Assembly (NCBI GenBank): GCA_024220505.1
Contig: JAKZZE010000008.1
Span: forward strand, 1,674,001-1,738,000
Direction: 5' to 3'
Origin: Rhizopus arrhizus
Lineage: Eukaryota; Mucoromycota; Mucoromycetes; Mucorales; Rhizopodaceae
Length of the DNA stretch: 64,000 bases
The notes below the pieces were generated by a model that saw only the letters and a program-made list of their open reading frames with translations, did no database searches and was not told where the DNA came from. Position numbers and translations under genes: made by a program. Positions 1-64,000 of this stretch are shown here, piece after piece. The number at the start of each line of letters is the position of its first letter. Within the stretch, counting starts at the first letter, position 1.

Positions 1-869
1 TTTTATTAATATACAACTTAACATATAAGCAGAAGATGTAGTTTTCATTTAGTTTAAGCTAGGTGCACAGCATAGAAATAGAACATTAGAAAGCACCTAG
101 TTTTATAATCATCCGTAATTACGGAATACTTCAACCTTTAGGACCACACTATAGGAACAATAGCTACTTTATTCTGCCTCGTATGTCCCCGTCTCAGACA
201 TTTCATGAGCCTTTGAGATGGGATATGGGTGATGCTATCATTAGAGGTACTTGAACAGAGGATACTTATGCATGAATAAACAAATTTCATAATTAATAGA
301 CGCTTTAAGAAGCAAATTGTTACGGCTCATCGATAGCGCTGTTAATCCAATCTTTCTGCCAAATCTGAAAGCTCTATTTATATCTATCAATGTCTGTTGA
401 ATTAAATAATGTATTTGTTAGTTGAGTATTTATTGAGAGTGCAGAGGAATATGCCTATAATTATTTCTCTTGTATAATGATCTTTGGCTGACATTCAGAG
501 TAAGCAAATGGAGAGAAAAGAAAAAGGTTCGAAGGTATATAAAAGATAAATGAATAGCAGGAAATACTTGATATGTGTATAACAAAGTGTTTCATAATGT
601 GTATTTATATAAAATGTTTGAAAAATTGGCTTTGGTTCTATCTGTTTCCTTTCACTTTCATATATTCAAACAGATACATACAAGAAGTTTACACAACAGC
701 ATTTAAATGAATATCTGCTTAAATTTGAATCAAAAAGCTAGATTTAATTTAGTTGGGACATCCAAATCAATGTATAGTAAACTAAGGCTCCTTCCTACAA
801 AAATAAACTCATTTGATTTGGTCTTGACAGAGCAATTAGGGAGCTTTTTTTTCAACTCGGCCACTGATA
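1..869. other. AT-rich sequence without a recognisable gene
   Basis: Only short chance reading frames are present. I see no domain, tRNA or splice-consistent gene. The right edge runs into the eroded left end of the transposon that follows. Confidence 0.5.
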
Positions 870-1105
870 CTAAAATAGATTTGGATATTGATAGCATTTG
901 AAGAAAATAAACTTCGTTTAGCAAAAAAACAAATGTCGTTTCCAGAAAAATAAATATCACTAACCTAAATGAAATTTTCGTTTAGGACATTTATTGTTGT
1001 CGCTTTGTACTTGTTTTAATGCAATACCTGTATTAAATGACCAAAGCGATAAACTTGGTGGTGAATGTTTTGTGATTTTCCTACTTTTGTTCTACTTAAA
1101 GATGA

Positions 1106-2812
1106 TCAGTCTAAAGGATATTTTCTGGTGAAAAGGCTAGGGCGTTCGCCAGTATTTCTCAAACTATTTAGGAACTTGAGAAAATTCAATACGTCTGCTT
1201 GATTGCGATTCTAAAGTCTTATTTTTATTCCTGTGGTTTGTTGTTTAAGACATGAGAGGCTCTTACACCTAGTACTGCATTAGTTATCAATAATTAATCT
1301 AATTTATTTTTTTCTTTGGATTACCCTAACAAACTATTGCATAGAACATCTGGCTTCTTTTTCCGTTGGTAAGGGCGAGGATTTGGCACAATTTTGAATT
1401 TTTTTCAATTCATTTTCACAGGTTGGGCAATGAGAAAACGTTTTGTATTCATTGATTAAGCAGACTACAAACCCATTCTTCTTTAGCATCCTGATTAATC
1501 CCTTGCTTCTTGTCGGTTCTTGATACTTGACATTAGGGGTGGACTAATCTCCAAAAACTAAGACAGCATCTTGGCCAAACTTTGCTTTTAAGTTACGCAC
1601 CAATTTTTGATCATTCTGGTCAAAGAAGAATTTACTTGAAAACTTCAATTTTCGAAAAGGTAAAAGTTGTAGCTTTTCTAATGCTGTACTGATAGTCTTT
1701 TTGTAATTGCTTTACTGTGACAGTCTATACATCTCCTTTGCCAGTCCTAGAGCTTTGTTTTTCTCACTGTCATCTAGTCTTTCTGAAATATGCTTTTGTT
1801 GTAGCATTATTTGTAGGTAGGTGGTATACAGTTGAGACTTTACAGAGCTATCAGTAGAGTAATTCTCAGGTTGAGGAAAAAAACCACGGATTCTTGCTAT
1901 GAACAGATTTCCATAATACAAATTACATTTTTGGTCGACTCGAAAGTCAAATTCGGATTCAGGGAAATATGTTTCTTTAGACTTTGTTGTCTTGTTTCCA
2001 TAATATTAGTACAAAGTGTTTTTTACTGATGCTCTTGTTTTAATGTATTGTACAAACTTTTTCAAGTTTACAGAGTTAGATTCAGATCTAGAAAGGATTG
2101 CTTCGGCTTTCTGGACCACAAAAGGTTGAGTACGCTTTCTTAAATATCTGAAGTGCCTTGAACATTTTTGAGCGGTTGTTCTTGGTAAATATAAGTGTTT
2201 ATTTTTCTTCAACAGTGCTGGTTTCTTTCATGCAGTAAAGTCCCGCCTTCTAGGGTCTATCAAGACATACTTGCCTTTAGTGCTCTTTAAGTCGGATTAA
2301 CCTAATCCTTTAATATGCTCTGTTTGATTACCGTCCACTTTCTTTTCAGTGTTGGTTTTAGACGACTTTCTGCTTGTATTAGTGTTTTGCTTTATTATGG
2401 AGACACCGACTCCATCTGTTTCGAGAGTTCCTTGGAACCGCAAAGACTTTTGAAATCCTTGATGCTTGAATGCCTTTTTATTTAGGTCTACGACGGCTCC
2501 CCATGTCTCAAACTTACTTCCTGTGTTTGGATTCTTTTTGCTCTTGAGAACATGGTAATGTATTATTTTGCTATTCAACATCATGTAGCAAGGAATAAAG
2601 GTGGTACGTAGCCGGAAACAAGTAAACTGTTTTGTCTGTTCAGCTTCAGACAGTTCAGCAAGCCTGAAGAAGGCTTTAAAATGGGTTTTTGGACAAGCCA
2701 TAACATCATAGTAAATTGAGTTCTCTTGAAAAGCGTAGTCCTCTGGGTAACTTGAGAGAAAACCATTTAATTGCGTTCTTGGTTGATCATCTAAAAGACC
2801 AACTTCAGGCAT
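1106..2812 (-). pseudogene. Decayed Fanzor (eukaryotic TnpB-like RNA-guided nuclease)
   Basis: Reading the minus strand across frameshifts gives the order of parts expected for Fanzor1. An N-terminal wedge-like region (2812-2300) ends with a TDGVGVS-type motif (here ETDGVGVSII). RuvC-I reads LIDPRRRDF, with the Asp at 2255-2257. A helical stretch (2212-2006) contains ARASVK-like and YLRKR residues. RuvC-II reads VLVFGD, with the Asp near 1547-1549. A zinc-ribbon half CPTCE lies at about 1415-1429, and a RuvC-III-like NRNQADVLNF lies near 1190. Stops interrupt it, for example right after RuvC-I (2228-2230) and directly after the RuvC-II Asp (1544-1546). The RuvC-III Asp position reads Asn and the second zinc-ribbon CxxC is not clear. 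Family assignment rests on motif order and spacing recalled from known Fanzors; a profile search would settle it. Confidence 0.72.
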
Positions 2813-2894
2813 CTCTTTTTTTGCAATGGCAAGCTTTACCTGATTGCAAGGTCAATAAATCTTCTTTCGGATAGTTTCTTTTATCGCTTTACTA

Positions 2895-3718
2895 CTATCG
2901 TAGGCTCGTCAATAATATTGTCGCCTGTTCTTTGCTCTTTGCCTCCTGTAAGCTTTCTTTTTTTTTTTGTTTGACTGTCTTCAATGCAGCCTCATCAATA
3001 AAAACGCAGTTCTTAGTGTAACCCAGATCCAAACCTTTCCACTTCATGAACCACTCGTATCTTATTTGCAAGCTACTGTCAGAGTTTCTTGTCATAAGAT
3101 CGAACGTTGGCTTTATTGAAATGAGCATGTTGTTTCTCAAGTGGTGGTTCATTTGAGACTTTGAAATCTTCAAGTCCTCAAACTGCGATTTCCGAGAAAC
3201 AATAATATCATCAGCACAAAGTTGTGAGTCTTTTTCTACTATTTGTTGAATGTGCTGCTCATGCTTAGGAGTCAGTGAGTTAGGTCAGCCGGGATTTCTT
3301 TGCAGCTTTTTGCAAGCTAACTTCCCAGTTTCTTGATAATATTTCTACCAGCGCATAGCAGTACGAGGATTAATTCCAAGATCCTTTGCATGCAAAGTCA
3401 CTTTTCCTCTTTCCGTAGGACTCTCAATCATTCGGTCAATAAATATCTCTCTGGTTTGGTCGTTGTAGTCTTTGTAGATGCTGCTTTCTTGACAACTTCT
3501 ATAGTCTTTTCTGTTGAAACTTTTGCAGTAGTTTCTTTCTCTGCTGGTTTGAGACTCAAGTAGGACTTTTGGCTTGTTATGGTTTCAAGTATTACATTTG
3601 GATCACTGATTTTGGCTAACACACCTTTCATCGGGTCGAAGACTCTCTCTATCCTTATTGTAGGCATTATTGTGTTCGTCTTTATAAAAAAAAATGTATT
3701 TTTTGTCATTTTATTCAA
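2895..3718 (-). pseudogene. Tc1/mariner-like transposase, N-terminal part, broken
   Basis: The minus strand begins with a basic leader containing the motif DPNVILETITSQKSYL, which is repeated almost unchanged in the element at 22 kb. A degenerate helix-turn-helix region follows. The stretch 3173-2895 contains KISKSQMNHHLRN and KNCVFIDEAAL; FIDE is the usual context of the first catalytic Asp of the DDE/D domain in this family. The frame is interrupted between 3428 and 3173. After the first catalytic Asp the homology stops, and the rest of the DDE domain is missing before the Fanzor begins. This is an inactive fragment. Confidence 0.7.
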
Positions 3719-3869
3719 TTGTTAGAGCGAAAGGAAAGAAATAAAGCTTTTACATCATAGCCGACAATAATCCCTCAGTAACCCCAATTTGACTTGGCCT
3801 AAAAAGACAAAATAAAACTTTAAGAGCGACAATTATTTGCTAGCAAACAGCCAAATATTTATCAGGTAG

Positions 3870-3913
3870 CGCCATTTGTTTTTAAAAATGGACAAAATCT
3901 ACCAGCCGCACTG
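3870..3913. repeat. Right terminal inverted repeat of the Fanzor-bearing element
   Basis: Read on the minus strand from 3913 inward, the sequence starts CAGTGCGGCTGGTAGA. This is close to CAGTCCGGCTGGTGGA at the ends of the 17.1-22.2 kb element. TA follows at 3914-3915, as expected for a Tc1/mariner target site. Confidence 0.55.
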
Positions 3914-3915
3914 TA

Positions 3916-5300
3916 TAACGCCTTACACTCGGATTTAAATCACCTTAATTACTTGTAAAGCTAGCTATTCAGTTTTCAAAGTCATTACAACCTAAAATTT
4001 GTAATTTGATTTTGCCAAGTATTCCAATAACTTATGTCACTCCGTGTACATTCGTATCTCTTCTATCATCCACTTCAGTTCGCTTGTATTACTGCCCAAC
4101 ACTTTATAGAAGTCTGTAGATAGCGTTTTTAAGTCTATAGATGGCTATTGACATTCGAGAGAAAGAGAGCTGGCACCAATCCGCCCTAGATTGTCTGTGC
4201 TGTTATCCAATGTTCAGTAAATTCCATAGATACCGTTTGTAAATCAACGTTTGGTGAATTGTATTAAAAGAAAGATGCAGAATAGTTACATCACCCCCAT
4301 TACGTATCTCAGCAGACTTGCTGCACAATCCATTCAAAATCATTTGGAATACTTTTCCGCTGCTGTTTAAAGGTCATAGTGACCGTTCTCACCCCTTAAA
4401 TTGACTGGCAGGACTTAAGAAAAGGAACCTTGATCGTTATAACTTTGTATGTTCCCGCCACCAACTATGCTACAAATGATTTGTGATACTGTCTAATGTT
4501 TAGTAAAAAAAAAAAAAAAAAAAAAAAAACTAGATACTGACACCAAGTCTAGACACACTGACAGCATTTAGTAGGAGGGGGAAGAATATTCCACAGACCT
4601 CTTTGTAAACTTCTTAGCGATCTCCCATTTCATTAGACTATGGTGCGTGATGCATAGAAATCGTAGATGTTTTGCATAGACCCATTGGTAAGCAATAAAA
4701 TATAAATTGTCATTCGAGTATTGTAGCTTCTTGATGTATATTTATCCATACTTATTTATATATTCATTTTATTGAGTAAATCAATGAAAATCAAATAAAA
4801 ATGAAGTGAGTCAAAGTGAGGGCGGAATGATTTTAGTGATAATGAAATGAACCAACATGTCACACAGAAGCAATATCTATATTTCCTTTAGAACTAACGG
4901 TTTGATGAGCGTGCGTTTTCTGATCAACAGCATACTCCATAGGTTTAGGACAACTATGCTCCTCAACTGCATGCCCCTGCTGCTCATTTTGAAAAAAAGA
5001 TGGGCTGTTCGTTTCAAAATGTAAAATGCGTAGAGATGAGGAAGAGCCAAGGGGTTCAAAAGCTGGCATGTTTAAATAGAAATGGATTTGTCATGTTTTC
5101 TTGTTCGAGATCCTTTCTTGGGTATGCGACATTTTCAATTTTATTACGCACCAAAGCTTTGTACAAATACGACTGTTCATCTAAAGCTTCTGTGACGTCA
5201 AAATTAGCGGGGTACGACTTTTGATTTTGAAAAAAAGTGTGTAGAATGACATGTGTTGAAAACTATTGTTACTAGGGCATTTGCTTAAAACGTTGATAAT
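3916..5300. other. Intergenic stretch with a poly-A tract and a doubtful coding relic
   Basis: A run of about 26 A lies near 4505-4530. On the minus strand, 5275-5070 stays open with a protein-like composition (contains NFDVTEALDEQSYLYKALV). A second open frame, 5069-4860, overlaps its end in another phase. This could be a gene relic or an unrecognised two-exon gene, but I could not build a start-to-stop model and do not call it. Confidence 0.35.
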
Positions 5301-5319
5301 GGGTTCACAAAAGCCTTGA

Positions 5320-5388
5320 CCAATCAGACAAAATACATTTTAAAATACCGCGAATAAAAGAAAAATCTATTGGAAAAAAGTTATAAAA
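5320..5388 (+). promoter_or_regulatory. CCAAT and TATA elements upstream of the HSF-type gene
   Basis: CCAAT lies at 5320-5324, an inverted CCAAT (ATTGG) at 5369-5373 and TATAAAA at 5382-5388, about 70 bp before the start codon at 5456. Spacing fits a core promoter. No clear array of nGAAn heat-shock elements is visible. Confidence 0.5.
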
Positions 5389-5455
5389 ACCTGGGAGTGG
5401 GTAACCCGTCTGAATGGGAACATTGCCCTTTTTCTTTCTTTCTTTTTAGTTTATT

Positions 5456-6704
5456 ATGCATCGTAGAACAAGCTCTTTAGAGTATCACGATACAGGCACA
5501 CACTTTACCTCAAAATCACATACCCAATCTCCTTCTCAATTTTATACTTCTCATCATTCACTCCTTCCTCCACCTCCAAACTCAACAGACAAACCAGCTC
5601 ATTTGAATACATTTGTTCATAAATTATACAAGTAAAAGGAAAAGTCGATTTTGTTTATAGAATATTTAATCTTTATTTTTTTTATATACTTGACAGTATG
5701 GTCATTGATCCTTATTATCAACATTTGATATCTTGGTCCTATTCTGGTTCTTCTTTCATTGTTTGTAACCTCATGGAATTTTCCAAAGATGTCTTACCAA
5801 AGCATTTTAAACACAACAATTTTTCAAGCTTTGTTAGACAACTAAACATGTAACCATGACAAAAAAAAAAATTTATTATTTCTCGGATTTTAATGTCAGT
5901 CAGTCTCACAAAACCTTCTTTTCTCTGATTTAGGTATGGTTTTCATAAGGTCAACAAGTCACCCAGAGGCCATCGTACTTTGGCAGAAAATCAAATATGG
6001 GAATTTTCACATAAAAAATTCTTGAGAAATCGTATTGATTTATTAGATGATATTAAACGTAAAGCGATTGAAGTTGAAAACACGACGAAACGTGAAGGTG
6101 GTGGTGATGTTCAAAGTCATATGGCCTTGATGCGGGCATCTCAGACCGATTTGATTCAACAAATGCAAAATTTATACCAAAACCTTTCACAAGTAATGAA
6201 AGATATGCAAGAAATGAAAAATACACAAGAACAACAAGCACAGACAATAAAATCAATGGTTAATTATATTTCTCAGCAAAATGGAGGTAACATTCAGATG
6301 GTGTATGGTTTGTGTGATTTATCTGATTCCTTCTTTTAGGTCAGTTACCACCTGAACTAAATTTAGAACAATATGAAACGAGCAGTAAAAAGCAAACACC
6401 ATCTATTTTTATCACTTCTCATGATCCCTCTACAACACAACCTCATTTTTTAAATAATTTAGCTCATCGTTCTTCTCTATCACTCCAAACACAAAATTTT
6501 TCATTTGGCTCAACAAGATCCTTGGGTCACTTTGGTCATCCACTGTCACCTAGTTCAAGTCCAAGTCCAGGTATGCTTTTATCTGATGATGAATTTGATG
6601 CTACCAACTCTTTATATTCTCCTTCAAATTCACCACATACACCAAGACAATCCAATTCACACAATTCTTTTATGAATCCTTTAGATTCTTTATCACATCA
6701 ATAA
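5456..6704 (+). CDS. Heat-shock-factor-type transcription factor
   Basis: Four exons (5456-5631, 5697-5849, 5934-6286, 6340-6704) join in frame to 348 residues. The HSF DNA-binding domain covers about residues 50-155. It contains the winged-helix signature [16 protein letters not shown], split by the second intron, and the helix-1 motif FVHKLYNMVIDP. A heptad-rich region (about 165-220, rich in Q, M and L) fits the HR-A/B trimerisation coiled coil. The tail is Ser/Pro/Asn-rich with [13 protein letters not shown] patches and carries no recognisable second domain. HSF family proteins bind inverted nGAAn repeats in nuclear DNA; in fungi the same fold also occurs in Skn7- and Sfl1-type regulators. 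A receiver domain is absent, so Skn7 is excluded, but I cannot separate Hsf1 from Sfl1/Mga1-like proteins. Confidence 0.9.
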
Positions 6705-7303
6705 CTGTAAACATTTTACATATCGCATGCTTTACTCTTATTTACATTATGTTTCTTTTATATTCATGATTATTACCTTTTGTTATATATTATGTATTCA
6801 TATGAAAACCATATTATGTTTGTATAATAAAAAAAAAAAATACGTTTGCTTCTCCTCCTTAACAATTGTGACTCAATTTGGAAATCATGTCAATTGATAT
6901 ATAAAGCCAATCAAAATTAAAGAAAAATGCACATTGACAATTTAAAGAAATTTAATTTGTGTAAAATTTGAAATTAAAAAAGAAACTTCTTTCAATTATA
7001 TTCATCTTGTAAAGTAACATTCTTTAATACAACAAAAATCTATTTAAGGAATAGGTGTATGAATAAGAAAGCATTATGTTTACAAATTATAATTAATAAA
7101 TTAAAACCTGTTTTAAATAACTCGAGCTATACAACATAATCATTCTATATTTTACCCCATGTTTGAAACCTTGAATCTTTACATTTGATTTCTTTTTTTC
7201 TTTTTTTTTGTGACTAGAAACTAGCAATCTAAAATTGCAAGTTTCATCATTTTGTTAATCAAGCACTTTTGTGATTAGGCAGCAGTGCTTTTAAAAGGGA
7301 TGA
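6705..7303. other. 3' flank and AT-rich spacer
   Basis: Downstream of the HSF-type stop codon there is an A-rich AATAAA-like context (about 6825-6840) that may serve polyadenylation. Otherwise I see nothing here. Confidence 0.4.
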
Positions 7304-7407
7304 TACACTATTTCCAGAAATTAAAGTCGCCATGACTTGTCGCAATTACATATAAATTGTATTATAAAACTTTACAAAATGCGACTTTAATTTCTGAAAA
7401 TAGTGTA
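7304..7407. repeat. Short foldback (MITE-like) inverted repeat
   Basis: Arms at 7304-7330 and 7381-7407 are inverted copies of each other over 27 bp with one mismatch, separated by 50 bp. The outer ends begin and end with TA (TACACTATTTCC at left, its complement at right). This is compatible with a tiny Tc1/mariner-derived non-autonomous element, but no internal gene or second copy was found in the window. Confidence 0.6.
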
Positions 7408-8123
7408 CTGCAAAATCATCTTTGATAAACGGTCCACTGCGAGTCCAAAACACTCTGGAAGGTAACTCAGAGAACAATTGTCTACGCAATGATCTGTACA
7501 ACACTATACGCCACACACTACAGTGGCTCAGAAAGCTGCGCTCTAAAAAAGTAAATAGGGCTGACACTGGCAAAGAATGGTAGGGCTATGAATGCGCAGT
7601 TGTACACATAAAGACTTTTGGTCATTCACATTTAATATGACAATAGTAGTGTGCCCTTTTCTTTTAATAAGACATAGCGAAATAATTTGATGCGTCATAT
7701 CAAGTTGTTTAGTAAACTAAAGTTTTATATACCATCTTTTATATATTGAAAAGATGAAAGTCTTCAGGTTTCGGGTAAAAGGATAAGTGCACGGACATAA
7801 AGCTAGTGTGGTAAGTTGCTTGTACAAATTAACTAAATAGTTCAAGTGCCCGAGATCACTACCTCCGTTCTGAAAAAGCTTATTTTTTTTCTGAATCAAG
7901 TATTACCATTTTCATAATAATCTGTCAAAAAAGCATATTTTGAGCTTCAGTCTACTTTGTTAACCAGATTTATCTTCACCCCTCTAAAAAAAGGTACTCA
8001 GTCACCCTTTACTCACTACGGGGCTTGTATTTAAAAAATCTTATGACTTTGGCTTTGATAATGAACTTGAAATAACTTCAGCTGCTACAAGATGACTACA
8101 GACTCAGCCTCTTTCTAGCTTTC
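7408..8123. other. Spacer upstream of the M13 peptidase gene
   Basis: The minus strand between 7573 and 7408 stays open but has no recognisable domain; it may be repeat-derived. No other feature is supported. Confidence 0.35.
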
Positions 8124-8131
8124 TTTATAAA
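8124..8131 (+). promoter_or_regulatory. TATA box of the first M13 peptidase gene
   Basis: TTTATAAA lies about 76 bp before the start codon at 8207. The paralogue at 59 kb has a TATA-like element at nearly the same distance, which supports both. Confidence 0.45.
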
Positions 8132-8206
8132 CCCACTGTTTCTTTTTTTACATTCTCGTTTATCATCATCTTTAGACTTTAACTTTTACTATAATTTTGT
8201 ATTAAA

Positions 8207-10794
8207 ATGCCAGGTGGTGTTCTTGAATTTCTAGCAGCCTATCCAACCCAAACTGCAAGCAGCACAGCTAATGTTTGCAATTCTCAGATTTGTCAAACTA
8301 CTGCAACCTCTATTTTAAATTCTTTGAATCTTAATGTAGATCCTTGTGATGATTTTTACCAGTACACGTGTATGTTAGTCTAAGAGCATTTTCAAGTAAC
8401 AATAACAAACACTATTTTTAGGCGGTCAGTGGATAGAGAACAATTCTATTCCAACTTACCGAGCAGGTGGGTGACGTGATTTATCTTTTAAATCATAATA
8501 TATTAAGCCTTCTTTTTAGATATCGGCACATTTACTGATTTGCAGTATGCAATTTCGTTTAAGCTTCAAGATATACTTGATGGCAGTTATGATGATTTGT
8601 TAGCTGGTATTAAAAATGACACTGGCCTCCTCAACAGCACCCAGATAGATCAAGACCGTGCTAATTTTAACAGAATGAAAGCGTATTATGATTCATGTGT
8701 AAATGAAACAGCAATCGATGCTCTCGGACCTACACCTATTTACCCTTACCTATCAAAAGTGCTCAGCCTTTTTGATTACTCCTCAGAGACCAATCATAGT
8801 CTTTTCAGACTTGAGGATGCCAGTACATTAGCAGATGGAATGATTGAATTAACAATGCAAGGCTCTGATAATCTTGTTTTAATGGAGGTCACTATTAACC
8901 AAAATCGTAGCAATCAGTATGACATCTTCTTTAATCAACCTGCTTTAACTCTGCCTAATAAAGAAGATTATACAAAGCCAGATGTCATTGATCAGTATCG
9001 TAACGGATTAATCTCGCTTCTGACACAAGTTCTAGGCCAGCCCAATGGCACTGATATAAGCATGCATTTGCAAAAAATGAATGAAAGTAGTCTATCTCCT
9101 TTGGGTCCTGAAGCTATCGAGTCTATGGCTGACAGATTTATAGCCTTTGAATCTCACCTTGCCAACATGACAACTTATGAGTAAGCACAAAGGAAGTACG
9201 AAAGTATAAAAAAAGATTAAACACGATTTCTTTTTAGCGATGGTTATGAAGAAGCTGTGGAGATTACTCTAACTGAGCTCAATCAGAATTACCCTTTTGC
9301 TAACTGGACCCGTATCTTCAATCAATTTGTACCAAATCATGTCGCCTTGCCTGATCATGTCGTCTTGGATTCTCCTAAATATATGACTCGACTGAATGAT
9401 TGGCTGTTTTCTAATCAAGCAGATGGCACATCTATCGAAGCAATTCGTGAATACTTTATCATCCAAGTCATCTTGGCTAACGTGGATTATCTTGACAAGG
9501 CCACCAAAGACATCTATAAGACGATCGATAAACTCACAGGTGGATCACTCGTTTTCATATCCCGGAAACAGGCTTGTGTTGAGGATATAAACGTCAATTT
9601 TGACCAGCTCCTTGGCCGTTATTTTGCAATGACATCCTCTGGTGGTGAGCCTCAGCGCCAGCTGGTCTCCAAATTTGTTGACAGTATGCTGTCGGTTTGG
9701 GCTGGACGTTTGGAAAGGAATACATGGTTAGATGATGAAACGCGCACTCGAGCTATAGAAAAGGTAATGATTTCGTACTTTTTGAATGGCAAGGGTAGAA
9801 ATGAACGACTAATTCATTTTTATAGTTGAAAATGATTACTCATGAAGAGGCCTATGGCATCATAGACCCAGACACTCGCTCGCCTAGTTCTCTTGAAGCT
9901 TACTATGCTGATGTTCAGATAGATAGTAAAGACTACTTTGGCAATACATTGTCTGCATATGAATCAACCGTGAAGAAAGACTGGGCTCACTTGGGAAAAT
10001 ATCCAACAGAAGAACACATAAAAATGAAACCTTACGAAGTCAATGCTTACTATAATACGGCATTTAATGAGGTAGAGCATATGCTATTTTCTATAAAAAT
10101 CATCTAATAACTTTTTTTTTTCATTGTATTTAAATAGATTGCTATCCTTGCTAGTATTCTCCGAGATCCTTTCTATCATATAGAATTACCTGACTATCTT
10201 AATTATGGTGCTTTAGGCTCAGTTATTGGTCATGAAATTACAGTAAGAAAACGACAACAGAGGCTTTTTTTTTCTTCTGTCAATCTAATCTGATATGTAT
10301 AGCATGCCTTTGATGTCAGTGGTCGCCTTTATGATGGTCATGGCCTCTACCAATTATGGTGGACAAACGCAAGTTCCAATGAATTTGAAGACAGAGCACA
10401 ATGTTTTGTGAACCAATACGGCAACTTTTCAATTGAAGGTCCTAATCGTACACAGCATTCTGTGGATGGACAGTTGACTCTTGATGAAAACTTGGCGGAC
10501 AATGGTGGTGTTATGGCTGCTTATGAAGCTTTGTTCTCCAAGAATACAGGCGAACACATGCTTTTGCCTGGCCTTGAAACATTCTCTCCTCAACAGCTTT
10601 TCTTTATCAATTTTGGCAGAGTTTATTGTGGAAAGGACCGCCTTGAGAATTTCTCATCATTGCTTGCAGACACCCATTCACCTAAAAATATTCGGGTGAA
10701 TGCTGTTGTTCAAAATAGTGCTGAATTTGCCGAGGCGTTCCAGTGTCGTGCTAATCAACCAATGAATCCTCCTCACAAGTGTCAAATCTGGTAG
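8207..10794 (+). CDS. M13 (neprilysin/endothelin-converting-enzyme type) zinc metallopeptidase, copy 1
   Basis: Seven exons (8207-8369, 8422-8466, 8520-9180, 9238-9763, 9826-10071, 10138-10242, 10303-10794) sum to an intact 745-residue frame. The N-terminus carries the M13 signature CDDFYQYTCG. The substrate-binding motif VNAYYN lies in exon 5. The zinc motif HEITH (about residues 579-583) is split by an intron. The third zinc ligand sits in DENLADNGG near residue 645, and the downstream HSP..IR motif is present. The C-terminus ends CQIW. M13 enzymes cleave small peptides and are usually type II membrane or secreted proteins. Here the N-terminus (MPGGVLEF) shows no signal peptide or anchor, so localisation is unclear. 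The PAGIL motif common before the zinc site reads LASIL. Its paralogue lies inverted at 56.9-59.5 kb. Confidence 0.92.
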
Positions 10795-10974
10795 AATGAC
10801 GACGCATACGCATGAATGTACAATAGTATATAGTTTTGAAATTGTATAAAGTATAAATAAAGCATAGAATTAATAAGATCTTGTTCTTAAAAATAACAAC
10901 AGTGAATAAGAAAATAATAGGAAAAGTGTGTATATAAACATTTTAATGGTATTTTTTGAGGCAAGAAAATTATT

Positions 10975-13900
10975 CTAATGAAATGGTGATTGTGAACGGT
11001 GGTATCCCTGTGGCACATATCCCATAGAAGGAGAATTCGTCATGGATGGTATATTGTAAGATGGCACCGAGTTAAATGCTGGTGAAGCCACTCGAGAAGG
11101 CTGGAATGGGTTTGAATATTTACTTTGTTGACTGTAATAAGAGCTTTGACTATATCCAGAGCGGTGAGAACCAACGGAAGCCGTATCATCAAAATAGGTG
11201 CCGTTATTCATGTCTTCATACATGCTTCGCTCATAGTCATCCCATGTCATCAGTGGTATCGACTTGCGATCGAATTTACCTTCGTCTGCCATGACTAACT
11301 TTTTGCCCTTGTCACCCATGACTACACGCGTGTTACCCCAGGAGAAATCATCAAAGTGCCAATAAGAATAAATGGGAATAGCAAACGAAAAGACAGGAAT
11401 GGCAAAAATGGATACAATCATCCATGCAATGTGCTCCCATTTTCGACGAAGCAAAAAGATAAGAGCCTGGAGACCGTACACACCGGCGATTGTAATGATC
11501 GACATCACAGGCACACCAGAGGTAGATTTGACCAAGGAATAGATGAGATAGATCAGGTACCCGACAATAGCAGGTTGAACCAAGGTACTCAGCAAATCGA
11601 GCATGACAACAAATCGCATAGAGAAACAACAGAAACCACACAATTGAGGCAAGAAGACGAGCTCACCCAGATTATGAATAGTCGAGTTGATCCAACGACG
11701 ACGTTGTGAAAGCAAGACACTCCATCGATCAGGCGCATTAGTGGCACATTGAGCATCAGAGACAAATTTGGTCTTGTAGGTAGGAAAGTGCTTGAGGATA
11801 AGCGTTGTCAGATAACGATCTTCGCCTAAATGAAGCAAGTTTTTTTTGTGCAGTGTGTCGACTTTATTGATAGCATAATCTTCAATGATCTGGTTGGATA
11901 TTAAAAGAGGTTGATTTTTCTGTGGTGAACGTATACGATACATACAGAAACAGCCAGGCAAACAAGTCACTGAACCAAATAAGGATTCAAATGCCTTGAT
12001 TAGATAATGTGAAATATAATATTCATAAACTTGAATCATCGTCACCCAACTGTCCTTTTCATTCGAAAGCACCGTCTCGCCACAGAGACCGATGATTTTA
12101 GCGTCATGAGTAAATACAGATACCAATCGATTGAGACCATCCGGCATAACCTCTGTATCTGCATCAACCATCATCACATACTCATAAAATCCAGGGTTGA
12201 CACCAATCACATTCTTGATTTGGTGATATAGCTCCAGTTCCATAGGTGTCATGGGTGAATTGAAGTGAACCTTGTTCAAGAACTGCATCAAGACCAGTTG
12301 ACTGTCTCGCTTACCACGGTTACCAGGCTTCTGTCGCTCACTTGGTTTACCTACTTTTACTACTACAATATAAGGAACGACATGGCCATGTGTTTCATAT
12401 AGACCAGAATAAATCTTGCCCATATTATGTTGTTTTTGTCCTTCACCAACAGAAAAGAACGAAAGCGCTTCAGGGTCCACATGAGGCTCAACTCCCAGAA
12501 TGTCAAGCACAATACGAGGCGTTGGTCGATCGTTGCCACCTCCTACAATCATACCATCGCAGATAATAAAGAGCAACTTGCGCTTATCATCATATTGAAG
12601 TGAAGCAATCGAATCAATTGTCTTTCTTAATTCATCTTCACTTTCAGTATAACATGGAATTTGACAAATGACAAACTTTTCATGCTTTTCTGGATCACGT
12701 CGTGTACCAAACTGAAGTGCTGCCAAGAACTTGAAGACAATGACCAAACAAAGAAAGACGGTGACAATGAGCAGTAGGTATTCGGCAAACAAACAACGAG
12801 CTGAATTACGTTGATCGACTGTACCCACATAATACAGATTTCTTAGACAGACCTCTTGTCGATACTTGACTTCCTTGTCCAAAGGAAGTGCATTCCAGTC
12901 ATTCGTCAGGTCCTGACCTGCCTTTTGGGTAAACAAGGTCACTACAGAATTATCCAAAAAGTTGAGTTCAGAGTTGTCGGGCTGACTTTGTCCAGCAGGT
13001 AAATCAAATCGACGACCACCCAGGATATAAAGTGTCAAGTCATAAACGTTGTTGTTTATAATAGCCCATGTACGAGGAGTGGTGATGCCAGACACATCGA
13101 CCGCATTTTCTGCCTGTTTCTTGATGTCCTTTGGTGTGTATCCCATATTGCCTAGCTTATAATTCTTTCGAAGATACATCATCTTTTCAAAGTACCAATT
13201 GGGCCTGGGATCGTCTGTGCTAGGCAAAAAATCGTGGTACTTTGCATTGCTATCCGTCAGATTCACATTGAAATCAAGTGTGACATAAGGATTCACTTGG
13301 CCTGTCACTCCTTGACATAAGGCAGACACTTGGACAGGGAACAAACTCGAAGCGTCTTTACCTCCGTATGCCAAGACTGCATTCTGTGGTATCACCTGAC
13401 TTGCCCAATGATGAGGAGCAAATTTTGTAAGGTCAAAGACCTCACCACGGATTGCTACATACGCATTGTCTTTATCCGCATGGTTTTGTAATTCAGATGT
13501 AGAGAAGACATCTTGATGAGGGCAAACCAAACTGCCAAAAAAGACCAAGAACCAAATGATGAATCCGGATGTCAAGAAAATGATTAGACAAAGTGTCATC
13601 TTTTCTCTCCATGCTATTTGAATATCAGGTCGTTTCATCTTGCCACATTTGACTAAGAATAAGGTTGGTATCCACCAAGTCATGAACCAAACAAAGTTGA
13701 GCCAGTGTCGTCGAACGCGTGATACCTGTTCTTCCTCTTCGGGAGCTTCTTCCTCTACGACGGCTGTAGGCAGCATTTGCTTCATTTCAGGGTTCATTTG
13801 ACTGTGGAACTCAGATCCATATTGCGATTCACTCTCAAGGAAGCTTTGATGCTGTAAATGATACAATTCGTCATTGTCAGATAAAAATGAGCGATTATCG

Positions 13901-16475
13901 TCCGTGTAAGCAGATCCAGGACCACGAGGTGGTTGTAAGCCGGCTGCCGCCGCCGCTGCTGTTGCCGCACCATGGCGGTAGCCATAGTCATTATTTCCAG
14001 CTAATAAAAACTCTGAATTGGAGCCAAAGGATACATGTGATAGATTATCAAAGCTTTGGTTTCTTTCCACATTGAGCATGGGTGCTGCTAAACTGGCCAT
14101 GTTCTCTGTATATCGATTCTCGTCTTTTTGTTTTTTCTGTTCTTCCTTTTCCGCACTTCTCAATTTGTTTTCTAATATTACCCAGGCAGCTTCTTCCAAA
14201 AATATCTTTTATAAGAATGAATACATTTTGTTCCTTATGAACATGTCTTTTTTATTTATATATATACCTTGGTTGCTCCCAGTTGGGCCTGTAATGAACT
14301 CCAACCAAAAAGTGCAATGGCTGCTTGGCATTGATCTTTAGGACTTGCAGACTGATCAATGCCTTCCAATAGGCTTGCATACCGTTCCAAGAATTCATCA
14401 TGAAAATAGGAGGTTGTATAACTCGTCTTGAGCTTTTCACACATCTGAGGTATCCCCCAGGCTCTGATCTGCGCCCTTACCTTTTGACTGTCAAACTGAT
14501 TGGGTGCTGCATGACCATTCGGTCTGATACAAAACACAAACCAAGGCACTGTTTCTTCCAATGTGACAAATAGGTCATCCAGCGATTTATTCAATTGAGA
14601 AAGGAGCATCGATACATTCTTTTTGGCATAGATCGGCCCTTCCTCAGGAATAGCAGTTGGTTCTAATGCTGTAGCAGACATTCGGTTGCGTTTGGTAGAT
14701 TTTGAGCGGCGCATGGATGGTCCACGAAGTGGCCCACTAGGTTGCTGAGCGTTCAAGATGGCATCTGCTTGCTTTGGATGGCGTTCAGTACTGATACTTT
14801 TATCTGCAAACAATTCTACAACAAAGGCATTGAATGAGGCTGGTGTATGTTCACTGCCCCGGATGAGCTGTACAAGTTCTGCATTTAAAATATCCTTGTT
14901 GGATTCCACAAAGTTATCGGGGCTGTAAGTTACCTGACCGGCGAAATGCTGCACGGAAAACAGACGTTGACCGGTTTCGGAGGATTTGAGAGAGAATGAG
15001 CTGTGGGTGTTGTTGTACTTGACAAAACTATCAAGCATTTGTAGATCCGTGTTTGAGGATTTGGCTGAACGGTTAGCTAGATCGGCAAGGCCGTGTTTGG
15101 GTCGAGCAAGCAATTCGACGCAGGCTTGATTATTAAAATAAGGAACGTCAGTCACAGGTAGCCCTTCCATTCTGTACTCTTCCGCATCGGCTTCAAAGAT
15201 CATACGTTGACAAAAGTGTTGAAGACGTTCATTAGCTAAATTGACACAGAATGAATTAAAGTTATTGTGAGATTGATTGTTTTGTAAACGAGGTCCCGGG
15301 AAATCCAAAACGCCAATAAAGCTGTGAGCTTTATCAGTGCATAGCTTGGTATTCAAGTATTCGACAAGCCAAGAGAATAAGAGTGAGTACAGGTCTCGAA
15401 CGATGCTATCCCTTTGCTGCGATGCGCCAAAGGAGTCTAAAATGATGGTGGTGACATCCTTTTTGATCATCAATGTTTTATAGGTCATCAGATTCTCTAA
15501 GGCTCGAGGATCGACACCCAAAAAGTCTGCACAAATATCCAATACGTCCGTATTCTTTACAAAAGCAGCCTCTTGCACAGTAGGATCATCTGTGAATTCC
15601 AATTGTCCTAAATGTAATAAACATGCCACAAATTGCCAAAGACGTGCCTGATATTTTTTGCTGATGCCTAATGTTTTCATTGCCTGCTTCAACTCCTTAA
15701 AGTGCTGACCCTCCTTTCCAGAAGCTGCCATACGTCTGGGTATATATCGATAAGTTAAATCATCATTGAGCTGAAGGATTGTTTTTTCTTCAGTGGTCGC
15801 TCCAGCAAAGATCTGATAAAACACATGAAAAGTCTGTTCGTGGCTTGGACACTGAGTCAGTCGAGATTTGTCTAATAAATAATTCAGGAGTTTGGCACCC
15901 GTCATCCGACCTCGCTCGTTAAATTGCAATTCAATGTACTTTCCAAATCGAGAGGCGTTATCATTTAAAGTTGTACGTGCATTACCAAATGATTCTAGAA
16001 CAAGCTGAGCACTGTTGATTTGTGATTGAAGTTTTGTTTCCTTTTTTTGTGAGGACAAGTGAACGAGGTGTTCAAGTATTAATCTAAAATTTTCAGTTTT
16101 TCCACTTCCGGTTTCTCCACTATAAATAAATCCGTCAATATCCATACCATTTTACATGCATCCTTATTACTTTAGTATAATAGACTGATCGATTCCGGTT
16201 CTTCTCATGTGTAAATAAGCTTGATTGGTTAACTTGTAGATATGTGTTGGTAAAGGTTTCAAGGAATCAGCGCTAGTGTCCTTATATTCAGTTACATAAG
16301 GAAGACTTTGTTGAGGTACTGGCTTGTAAGGGTTCACGGCTACTAAGGCAGAGTCACTGATCTTTGAATAAAGCACATTGTTTGCAAAATTTGACTTTAA
16401 ACATTGTGTCAAAGCATCTTCAGATTGTTGTTCCTGATCACATAGATCAAACTGACTTTTTAATTTGGTTGCCAT
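10975..16475 (-). CDS. Chitin synthase with N-terminal myosin motor domain (class V type)
   Basis: Three exons (16475-16171, 16119-14268, 14205-10975) join in frame to 1795 residues. Residues 1-718 form a myosin motor-like domain. Its P-loop GETGSGKT is created across the 51-nt first intron, and its end resembles TKVFL (here TKIFL). The chitin synthase part follows: membrane segments, a cytochrome-b5-like segment (AIRGEVFDLTKFAPHHW), then the glycosyltransferase domain with VDADTEV, EDRYLTT (about residue 1512) and QRRRW (about 1553). Multiple membrane helices follow. It polymerises N-acetylglucosamine into chitin at the plasma membrane; in filamentous fungi the motor helps deliver the enzyme to hyphal tips. 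The Ser/Tyr-rich tail ends without the DEK_C domain usual in ascomycete class V/VII enzymes. The gene is convergent with the M13 gene, 180 bp apart. Confidence 0.95.
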
Positions 16476-17113
16476 GACAAACTTTGCAACAAAGTCAAGC
16501 TAGAAAAGAGAGTTGAAAAAAAAGAGAGAGAAAGAGAGAAAGAGAGATAATGAAAAAAAAGAGGGAGTGAAAAAGAGAGAAAATTCGATTTGGGGGAGCC
16601 ACAGCGGACCAGAAAAGTCTTTTTTTTTTTTGAGTAACAGGCCAAAGGAACTAGTGGGTTTTGGCATGATTTTTGTGTCCATGTTTTAATACTTTTTTTT
16701 TTTTTTCCTGAAAAGTTTCTTAATAGCTAGTCTAATCTGTTTTATATAATAACACTATTTAAGTGTACCTTTTTATCCCCTGAAACATTGTATTTGCTTT
16801 TATTAAAATTACATTGACCAATTAAAAGCCATTTACGTATTTTTTTTTTTAAAAAAAAAAAACAATTCGTCCCAGTTCCAGATCAAAAGTTAAAAATGTT
16901 GCAAGTTTTTGCTTTGTTTTTGCTAAAGCGAGATGATAACATAAAAGAAGAGAACAGACTTTTAAGCAAAGTATATATTCTTCGGAGAGTGGTTAGTAAG
17001 GATGACATCAATCTAACGACCAAAAAAGAATGGTCACTTTTTATAGATCTCTTTTATTTGTTATTATTTATGTCTGTTAATCAATTGTGTTTGTTATTAA
17101 AAGAATAATTGAG
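16476..17113. other. Upstream region of the chitin synthase gene
   Basis: It contains an AG-rich tract just upstream of the start (about 16505-16590; CT-rich on the coding strand), a likely 5' leader, and several A/T homopolymers. A short open frame at 16896-17108 looks spurious. No other gene is supported. Confidence 0.4.
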
Positions 17114-17169
17114 CTGATACAGTCCGGCTGGTGGATATTATCGGTTACAAAAAAAGTAATTGGATGTCG
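17114..17169 (+). repeat. Left terminal inverted repeat of the 5.1-kb mosaic
   Basis: It matches the reverse complement of 22176-22231 with about six or seven differences over 56 bp. The core is CAGTCCGGCTGGTGGATATT followed by a TCGGTTAC motif. Confidence 0.8.
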
Positions 17170-17315
17170 TACCTAAGTCGATCCTTGTTGGCTCCGATAC
17201 GCCTTCCAATGTGGTACTAGCTCTCTGAGCCACGCTTTATTTTCTTTTAATTTAATAAAAAATAATTTTCCCTTTTCCCTAGAACTTTATAAACCGCGCA
17301 TCGTGGAGTTACTTA

Positions 17316-17583
17316 TGTCAGTTTCTAATAGTGACTATAATAATAATAACAATGTGGACTCCAACACAACCTTTACCCTCACGGAGGAACAACAAGAAGC
17401 CCTTTATCAGCAGTTTGCCCAAAGATATTATGGTATTTACATATGTAATAAAGTAATAATGTAAATTACTACGAACAATGATTGTCCAAATTGGGAATAT
17501 TGGACATTGTACTATGCCACCTCAAATAAAATTATATCCCGATCCACTCCAGAATATTATAACAAGTTCCTGGATCAGGATTA
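17316..17583 (+). pseudogene. Gag-like fragment of a retroelement
   Basis: A short open stretch reads VSNSDYNNNN...TFTLTEEQQEALYQQFAQRYYG. After frame breaks, a second patch reads NDCPNWEYWTLYYATSNKI. The composition is typical of retroelement gag leaders, and it precedes the reverse transcriptase fragment on the same strand. The assignment is tentative. Confidence 0.3.
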
Positions 17584-17849
17584 ATAATTACTTTATGAAA
17601 AGTTGTCAAACAATACCAATCCTATAAATAATTTATCATCTAATATCGATTAATAATCAATGATCATATACCGTGAATACTATTGTTTAGCCGTGGATAG
17701 AAAAGTATAAATACCCTCATATTTTTAACTTGAGTCTCACTTATTTTTATATTTGTTGATTGACTTAGTACTTTTTTATATTATAAACCCTAAATATCAA
17801 AGATATCAGACAGAACACCCAAATCAAGACGCTTCAACAAGAAGAAACG

Positions 17850-18874
17850 AAATCATGGAACTCCCAGAAGAAATATGGGACGAGCTCAACTCATCATCTT
17901 GGAATGAGTTACAATCCAATTCCAAACGATTTATCAGAGACACACAGAGATAAGTCGCTGGAGACTGGACAAAGACCCCAGTTATCAACAAACCATTCGT
18001 GGCAGACCTTAAAAGGTACCAAATGGAGGCAAAACAAGTCATCTCACGTAGATACGACGACTCAGACAAACTCAGGATTGTGGGTAGATCAGCAGCCGAG
18101 ATATTCGAAGGTTTCGGTGCCTACATGGAATCCAGAAACCAAGAAACATTCCTCCAAGCTATGGAAAAGGTTAGACGGTTATCTATCTTCAGCTTTGCTA
18201 CAAGCCAAGAAATTGACAGAGAGGTAAAAGAGCTTACCCTTACAGCCCTTCGTCTCCCACAACATACAAAACACCTGGAAGACCAACATGTGGAAGATGA
18301 CACCAAGAGTGTAGTAGTGCCAATACACCCAGCATCCCAACAATATTTAACCTTCAAACACCAGGGAGTGGTATATCAGTACAAGTCAATGGCGTTTGGC
18401 CTCAGCGTTGCCTCCAGAGTGTTCACCAAGATAATGTGTTATGCGTTAGAGCCATTACGAAGGAAAGATATCAGATTTGTGTATTATCTGGACGACATTT
18501 GTGATTTGGAAAAAACCAGCAAGAGAATGACTCAAGTAACGCAATTAATTACAAAACATTTGACCAAACTAGGTTTTCTCATCAACTGGGAGAAAAGTGT
18601 TCTCATCCCCAGCCATGCCCAAGAATTCCTTGACTTTGTTTTCAACACCAAGAAGATGTCAATTTCGGTTCCTGTGCAGAAATTACAGGAATTGATGATG
18701 AGACTGAAGCAAATATTGAACCATCCTCTTCAACAACGATCATGCAGATGGATAGCGAGTCTAGTGGTGAAGATGACGGCAATAGGGGAAGCATTACTAC
18801 ACCTGAGATACATGCAGAGAGGTCTAGCAAAATCATTACACCCACATCATCAAAACTGGGAATTAGAGTTATAA
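17850..18874 (+). pseudogene. DIRS-like retrotransposon reverse transcriptase, internally deleted
   Basis: The frame 17999-18874 contains VPIHPASQQYLTF, then YKSMAFGLSVASRVFTKIM and the polymerase active site FVYYLDDI, followed by KLGFLINWEKSVLIPSHAQEFL. This order and wording match DIRS/Ngaro-type tyrosine-recombinase retroelements better than Ty3 or Ty1. The palm segment before VPIHP, which should carry the first catalytic Asp, is missing: a gag-like stretch runs directly into it. RNase H, methyltransferase and tyrosine recombinase domains are not found downstream. A piece starting near 17850 in another frame (PEEIWDELNSSSWNELQ) probably belongs to the same element. Non-functional. Confidence 0.75.
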
Positions 18875-19010
18875 TTTTTCGTCTTTTTCTTTTGTAGGAT
18901 AGTTTTTACAAAAAACGGGTTTTGTTTCTAAGAAATCCAGAAAACATTAGTAAGTTCCATCCTTTCAGGAGAGAAAAGAATCAAAAACAGACTAATATTT
19001 GGTAACTCAA

Positions 19011-20354
19011 ACCTTACATTAACTATAGTCCTGAATACCACGATATTATTCGCTGTGGGAAAGGTGTCTCCTGGCGGCCAAACCTCGATGGTGATTTATA
19101 CAACCGACATATAGATCTTCATGATGAAGTATCGTATCCTCTCTCCAATACTGTAGCCGATTACGTTAGTTTTGTTGTGAACAGCGTAAGTGGCCACATT
19201 CTTCAACTTACAGTATAGATTCAATGATATTGATGATTTGTAATTTCTCTATAAAACCGATCTTATAGCCGAGCATTCTCGAGTTCAAAAGAAACTTGAA
19301 ACAATTACCAAATGCTGAAGATAATGTTGTTGATTTCTTGAAAGAAGTGCTTCGCTCCAGGTAAAGCAAAGTAATCTTTCTTTTACATGTTATCCAGAAT
19401 ATGAATCAAGCAAGGAACTCATACACTATATAACAGCCATTACCTTTATAGTACAATTCAAAATATTGAAGACGGAGAAGCCATGTTTAACGACATTTTG
19501 CTTTATCCTTTCTTAAAGGCAGTCTGCGTAGCAAGTAATGCTGGCGTACCACAATTCAAAGTGGGTGAGACTCAGCTCAGAGCAATGTCAAAAAAACAAA
19601 TGAATCTGAAATTGAAAGCGATGAATCAACTTTATACAAGGCAGATGGTATAATAAGTCTTTATAGCTTCAACAGATTAGAGGTCTTGCTTTTAGAAACA
19701 TCAGGCCACTTTGATAGCAGTGACAATTCAAAAAGCAGTTTTGATCATCACAAAGGCTTATTTGGTGCTTTATCGATGATTAAAGCTATTGCAGACAATT
19801 ACTCTTTTGGATCATTAGAGACTTTTAAGAACGTGAAAGTTTTTTTTGTTCATGCAGCAGGTATAAAAAGATGAATACTATTGACTTGTACCACTTTTTA
19901 TTGATTTCAAACATAAAATGTGAAATAGGAAAAACTGTTCGCCTTTGGTCTATGCGACACGTCCCAGAAGGACCAGTCTATGAACTTTGGTTGGAACAAA
20001 ACTATACTATAAATCCTTCGTTTGACGAAAGAGTTGAACAAGTCCCACTCACGATCAAATTTTATTGGACACTCAAGGTAAATATCTCCAATAGAGGTTC
20101 TCTTTTTAGGTAGAAAAAAAAAGAAAACAGGTATTAATAGACCTTTATTTTTGTAGTGCTTGATTGACGAGACTGCTAAAAATCTTGTGGCACTAAAGCA
20201 AGAACATATGAAAGTTTTAAGTGAGAATGCACTTACTTCTTCTTTACCAAAGGATAATTTATCCACTACCATCAGCTGTAGTATGCTGAAGTTGACAGAA
20301 GAGAAAGATAAGTCAGGAATCTTCCGTTTGGGGCCGTTTTATACTGTTCAATAA
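19011..20354 (+). pseudogene. Decayed gene of unknown function inside the mosaic element
   Basis: Open patches on the plus strand line up as one protein interrupted by possible introns and frame breaks: SPEYHDIIRCGKGVSPGG, PSILEFKRNLKQLPNAEDN, FNDILLYPFLKAVCVASNA, then ETSGHFDSSDNSKSSFDHHKG and LFGALSMIKAIADNYSFGS, then VRLWSMRHVPEGPVYELW and a C-terminal helical part ending at 20354. A frame break at an A-run near 19592 separates two patches. I recognise the ETSGHF / FDHHKGLFGALSM wording as a multi-copy protein family in Mucoromycota but know no function for it. It could be transposon cargo or a host gene caught between insertions. Confidence 0.45.
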
Positions 20355-20439
20355 ATCCAAGTAGTTTTCTTCATGTTTGATATATAATTTTAGTGTTTAG
20401 TAGTTAGTAAAGCTCAGAGGAATCATATATCATTCCCTT

Positions 20440-20441
<2 letters not shown>

Positions 20442-20505
<64 letters not shown>
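20442..20505. repeat. Run of 64 T
   Basis: This is an uninterrupted T homopolymer, by far the longest in the window. On the minus strand it would be a poly-A tail following sequence that ends near 20506, which is compatible with retroposition, but no target-site duplication was established. Length in the assembly may be inaccurate. Confidence 0.85.
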
Positions 20506-20508
<3 letters not shown>

Positions 20509-22110
20509 TTAATTTGACACAATGGGGATCAACAAAATCCGTCTGTATCGGAATTTTCTTTTGTTGGCTACATGGCCTTCCTTTAACTTCTCTTGTACTT
20601 TGTATGTTTCCTCTGATTTTCTTTTCCGTAAAAACTGAAACAATTCTACCAAACTATTCTTATCCTTGAAGTTCACTTTCTCCTTTCTCTACATTGCTAT
20701 TACAGACTAGGCTCGAGTTAAAGAATTATATGTCTATACAATTCGTGCTAAACATCTTTCGTTACCTTTCCCTATGGGCGGAGATGTTCCTAGCTGGCGG
20801 TTGCTTTATTGTAAAGTTTAAAGCTTGGCCAATCACATTCTGCAATCATGCATGTAAATCACACGCTGATGAGACAATATGATAACATACGGAAAATATT
20901 GTTTGTATCTTTTCATGAATATTTAGATTTCTAAATTTTCTCAAATCCTGTCTAGTACAAGCTTTCATTTACTCAATGGTCCCGTTCTACGGAGAATCAT
21001 TTGATGCCCACTGGTACATTTACTGCCAGGAATTTTGATCAGGGTTAGCTTGTTGCTGCTGTCGACATAACACTGTTAAAGAATGTTGCATGTAAATTGT
21101 TTATTAAATAGGTGAGTACTTTAACGTTGATGGACCCTTCTTTAAGTGCCCAGCATTGCGACCTTCTCAAATTTGCGCGAAACCTGATTTATCAATAGAA
21201 ACACCGTTGGCCATGTAATCGACGTCTAGATTGTTCACCATCTCTACCCATTCTGTTCTTGTTTGAATCTTCTCTGGAGTGTTTCTTTCTACTGACCCCA
21301 ATCGAACCTTTTCCAAAGTAAAAACCTATAGATTAGCCATATAACAATATAGCGTTCTTTTTGACACAGGTAGGTCCTCAAAAGTATTTATCTCATACAT
21401 TAATTGATCCATTGCAGTAGTGGGAAACTTAAAATAGAAATTGGATTCTAAATTTTTGGTTGCCTCTGTTAATTCTCCTTAAGGTTCAATAATTCTTGGG
21501 CGGTCTATATAGTCTTGAACAATGTGTTTGAGTCCTTTTTTTTTAGAATTTGTACTAAAATATCAACAGAGTTCCTAACTTCGGCTTCAAAATGAGGCTT
21601 TTTGACGGTAATTTGCATAATATTCCTCAAATGATGATTAAGTTGCGACTTTGATATAGAAAAATCCTCAATTTTTCTATAATGTCATCAGCAAAAAGCC
21701 GAGAATCATCATCTAGCAAATTCTTAATATAGTCCTCATGTTCCGCAGTGAAAGTGCTCTTTGGACCACTTTTATTCTTTGATTTTTATAGGGCACTTCT
21801 CCCGTCTTTTTGTGTGTTTTTCACCATCTTTTCGCAGTATGCGGGTTAATCAAGAGTTCTTTGGCAAATTTAGTGATATTTCCTTTCTCTTCAGGATTTT
21901 CAATCATTTTATCAATAAAATCCTCTCTTTGTTTGTCTGTATAAGTGTTGTAAACTGCTGATTTGACAGGCTTATCGTCTAAAGTTTTTGTTATTTTAGC
22001 CCCTTTCACTACAATATTTTCAGCAGATTTATTAGCCAAATAACTCTTGCGGCTAGTTATTGTTTCAAGTATAATGTTTGGGTCTGTAATTTCTGCTAAA
22101 ACACCTTATT
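20506..22110 (-). pseudogene. Remains of two different Tc1/mariner-type transposases
   Basis: From the right, the leader DPNIILETITSRKSYLANK is followed by a helix-turn-helix part (YTDKQREDFIDKMIENPEE ... LLINPHTAKRW, 22039-21821). Decayed frames follow, reading SGPKSTFTAEHEDYIKNLL and ISKSQLNHH-like words. Near 21560 the homology switches to a second transposase family: PVSKRTLYCYM, RLGSVERNTPEKIQTRTEWV and DYMANGVSIDKSGFRANLRRS, where IDKSGF corresponds to the first catalytic Asp context. Several stops and shifts occur. The part down to 20506 holds only unassignable open patches. The switch suggests insertion of one element into, or recombination with, another. Confidence 0.6.
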
Positions 22111-22206
22111 AACCGACAACCATTTTTTTATAACCGCCAATTACAATCTTTTGTAACCGACAATTTCATTTTCTGCGATATTCAATTATTTTCTTTGTAA
22201 CCGACA
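22111..22206. repeat. Subterminal short direct repeats of the mosaic element
   Basis: AACCGACAA or close variants occur four times: about 22111, 22133 (AACCGCCAA), 22157 and 22199. Similar CGACAAT units occur near the right end of the Fanzor-bearing element (3761 and 3824). Repeated subterminal motifs are often transposase-binding sites; that role is inferred here. Confidence 0.55.
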
Positions 22207-22231
22207 ATATCCACCAGCTGGACTGTATCAG
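22176..22231 (-). repeat. Right terminal inverted repeat of the 5.1-kb mosaic
   Basis: Inverted partner of 17114-17169. It ends ACTGTATCAG on the plus strand, with TA at 22226-22227. Confidence 0.8.
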
Positions 22232-22765
22232 TAAGGCGTTTAAATCAAATAGTTGTACAACAATTTCCAAATGAAGTTTTGTCAACAATAAAAATTAGTT
22301 GCCCGATTCTACATATTTTACGTAATTGATACCAGCAAAGTGAACGATCCAAATTACTTTACTGGACAGCACTTATTATACAGTCTTAAATACTACAAGG
22401 AAAAGACAAGATAATATATACGCGAATGAATAGTAAAAGTAAATAAGGAGTACAGAGGAAAGGAGGGGGGGGGATCTTTATAGTGGCTTTAAAGTTTAAA
22501 ATCCGAGAAACTTTGGCTAAATTTTAATAATAAAGGAGCACTGAAAACGCGATTGTTGCTTGAAGACTTGTGCTTCTCATCTTATAGAGTAGAACAAGTA
22601 AAAGAGTTTAAAATGCGTCAACAACAAAAAAAAGCCTTTTGGAGTTCATCAAAAACCCAGAGAAGTTTCAATACGAATCAACAGTTTAAAACAAAGTCTG
22701 TATTCAAGACAACTTTCAGTCACATAATTAATGATTCTATATAAGCAATATCAATGTTTTTATTA
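22232..22765. other. Spacer between the mosaic element and BUD23
   Basis: There is a G9 run near 22465. A 63-codon open frame (22553-22744) has basic, Q/K-rich composition and no recognised domain; I do not call it a gene. Confidence 0.4.
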
Positions 22766-23767
22766 TTAAAATCTGACCTTTCTTTTTCGGCCAGTAAACT
22801 TTGAATCATTAGCAACCACTTTATCTCCCTTTTCACGAGCAACTCTCTTTTTGTTATTAATCCAATCTTTTGTCTTTAAACTCTTTCTGTCATTTCTTCT
22901 ACGCTTTGAGACCTGTCGTCGCTTTTCATACTGAATCGATTTCACTTCATCAGGGTGCTCTTCTCCATCTTCGCCTAAAGCCTTTGGCATTTGATTTTTG
23001 ACACCTGTTTGTGAACCAGCAAACAGACATAAATAATATTTCTTGGCCTTTTTCGAGTTGGGATAATCTACCAAAAGACCACCTTCAAAACCACATCGTG
23101 TGGCAACGTCAATGATGAGTTCGATTTGATCGTCATTTTCAGGGTAAAATTGGAAAACAGCTCTGGCTCCTTTGTTTAGTGAGGCATAAAGTGTTGAAAA
23201 GAATCGTTGTAGTCTAGCCTTGGGTCGATTGATTGTTTTGTCCGCATTACATAACCATTGTAAGACAGATACACTACCCAGTAGGTTGAGTACAAATGTG
23301 CGTACAAGACCTCGCATCTTACCTAATACAACCATCAAACACACCAGGTCTAAATGCCATGCCTTGTCCAGCATCTTGTAAGAATAAATCCCCTTCTACT
23401 TCACGTTCATTGGCTACGTCCAACATGGAAGAAGATATATCCATCCCAACCCAAATATGTCCTTCTTCTTCTAATATCTCTCCACTTAAACCAGAACCAC
23501 ATCCAATGTCCAACAAATATTTTGGTCCTTCTGATAAATTCAATAATTCAAGTGCTCGATAAGCCATTTCTGCTTGAATAGCAGTAATACGAGAACTATT
23601 ATTGTGTTATTTGACATTTTATGTAATATAAAAGTAGACTTTACTTGTCTGTATATTTCCTAGCTTCGTCTTCACCATAAAACTATTAAAAATATAAGTG
23701 ATCTATAAGGTTATTTAATAATAAATCCTACAATTTCTGGTGGTGCAATGTGTTCAGGACGAGACAT
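22766..23767 (-). CDS. BUD23: 18S rRNA (guanine-N7) methyltransferase Bud23/WBSCR22
   Basis: Four exons (23767-23732, 23682-23645, 23595-23323, 23273-22766) join in frame to 284 residues, the usual length of the family. The N-terminus [12 protein letters not shown] is diagnostic. The SAM-binding motif LLDIGCGSG covers about residues 52-60, followed by GMDISSSML and [16 protein letters not shown]. The C-terminus is a basic WBS_methylT tail ([16 protein letters not shown] and on), expected for pre-ribosome and Trm112 interaction. It methylates a specific guanosine of 18S rRNA in the nucleus during 40S maturation. It diverges from the mitochondrial S13 gene with 156 bp between start codons. Confidence 0.95.
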
Positions 23768-23923
23768 GTTTAATGTATAGGATATGCTTTATAAAAAAAG
23801 TAAAAAAAAGTACTGTTAATGTGACAAGTAAAAAAAGGGTCGGAAAACCAAGTGGCTTTGAATTTATATCTCAGGTTCATAAACTAGGGTGCCGTCTTTT
23901 TTTTTCTTTTCCACTAACATACA
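23768..23923. promoter_or_regulatory. Compact bidirectional promoter between BUD23 and mitochondrial S13
   Basis: Only 156 bp separate the two divergent start codons, so the promoters must share this segment. Both products are ribosome-biogenesis or ribosomal proteins, so coordinated expression is plausible but not shown. Confidence 0.5.
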
Positions 23924-24405
23924 ATGCTTCACTTACTCGGTGTCAATTTACCTGACAGAAAACTCGTCAGGTAATTATTAATAGTAATAGACGAACCTTT
24001 CTTTTTTTCTAATATTCTTGCTATAGCACTGCACTTCAATACTTTTATGGTATTGGTGAACCAACTGCTATGAAGTTGTGTAAAAACTTGTCTATTCCAC
24101 CAACAATAAAAGTAGCTGAATTAAGCGAAGTCCAAGTCAATGAGCTGACGAATACCCTAGCCAATATGACTATTGAAACAGATTTGAAGCGACAAGTACG
24201 AGAACATGTAATGCATCACCGTAATATCAACAATTATATTGGAAAAAGACATGCCATGAGTTTACCTGTTCGAGGACAAAGAACGAGAAACAATGCAAAG
24301 AATGCTAAAAAATTAAATGGAAGATGGGTTCAACGAAGAGGTTATTCAGTCTGGGCACAAGTACAGCAAACCCCATTGAACAGCTTTTTAGAGAAATTTA
24401 TGTAA
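23924..24405 (+). CDS. Mitochondrial small-subunit ribosomal protein uS13m
   Basis: Two exons (23924-23970, 24027-24405) join to 141 residues. It begins MLHLLGVNLPDRKLV, followed by the S13 signature YFYGIGEPTAMKLC (the helix-two-turn-helix region) and the basic C-terminal RNA-binding part HHRNINNYIGKRHAMSLPVR and RGQRTRNNAKNAKK. Eukaryotic S13 of the bacterial type (Sws2 in yeast) sits in the head of the mitoribosomal small subunit. No long presequence is visible, as in several fungal orthologues. The stop codon is 72 bp from the end of the convergent casein kinase gene. Confidence 0.93.
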
Positions 24406-24477
24406 AAAAAAAATAAAAACAGTAGAAGAAAACAAATGTTTATGTGTGTAAGAAAGGGTATCTTTTTGATTTGTTTG

Positions 24478-25973
24478 TTAGTCTTGATTTCCAGTACAAG
24501 TAATGAAGTGAGTCAAGTTCTTCCAAAAACCATGTTTTTCTTTTCTTCTTTCTTTTTGTTGTTGATTGAAAGGATCTTGAAGAGGTACATATTCAGGTGC
24601 AGTTGGCATGTCAGTAGTTGATTTATGCTTGTTGTCCAGAGGATTATCAGCAACAGCAGGAACTTTAGTTTTTTTATTGGCTTGTCGCTTTGATTGATGA
24701 TGACCACTCTTTCTTGCACGAGCATCTTTTAATTGCTTGAATCGATTCTATATGTAAAGTGTGAGTGAGGGTTAAATTGAACTTGTATAGATTACCTCCC
24801 ATCCTTTGCCATCATTTAATAGCATCCAATCATAAATTCCATCATCGTTTTCACCCAATCTTTCTAGTACTTTATCAAACAATTCTTTCAAGAAATCATA
24901 GTCTGGTGTTTCTTCAAATCCTAACTTTCTAACATATTGAAGATAGATACCAAATTCCTCTATTGTTTATAATATTGTTAGCTTATAGACATACTCCTTA
25001 AATTACTTTTTTTTATTTTTACCTGGAAATGCACCACATAGTTCCTTAACTGGAGTCGATTGTTTCTTTTCACCAATCTTTTCATATTTTTGTTTATTTG
25101 TAGCAGCTTTCAAGCCCTGCCAAGGTAAAGAACCACGCAAGAAATACATGAATACATGGCCCAATGATTCTAAATCATCACGACGAGATTGTTCTAAAGA
25201 GAAGGGGGTTTATATATAAAAAAGGGGAGAAATAGCAATCGTTACCTCTTCCTAAATGAGTGTTGATACTCATATAACGTGCAGTTCCTGATAAACTCCT
25301 GCGTTCTCTATAAGGAATATGTTTTTTTTGTCTTTGGATCACGATATAGCTTAGCCATGCCATAATCCACCAAAAAGACGGTATTAGCATATTTCGTGCC
25401 TGGTCGACCAATCAAGAAATTGTCAGGCTTGATATCTCGATAAATCAAATTACGTTCATGAACACTCTGTACACGAGAAATCTATGTGTGCTTGCGTGTA
25501 AGAAGGTGAGAAAATGGATTTTGATTGATTTTACCATTTGCTTTGCTATCATGGCTACTGTTTTGACAGATAATTTACGAGAGCACATGTCAAATAAATC
25601 TTCCAAGCTTGGTCCTAGCAAATCAATCACTAGTACATTGTGTAATCCTTCATGTCCAAAATAATAAGCACTTGGTACACCCGCTATCAAAAAAAGAATG
25701 AGAATCATTGCTCTTATTGGCCTCAACTATAAAATTACATGTTCCAGCCAATATTTTGTAAGTTCTATATTCGTCTCTCAATTGAGGTACTTCAGATTTT
25801 CTAGGCTCAAATTTAATTGCAACTGATTGATTGTTTAAAAGATTTAAGCCTTCATAAATCACTCCAAAACTTCCTTCGCCCAACTTCTTTCCTACTTGAT
25901 AATGGACACCCACTATTGTACTCGTAGTTGAATTATTACTGTGATGACTCAACTTGTCATGCTGGGTTGTCAT
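24478..25973 (-). CDS. Casein kinase I, Yck-like, with a one-base frame break in an A8 run
   Basis: At least six exons. The N-terminal exon (25973-25739) holds [21 protein letters not shown] and [20 protein letters not shown]. Exon 2 (25683-25535) has [20 protein letters not shown]. Exon 3 (from 25481) has the catalytic loop YRDIKPDNF and the DYG motif. Later exons carry [37 protein letters not shown] and [21 protein letters not shown]. The C-terminal exon reads [20 protein letters not shown] and ends [16 protein letters not shown]. The wording is closest to plasma-membrane Yck1/2/CK1-gamma kinases. Between DPKTK and HIPYRE an A8 run (25322-25329) puts the frame out by one base; seven A would be correct. 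All else is intact, so a sequencing or assembly slip is more likely than a pseudogene. Confidence 0.88.
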
Positions 25974-26747
25974 TGGAAACTAAATAAAGAGATGAGAGAT
26001 AAAAAGAGAGAAAGAGAAATACAAAAAAGGGAACAAAAAAAAAATAAATGTGAAAAGGCTGGGTCTTGTTCTAATGATTGGCTGAAATCAATTGTAGTCT
26101 GTGAAACTTCTTTATGATTAAGTGGAACCAACCAAAAGATGTATCTGTTAGCAGTAATCATATTGTCTTTTTTTTTTTTTTTTTTTTTTTTTTCAATTGC
26201 AAAATGAAGAATTTCTTATGACATTGTTGTCCTCCTTCTTTTTTTTTGTTTTCCTGATTAATCATAATTGCTTATAAAATCTTTTTTCTTTCAATAAAAA
26301 TGCAAGAATCAAATTATTATTTCTCTCCTGTACTTTTTCTGTGAACCACGGCTTAAAGAATAAGGCCATTTTTTTTTTTCCTCCCACAACATCAATTGAC
26401 ACTGTACTTTACTATAAATAATCTCTTTATTTTTTTGTTTTTATTTTTTTATTTTTTTTCTGCGTGTGTTTGTGTATCCTATGCTTTGCATATAACATAA
26501 AACAATCATCAATACGGCTTTGGCTTTCCAAAAATAAATGTCGGCAGTTTAACATTTATCAAACCATAGATCAAAAGAGCAAAGAGGTTCTTTTATCATC
26601 ATTGTTTCAAATGGCGCTAATAGCTTGCCGAGACTCCCCTTTAGAAAAGGAGTGCAATTAAAATCTTTTTTAAATATACTTTTAATAAAGGGTTCTCATA
26701 AATGCAACACAAAAAAAAAAGCAACTTGTATTAAAACTCTCTCTCTA

Positions 26748-26780
<33 letters not shown>

Positions 26781-27546
26781 CCCTCAAGAATGGATAAGAA
26801 AGTCTTGCTTTCACAAGGTTAAGTTTATAGTAATCACAATAATGTTAACTTTATGCAGATAAGTACATGTTGGCACTTGGCACCAATGCCATTGATTAAT
26901 CCGCTTCATACTTGCATTGAGGTAATAGTGTTTCACAATAAAAAGTTTTAATAATAAAATAAAAAGATGTGTAAATGATTTTTATAAGCCAAATATATTT
27001 TTATAGTTTAGATTCAAATCACATGTGTATGAAAGGTCCTCTAGGAAAAGCTGTCTTTAATGTTTCCATTGTAATTTAGGTTATCTGAAGTAATAATTAA
27101 CAATCATAGTCAGTCTGTAATGAAAGCTATTTTTCGTTTTAAAATGATAAGTGGTTTAAAATTAAATAAATTTCAAGAGACATGAATCGTAGTAAAAGAC
27201 TCATAAATCTATGATGAATGAATGTTGTAATAACCAAACAACTATGAATTAAAGGAAAACAATAGAATTAAAAGATGGCTAATGAAAATTCAAAATATTT
27301 TTTAAATACAAAGAGTATTCAATTGAACTGATAATAAACATGAATAAATAAATAAAAAAAATAAAATAAAAAAAAAGAGGGGAAAAAAGAAGAAGAAAAA
27401 AGAGAGATCGAACTGTGATTGTATACCGCGTGTTTTCAAAAGAATGTAAATGAATTTAGTATAGTTGAAAATGTGCCGTTTTCTTTTTTTTAGTGAATCC
27501 GCTCTTTTATTCTTCTTTCTTTTTTATTGAACTTTTCCCATTTTAA
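25974..27546. other. Intergenic region with long T tracts
   Basis: T runs of about 25 (near 26168) and 31 (near 26750) are present, plus CT-rich sequence just upstream of the kinase start. The last 200 bp before the oxidase start are purine-rich (27350-27410). No gene is recognised. Confidence 0.4.
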
Positions 27547-29714
27547 ATGTATATAAAAAGTTTCATAGCCATCGGTCTGTTGATCACACTCTCTCAAGCA
27601 GCCCTTCAACGATTCGAGTTCAATATTGATTACAGAGCTGTCAACCCCGATTGCCACAAGGAATCTTTCAATGTACCAGCGATCAATGGCCAATTCCCAG
27701 GGCCCACCATCTATGCAACTGAGGGTGATGAAATAGAGGTCCTGGTAAGAAATCAGCTAGGAAATGCCAACACAAGTATCCACTATCACGGCATTCGACA
27801 GATTGGCTCAACTGAATCGGATGGCGTGCCAGGGGTCACGCAAGAACCCATCAGGCCCGGCAGGTCCTTTAGACATCGATTTCTCATCACACAGGCAGGC
27901 ACCTACTTTTACCACGCCCATGTCGGTCTTCAAGACGATTCGGTTCAAGGTGCCTTCATTGTCTATGAATCCCCCAAGGCCGATCCAAGACGACACCACA
28001 GGCTAGAGAAGCGGTGCACAAATAAAAAAAGGGCATGCCAGTCTCGAACACGAGCCTTGCTCGAGGCTGGTCCCTACACTTACAAAAAGGACCTCATCCT
28101 ACAGCTCAGTGAATGGTGGCATGATGAACTCAGCAGTCGTCAAGATTACTATATGGGCAGCGCCTTCAAATATGATCACGGTGCCGACAGTATCTTGTTC
28201 AACGGTCGATCGATTTATGACCCCTTGGTCACAGACGGCACTCGTTGTCTTGGCTATACCACACTGGATGTCGAACCCAATTCAGTCTATCGTCTTCGCG
28301 TCATTGGTGGCAACACCTTTAGGACCTTGGCACTCGGCATCAAGAACCACAACATGACCTTGATCGAAGTGGATGGTGAATTGATCCATCCCTATCAGAC
28401 TAGCTTTCTTGAGGTCACACCAGGTCAGCGGTTCTCTGTCTTGCTATACACAGGTAATTATGAGCCAGGGACAACGTTTGCCATCGGCACAAGTTATCTT
28501 TGGCGACAGCGAGGTCGAGGTATTACTGAGAATGGGTTTGCTTACATTCGTTATGTGGAACGTCATCCGGACGCGAATCATTCTCACCTGTTTAAATCGT
28601 TGAGCAAGTGGTATGAGCCCAAAAAGACAAAAGGACGTTGGGGTGATGGTGATCAAACGAGAGGAAGGACAGTGGGTGATGGTTCGGACCATGCTAGAGG
28701 AAGTAGAGCAGATAACGCTGCGGAACACAGCGGAAGGAAGTGGAACGGGGAGGGCACCGATCACCGTGAGAGAAAGACTTGGGATGACAAGACAAGGAGT
28801 GATGCTGATGTTAAAAAAAAGAGCGGGTTGGAAAAGAGGCAGGGTGTGTGGAATGACAAGGAAAATCATACGTGGCCAAGGAATAAGGATAATCATCACT
28901 CGGATCAAAGGACAAACAAGACGATGGGACATAGTTATCACTTTGGTGGCCATCAGCAGCATGAGGACAATGCCTATGAAGACCTGCCGACGTTTCCTAG
29001 AATGGATCAACCTGACTGGATCTGGCACCATCTGGCGCCTTTGGCTCACCGTGATCCGATACTGGACGCGACAAAAGTTCGAACGATTCGATTGCACACC
29101 AGCTTGAGACAGATGTCTGATAATACAACACGCTATTTTGTCAATAACCGCACCAACCCCAGCAGGCCAGTACCTGCCCTTTATCATTTTAGTCATTTTC
29201 ATAAGCGCGCCATGGACGAATACGATGATGATTTCTATACCGACCTTCATACCTATCGCATCGGATACAATGAAATCATCGATCTGGTCTTTCAAAACAC
29301 GAAAAGTAAAGGTGGAGGATGTATGCTTCATCCATGGCACACCCACGGTCACTCTCACTATGTCATTGCCTCAGGCTCTGGTGATTATATTCATGACCTT
29401 CATAAAAACATTAGAAATTTTAATACACCGCTGTACAAAGATACCTCCGTTGCATATCCTTCCTATTCTAATGATCAATCAAATGGATGTGGCTGGACAA
29501 AAGTTAGATTTAAAGCTGTAAGTTGTCACATTTTTTTTTAAAAAAAAAACAAAAAAAAGAAAGAGTTTCCAACATGTCTCTGCGTTTTTAGGATAACCCT
29601 GGATTTTGGGCTGTTCATTGTCATATTACAACACATATGATGCAAGGAAAAATGATTGTGCTAGAAGAAGCACCTAATTTAATTAGTAAACATAGACTTT
29701 ACAATCCTGAATAA
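27547..29714 (+). CDS. Secreted multicopper oxidase (ascorbate oxidase/laccase-like) with a long charged insert
   Basis: Two exons (27547-29517, 29592-29714) join to 697 residues. A signal peptide is clear (MYIKSFIAIGLLITLSQA). Copper motifs in order are SIHYHGI (about residue 78), YFYHAHVG (about 123), HPWHTHGHSHYV (about 594) and HCHITTHMMQG (666-675, in exon 2). The three cupredoxin domains are recognisable. The enzyme should oxidise phenols, ascorbate or metals with reduction of O2 to water outside the cell; substrate cannot be read from sequence. A hydrophilic His/Asp/Lys/Arg-rich insert of about 130 residues (about 352-485) lies between domain 2 and domain 3 and is unusual for the family. 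No C-terminal membrane anchor, so it is not a typical Fet3 ferroxidase. Confidence 0.92.
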
Positions 29715-29736
29715 AAATTTTAATATAAACATTCTA

Positions 29737-31089
29737 TTAATCTTCTTCCATCTCGTCCCCTCTTTTTTCTTTTGCTTGTTTTTCAATCGCGTTCAAGAAT
29801 GCTTCTACACCATATCCAGCAGATGAATCTAGACCCAAGAGTGATAATAAGGGCCCTAATTGACCGGTTTGAAGGGCAACGGTCAATGTTTGAAGTGCCT
29901 GACTGAATTGAGGGCTTCGAACAACCTGTCGGACCTCTTCTGCTGATTTCTCGGATTGTTCAGGTAAATAAGGTGATAGTGATTCGCAGATTTGGTCATC
30001 ATTCAAGAGAGGTGTGAGTGATTGGTTGTTTAATATATCTGTTAATGCGATCGTTCCTCGTTGTTGCCCATTGAAGTTGGTGAGCATCTGAGCTAGTTGA
30101 CCATAGTCTGGTTGATCACCCTGTTCGATTTCGGTGGGAACAGCGGGCGTTGGATTAGGTTCTTGTGGCAGAGCAGAATCAGGAGTGGCAGTCGTGGTTG
30201 TAGCAGTCGTAGTTGTAGCAGTAGTGGTTGTAACAGGAGTTGGATCTTCAGTTTGTTCTCTTCTTGCCCTTGAGCTTCTCCTATGCTCTTCTGCTTGAGG
30301 TCGTCTACTTCTAATCATACGAGTTGAACTCTTGTGGCTATAAACATCTTCGTTTATTTTCTGTTTACCTGCTCATATTGTTAAGAAACTCTAATATGTT
30401 TTCCTCGGTAATACTAGGATCTATTAAAAATGGATAAGTAACACACAGCATGCAATTATATTGTTATTGCCTTGGTTTTCAACGCCACTTAATAAACGCA
30501 TGATTTCAGCATGAGAGGTATTTTCATCCAGTTCGGCAGACATATTGATATCATCTTCAGAATCTCCGATTAACTCATTTACTGAATTGGCATATTCTTG
30601 ATCCTTTCCGTCACTTTTGTTTTGCATCCAGTAAAAGTGCTTTTCATTGGAATTATTAAATTTCAATAGATAGACACGGCCTGTTGTACACTGAGATACT
30701 TTGTTAAATGTAGCTTCTCCAGGAAAAATGATAATATCCTATAGGATATAATGAGCATTTATTGTTATTGGATCAGTGTGGATCTCACATCTTCTATATT
30801 TGCTTGAGGACTACGTTCTTTCCAATACAAGTGTAATAACTGATCTTCAGGCTATATATTATGTTATTATAAAAGAGTTGAATAATTAAACACGTTGTTT
30901 TTTCTCATTACCTGATCCATAAAGATCTTTCTGCATTAAGAGTAGTTTAGTAAAGTTGTTGTTTCTAGAGTTTTTTTCTACTTACCCCTTTCTAAGGTCT
31001 GGTTTAACCAGATTTCCTTCCACTATACATTTACCGGCATTAAATTCAACCAAATATCTCTTGGACGATACACTTTGAAATAAACTCAT
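29737..31089 (-). CDS. RPN13: 26S proteasome ubiquitin receptor Rpn13/ADRM1
   Basis: A multi-exon gene starting at 31089. The N-terminal Pru domain is spread over short exons: MSLFQSVSSKRYLVEFNAGK, EGNLVKPDLRKG, EDQLLHLYWKER, DIIIFPGEATF and LLKFNNSNEKHFYWMQ. After a linker with Thr/Ala repeats (TTTTATTTTAT), the C-terminal DEUBAD-type domain follows: LTDILNNQSLTPLLNDDQIC, LSPYLPE, QVVRSPQFSQALQTL and LSLLGLDSSAGYGVEAFLNA. The gene ends with an acidic EEMEED-like tail. Rpn13 docks on Rpn2 in the 19S particle, binds ubiquitin through Pru and recruits UCH37. The two exon borders around 30430-30310 are uncertain. The stop codon is only 22 bp from that of the convergent oxidase. Confidence 0.92.
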
Positions 31090-32379
31090 GTTTAAAGTAC
31101 AAAAGAAAAAGATGACGAATAAAGTTCAAGTCACGGAATAAACGACATGCTATGGTTCGCAACATGATTGGCTGAGAAAGTACTTGGCTCACCCACTTTT
31201 TCAGAGTGATATGTTATTCTCACAGCAAAGACGTAAATTTGATCATGGGTGTTATGGTGCACCTTAAAGTCTAGTGAAAAGGAAAAGATACCAGTTTAGA
31301 AATTGGTATCTTTTTCACGTTTGCTTAGAGTATTGCAGTACAAATGACAAACAATGGGTTATTAACTTTTTTAGTTGTTCTCTTGACAAACAAGCCAGAA
31401 GAATGTGTATTTCTATTTACTGATTACCAAAAGGTGAACAAGAAATCTACACTGAAAAGGTCTCTTTGGCTATTTGTGTTGTTGTGGTTGGGATTGAATG
31501 CACGATAGACACCCAAATACAAGTAAAGCTTGAATAGAAAAGATGCATCCTCTCTTTCAGAGTAATAAGTGAAGATTATCAGGATAGTAGCTCTTATTTG
31601 AGGGCTAATTTTTGATTCATTTGCTAAATTATGTCAAGGTTCTGAGTATTTCCATTGTCAGTGTGATAGGCATTTGTTAAATATGAATGGTTTTTTGTAT
31701 AATCAGCCTAGGGCAGTTGACTGTGCATAAGTTCTACATAAGCACCCTTAGCTTTGTCTCTCTTTTGCAAGTAGACAGTCAAACATGAATACAGCCTATT
31801 GCATCGATTCGAGGTAGAGAATAGAATATTAAATCATCCTACACTTTTAGTCTATGTCAATATGAAAGAGATGAAGACAGGCGAATTGAATAACAAAGTT
31901 TTATAGCATAGCCTGTCCTTTCTATTTGTCTTGTAACGCATTTTAAGAAAAGATTCAAATGTCTTGCAGTCTATTAAAAAGATATCTGAACTCAGTCGTG
32001 AGATTCTTTTTTTTTTTTCCCATCAATAAAAAATTACTTAAATAGAGCGTAAAGATCCACAAAAGAACTCAAAAGAGCAATTGGATTGATGCAGTAATCT
32101 GCGTTTAAAATTCAATATTTTTATCCAAATCAAGAATTTTTTAGCTCAATCAAAACTTCCTGTTATCAAAAAAGAAATAAATAAAAGCTTATAGTAATTT
32201 ATAAAAGTTGAGTTGTAAAAAAATACCAAGTTTAATTCTTATAGCATTTATATTGTCGAAATACTTTGAAAAATATTTTTGCGAGTGTCGGATCCATCCT
32301 TTATAATTTTCTGCAGTGTTCATTTTTGCTGCTTCTTCCATACAGTCCACTATCATTTCGTTTTTTTTTTTTTTTTTTT
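31090..32379. other. Intergenic region without a recognisable gene
   Basis: An inverted repeat around GATACCAGTTTAGAAATTGGTATC (about 31286-31312) can form a short hairpin. Otherwise only chance frames and T runs occur. Confidence 0.35.
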
Positions 32380-32700
32380 TTTCAGGAGATGTCTTGCGAA
32401 CTTCTTAACTTTTGCCCAGCATTCTTCCATAAGTTCAACATTGGCGAATAAGGGGAGATGAACAAAAATAAGGCAGGATGCCCAAGATTATGGATTGCTT
32501 GAAGAACTTTAGGTATTTTGTGAGTTCCGGCACGATCTATCAACAGTCTACATATGATGTAGTCTGAGTTTTCTGCAGCTGCCATTTCTTCAACAAACAG
32601 CAAAAAATGACTTGAATTGGTCCCATAAGGTAGTTCCCCTCCTTGATGCCAGCTACCTTCTGTGTCTCTTTGACCAATTGTTTTTGGAATTTTCTGAGGA
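32380..32700 (-). pseudogene. C-terminal fragment of a Tc1/mariner-like transposase
   Basis: The minus strand reads LLIDRAGTHKIPKVLQAIHN then SPYSPMLN. These correspond to the second catalytic Asp context (D-N-A-x-H-K in intact copies, here DRAGTHK) and the PPYSPxLN motif before the last acidic residue. The start of the domain is absent and the end is cut. Confidence 0.6.
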
Positions 32701-32799
32701 ACTGCAATCAGTAATGAATATATTTTTAAATAGTGTATTTTATTTTTAAAAAAAGTAAATGTTTGTTGATGGCAGCCAAGTTATTCTTCAGTGGAATCG

Positions 32800-33420
32800 T
32801 CACTTTTTTTTCTCTTTCTTTTCCTTCACTAATAAACTAGGAAGGATTGTCTTGTAGTGATCAATATCATCGTCGATATCTGTTGGCTTTTGTTTTACGA
32901 GCTTATTGGTGTTCTCCATCATTAATCTGGACTGATGTACAGCTTTTAATATAGGCAACAATTCGTTACAAATATCATCTGCTTCTTCGGGTAATTCAAC
33001 AGTTTTTGTATGGTTACTACGACAGACATAACCGGCGGCTGAATCGCATACCATCATTGTAATCTTTGTGTCTATAAATAAAAGGTAAAATACTAGCAAC
33101 AAAAAGCGTAAAGTATATGTATCATTTTACTTACCAAAGAGTAAAAAACCTATAAAAGCTAATTCATGTAGAGCATCAGGAGATTTCAGATACAATGAGT
33201 AAGCCATGTCTTTTAACACTTTTGCCATTTAATCCACCATCAAAGAGCTCTTTTGTTTGGTCATCTTTTCTACTACACTCACAACATCCGTATTCATGAA
33301 GTTGACGATAAAAAATCAAGTCCAACTTTCTACCGATTGATTTTCGCTCCATCTTTTCAATGTCAACCAAAGTTCTATCAGTATTCAAACTGGCTGATGA
33401 TGATTTGCTTGTTTTTTAAG
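32800..33420 (-). pseudogene. Fragment of a Mucoromycota-type protein of unknown function
   Basis: Two open stretches on the minus strand appear to belong together with an intron or break between. 33388-33176 reads SIGRKLDLIFYRQLHEYGCC and ends near a splice-like site; 33102-32800 reads DSAAGYVCRSNHTKTVELP and LLPILKAVHQSRLMMENTNK. I recall similarly worded (GRKxDL...) proteins in many copies in Mucorales, often near transposons, but no function is known to me. The N-terminal half is not found, so this is likely a remnant. Confidence 0.4.
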
Positions 33421-34018
33421 CTCTAAAATATGAAGATTGTATCTGTCGAGACCCTATGTCTTTGATTCGAATAAGCTCCCTCTCAAAAAGTTTCAATCTT
33501 CTCATGAAACATCTGCTTTGTTCGCTGGACCGCTGTCTGTGTTATCCTGCATGAAATGGATCATCTCTTTCATGATCCTGGTGCCAAACTGGCTGTCCTC
33601 GTAGTCATTCTAGTATTTCAATACGGTTTCTGATTTCTTTAGACTTTTTCCCTCTTGTCCCTTGAGAGGCTTTTATTAATTTTTATCATTTCAGAACCGA
33701 CCCGGGCAAGTACAGTAAAGTTACTAGGAGCTCATAGTCATTTATATGAAATAAAATAGGATTGAATCATACCTCTCTGAATTAAATCCGGTCGTGCCTT
33801 GAGACAAAGTACAATTAAGATTCGGAGTCTAGAAACCTTTTTTTTTAATACACAAGTGCACCATGAACACACCTACATACAAAAGCACTTTAAGTTTCCC
33901 ACGGGTAGTAAATAAAGATAGCAAGCCTTTTTTTATTTTATTTTTTATTTTCTTTCTTTCCTGTTTACTTTTTCATTCCATCTTACAGATAAACAATCAA
34001 GAACAAGTAAAGAAAGAA
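33421..34018. other. Spacer and upstream region of the dehydrogenase E2 gene
   Basis: No conserved gene is visible. The frame of the E2 gene stays open upstream to 33863, but the extra residues are Phe-rich and not presequence-like, so the start at 34019 is preferred. Confidence 0.4.
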
Positions 34019-35508
34019 ATGTACTTTAGATCACTCAAGCCTGTTTCTTTTGCTTTTATCTCAAAACGATCAAGGCCGCTTTTTCCCACGGTTCACACTC
34101 GTCTTGCTCGACCATTCCATGCGTCTTATCGTCAAGAAGCAGTAAAATCATTTCTATTAGCTGATATTGGAGAAGGCATCACGGAATGTGAAGTGATTCA
34201 ATGGTAAGCATACGACTGTTTGGTTTGATGTGATTCTTTAACTTGATAAAAGGTTTGTAGAACCAGGATCAGAAGTCAACGAGTTTGATAAAATCTGTGA
34301 AGTTCAATCGGATAAAGCTTCTGTTGAAATCTCCTCACGTTTTTCAGGAAAGGTTCTCAAGTTACATCATAACCTTCATGATATTGCCAAAGTCGGTTCA
34401 CCCTTGGTGGATATTGACACGCCTGAGGAAGATGAAGAGCAGCTACCAGAGACCAAATTGCCATCAGAGCAAGTCAAGGAGACCAAGGTGATAAAGGAGG
34501 ATGATCAGGATACTGCTAAATTCAGTGAGGATTCCATATTGGCAACGCCTGCTGTTCGACGTGTAGCAAGAGAGAAAAACATAGATCTGTCAAAGGTGAT
34601 TGGTACAGGGAAAGATGGCAGGATATTAAAAGATGATGTTTTTGCTTATGCGGACAGCAAACAACAAGGTAAGAATAGAAAGAAAGGGAAATGAGGTTGG
34701 TGAGATATCGGATGCTAAGAGAGATATGTTTATAGGTGATGTGAAGCAGCAGACCGTGTCGAGTGATCTAAAGGAGGGCGGACGTGCTGAGGCTTTGAAC
34801 ATGATTCAAAAGGCGATGTTCAAATCCATGACCCAATCCCTTGGTATTCCACAATTTGGTTACAAGGACGATATCGAACTAGATGCCACGACGAAATATC
34901 GAGCTGCTCTCAACAAGCATATTGCTGCCCATCCCAATCTTTACTCATTCAAAAAGATGACGTATCTTCCGATTTTTATCAAATGTCTTTCTGTCGCCTT
35001 GACGCGCTATCCCATCCTGAATGCCAAACTAGAGGGCGACATCAGTGACCTGAACGCGATCAGGATTCTTTATCGTCCATCCCACAATATCGGTATCGCC
35101 ATGGACACACCTCAGGGCCTCATTGTACCCAATGTGAAGGATGTCCAGACAAAGACGATCTTTGAGATCGCCTCAGACATTCACCGTCTGCAGGAACTGG
35201 CCAAGGCCAATGCGCTTTCTGTGGCCGATATGAAAGGAGGCACGATCACCTTGTCCAACATTGGTACTATCGGTGGCACCTACACAAGCCCAGTCATCAT
35301 CTCTTCCGAGCTGGCGATCGTTGCCCTCGGTCGAATCCAAAAGCTGCCGAGATTTGATGAACAGGATCGTGTGGTGGCTAAACATGTCATGCCCGTCAGT
35401 TGGTCCGCCGATCATCGTATTATTGACGGAGCGACCATGGCTAGGTTTGGTAACCACTGGAAAAACTTGATTGAAAATCCAGCTCTTTTGGCAAGTGAAC
35501 TTCGATAG
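34019..35508 (+). CDS. Branched-chain 2-oxoacid dehydrogenase E2 (lipoamide acyltransferase, DBT)
   Basis: Three exons (34019-34203, 34253-34668, 34736-35508) join in frame to 457 residues. A basic mitochondrial presequence (MYFRSLKPVSFAF...RPFHASYRQ) precedes the lipoyl domain, with ADIGEGITECEVIQWFVEPG and the lipoylated Lys in QSDKASVEI (about residue 82). The E3/E1-binding domain reads ATPAVRRVAREKNIDLSKV and GTGKDGRILKDDV. The catalytic domain ends with the active-site SWSADHRIIDGA (His about residue 426). LADIGEGI and the ADHRIIDGA wording point to DBT rather than the pyruvate or 2-oxoglutarate E2. It transfers branched acyl groups to CoA in valine, leucine and isoleucine breakdown in the mitochondrial matrix. 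Confidence 0.95.
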
Positions 35509-35779
35509 AAACTAAAATTAATAAAAAAAAACCCCCCTTTTTTACAGTGACTCGGGAGTCATGATTCTTTCTTACATCATCACTGAAACACAAACGGGCA
35601 AAGTCCTTTGTTTGTTTATCAGCAGATCGTATGTGTGTACGCGTAAAAGAGGAGATGATGTGATTTAATAAATAATATATTTACAAGCGCAAAAAAAAAA
35701 AAAAAAAAAGAAAAAAAGAAAAGAGTTTGCTGCTGATATACAAGTTTTCTTTTCTACCAAAAGAATGTCCACAAGCGAC

Positions 35780-36196
35780 TTAGGATGACTTTGTATCACC
35801 TTCTTTGTGTCTTTTGAAGAACAGGTCTGGTGTCGAAATGGCTTTTTTGAGCAACTTTGCATCAGGTCGATGAACAGAGAGCCTGTGTCGTAAAGATATT
35901 TTCTTGGGTTGCTTTTGAATCACTTGCATTTGCTGTACCAAAAGATGTTCAAATTGTGGGAAATGGATGTTTTGATCAATCGAACTGTGAAATATGTTGG
36001 AGTGCAGTAAATTTCGAGATTCTTCAAACTCTAATGTCCCTTCGTCTATTCCCGTCCTGTCCTTTATCGAGTCTTTTTTATGCTTTTTTGATTCATCTTG
36101 AACTGGTTCAATCTTTGGTTCATTTATTGGTTCAGTTTTATGTTCACTCTTGGATTTTGATGTAAAAAGAGAAACAATGTACTTTTTAAACTGCAT
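35780..36196 (-). CDS. Small basic protein of unknown function
   Basis: A single exon of 138 residues, starting MQFKKYIVSLFTSKSK. It is rich in Lys, Glu and Ser, with repeats of the type EPINEPKIEP and a C-terminal part with SLRHRLSVHRPDAKLLKKAI. No domain or membrane segment is visible. A pyrimidine-rich leader (A/G-rich on the plus strand, 36200-36250) precedes the start codon, as at other genes here. It is convergent with the E2 gene. I do not recognise it; it could be lineage-specific. Confidence 0.5.
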   Translation of the reverse strand: MQFKKYIVSLFTSKSKSEHKTEPINEPKIEPVQDESKKHKKDSIKDRTGIDEGTLEFEESRNLLHSNIFHSSIDQNIHFPQFEHLLVQQMQVIQKQPKKISLRHRLSVHRPDAKLLKKAISTPDLFFKRHKEGDTKSS

Positions 36197-37526
36197 TTTT
36201 TAAAAAGAAAAGAAAAAGAGAAAAAGAGTAGCACATGTATTTTTTTTTTTTCTTTCTTATTTTACACACTAAAGCAACCAGAGAAAAATTTAGCGTCAAT
36301 TAAAGATGAGTTTGTATTGGTCATGGATACACTGTCATACAAGCTTTTGTTCTGTTCAAATGATGAAACTTGCCTGATCATTTTACAATCATTTTTTTCT
36401 AGTAAAAATATCCATTAATCATTTGAATCTGTGATGTTTGTATTTTATATACACTTGTTATTCCAACAATCAATAATACGCTCATGTGTAACTCATTTAA
36501 ATCGAAACAATGGTTGAAATTAAACAGGTAACATTATAAATATATTAACAAATGACTGTTTCCTATCCTAAGCTCACCTTTCATCTTTATTGTTTAAATT
36601 GAAAAAAAAAAAAAATCAGTTGATAAAGTCATAAAGAATAAGCGTCAATATCAATTTCATATTAAAAGGAATTAAATACACAACTTTACACTATTGAACA
36701 AGTGTCATAACACTATCAAAAGAGATAAAATAAAATTTGAAATCAGAGCAAGTATACAACAATAACCATGGTTTGATACAATCAAGATGAGTTTGTGCTC
36801 TTTACAATCATTATACACGTGTCCATGCTTCTTTGACGGTGGTAGTCGGCGATTAAATATTGAATGGTGTATCCCCTGAATCTTTGATCATTTTACTATG
36901 CATTACTTTCAGTGTCAATAAAAAAAACCAATGACACATTCGACCATAAAAGATGACTGTTTATCAAAAAGATATAAATTAAGCTTACAAGTAGTTATCT
37001 TTATAATCAATCCCTTTTTCACTTGTAAAATAGGTTCAATTTGTTTATAAAGAAAACATTTATAGTCCAATTAATTGAATCCTGTTGCTATTCAAGAAAT
37101 AAACCGTACTCTTTTATAACTACTATAACCACCCTGTCAACTGCCTTAGTTTTTGACTCATTGTTTATGCCCTCTCACGCTGTGCTCACTTGATTCGATC
37201 CCGATTGGTTTACCACTTTGTCCAATTAAAAAATTTTATTGTACAGAAAGCAAAAGGAAATAATGAAAAGACAGAGAAGAGAGGAGGGGAAGAATGGTTG
37301 AATGAAGCGAGAGGTAATTGAATGATAATACGATCGTTATCCTGTCGAATTGTTCTTTATTGATGTCAATCGGGAAAAAGTAAGCGGAACAATGCGGAGA
37401 AGAGACAAGCCTCTGAATCCTCTTTTTGAATGTGACAAGTTTCAGCTAGAGTCCTTTTTCCCAAAAAAAAAAAGAAAATATTTTTTTTTCATTTTCCTTC
37501 TATAGACTTTTAGATTACCCAATTTA
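36197..37526. other. Intergenic region upstream of the DEAD-box helicase
   Basis: A CCAAT element in inverted orientation (GATTGG near 37203) and a CCAAT-like TCCAATT follow each other, and a T-rich tract ends just before the helicase start. No gene is recognised between 36260 and 37500. Confidence 0.4.
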
Positions 37527-39592
37527 ATGTTTCGTAAAATAATCACTTCACAGGCATTCAGACTATCAAGTCAGCAACGTACTTTAACTACTTTAACTAC
37601 TCATGTAAATAGATTTAATTCAGGTAAGGCAACAATAACAAAAAAAAAGTTGGATCGTTTGATCTCTGATCTTGTCAATCTAGTTGGTTCTCTTTTGAAG
37701 CAACATGTACATAAGCCAGTCTTATACTCCTTTTTACATACACAAAGCAATCAACTTTCTGCTACTGCGGAACTTTTGAAACCTCAAGAAACAACGATCG
37801 AACCTGTCGAAGCACAACGATTTGATGCGATTCAGGCCATCACAGGAAACACACAAAAGGCACTAAAAAAAATATTCCGATATGACACTATGTCTGCTGT
37901 ACAAGAAGCTGTCTTGACTCGGCTACCCAACCAAGATGACATGTTTGTCAAGGCCAAGACGGGTACTGGTAAAACATTGGCCTTTTTGATTGCTGCGATC
38001 GAAACCGCCGTACGTAACCAAAAGGACCTCAAGCATTTTGATGGCACGTCGATCATGATCATCTCACCCACCCGTGAATTGGCCAACCAGATTGCTGATG
38101 AGGCTCAAAAGCTCGTTTCCTTTTATCCTTTCAAGGTCCACTGTCTTGTCGGTGGTGACAGCAAGCGTCGTCAGATCAACCAGCTCGAACGTAATCGATG
38201 TGATATCGTGGTAGCCACACCTGGACGACTTTATGATATGCTGACCAGTGTTCCTCGATTCAAAAAGATGTGCCAAAATCTAAAGGTCCTGGTGCTGGAT
38301 GAAGCAGACCAATTGCTTGATATGGGCTTCAAGAGGGATTTACAAAACATCTTGGGTGAGCTTCCAGATGAAAATCGTCAAACCATGCTCTTTTCAGCCA
38401 CCATCTCACCCGAAATCAGAAAGAACCTGGGTGACTTTGCTCTCAACTCCAACTATCAACTGATTGACACCGTAGGTGAAAACGAAGTCAATACACACAT
38501 GCACGTCAAGCAAAGTGCGATTGTGGCTCCTTACCACCAGCAATTTGCTCTTATTCAAGATCACCTTCAACACAACCAGGCTGCTCAAGCCGGAAAGGTC
38601 ATTGTTTTCTTACCCACCACAAAAGCCACCATGCTCTATGCTCAACTCTACAAGCGACTGATTCCTGATCGTCCTGTCTTTGAGCTTCATTCCAAAAAGG
38701 GTCAAGATCAGCGAGCAAAGATCGCAGATCGTTTCCGCAAATCACGTGGAGGTATCCTCTTCACCTCTGATGTCTCTGCCCGTGGCGTAGATTATCCTGG
38801 TGTGTCACTCGTGGTCCAGGTGGGTGTGCCTTCGACAAGAGAACAGTACATTCACCGTTTGGGTCGTACGGGTCGTGCTGGCAAGAGTGGAGAGGGTGTC
38901 ATTGTGCTAGCTCCTTTCGAAAAGGATTTCTTGAAGGCCGAGGTTGCTGATCTGCCGATCGAAGCCATTCGACCTGAACTGACGGATCCTGCTGTGGAGG
39001 AGTCTGTAAAGGAAGAGATCACAAAGCATATGTCCTATATGGATAGTGAGACTGTCCGAGAAGTCTACACAGCCTACTTGGGTTATTGTAAGTGTTGAAA
39101 GCGTCAAGGATACACATCTCATTTTTTTTTCTTTTTTTAGATTCCGGTCGCGTTGCTATGCTGGGTAAACGTCGTGAGATCGTGTTGGACGAAGCCAGCA
39201 AGTTCCTTGGTTCCCTTGGTGTGGAAGAAGTACCCCGATTGAGCGCTCGCTTCTTGAGCCAATTGGGTTTGGGAGAAGAAAAGAAGAAGAGAGGTTTTGG
39301 AGAGAAAACGAGATGGAACGATCGTCCTCGTCGTTCATTCGATAGAAATGACAGCCCTCGTCGCTCATTTGATAGAAACGACTCATTCGATAGAAACGAT
39401 CGTCCTCGTCGCTCATTTGATAGAAACGACAGTCCTCGTCGCTCATTTGATAGAAACGATAGTCCTCGCCGTTCATTCGATAGAAACGATAGCCCTCGCC
39501 GTTCATTCGATAAAAATGACGGTTTTCGTCGTTCATTTGAAAAGAACGATCGCCCCCGTCGTTCATTCGGAAAACCTGATCAATTTGAATAA
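37527..39592 (+). CDS. Mitochondrial DEAD-box RNA helicase (Mss116-like) with a repetitive RS/RND tail
   Basis: Two exons (37527-39087, 39141-39592) join in frame to 670 residues. The N-terminus (MFRKIITSQAFRLSSQQRTL) is a mitochondrial presequence. Helicase motifs in order are AKTGTGKT (about residue 143), PTRELANQ, VATPGRLYDML, VLDEADQLLDMGF (about 255), SATIS, VFLPTTKA, SDVSARGVDYPGV and IHRLGRTGRAG. Conserved wording and the presequence suggest an Mss116/DDX-type helicase assisting splicing or translation of mitochondrial RNA. The second exon ends in nearly perfect decapeptide repeats of the type PRRSFDRND (about residues 578-665), a basic RNA-binding tail of the kind that helps such helicases grip RNA. 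Confidence 0.93.
39317..39577 (+). repeat. In-frame 30-bp repeats encoding the helicase tail
   Basis: About eight to nine copies of a 30-bp unit (consensus peptide PRRSFDRNDS), one shortened to SFDRND. Variation is mainly at third codon positions, indicating selection on the peptide after duplication. Confidence 0.85.
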
Positions 39593-42500
39593 ATCCTGTG
39601 TATAGCTTATTTTATCATCTCTTAATTTCTGAACCACTTTTTTTTTTCTTTGTAAAGCTCGTTTTTAATTGTCAGTGCTTTGTATGATGACATGCGAAAA
39701 GGAAAAGCCAGGATGGATGACGTTTGAAGGTATTTAAAGAGCAGACTAAGATCAGCGGCATCGTAAAGTATCTGTAAACAATGTTGAAAAAGCTGATAGA
39801 GATTCGATTGCTCTGGATGTCCAACCTGTACAAACATGGCTTTGATGGATTTCAAACGTATTTAATTTCTACAGACATCAAGTCTGCAAGACAAATGAAA
39901 AGGACAGGTTTTATTTTTCAATTTGCTTGTGTGCACCTCCTTCATGCTGTATTTCCTATTTTCTAATCGGAGCTTGATATATGGGTAACCTTCTTGATGG
40001 GACAGACCAATTGAACAAAAGACGTGTCCTTAGACGATTAGCAGAATGACTTGATTGGGTACTTGATTGTGTTGATAGATAGTTGATGGATGCTACCGTT
40101 TGAATATCAAAGTGTCCCTTTGTTAATAACATCCTGTAGATCTAGTTTATCATCCAATCCTAACATCACCCCTCCCACGGTTCAAACAGGGGATTCATTC
40201 GACTTTAGAGTTCAAGGGATGAGCCCTCTTTTTATGAAAGTTTAAAGGGATCCGTTTTAATCAAGAGTGAAGATAAATGAAGGGGAAAGTAAAAAGGGTT
40301 TCCTTGTAGGCTGCTGGTGAATTGAAAGGATCTGAAATTCAAAACTTCCTTGGTTACCAAAAAAAAAAAAAGAGGATAAAGATGAACGGTTTAACAAGTG
40401 TGCTTGAATTCAGGTTTGGTACCAAGCAATCCCTTCTTTTCTGTTGAATGGCTCCCATTTGAGAAATAGGATTAGCTGCTACTCTTACTCTCCCCCTTTT
40501 TTTTTTTTAAATTAAAAAAGTAAGGAGAAAAGTAATGGATGAATAGGAAATTAATTCAAACATTCTCCTCCTTCAATTTGAAGCAGTCATACAAAAAAAA
40601 AAAAAACAAGATTATGGGTCTTTGAAGAATAGTGTCTATTGGTGACCGAGTTGGATGAAATGGCTTTATTATATATGCATTATATTTAACTTTTCTGTCA
40701 CCCAACATCTCAGGATCGTTCTTGTACTTTTCAAACAAAGAAAAGCTTGTTTGATCATCTAAAGATAACATTGCTATAGGGTTTTTGTGATTCTAGACTA
40801 TTAGCAGCTAAAGCAGTTGCTTCTTCATTGAGACTGTTTGAAAAAAATAACTTGTGTAATCCAACCTGATCAGAGGCATGAATAGCTAGAAAGATAGTTG
40901 ACAAGTGTGATTGAGAAATGAATTCAAATCTAAAGGGCTATTTCAAATGAATGCTTGAATCATGTTGACATAAAAAGTCAAACAATTTACATAATCTATA
41001 TTTACAGTGACTATATACATGGATTTATCAGCATCAATATTATCTTCCATTTCTTTTCTTCATAAAGCTTCTTTTGTTTTTGCGCCAAGTTGAACACGTA
41101 CAACATCTTGTCCATCATCAATGATTACAACTTGTAAAAGAATATAGTTCATTCTATCTACACGGGTACTTTAGTGCAATCAAATTAATAAAATCCAACT
41201 GATTATGATGTGATTTAATATAGTTATTATTATGAAGGGTCGTATCTTTTACAAAGTATAGGCCCAAACTGTCTTTTGTTCATAGCAGCCCACTGAAAAA
41301 GAAGAGAGCTCTTTCCTGGAGCTCATTTAAAAAAAAAAAAATCAAAACTGATACTATAATCATTACATTTAAAGCAGCTCTGGTCATGACATATGATTTA
41401 CATTCTTCATTGTACATTAACAACTATAATACTTGATCTTGTGTGCTTTTCTCATGCTTTCTTCATATCCCAATGACATATTAGTGTATTGATTCAAAAA
41501 GACTTTATGAACAGACATTTTCACTGAAAGATAGCTACCAGCAACGTCTTTTTTAATCCACAGTAAGTTTCATAAAGACACCAATTCGTGTCTTTACCAA
41601 CTCTACTTTGTTCTCAATACAAAAATGAAACTTTACGGTCAAACTAAAGATGAACCACTTTTTCACAAGGGACCTTGCTCATGGTGAGTGTAGCTCATTT
41701 CGCTCATATCAAATTTGTTTGCTTTACTGTTTGATGGGTTATAAAAAAAGCTGCCTGTGAAGCTATCAAGATGCTCGTGTACACGGTATCCATCCTCTTG
41801 TACTCAATCGACATGTGTACCTGGGGAGCTTGATTTCACACCGCAGACGAATTCACAACCCTCCATGGTGCTTATGATGTAGTCTGGACGCGTCTTTTTG
41901 TATTCATCATCGAGCTCTCTAAGCTACAGATTTCCTTGAACGCGTGTTTGTCAAGCTGTACCTATTCATGAGCACCCGTCTTTTGAATGTGCAGGGCAGC
42001 CAGTCTTCTTGACTTTTTGATGGGTCGAACCATGGATCTTGCTGATCCAATATTCCTCGGCCGAGCCAGGATTTCTCCAAGTCGTAAAGCTAGTTTGGAG
42101 AGCGTCGTGTTTGAGGCATGTTTGCAAGGTTCGGCTGTAGCGATTGTACTGTTTGTCTGACAGTTTGAAATGATAAGCAAACATTATCAAGTCTTGTTTG
42201 TTTTCAAGGCACTATGGCACATCCTCAGCATGCATTCTGGCTTTTTCTGGCTTGCGAGATCGTTTTCTCTTTCTGCTGTCAGGAGGACTGATGCTAACAA
42301 AAATCTTTGTAGTCAAGATAGCAGTGACAGAATGAAGGGAATAGCCATAGAGTCAAGGGAACAGTGCAAAAGTAGGCACAAAGTTGCTTGGCATGAAATC
42401 ATTTATTTACAATCAGCCCTACGTCACTTTGCCAAACGTCCAAATACCAAAATGAAACTGTATTTTTTCGGTAGGCAATTTTCTTAGGAGGGGGGCGTAA

Positions 42501-45500
42501 GATGGAAGCCGTCATGCAGTTCATTACGCAAAAAGATTGAATGCGCCCAATCAAGGTCCCTAAAGGTAAATATAGAAAATCTTTATTTTATATTTTCCTT
42601 TTTATCACTATTTTAAAGTATTCAAAATAATCCTTTGCCTTGGGGTATTTTCAACCAAACTATTTTTTGTCTCACTACATAAATTTTAGGGGAATCCATC
42701 AAAAATTTCCTTCATATAAAGTTGAAAGTAACATAGGATACTCGAATCACTTGACGCAATCTACACTTTTTTTTCAGTAGAAGACGAGATAAAAAAGTAG
42801 CCTTCAAGTGAGGAATGTGTCATTTTCAAAGCTCGCTTGTGATATCACACAAAATAGTGCATGTTTTCCTAAAAATTTTTTTTTGCTAGAGAGCACTCCT
42901 TGTCTTTTTCTTTTTGTGCCTGGTTAGTACACAATCTAAAAAGCCCATTTGTACAATTTGTATTTTTTATAGATACAAATGTTTTTCGTGTGTGTGCACT
43001 CTATTTCCTGAAATGGTGTATTTCAATTTCTCGGAGGGAATAGCATTTTTTAAAGCCCACTTGATCAGCAACCGATTGCTGGATCTGATCAAGCATAAAC
43101 AATCCAGTGACGCATGCCTAGCGAGCCACTTTAGACCGGGGGGCTAGATACTGATCTTTTACAATCGACGGCTGTGTTTCCTACTGCGACATACCTGGAC
43201 ATCAGGGCGATGACCACTCTGACAAAAGTCAGTTGTTGAATTAGCCCGGGCTGCATCTTACCAAAGGCTGGAGAACAAGACTGTAGATCAAATGGCGTCT
43301 CTAGAGTGATGAAGCGAGTGGTTGAGAAAGATCACCAGGACCCATGCTGCAAGAAGCATTTGTGCTGCTTATCAGACATTTGGATAGGCACATCATGACC
43401 GATCCATCGAGTTCTGCTACCACTCGCGTCACTGGCCACGCTAGGCTGGGTCAAGAAATAAGAAATCGGGTGGAGGAGTTGGGTGACTGAGAATAAAATT
43501 TTGTTGATGGACGTTTTATAAACAAACTGTAAACACAAGGCTGAATAAACACTACATCAAGAAAGAACCACACGTGTTTCTTTATTCAATGTTCAGTTTA
43601 AATCCATTCAATAGAAATAGCCAACTGTCAGAATTGGGTTAGAATAGCCTCACTTTTTTAACTTGATAGCAACATCAGATCACAGTCTCAATCTTTTTCA
43701 ATATCTCGTTCCATCACAAATCTAAAAAGCTGTAAGGGGTGCAAGTGACAAGAGATGAACAAAGTTAATAAATCAATGTATTCAATACCCAATGGTTGAA
43801 TTGATTCAACACGGAATATATCAGAGTACATTGGGAATTATAAAAAAAGAGAGAAAGCAATGCAAGTTTCTCAGCCAAATAAGCTAGCAAGCTATACAAG
43901 TTTTTTTTATATATAATTCTTCACAGCCTTTTCTTGTTGAGGCACTTGCCTAAACATTGAGCAGTTAGAGAGAGAGAGACGAAGCCTTTGAAATCGATTC
44001 TGTATCGATTATGACATACCTTTACTGATCCTCGTCATTCACATTTCTATTTTCCAAAAAAAAAATTTCTGTCTCACTTTACTCGTGACAACGGACCAAA
44101 ACTGCTCAATTGGGCTTAGCATAGAGGAAATAGGGAGGAAGGTAGAGATGGAGTCGAGAGTGAGTCAGTTGAGCTGTGGATTGGATCCTTGTCCATCAAG
44201 AGATCATATCCCTTCACTTCTGAATACTTGTCCATCAAGCGTGGACCTTGAGAGGACATCCTGTCTCTGTTCCTGTGCTCTAAGCATCCTTCCGATCTCT
44301 CTTTTTTTGACAGGCTTTGGCACTCTCAAGCCAACATGCAGCCAGTGGGAGATAAGAGGGCCAAAATGAATGTGCTATTTACTCTAGTTGTAGATACTAC
44401 AGGCGTTCTTTGACATGAATGGTTTCAAATGGATAGGAAGAGACGGATGCTTCATCTTGTAAAGTCCAAATCAGCTTGCTGCCTCTTTTTCACCCGATCG
44501 CATCTCTGAATCGACCCAGTTGGTTTTCACAGGGTAGAATTGTGCTTGCTGATCGATTGTACTGTCATGAGATGATAAGCGGTATAGTAAGACAGGGTGA
44601 GATGGACAAAAAGGTGTATGCTGAACTTGAATTCAAAATGGTAAAGATTGGATAGGGTCATGATGAAGCCAAGTGCAGTGAATAGACAGATGATGTTCAG
44701 ATTTTAAAGTGCGACTCGTTTTTTGAATTGACTGTAAAAAGCTTTATGAATTCTGTATTACAAGAGATCAGAAAATTAATATAAAAGAGACAGGTTGCGG
44801 GGATTACAGATGGCCGCGTGTATAAAGAAGCTAACTAAATTAGTCCTTGAAGGGGGATATTTGTCAGTGATGGATAAGATATGAAAGGTAGTGAAGAAAG
44901 CTAAAATGGAATGTTCTAGTTTATAGGAGAATGAAGAAGACGGGATGGCTCCTAACAAAGTAAATATTTTTCAATTTTTCTGCATAAACTATATCCAGAA
45001 GAAAATAAAACATGTTTAAAACGCGTAACGTACTCCTTCTTCTTTTTGTTCTAGAAAAACGATTGGTTTTTTTGATAGTTGTTCATCAACGAATATTCCC
45101 AATTTTGGAAATGTGCTACAGACTTTATTTCTAGTAAAAAAAAAAGAAAAGGGGATAAAGACTATAAAAAGAGAAATATAAATTATTGTATCGTGTTTTA
45201 TATTAAATCACAAGGATTTTCCCCTCACTAAAAAAAAAGAGAGAGAGAGAAAGAGAAAGAGATACATATTTGGTGTCACGCTAGGTTGTCAAAGTCAAGC
45301 AGGTGAAACAAACAGATAACCACGCGCCGAAGTCTGATGATGAAAAAGAGAGTGGATGTAAAGTGTTGAGCTCATCCTTGAGTCAACCATTCTCCTTTTT
45401 TAAATGCTCATTTCAATCTTGAACTTTTTCATGGAGAGAGGACCTTGTTGAATAGTGCGAAAGAAAAGCGGCAGAGATCCCGTGAAATGCAGAGGAAGAG

Positions 45501-46002
45501 ATCACTTCTCTCTTTCTCCTTCTTGTTTCCCTTTTTCACATTTTTTACCCCTCCTCCTTTTTTATTGTTTTATTAAATCAAAATAAGCTCTGGTTCATGT
45601 TGTTTGCTTTATTCTACATTTTATTTCTGTTGGATGATATTTATTCTGTAATACACATGGTTATTATCTACTCCGACATCTTAGCAATCATCACGTCGTA
45701 CACGGTTTAACTTTCCTTAAAAAGTTTTTGAGTTTTTTCTCCTTTCCTCTTTTAAAACTCATGTAAAACGTTCAACACATACACAAAAAACATATTTATT
45801 ACAAAAAAAAAAAAAAAAGAAAAAGAAAAGAAAAGCTTTTTTTTTTTTCTCCTTTACTTTTTTCTCTCTCTTTTTCTTTTTTTTTTTTTTTCTTTAAAAT
45901 AACTTTATTTTTATTGCAGGTAAAATAAAAGATGCTTTTAAAAAATGTAAAATTAAATGTGATAAAGGACAAGAAATAAAAAATATAAAAAAAAAAAAAA
46001 AA
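39593..46002. other. 6.4-kb stretch without a convincing gene
   Basis: I found no domain-bearing reading frame or tRNA. Weak leads: 41160-40560 on the minus strand gives protein-like patches (MNYILLQVVIIDDGQDVVRV; IHASDQVGLHKLFFSN) separated by stops; 41631-41690 on the plus strand has a start-like codon followed by a GTGAGT donor-like site; and 42190-41962 (minus) is open. The segment just upstream of 46003 is rich in A and CT tracts, as expected for a leader. Confidence 0.4.
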
Positions 46003-48242
46003 ATGACGACAGTAGTTAAACCCATCATCAAGTTACCACCTCGTAGTAATAGATCAAACAGTATCTCTGTTAAACCAGTCGAGATTTCGATTTATTTTGA
46101 AGATCAAGAAAATAAGCTTTCAGATGTTGACATTCAAAATTTATTACAGGATTTTGCACCTGTTCAGTAAGTTTTGTGTGCTTTTGTGGAAAAAAAAAAA
46201 ATTAACACATGACAGGATCAAGAGAGAACGAGGTGGCGGTTATTTAAGCTTTCAGGATACTAAAATTGGCAAGTGAAGAAAGAGTGAGAAAGAGTGCAAA
46301 GAATAACATGTATTATAGCTGAAAAAGTATATTCGTTTTATAATGGCTATGTCTTTACGAATAATGTCATTTTTAAATTATCTTTAAATGATTCACAACA
46401 ACCAGAAGGTCCTCTATTAGAAATAAGAAATTTACCTCAATCCATCGATCATCATCAACTCTTTGAACTCTGTCGTCCTTTTGGTTCACTTCATATCTGT
46501 AAAGTGATCAAAGAGGAAGGAAACATAAAGAAAAGAGCTTTGGTTCAATATTTTAGAAAACAAGACTCAGATTCATCACAAATCAATTTGGTAAAATAAA
46601 ATAAATTAAAACTGTCAAAAAACTAATTTTTTTCTGTTGTAGAATAATAAAGCCATTGAAGGAAGTACAATGTAAGTTTTCAAAAAGAATCTATTTTTTT
46701 TTTTTCTTTTTGATAGACAGCACGTGTAGAAGAAAAAAAAAAAAAATATAAAAATTATTTTTTATTTTCCTTTTTTTTTTTTACTGACCTTTTTTTTTTT
46801 TTTTTAAAAAATAGTCAAGTAGCCATTTTAATGCCAAGTAACTTGACCAACCATCGATATTCTGTTGTAAGTAATTTATTTTTTTTAAAAAAAAAGGAAT
46901 TGAATAACACAAAAGAATAGAGTCAAGAAAAGAATGAGTCGAGTGGTTACATTGATTACATGAACTTGTATGTCAAAAATCTTGACCCAACCATTGGTAA
47001 TACAGAACTATTTAGCTTATTTCGTAAATTTGGTCATATTGTCTCGGCTCGTGTGATGAGTAACCCCGCCACTGGACTTTCGAAAGGGTATGGATTTGTC
47101 TCGTACAGTAAACCTGAAGAGGCAGCCCTGGCCTTGAACGAGATGAACGGAATGATGGTGAGATCGAAAGCGATGGTGGTTGCTTACCATGAACCCAAGA
47201 AGCCTCGACAAGAGAAATCATCTTCTACCACCACTTCTTCTTTTCACTCTCCTCCTTCGACCGCTCCTCCTGTCGAATATGGAACCGTACCTTATTTTGA
47301 AACAAGACATCCTCACGAAGGTAAGAATCCCCTTGACTCACTTGACCCTCTCACTCAGTCGACCTGATAGCCATCCTTGGTCCTGGTATTGAACCCGTCG
47401 ATTCACTGAACCTAAAAGAACTCTCACTGAATCCAACCGTACCTATGCAACGAAAGGTAAAAAAAAAAAAAAATCATCATCGGTCACCTTCCAACCCTCT
47501 ATTAGTTATCCTTTGCTGACCTACCCTATCGTACACCTCATTTTACCCAACGACCTTCACTCGCTTCCATCTTACCTTCACATCTCGAACGAGTACCCGA
47601 AGAAGACCACCGACGTCGTAAGGGATCGGTGGAATCCGTCATGACCGAAAGCAGCGCACACCTTCAAAAGATCAAGATGACCGAGGCCGTGAAGCGGTGT
47701 GGTTCGTTTGGACCGGAACTGAAGCACATTGTGGATATGTTGCTGACGTTGAAAAAGAGGGAACGATCGCTTTGTTTGTTCAATTCGGATTTCTTGAAAG
47801 AAAAGATCAATGCGGCCATTGAGGCACTGGAAGTATTTGATGAAGACGAAGAAGAAGAAGAAGTGATTGTGAGAAAGCCGTCGATACGAAATATACCTGA
47901 ACACATCATACCTCCCCCTCGCATTTCCAAGGCTATACCCATCGTTGCACCTCCCTCACCTGAAGAAACGGCCAAGATGGCCGAGATCAAGAAACTGTTG
48001 AGTTCATTTGAAGGAAAGCCGATTCATGAAAGAAAACAACTCTTGGGTGATCAACTCTTTCCTCTGGTCAAGGTAATCTAATCCCATCCAATTTCCCTCA
48101 CTCACTTCTTTCTTAGGCCACTGGCGTTCGACATGCACCCAAGATTACGATTCGATTATTAGATACGATCGAACTGGAAGAATTGGCCAAGATCATGTTT
48201 AATAAGGAATTATTAAAAGTACAAGTGAATAAGGTTGCATAG
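46003..48242 (+). CDS. RNA-binding protein with three RRMs and C-terminal MLLE domain(s), Rrm4-like
   Basis: Nine exons (46003-46166, 46216-46268, 46319-46590, 46643-46671, 46815-46866, 46921-47320, 47371-47456, 47506-48072, 48117-48242) sum exactly to 582 residues. The second intron (46269-46318) needs a GC-AG border. RRM1 is degenerate (VEISIYFEDQENKLSDVDIQ). RRM2 starts LLEIRNLPQSIDHHQLFEL. RRM3 is canonical, with LYVKNLDPTI and GLSKGYGFVSY. A linker rich in Ser/Thr/Pro follows. A divergent MLLE-like segment (LKHIVDMLLTLKKRE) precedes a recognisable PABC/MLLE at the C-terminus (ERKQLLGDQLFPLVK, ITIRLLDTIELEELAKIM). This architecture resembles Ustilago Rrm4, which carries mRNAs on moving endosomes, more than poly(A)-binding protein, which has four RRMs. 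Function is inferred from architecture. Confidence 0.85.
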
Positions 48243-48494
48243 AAAATACAGATCATTCCCCCTTTCTCTCCTTTACTTTTTTATACACCCCATCTTTTTA
48301 CAATCACTACATATTATATCAATCGCACTTGCCCATCTTTTTATTAATAATACCTCTTTTTATATACAAAAGTCCTCTCTTCCCCCCCCCCTTTTTTTTT
48401 GCAAGCGTTTAGTCATCATTTAGATCACATGAATGTGTAGAACATGAAAATAAAAAAAAAGTTCCCATTCAATTTTCTTTTTTTTCTTTCAATC

Positions 48495-49496
48495 ATGTCG
48501 AGTGTAGATGAAAAAGTAAGAAGAATAGAATAGAAAACAGAGACTGAACAAGATGTTTAGAATCCTTCCGTCAGATTATCTCGTTTTCTTCAAGACTGTC
48601 TTTGTCTTGGTACACTTCGGGTAAGTAAGAAAAAAGGGAACGAGACCTTATTGAACAGAACCCAAGGGATTTCGATATTTTGATACTTTGATGAGAGGAA
48701 GAGAAGAGCTCGTGTTGAGAGTCTATGTTGATCATCGAGCACCATCTCATGTCACCTTGATGCCTTTGGAACTCTTTAGTGAATACGGGCAAGTATTTAA
48801 AAAAAAAAGAGAGAGGCAGAGAAGATTGATGACAGGATAGGAAGAGAGCGGGTTGGGAACAGATGAGCTTGGGTGATAAAGACTTGAAGAAGAAGGTAAC
48901 AAAAGAAACTTGGGTGATCTTTTTTTTTTGATAACAAAAAGGGTGTCTTTAGGAAAAGATGATCTTTTTGATTACGGGTTATGCCAAATACCGTTGTCCT
49001 TATGTTTGGGTAGGACCTCATCCCATACAGACCCTTCACTCACATTCATCAGTTACGATCCCATCAAGAACAACTGCTACCTTCCAGTCAAGCAGACAAT
49101 CCACTTCAGCTCATCAAGACAGACGAGTGGAGAACAAAAGGTAAAACAGAAACCAAAGGAACTCGTCGGACTGATGCATCGCTGCAGAGGTTGGACTGTG
49201 GGAGATGATCGCCGAGATCATGGCTTGTATCATGCAAGTAGAGAACCCATTCGAAATCGATTTTGAATTCATCCATCATTTGCCACCGCCAGAAGCCCTC
49301 TTGCTGACCTCGGCTCTCGTCCAATTTCTCGAGACGATCTATGTCGAAGCAGGACCCGAGATTGGCTTTGTTGAGAAAGGTAACACATTACATGAGTGTG
49401 ACGTTACTGAGAGAACGTTAGTGTGTGAGGATATTCAGCAGCTTGAGCTAAAGAGGTTTTATCTAACAAGAACCCTATCCAGTGAGGACCCACTGA
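48495..49496 (+). CDS. Unrecognised multi-exon gene
   Basis: Open patches and splice sites allow a continuous model of about seven to eight exons: MSSVDEK, then NPSVRLSRFLQDCLCLGTLR, GFRYFDTLMRGREELVLRVY, VDHRAPSHVTLMPLELFSEY, RAGWEQMSLGDKDLKKK, EKMIFLITGYAKYRCPYVW, RSHQEQLLPSSQADNPLQLI, and EVGLWEMIAEIMACIMQVEN / FEIDFEFIHHLPPPEALLLT / SALVQFLETIYVEAGPEIGF. The last exon and stop (about 49471-49496) are the least certain. The product would be about 225 residues, with no signal peptide, membrane segment or motif I recognise. It lies codirectionally between the Rrm4-like gene and the Mg2+ transporter, about 170 bp before the latter. Confidence 0.5.
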
Positions 49497-49665
49497 ACAA
49501 AGGGAGAAAATAAAGGACCGTCTGGATGTGTAGTACAACAAGTGAAAGGATACCAGGCAATTGAAAAAAAAAAAGGAAAGTGCGGAAAATAAAAATAGTC
49601 TTTTTTTTTTTTTTTATATTGCAGTAGCAACATTTGTTATCTCTTTCTTTTTTTTTTCTTATTTC

Positions 49666-51332
49666 ATGTTTCCCAAACAACAGCAGCAAGACGAAGAAGA
49701 TACAATAGAACTTTTGTCTTCAACAGAAAAACTTCAAGTGCCCAAACAAAGACATGTTCGGACAGGATCAGCGTCATCGTTTATTCATTTCAAAGCACCT
49801 GTACAAAAAGAACAAGTGGATTCACAAGTGACTCATCCCAACAGACTCGCCTCTCAAGTAAAAAAAAAAAGTCCATAGATAAACCAAACAGTATCTGACA
49901 ACCATCCCATAGGCTTTACCTTCGTTAATTATCTGTGTGATTGGATTAGTATTTGCTGGTTGGATGATGGATATTTATCAAGTAAGAAACACATCCTTCC
50001 CCCCCTCCCTAGCCTAACAGGATCTCCTAGCACTGGGATGTATTCACCAACATATCCGAATTATTCATCCTCGTTCCCGTCTTGCTCAACCTGAAAGGAA
50101 ATCTAGAAATGAACCTGGCCGCACGCTTTTCGACTTGTGCCAACATGGGCCATCTCGATCATCCAGAGACCCGACAGGCGCTTGTGTGGGGAAACTTGGC
50201 CCTCATTCAAGTTCAGGCGCTGATCTCGGGCTCGATCGCAGGCGTCTTTTCGGTCCTCTTGGGTGTCTTGCTCCATCCAGATGAACCAGTCACGATCGGT
50301 GAGATCCTCTTGGTCATCGCGAGTTCCATGGTCTCTGCTTCCGTCTCCAGTTTCGTCCTCGGCTTATTCATGTGCCTTTTGATCATCCTCAGTCGTCTGT
50401 TAAAAATAGATCCCGGTAAGAAGCATAAAAGAAAAAGATCATACTACATACTCATGTGTCTCTGCAGATAATATTGCCTGTCCTATGGCTTCTTCCCTAG
50501 GTGACGTGGTCACCTTGGGCATCTTGGCAGGCTGTGCTCATCTCTTACTGGTGCACATTGGTAAGATTTGATGATTTTTTTTTTTCATTTATTCATGTGT
50601 CACCTTCTTGATATAGAAACCTCGCTCAGTTCCTGGTTACTCTTCCTCATGTTTGGCTCCATCCCCTTTTTTGGTCTGTCGGTGTGGAGAAACAGGCATG
50701 TGAAAGACTTGCTGTTTTCTGGTTGGACGCCGATCGTGATTGCCATGTTGATCTCCAGTGGCGCGGGCTTGGTCTTGGAGAGGTATGTGGAGCAGTACCA
50801 GGGCTTGGCCATGTTTACGCCCATCTTGTGTGGATTGGCTGGTAATCTGGGCTCGATCTATGCCTCACGTATCAGTACCTGTCTACACAAGGGAGTCCAG
50901 GAACACTTTGAACGGGTCGAGTGGACCCTGCTGATGATGAACATGCCCGTTCAGTCTCTCTTTTTGGCCATCGTCTGGTTTCTGGAGATTGGTCATCTGG
51001 ATTTTACACTGGCCTTTGCCCTTGCTTACTTTCTTGTCTCTACTCTATCCGTAAGTGTCATTTGCCTCATACGCTTTGCTCATGCACCTTCTCTAGACTT
51101 ATCTGGCGTTGAAGATGGGTAAATCGATGACGTTGATCTTTTGGAAATATAAATATGATCCCGACAACTATGTCTTGCCTTATTTGTAAGTACCCTACGC
51201 ACCCCATACGTGTTATTCATCAAAACACATAGAACGGCCATCATTGACGTCATCTGTACAAGTCTACTGGTCGTCTCATTTCATGGGTTGTCATCGACTG
51301 GTTATGCCAATCTGAACGTATCCACTGCTTAA
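49666..51332 (+). CDS. Divalent cation (Mg2+) transporter of the SLC41/MgtE type
   Basis: Seven exons (49666-49857, 49913-49981, 50031-50415, 50468-50560, 50617-51050, 51097-51185, 51233-51332) sum in frame to 453 residues. A cytosolic N-terminal part of about 65 residues is followed by two MgtE-type membrane repeats. Each has the pore signature PxLxxLxGN: PVLLNLKGNLEMNLAARFST in the first and PILCGLAGNLGSIYASRIST in the second, with about five helices each. This duplicated layout is that of eukaryotic SLC41 proteins, which exchange Mg2+ across the plasma or an internal membrane. Bacterial MgtE N and CBS domains are absent, as expected. It is convergent with the subtilase gene, 146 bp apart. 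Confidence 0.92.
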
Positions 51333-51478
51333 TATACCTCTTTGTTTGCTGCTGTTATATATATATATCTATAGATTTACTTTTTCTCTCTTGTATTAAT
51401 AATTAAAGAAATAATCTGGCTTGGTGTGTAATAATAAAGATGGAAAAATTATTTATTATTATAATTTACATGTAAAAT

Positions 51479-54214
51479 TTAATTTTGAAGGACGATAGGA
51501 CCTGAAGTAAACACTTCCCAATCCTTTTCATTCTTTGCCTCACCAAACAACTTCAAAGCAGACACACGGAAGCGATAGGTACCAGCAGGTGCAGGAAGAG
51601 CGACCGCACCAGCAAAGGAAGTCGGCACATACGTACCGTCCCAGACAAAAGAAGATTCATAAGACTTGTCTGCATTAAAGTTACGGGACAAGTAAGCGGT
51701 ACCGGTAGAATAGAGACCCAAGGATTTACCGGTGCTGTCGATCAGCTCGGCCTTCATGAGACGTGTGGGCGTCAAGAGTCTGTAGACAGTGAAAGGAGCC
51801 GTAGTGGACTTGCTGCGATCGTACGTATAGGTATCGTTCACGCCATAAGATTGGGTGCTGCTGCCGACATAGGGATAGCCATCGTCAAAGATGGGCAAGT
51901 CCTTTTGTTTGCCTTGGACACCGACATAAGGAATACGGATGTCCTTGCCGTTCTTGGTTTGCTTGGATTTCAAGGTGATGTAACCACCATAGTAAATGTG
52001 CTTCTTGGCATCGGTCTTTGGAGGCGTCACGGTGACCGTGATCGTTTTGGATTGACCGGGTGCGAGCTTGAAGGTCTTGGAGGAGAAACGCAAGTTGGCG
52101 GCGGCGGCCACGTTCACGGCAGGCTCGAGAGGTGTATAGCCCGTCTTGGAGACATCATAGGGAGAGATACCGGTGGAGACTTGGTTGACGAGTTCATATT
52201 GGATCGTCTTTGAACCGTGGTTGGTGACCTTGAAGGATTGTTTTCTGTATTGGGTGGTAGCGGTATCATTGAAGCTGATCTGACCGGGCGTGATGTGTGT
52301 GCCTTGGGTGATGGCATCATAGACTTGGACCAGACCGGCACCGGCACGAGCAGGACTGTCGATCGAGTCGGCCTTGAAGACAGGGCGAGGGGAAGCGTAG
52401 TTTTGGAATTGTTCATGGACGAATTGGACGCTGTCCTTCTTCTTGCCGTGGGCCTTGACGTAGAGAGCGACCGAACCGGCCACATAGGGAGAGGCCATCG
52501 AGGTACCGTCCATGATACCCCAACTGTCGAGATAACGAGGCAAGGTAGAATAGATGCGACCGCCGACACCAGCAATATTGGGCTTCAAGATCAATTCGGC
52601 ACTGGGACCCAAGCTAGAGAAACTAGAGACCGAACCCGCATCCGACACAGGGACCACACTCTTTCCAGCAGAAAAGTCAATCGAGACCTTGCCCTTCTTG
52701 ACAGCAGCCAACAGGCCCTCACCGTCTTTCAAACTGACCATGACCGAGGCCAGGCTGGCTCCGGTCGTCTCAGCACCCGAGAGAGCTTCATCCGCATTGT
52801 CGTAGATCACGACCGAAACAGCACCGGCCGAGGCAGCATTGTTGACCTTGTCGGCAAATGAACAGCTACCACGCTTGACCAGTGCCACCTTGCCCTTCAC
52901 GTCTGGAGAGACAGCCGAGGCAGAACAGGCATCGTTCGTGGGGTTATCGACCTTGGAGGCAATGGCCAGATCGCCATTGGTCAATTTGGCACTCGTGCTG
53001 GATCCGCTGCTGAGAACATAGGGTATACGATCGGCAAAGCCAGAGGCGATGAGCGTCGTGGTGTTGGTATAGTCGTTTTGAACAGAGGCGACCGAGAAGG
53101 CGCCCGTGGCCGTACTGGGAGAACCGATCGTGTACGCACCTTGTGCACCCGAGTTACCGGCCGAGATCACGACATGGACACCCTTGGCCACGATCTGATT
53201 GACGATCGAGAGTTCGGCATCCGAGGCCACTTCGACCCAGGGGTTGGTGGATCCCAAACTGAGGTTGATCACATCGACGCCAGCATCGTACGCCATCAAG
53301 AGACCTTTGACGATCACATCGTCACCGGTCACACCCGTACAGCCAAAGACACGGTACATGGCCAGGTTGGCTTCAGGAGCAACACCGGTAAAGTTCTAGA
53401 GAGACCTCTGTCAGTAAAGCCCCAAACCCCTCCTCTTTCACTTACCGTCGCAGCATCATAACCCGCAATGATACCCGACACATGCGTGCCGTGGCCACTG
53501 GCGCCTGAACCAGCACCACATTCGTCCAGAGGATCCGAATCAGGCACGGGCGTGTTGGAACCCGTGTACTTGTCACCGACCAGGTCATAACCAGTGACCA
53601 CCTTGTAGCCTTTACCAAAGCCACCGCCCAAGGCAGGATGCTTATAATCGATACCTAACCCAATCCGTCAGCGTCCTTCCGTCCCCACCGCTCTCTCCGT
53701 TCTTACCTGTATCTAAAATGCCGACCAAGACACCCTTGCCCTTGTTCTTGAGCTGACTGTGCACAATGTCCACTTGAGTCATGTGATGAGGCAAGATGGA
53801 CTTCTTGCTCTTGCCCTTCTTGATCAGTTTCACCTCAGGACGAGGCACCTTTCTGACGGGCGAAATGTATTCGACATCGGAACGATCCAAGATGCTTTCC
53901 AGCGTGCTCTTCTTGACGTCCGCATCATCGGTATCGATCGTGACAGACATGCCCTTGAAGAAGGAGTGGTTGTAGCGTTCGTGGACCTTGATATGAGCGC
54001 CCTTGACTTCTTGCATCGATTGAGAAAAGAGCGTGCCGGCCGAACTGGACGCTTGTTTTTTGAATCCGACGATATAACGGCCTGGGATGACATCTGAATT
54101 GGCGTGTCTGAATTTGGGATGGTGAAGGTTGACTGCTTCTGCCGTCAAGACAAAGACAGCCATACAGACACCTGCCACATAAAGAGGAAGGATGGTGAGG
54201 GTTGATTTTTTCAT
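51479..54214 (-). CDS. Secreted subtilisin-like serine protease (S8) with PA domain
   Basis: Three exons (54214-53707, 53654-53446, 53395-51479) sum in frame to 877 residues. A signal peptide ([20 protein letters not shown] and on) and an I9-type propeptide ([13 protein letters not shown]) precede the catalytic domain. The triad is Asp about 168 (GILDTGIDYKHP), His about 224 (GHGTHVSG) and Ser about 538 ([11 protein letters not shown]); the oxyanion Asn is in [13 protein letters not shown] protease-associated domain is inserted between His/Asn and Ser (residues about 330-470, with [20 protein letters not shown]). A C-terminal fn3-like region contains [16 protein letters not shown]. This is the layout of Vpr/minor extracellular proteases of fungi. 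GC content is clearly higher than in the flanks, as for a highly expressed gene. Confidence 0.95.
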
Positions 54215-54311
54215 TGGTTGTTTGGAAAAGGAATGAACAACAATAGAAAATAAAAGAAAGGATAGAGTAAAAGAAACTTTTTGGTGGATGAAAGAAAAGA
54301 AGAAGGTGGTG

Positions 54312-54319
54312 CTTTTATA
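54312..54319 (-). promoter_or_regulatory. TATA box of the subtilase gene
   Basis: CTATAAAAG on the minus strand, about 100 bp upstream of the start codon at 54214. Confidence 0.45.
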
Positions 54320-54328
54320 GGTTATCAC

Positions 54329-56948
54329 CCTGGTTGCCTTTTAATAAAGCATTATCACATTGAACACAAAGTCAGCAGGACTTGTAATACATGGGATAAT
54401 CTGTTCATGTAAACGAAATGTTTACAATGTGTATGTCAACCAGAGCTTTGAAACGACCATACCAAGTATAGGAAGAAAATCCAAATAAGGGAAGCTCAAT
54501 GTCACTCAAGCAGAAATCTCCATCTCATAATTGCCTTCTTTGGTATCTCTTTCTTTTTAACCAGATTACTCACTGTCAAGTTTGTACGAGAATAGATGAA
54601 ACATACAGAGATGCTTTTATGCAGAGAGTAACCTGTCGGTGGATAGTGAAATGTGAGGGTGGCATGGATAGAAACATGACAAGTATATGTCTGTTTGCTG
54701 TCGCACGCGAGTGTGTGTGTATGTATGTGCACCATTGAACCCCCCCCCTTTTGTTTTTCTCTTGTCCAAGGTTTAATGCTCGTAAGATTTTTCTTTTTTT
54801 ATCAAAGCTTCACAATCAATGTTCCTCATATAAACTAAAAAGACTGACAATAAACTTTATTTTTTTTAGCTTCATACTAAAAAGTACCTTATAAAACATA
54901 TGCATATCAATTGGATCCTATTATACACATCAATTACTCTTATTATTTTCTTTTTCTATAGACACAATTTGATTTTTATAGAGATTCTCTGCACTGTCTA
55001 GAACGGTCATTGTAAACAAATTTCTTTTGTTTATTCACTGCCCAATAAGAAATGATTTTAATAGACTAGAGTTTAATTGGTCCTACTGTGTTACAATTTT
55101 GCCTTGTTCATTTTAAATGAATGTGATCTTGAACTTCTTGATTTGGTTATAAACTTCGTGGTAGCTATAAAGAAAACAAATTTCCTTAATTAAGTCTAGA
55201 TAGCTTTCCTATCTCTTTTTTTTTCATTTCTTATGGTTCAGTTCAATTGAAGTTTATAGGCTGGCACATGCCTGTTCCCGTGCTTTTGACATTCTGTTTT
55301 GGTTTATCAAAGATGACTTATTGTTTGTTAAATCATTCTGTGTTTCAAAAATAAAATTCAGGTCGTACTTTTGATCGGCGTAAACAATAAACAAGTGTGA
55401 ATTCTCGAGCGTTTGAAAAAAAATAAAAGATGACAAGAGTTGAAATACAGCGTAAACGGAAATAATCAGAGAAAATGCCTGGGCTTCAAAACATTTTTTT
55501 GTGATGCTTGTGTTAGTATAAAACAATAGAAGCTCAAGATCGATGAGTATTTGGATCTAAGTGAGACGAGTATAAACAATTGGCCGCAGTAAGATAAAGG
55601 GTTCATGTAGTGTGGGACAAGTGCAATTGCATTAGTAAAAGCAAACAGCACAATTTTAAAAGACTTGATGAAGCTCAATTGAATGAATAATAGAATAGGC
55701 TTGAAGAGATGTTTCATGTCGTCAAATCAAGGTACCTCATTAAAAAAATTGCACTGGTTGAATTAAAGAAATCATAGACTTTTTTTTTTTTTTTTTTTTT
55801 TTTGCAAAAACCGTGAGAAGAGTATTTCGTGTACCTTTCTAATCTATATTCCATAGAATCCAATCTATAGGGTTACCATTGACACATAAATAAAGAAAAT
55901 ATAGCTTTATATTTGAGTAAGCGACCAATGAAAAATTTAGACATTGATGCCATTCATTACTCATCTTTGTTACTAAGGAAACACAAAGAGGGAAAACCTG
56001 CTAGATTGCTTTTTTCATTACATATTTCCATTTTTAAGTATGTAAATACAAGTTACTGTTGGTATCATTTTATGTTGTACACCAACTCTGCTTATCTGAA
56101 ACTATCCATTTCTAGTTATTCTATCTGATACAAATCTACATTGGCATTTCATGATCTTTTTATGCATAGTTTATGCTTTGTAAACGTAAAGGAGATTTTG
56201 TATGTTACACATGTTAATTATTATCATTTTGATAATTCAAAGAGAGAAAGAACAGGTAATAAAAAACAAGCAGTTGAGCTATTCAACACTGTAGTCTTTA
56301 ATGACTTCTTTTCGCCGTTGTCTACAAAAAAAAGGGGGAAAGAGGATAATTTGGTGAGCTATTTTTCATTATTTTTGAAGTAACAAAATTATCTCTTTTA
56401 TAAATATCGCTGTAATCGAAGCAAATCGTATGTTTTGACCAAATAGACTAAAATTAATCGCATGTGTTATTTATTATTGATAACAGAGAATTACAATAAC
56501 CAAGAAACACTCGAAAGATCGATTCATAATTGACTTTGCGCCATAGACGTGTATCTTGCAGTATGACAATCTAAGGGTTGAGCAATGATGATGAACGATG
56601 AGAGTAGATTATCCATTTGAAATATATTAAGCACAGTGGAAATATAAAATAAATCGACATTGTCCTATCAAACGGCCCTCGGTTGCATTTAGTCTACTGC
56701 ATCATAAATACATTGTCGTCCATGGATCATTTTTCTATAAGCTGTAGGAAAGAAGAATACTGCTATCTACAATTTTTAGCCAATTAAAATTTAATAGAAA
56801 CTTGTAGCGTACACCTTTTGAGTATTTATATTTGTATTTTTTTTAAACAAAACCACTGATATAATTTATTTATATTGTAATTATCAATAAGAGAACATTT
56901 ATACGTAAATAAGTGTATATTTACAATAATGATATTTTACTGGTGACT
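54329..56948. other. Intergenic region between subtilase and second M13 gene
   Basis: A T run of about 24 (near 55780) and several chance frames occur. None shows a domain, a splice-consistent extension or protein-like composition. No gene is called. Confidence 0.4.
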
Positions 56949-59484
56949 TTACCAGATTTGACACTTTTCTAAAGGATTCATAGGCCGTCTTTCAGGACAT
57001 TTGAAAGCTTCTGCAAATTCAGCACTATTTTGGACAACAGCATTGGCTCTAATATTATCAGGTGAATGAACATCAGATCGAATGCGTTGAACAGCCTTCT
57101 CAGGACGTATGTTAGAACACCAGACTCTTCCATAACTGATAAAGAAAAGTTGCTGGGCAGAGAACTTTTCAAGACCAGGCAATGTTGTCTGCTCACTTGC
57201 ATTTTTGGAAAATGCGGCTTGGTATGCTGCTCTGACGCCACCGTTATCAGCCAAGTTCTCACCGATTGTCATCTTGCCATCTATATGGTACTGCTTATGA
57301 TCGGGGCCATCAATTGAAAAGTTACTATATTGACGAATAAAGCATTGTGATTTATCTTCAAAGGCAGCAGAAGTTGCGTTTGTCCACCATGTATTCAAGA
57401 CACCATGACCATCATAAAGGCGACCTTGGTTATCAAAGGCATGCTGTAGATAATTATATTAGACTCAAGAATATGCAGATATTTTTTTTTATCTTACTGT
57501 AATTTCATGACCAATCATAGAGCCAATGCCACCATAATTGAGGTAATCGGGCAATTCTGTGTTATAGAATGGAAATTGAAGAATGCCAGCAGGAATAACC
57601 ACCTCATTATAGTTAGGGGTATAGTAAGCATTGACTTCATGCGGTGTCATTTGCCATTCATTCTTGTTCACCTTCTTTCCAATTTTATTCCAATCTTTTT
57701 TGATAATTGATTGTACTGAAGCCATCACATTGCCAAAGTAACTTTTATTATTGACTTGAATATCAGCATAGTAATTGTGAAGAGAGGTAGAGGAACGAAC
57801 ATCTGGGATTGCGGTACCATATGCTTGTTGATGAGCAATCATTTTTACCTATACACATGAAATGTTTATCACTATACATTCTCTCATTCAGAAAAACACA
57901 CGGTTGTTACCTTTTCAATAGCTCGAGAACGAGTTTCATCATCCAACCATACATTCTTTTCCAAGCGATCAGCCCAAGCAGATAAAATGCTATCAATAAA
58001 TTCAGAGACTTGTTTACGCTGAGGCTCACCACCAAATGACTTTAATACAAAGTATCGACCAAGAAGTTGCCCGAAAGCATCGCTTGTGCTCTCTGTACAA
58101 TCACGGCCTCGAGGTTCCGCTTCTGTCATGCCACTGACGATCTTATCAATAGACGTTTGGTATATATTTCGAGTGGTCTTGTCAAGATAATTAACATTAC
58201 TCAAAATCGATTTGATCGTAAAGAATTCATGGATCGCTTGGGTAGATACATTGCCTGTTTGGCTATGAAGAAACCAATCTGTCAGTTGTTCCATATACTT
58301 GGGCATGTTGACCACAACATGATCGGGCAAGGAGGTCGTGTTGGATGCAAATTTGTGAAAGATACGAGCCCAATTGACAATTGGATATTTTTGGTTGAGT
58401 TCTGCTATAGACATAGGATTATAAATGCCCACAGGGTCTTGAAGTTCATTTCTAAAGAAAACTTAGAATTTTTATATCTTCTATAGAGTGCTTTCAACTT
58501 ACTGATCGACTGTGATTGAGGCAAGATGTATTTCAAATTTTACGAATCCGTCAACCATCGATTCGATATCTGCAGATCTCAACACAGGCAAGTTGTTTTC
58601 GCGCATCTTTTCCAAACGCATGTTCTTGTCGGTTCCATTAGATTCACCAAGAATGTTTGTAATAAGAGAGATTAAGCCGTTTCGATACTGATCCATGACG
58701 TCCGATTGGTTGTAGTATTCTTTAGCAGACAGAGTTAAATCAGGTTGGGCAAGAAAGAGGGTGTATTGGTCAGGATGACGATCATCAGGGCCAACAGTGA
58801 ATTTTACCAAGCTACTAGAGCCTTGCGTCATTGACTCAATCATTCCATCAGTCAATCTGTTAAGATGATCAAAACCAAATTGAGTGTTATTGATAGCAGA
58901 GGAGGAGCCTAAGACGGTGGCTATCTTAGAAAGGTAAGGATAGATAGGCGTAGGACCAAGTGCATCAATCATTGCTTCATTCATGCATGAGCCATAATAA
59001 GTTTTTAATTTGTTAAAGTTGGCACGATCTTGTTCCTTTTGTGTGTCATTAAGGAGACCTGAATCATTTCGGATACCGACCAACACATCATCGTAGCTAC
59101 CCTCGAGCAATTTTTGAAGACTGTCCAAGTTATCATAACGTAAGTTAATAAAACTACCAATACCTAAAGGAGAATTTAGTTTGCATGAATCGATAGGTAG
59201 TATCTGTACTACAATACTAACCTGCTTGAGAAGCTGGAATAATATGGTTCTTGACCCATCCACCACCTAACAAAAGCAATGATTATCCCATCCCAAAAAA
59301 TAATATTCAATATAGCCTTACATGTGTATTGGTAAAAGTCGCTACAAGGATCTACATTGAGATCCATATCTTTTAGAATAGAGGCTGCCGCCGTTTGACA
59401 AACTTGGGAATCACAAACAGGAGTGGCACGGGCCATGAGTTGAGCAGAATGAGTAGCAAGGCTTTGAAGAATACCACCCGGCAT
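56949..59484 (-). CDS. M13 (neprilysin type) zinc metallopeptidase, copy 2
   Basis: Six exons (59484-59322, 59266-59222, 59163-58503, 58451-57911, 57848-57498, 57443-56949) sum in frame to 751 residues. It shares MPGG at the start, CSDFYQYTCGGW, VNAYY and IPAGILQFPFYN. The HEITH zinc motif (about 584-588, split by the last intron), GENLADNGG and the HSPDNIRANAVVQN segment are also shared, and it ends CQIW. Exons 1-3 have exactly the same lengths as in copy 1 (163, 45 and 661 nt). Exon 5 (351 nt) equals the sum of exons 5 and 6 of copy 1. The catalytic region is closer to the family consensus than copy 1. No signal peptide or membrane anchor is seen. It is inverted relative to copy 1, about 46 kb away. 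Confidence 0.93.
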
Positions 59485-59554
59485 TTTTAATTTAACAGTA
59501 AAATTTAAATGATAATATTGAAAAGAAGGGGAAAAAAAGGGAAATAGGGAGATC

Positions 59555-59562
59555 TATTTATA
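59555..59562 (-). promoter_or_regulatory. TATA box of the second M13 peptidase gene
   Basis: TATAAATA on the minus strand, about 71-78 bp before the start codon at 59484. The position mirrors that of copy 1. Confidence 0.45.
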
Positions 59563-60033
59563 AGAAAATAAAAACAGAGTTAGATTTTAAGCCTTCAAAA
59601 GCTGGTAACTTTTTTTAATTTTTGCGAAGTTTGTATTACACATAATGCGAAGTTACAAAGATCTAAGCCAATTTTTTTCTTTGTCATTTCTCTTCATTAT
59701 ACACAGCAATCTATTTTAAGGGTCAATTTTTTTTTAAGCGCAATTCAATTGCGTTGTGAGTTGAATTTGAAAATACCATTCTTTCTCTTGCGCAGGTTGC
59801 TTTGTGTCTCGTTACTTTTTTGTGTATCACAATTTATTTTCTCTTCCCGTCAATTTTTTATTTGTTGCTTAATTAAACAACTCCTCTTTTTTCTTCCTCA
59901 ATTCAGTTGTCCCTATTAGAGGCTATCACATAAAAAACCAAGAAAATAGACTTTTTTGTGTTTTGTGCTTGTGTGGTTACCACCTCTTTGTATTCTCCCT
60001 CTGTCTCTTTCTTTGATTGAAAGCTAATTTAGA
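59563..60033. other. Shared upstream region of the divergent M13 and RasGAP genes
   Basis: T- and CT-rich tracts (59810-60010) precede the putative RasGAP start. No gene is visible. Confidence 0.35.
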
Positions 60034-63000
60034 ATGAGCACAGACACCAAGTTAATATTAAGTTTAGTAAACAGAATAACAACTAGAGTAAATATCTTGC
60101 CACTTTTTTCAATATATAATTTACACCGTAATAGCTGTCAATTGTAGGTGGATCTGAATATGAGTCTTTACAACACGATCCTTTAATCCAACAAACGTAA
60201 CTATACAATGAAAAAAAAAGCCAAGATCTCAGTTTCATTTACTAATTAATCTTTTTGACATCTCGGTTCATTTAATGTCATCAGAGGTACACAAACTTTT
60301 TTTTTTTTCCCTTTAAGTACTAAACCAAGATTATTGTTATATAGTGGCAGCATTGATAGAACTGTCAAAATATAGACTGCCTAGTATAGCAGCAACAATC
60401 ACTGGTACATTAGAAAATATATCATCCAAGGTAACTTAATAAAAAAAAAAGATTTCACAAAATTAAAAACATGAATCTAGTCAAAACATGATGATACATC
60501 GCAGCATTTACTCAGACCTCAGTTATTTATGCTTCGTATATTAGCAGCTTGTCTCCATCATCATTGGAAGCACCATCAATCGACAAAAGAGAGCAAACGA
60601 CCGGTCCTTGAACGATCCGATACCGATTTTTGGGAATTGCCCGAGGGAATACCACCTATCCGTGACGATCCACCACCATTAGACGACAATTTAGCAAAGC
60701 ATATTGTTACCCTCATCTTTCGATTTATGTCTATTTCAGGATCACTCGAAGATCGTGATCATGGATACGTGCCTAATGGCTTTAAGAGTATCGCTGTGAC
60801 CAACAATAGACACTCGGTATTCGCAGATATTTATGAGACCGCAGGCCGTATTATGGCTTATGTGAGCGCGAGTAACTGGGGCGTGGTGTTTACCAAATTT
60901 AAAGCGAGAATGATGCAATTGAAATCAACCACAGAAGAAAATACAGAGATAACAGAATTTGCCACATTAGAAAGTGCATCCTTGAACTCAAAGAGATTAA
61001 GCATGATTCTGACAGGTAAAAAAAAACAGTAGGATTTCTATCAGATCTATTGACTGCGTGTTTTAGAGCTATGTAGTTCAACCTTACAGCTAAAAAAATC
61101 AACACAACAGCTAGTAGCTATTGCTCTAAGAAAAGCCATTTGGAATTGGATAGAGAATTATACTGCAGAATTTATGGCCTTGTGCCACAAACAAAAGAGA
61201 ATGGAAGGCACACCAGAAATACTGTTTGACATCTTCAACTCTCTAGCAGATACTGCAAAAAAGAAGGCTATTTATTGGCCTGCTCAAACCATGTTACTTA
61301 TCCTTTGTCCTGATATATTGCATTCGATGGGTGTCGTTGGAGGAAATGCTCAAAATAAAAAGGTGCGTATTCATATATAACCCAATGTATTCGCTTTCTT
61401 ACGCTTGGTTATTAGGCGTTATTCTTGAACGCTTTAAAGAAAGCTATCAAAGCAGATCGCATGGCAGAGCTCGCAGCTATTTGTTACGCAGATTTTTGTC
61501 GAGCAGCCACTTATGTTTCAAAAGATGGCATGACAACCATTCATCAAATGGTGCCAGATATTGAAACCGAATTGGTTGACAAATTATTTGATCCTCACCG
61601 AATCGCTCATGTGGATCAACGAGTCAATAGCTTGGGTGTTAATGTGGACCATGAAGCTTTGATGGCAGATTGTATTATAGCCTTGTTTCGATTAGATGCC
61701 GAAAGAACTGTTAATACGCTACTTCCGTTCTGCTTTGGTTTTACTGCACCCATGATGTTTAGGACAAGTGTTGTCAAAGCTGCAGTTGCCATTGCCTCTG
61801 AAGGAAACAAATTACCATGGATCGCTTCTGTCTCTACACTTCATCGCCCGCTTTGTAGCCGTATTCGCGCCTTGTTTTTGGAAAACTTTCAACGCGAGGC
61901 TCGAGAAAGATCAGATGCAACGAGTCAAACATCACGAAAGACAGGAACGCGTCCAAGAAGAGACACAAGGGCCATCACACCGGAAAGATTTGAATTGACC
62001 CTGGATATCTTGCATCTCTATCAAACAGATCCACGCTTTGCCATCCTGGGTGATGATTCTGATCGACTTGAGCAAAATGCGCCGCTTTTGGTAGCCATCA
62101 CAAAATACACAAATGATAGCAATTCCTCTGTGAGAGAAGCAGCAGCCGATTGCTTAACTAAACTTCACGATCCTGACTCTATTCTTTTCTGGGGACCATC
62201 TGATTTCTTTATGGAATCTTTTTGGAAGATATCATCTCAAGTACAGTATACGCTTGCCAAGAAACTCTTGGGAGAGAAAGATCAGGTGTTAAAGAATCTT
62301 TTGGAGCTTTTAAAACAATTGCTTACATTACGTAATGAATTTTTGGAGAAGCATTGTGATTCAGCAACGAAAGGAATCGATACACCAGAACGGTGGAAGG
62401 CCTCTGTGGCACTTGAGGTTGCCTTACTCATCTTGTTGTGCTCTTCAGATACAGATATCTGTACGCTAGCAATCGACTGCTTTGGTCTGTTGTGTACAGA
62501 AGTTCAATTGACCGAGAGTTTTGATGAATACCGTCCTTCCTCTACCACGATTGTACAAAACATGGCATGCTATACAGAGCTCGCTCATCAAGCAGGCGTT
62601 GTCACTGGTCGAAAATCACAGCAGCGTCGTATACGCCAATTGCTGCGCACCGTTAATCGTGGATCATATGGTGTCTCTGCTGCTTGGGAAGAAGCTTGGA
62701 AACGTTGGAAATTGATGACACCTCTTATTATTCGTCCTGCGGAAGAAGGTAGAGAAGATATACCAGAGCATATAAAAAAGAGTGGGGGTTGGCAAGATAA
62801 ATTGCGAAACACGTCTGGGAGACATGTGGCCTCCTCAACCAATATGCTACCCCAACGATTTGAACAAGTGGATGAATATCGATCCACCGAATGGCAAAAC
62901 TATGCTGGTTTTCTTGTTGCCTTGGGTGGCGTGTGCTACATGACAACATCAAATGATGAGCTTTCAGGTAGTCAGATCAGTGGCAGCAGTAGTAGTGGAT

Positions 63001-64000
63001 TCCGTTCTATAGCTGAATCCACCCTCTTGGTTGAGAAATTCATGATGGAGATGGTGGACCTCCTGGCTTGTGATCATTTAATGGCCAGAGAATGGGTAAG
63101 GGAAATCATTGGGAATGATCTATCACCTACCTTGTATCACATCATGTTTCGTGGTCTAGAAGAGACGATATCACAATGCTTTCCTCAAGAAAATAAAACC
63201 GATCCTGTATGTGGGCCTCGATATACGCTCTTTGTTGAACAGGCTGTTTCGGTCCTCAAGCTCACCATAGAACGGTTGACAGAGAATGCAGAGGCTTTGT
63301 TTATGGTTGACTTTAGTAATATTATCAGCCTTTGTGCCTTTTATGTAAACAAATTACCAAAGGATGCAGGGTCAATGAAGATGAAAATCAAATTATGTCA
63401 ATTGATTGAAGTTATGATTGCAAAGAAAGACCATATCTCACTCAGACAAGAGTTTAAACTAAGAAATAAGTTACTGGGAATCATTGCTGAATGGACAAGT
63501 GATTATTCATTGACAAAGGTGATTTCAATATTAATTTTTCTTATCACGTTCATCTAACCTATATTCATAGAAACCTTATGGACTCTCCCAAACTTCCTTC
63601 AATGGATCCTCCCAATTGGAAAAACTTCAACAGGATTTGGATGTAGCATGTTTAAAAACTATTGTTGCTCTACTTCATCAACTGCCTCTTCAACAATCAG
63701 ACTCTGTTCAAGAATCCAATGCTATGCAATCAAAAAGCAAAATATTTTATAAATATTTTACTTATTTCTTCAAGATATTAAACAGATGTCGTGTGTCAGA
63801 GGTAATTGCCATTTTCTCTTCTTCTTAAGATGTAGTCTTTATTTAACTTACATAATTTTGTATTAGCTGGATTCTGCTTCTCGATCCAATAGGAGCATTG
63901 AATATAGAGCAGTAAGTCATAAGTATAAACGTGTAACTTGTGTTCTCATTTCGTGAGATTAGAATTCTGAAATGGCTCCCTTGAAAAACTACACAATCTT
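60034..64000 (+). CDS. IRA/neurofibromin-type Ras GTPase-activating protein, N-terminal part (cut by window end)
   Basis: A helical, HEAT-like multi-exon protein: LIELSKYRLPSIAATITGTL, QLFMLRILAACLHHHWKHH, the long exon 61416-63520 with DCIIALFRLDAERTVNTLLP, FELTLDILHLYQTDPRFAIL, SVALEVALLILLCSSDTDIC and SAAWEEAWKRWKLMT, then DVACLKTIVALLHQLPLQQ and LNRCRVSE. This wording matches the N-terminal half of fungal Ira/neurofibromin proteins, which precedes the catalytic GAP domain. The GAP, Sec14 and PH parts must lie beyond 64000. The protein would down-regulate Ras-cAMP signalling. The start is uncertain: the ATG at 60034 (MSTDTKLILSLVNRITTR) resembles the family N-terminus, but I could not join the next exons (60150-60390) without a phase conflict. 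From about 60346 on the gene is secure. Confidence 0.82.

Follow-up and report, generated by a model that had tools for sequence, protein, structure and literature searches.

Positions 897 to 3913 of the window, the 64,000-nucleotide stretch of Rhizopus arrhizus DNA that was analysed, are a dead Tc1/mariner transposon that carries on its minus strand a degraded transposase followed by a degraded Fanzor1 gene, and sister copies of this element lie next to a TATA motif that is concentrated on one side, 5' of the Fanzor gene. The position of the motif is that at which the recognition motif of the nuclease (TAM) would lie. The Fanzor1 identity, the decay of the window copy and the reality of the one-sided motif, taken jointly, are held at a probability of about 0.85. 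The window element itself is an ordinary addition to the known Fanzor1/mariner elements, and the one-sided, family-specific motif is the more interesting part. A structurally solved type of Fanzor1 and the remnant of a transposase lie together here between well-defined inverted repeats, and one genome has dozens of such copies. The parts of the window copy are as follows.

3914..3917, adjoining the right repeat: TATA, composed of the TA duplication and the TA of the TAM-like motif
897..3913, minus strand: Tc1/mariner-type transposon remnant; homology to sister copies begins at 897 in most rows of the comparison, and the right end is CACTG at 3909-3913
3890..3913, minus strand: right terminal inverted repeat, which is the 5' end when the element is read along its genes
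2895..3721, minus strand: remains of a broken transposase, consisting of its DNA-binding part and the beginning of the DDE domain, a protein match with stops; DDE_3 is found in the longer copy L051
2890..2897: internal deletion junction, common to copy L022 on the same contig
1325..2897, minus strand: long Fanzor1 exon with the C-terminal part of the recognition lobe, RuvC, the FRI insertion and the first half of the zinc ribbon, from matches to PpFz1 (9cf0) and SpuFz1 (8gkh)
2411..2419, minus strand: conserved TDG motif that PpFz1 and SpuFz1 have as well
2240..2260, minus strand: RuvC-I, IDPRRRD (IDPGRRD in copy L026)
1865..1876, minus strand: PQPE, a loop in the FRI insertion whose aligned counterpart in PpFz1 has the prolines for cyclophilin binding
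1544..1561, minus strand: VLVFGD, conserved, not the catalytic glutamate
1418..1456, minus strand: INEYKTFSHCPTC, with the catalytic RuvC-II glutamate (the "alternative" Fanzor position) and the first Cys pair
about 1275..1324, minus strand: predicted last Fanzor intron, GT..CTAAT..AG, which splits the zinc ribbon and is also present in the open copy L026
1106..1274, minus strand: last exon, with the second Cys pair CKSLSC, RuvC-III and the natural stop at 1106-1108
1181..1210, minus strand: RuvC-III, NRNQADVLNF (NRDQAAVLNF in L026)

The order of parts on the minus strand of the element is right repeat, transposase, Fanzor, 3' noncoding region and left repeat. The earlier note had placed a Fanzor relic at 1106 to 2812, a span that lies inside the element and covers about half of it; the Fanzor homology extends to 2897. 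At the junction at 2890-2897 a deletion has taken out about 2 kb, comprising the 5' part of the Fanzor, the spacer and the 3' part of the transposase, and the eight junction bases align to both sides in a longer copy. Since the window copy and L022 have the same junction, the deletion probably predates the separation of the two copies. Only the right end is kept in the window copy; the left terminal inverted repeat is gone, so that the guide end has been lost too. The longer copy (L026/L051) spans 5,156 bases, from CAGTGGGGCTGGTAAATTTTGTC at one end to CACTG at the other. Its transposase has a 265-residue open stretch with stops directly before and after it, and it matches DDE_3 at 43.5 bits (cut-off, 28.6), whereas the window retains only the start of this domain. 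Inverted repeats of the form CAGTG/CACTG with TA on both sides were found in 16 of 19 paired copies of the window family. These repeats, the flanking TA and the DDE_3 domain identify the element as Tc1/mariner, in line with the mention of mariner in the earlier note.

When three Fanzor pieces of the window were searched singly against solved structures, all three matched PpFz1, the Fanzor1 of Parasitella parasitica (PDB 9cf0-9cf3), with E values of 2.4e-67, 1.1e-33 and 1.1e-15. Against SpuFz1 (8gkh) the first piece matched with an E value of 7.1e-10 and the third with 0.007, and the second gave no match. At the level of sequence it is this comparison with solved Fanzors that settles the Fanzor1 identity, as the earlier note had claimed. 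A profile match, which that note had proposed as a check, is equivocal when taken alone: PF07282 (TnpB zinc ribbon) scores 13.5 bits, under its curated cut-off of 26.3. The predicted intron divides the zinc-ribbon domain. The profile match falls on the exon with the first half of the ribbon, and the open sister frame L026 scores a similar 14.2 bits, the window and sister translations both stopping at the intron.

The five motifs that had been read from the minus strand (TDG, IDPRRRD, VLVFGD, CPTC and NRNQADVLNF) are all present in the order claimed. The assignment of VLVFGD to RuvC-II was mistaken, however: VLVFGD is a conserved neighbour, and the catalytic glutamate lies instead in INEYKTFSHC. 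Passages of the SpuFz1 study give D383 and E541 as catalytic residues (PMC10432273), and in the SpuFz1 alignment, counted by hand, E541 in DEYKTSS corresponds to INEYKTFS in the window and to INEYKTSS in L026. This "alternative" position of the glutamate in Fanzors is described in passages of PMC10711439. In L026 the RuvC D-E-D set, DPG and the alternative glutamate are complete (IDPG, NEYKTSS and WNRD); the window copy retains the first D and the E but has R for the G of DPG and N for the third D. A C4 zinc ribbon is present between the glutamate and the third aspartate, formed by CPTC and CKSLSC with the intron between them. The FRI insertion with its PQP loop aligns to that of PpFz1, PQP being found in both the window and L026. 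The cyclophilin-binding prolines of PpFz1 are P614 and P616 according to passages of PMC11423790; PQPE was matched to them by counting residues by hand, and cyclophilin binding by the family is putative. The window family resembles PpFz1 in the FRI insertion with a PQP loop, DPG, the alternative glutamate and the zinc ribbon, and FRI is absent from most Fz1 proteins according to the same source (PMC11423790, in part).

The Fanzor frame at 1106-2851 contains 10 stops in 582 codons, the remaining minus-strand frames having 41 and 50, and it is therefore a decayed gene rather than a chance reading frame. Six premature stops lie in the long exon, including the two that had been noted before, three residues past IDPRRRD and immediately past VLVFGD. 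One more lies in the last exon just before NRNQ, and the frame is disturbed near the 3' end of the long exon. Of the breakage that separates the zinc-ribbon half from NRNQADVLNF, a part is the predicted intron, which the open copy L026 has as well. There is next to no chance that the Fanzor of the window copy is still live, or was silenced only recently, and is not a fossil. The frame is kept across most of 525 codons save for the stops, and the active GtFz1 has a natural N at its third catalytic position too (passages of PMC11423790), so that the N alone is no proof of death. The stops and deletions are: against a live copy stand the six premature stops of the long exon, the one of the last exon and the loss of the 5' part, the left repeat and the guide end. 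With its six long-exon stops, altered RuvC-III aspartate, deletion of about 2 kb and missing left repeat, the copy is as dead as the earlier note had judged it.

That note had also supposed that intact copies might exist elsewhere in the genome, and sister copies with open Fanzor frames do exist. A genome search with window positions 1000-3900 gave at least 49 matches (the best 40 of 145 candidates were scored), and six sister copies keep a single open Fanzor frame, measured from stop to stop, of 838 codons (L023, L026 and L029), 821 codons (L024 and L025) or 748 codons (L027). The L026 translation matches PpFz1 at 1065 bits over its residues 141-838 and SpuFz1 with an E value of 3.5e-40. Proteins of Rhizopus delemar and R. 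arrhizus head its 156 relatives in the protein collection, with identities that reach 96%, as fits a Rhizopus host; two from Parasitella are 66-69% identical to it. Over a stretch of 525 codons compared among 25 sister copies, eight copies are without a substitution stop and seven of these (L023-L029) are also free of gaps, while the window copy has six stops. A simple count among the seven, insertions not being counted, gives a dN/dS of about 0.31; one of them, L028, is split between two frames by a frameshift.

Insertion sites of the window family were read from 39 right-end loci (L052-L090), 21 left-end loci (L091-L111) and loci from the genome search. For the right ends, 41 loci (L052-L090, L021 and L022) were taken; in 7 the repeat was not found, 6 decayed ends were set aside and 28 were kept, of which 27 begin with TA, the exception being L079 (TT, then TA). 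For the left ends, 50 loci were scanned, 46 ends were found and 44 have TA, L022 being dropped as a locus at which the scan took the other end. On the TAM side, 5' of the Fanzor, TATA stands at 26 of the 27 ends with an intact repeat and TA, compared with 11/44 ends with TA on the guide side (Fisher p 1e-9); in the window at large, 8.6% of TA dinucleotides are part of such a TATA. The six decayed right ends were excluded by spellings chosen post hoc; two of them read TATA and one more has TA, and when those that retain TA are added the count becomes 28/30 (p 3e-9). End pairs were matched by coordinates, and among the 16 with TA on both sides TATA occurs on the TAM side only in 10, on the guide side only in 1, on both in 4 and on neither in 1 (p 0.012), so the paired test is weaker than the unpaired comparison. 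In pair L111/L061 the TATA is on the wrong side. Read in the direction of the genes, a site consists of 5'-TATA, the element and then TA-guide. Of the copies for which both ends are readable, the six best preserved all have the motif if their right end is whole. In two pairs (L024/L064 and L049/L057) the right repeat is truncated at its tip and runs directly into DNA that is also found ahead of the left end, giving duplications of about 9 to 11 bases; these junctions resemble what repair of a cut end from the flank would leave.

A second Fanzor family in the same genome has a motif of its own. It matches PF07282 at 32.3 bits (cut-off, 26.3), its frames contain VDPG, DEYLTS and WNRD, and its N-terminal frame gave no match among solved structures. 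The repeats, [TA]CAGTTAAAGAAACTAGG, were located by pattern, with 45 sites at no more than 3 mismatches and 0 in a reversed control, and the TAM side was assigned from the position of the Fanzor. There are 14 TAM-side ends, 3 of them without an abutting TA (ATTG once and ATTAA twice); ATTA stands at 10 of the 11 with one. On the guide side, where L014 was omitted as its repeat end is missing, ATTA was counted by eye at 3/16 ends (Fisher p 3e-4; background, 8.3%). Ten complete pairs have ATTA on the TAM side only in 8 cases and on the guide side only in 0 (p 0.008). Eleven of 12 paired repeats are only 3.35 to 3.65 kb apart, a space that is nearly filled by the Fanzor, and the family probably encodes no transposase (one copy, L113, whose 5' end is replaced, was read at length). 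Two further groups were left out of the counts. In the candidate family L001-L009 the 3' repeat is clear, and the 5' ends are heterogeneous and repeat-like in 2/8 5' loci. In the 617-residue Fanzor family represented by L112, about 800 bases upstream are common to 5 places and the insertions are not independent.

A Fanzor-free mariner family served as control. Its element is about 1.7 kb long, with the repeat [TA]CACTATTTTCAG and a transposase of 443 residues that is 37-38% identical to that of the Fanzor family over about 150 residues. TATA is found at 9 of its 32 ends (6/12 on the side 5' of the transposase, 2/12 on the 3' side, p 0.19, and 1/8 unoriented), and ATTA at 1/32. The control was enlarged by 17 ends, before which TATA stood at 3/8 of the 5' ends and 0/7 of the 3' ends. 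It shows that TATA is favoured by such mariner elements generally, and a milder, transposase-borne lean to the 5' side that would exist without a Fanzor may be part of the bias. The TAM side of the Fanzor family, at 26/27, exceeds the 6/12 of the control 5' side (p 0.002).

The cause of the one-sided motif is less clear than its existence. One explanation, which we regard as possible and advance tentatively, is retention guided by the Fanzor. In live copies, the Fanzor would use an RNA made from the 3' end of the element with the flanking host DNA as guide. Excision of the element by the transposase would leave a re-emptied site with motif, TA and guide match, which would be the target of the Fanzor, and repair of the cut from a copy still holding the element would keep the transposon in place. 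Such retention would succeed only at motif-bearing sites, and the bias would be explained. Both families here, and Spu-1, the element of SpuFz1, are accommodated by reading the motif as a Fanzor TAM. The wider proposition, that the Fanzor determines where eukaryotic DNA transposons persist and that TATA and ATTA are the respective TAMs of the two families, is equally provisional and rather doubtful as it stands.

The odds of retention are lowered by the enlarged control, which leans to the 5' side as well. A reading for which the chances are not far from even is that the one-sided motif is an integration preference of the transposase, perhaps tuned to the Fanzor TAM. The control frequency of TATA lies above the 8.6% background, and the copies whose Fanzor frames are best preserved carry the motif, which fits such a preference at least as well as retention; the intact copies and the control lean together point to integration or to a very fast filter. 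The motif of the window family, mostly TTATA, contains ATA and is longer than the TAM of PpFz1, which is ATN in passages of PMC11423790. On either side, however, the repeats can be aligned inward from CAGTG, so that a symmetric transposase dimer should hardly distinguish the two sides, and the control lean is itself not significant and weaker than that of the Fanzor family. The second family, moreover, has its own motif, although it probably encodes no transposase. Integration preference has a bacterial parallel in IS200/IS605, where such a target preference acts at integration.

It is improbable that the extra TA on one side is part of the element itself, with a right end of CACTGTA and the second TA as the true duplication. 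This would account for a near-fixed TATA without any preference, and L079, with TT and then TA, could be read in that way. The equal distance at which the inverted repeats align on the two sides speaks against it, as does L061, in which one side is TACA and the opposite one TA. Where the repeat end was lost, in L024/L064 and L049/L057, apparent host DNA reads CTATAG and GTATATG, which is suggestive though no proof. For the second family, a TA stands immediately outside ATTA at just 2/10 ends; there, the repeat-abutting TA must therefore be the duplication, and the motif belongs to the target.

The same layout of motif, 5' repeat, Fanzor, 3' repeat and guide, with TA in the motif, is found in Spu-1 of Spizellomyces punctatus, where a conserved CA precedes the 5' repeat and the SpuFz1 TAM is CATA (Saito et al., PMC10432273, in part). 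The extra dinucleotide before the 5' repeat is thus CA in Spu-1 and TA or AT in the families described here. The Spu-1 repeats enclose no transposase, as stated in passages of that paper, whereas a Tc1/mariner transposase remnant lies inside the repeats here. Passages of PMC3627910 (Bao and Jurka, 2013) describe PGv-1, PUl-1, PUl-4 and HMa-1 as having Fanzor1 with a mariner transposase or mariner-type repeats and TA duplications, as here, so that Fanzor1 in mariner elements, and in Rhizopus, has been known since 2013. The Mucorales Fanzor elements in those passages are MuDr-type (9-bp duplications) and one unclassified family; the paper has four Rhizopus Fanzor families, among which the window family may be. 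The passages of PMC11423790 on PpFz1 make no mention of a transposase or of an insertion-site analysis. Titles and abstract openings in the mostly open-access literature gave no report of insertion-site motifs of Fanzor families in Rhizopus.

The bacterial IS200/IS605 TnpB elements likewise have the TAM at the left end and take the guide from the right flank, and TnpB is proposed to bring the element back to sites from which it was excised; these elements have an HUH single-strand transposase, whereas the element here is a DDE cut-and-paste transposon in a fungus. The biological role of Fanzors was stated to be unknown in passages of a 2023 paper (PMC10432273). Two families with different one-sided motifs offer a cheap TAM prediction for each and a direct test of retention. 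If guided retention were true, the insertion sites would be genomic evidence of RNA-guided homing or retention for eukaryotic cut-and-paste transposons, with the TAM legible from them.

The placement of an omega RNA at the 3' end of the element, with the guide in the flank, fits. Candidate 3' RNAs fold no better than shuffled sequences (z of -0.9 to -1.7 in the window family and +0.7 to +1.6 in the second family), and conservation of the 3' noncoding region, among mostly dead copies, is not clearly higher than that of four-fold sites. For empty sites, 16 joined flanks were searched against their own genome, and among the best 40 of 293 candidates, which were scored, none spans the junction by more than 5 bases. 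Targeting of tRNA genes was considered and dropped, as the clustering of weak matches near elements may stem from the search windows; ARAGORN (bacterial code) found no tRNA in 37 loci, and 16 loci gave no Rfam match. Short repeats lie close to some insertions (the right flanks of L069, L026 and L039), one of them tRNA-like by eye.

The family at L112 is a second PpFz1-like Fanzor family, with a 617-codon frame at L112:2593-4446 and an E value of 2e-150 to PpFz1. It has several near-identical copies with common flanks and may spread inside a larger unit. At L112 (contig C12) and L113 (contig C18), Fanzor copies adjoin tyrosine-recombinase or reverse transcriptase/RNase H frames with the look of DIRS elements (weak Pfam support). 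A tie between Fanzor and tyrosine-recombinase retrotransposons, for which these two loci were candidates, was rejected as inconsistent across copies. In two places (C12:1991929-1998023 and C39:1245796-1251890) repeats of the control mariner stand 6,095 bases apart, and between them lies sequence related to the L112 retrotransposon frames.

Elsewhere in the window, a heat shock factor DNA-binding domain (PF00447) extends over two frames at 5623-6339 and is probably split by an intron, and two long frames at 10975-16151 resemble, by eye, chitin synthase and a myosin motor head. A frame at 51479-53395 resembles a subtilisin-like protease, also by eye, and the 2-kb bin at 52001-54000 has a GC content of 0.55, compared with 0.46 and 0.34 in its neighbours.
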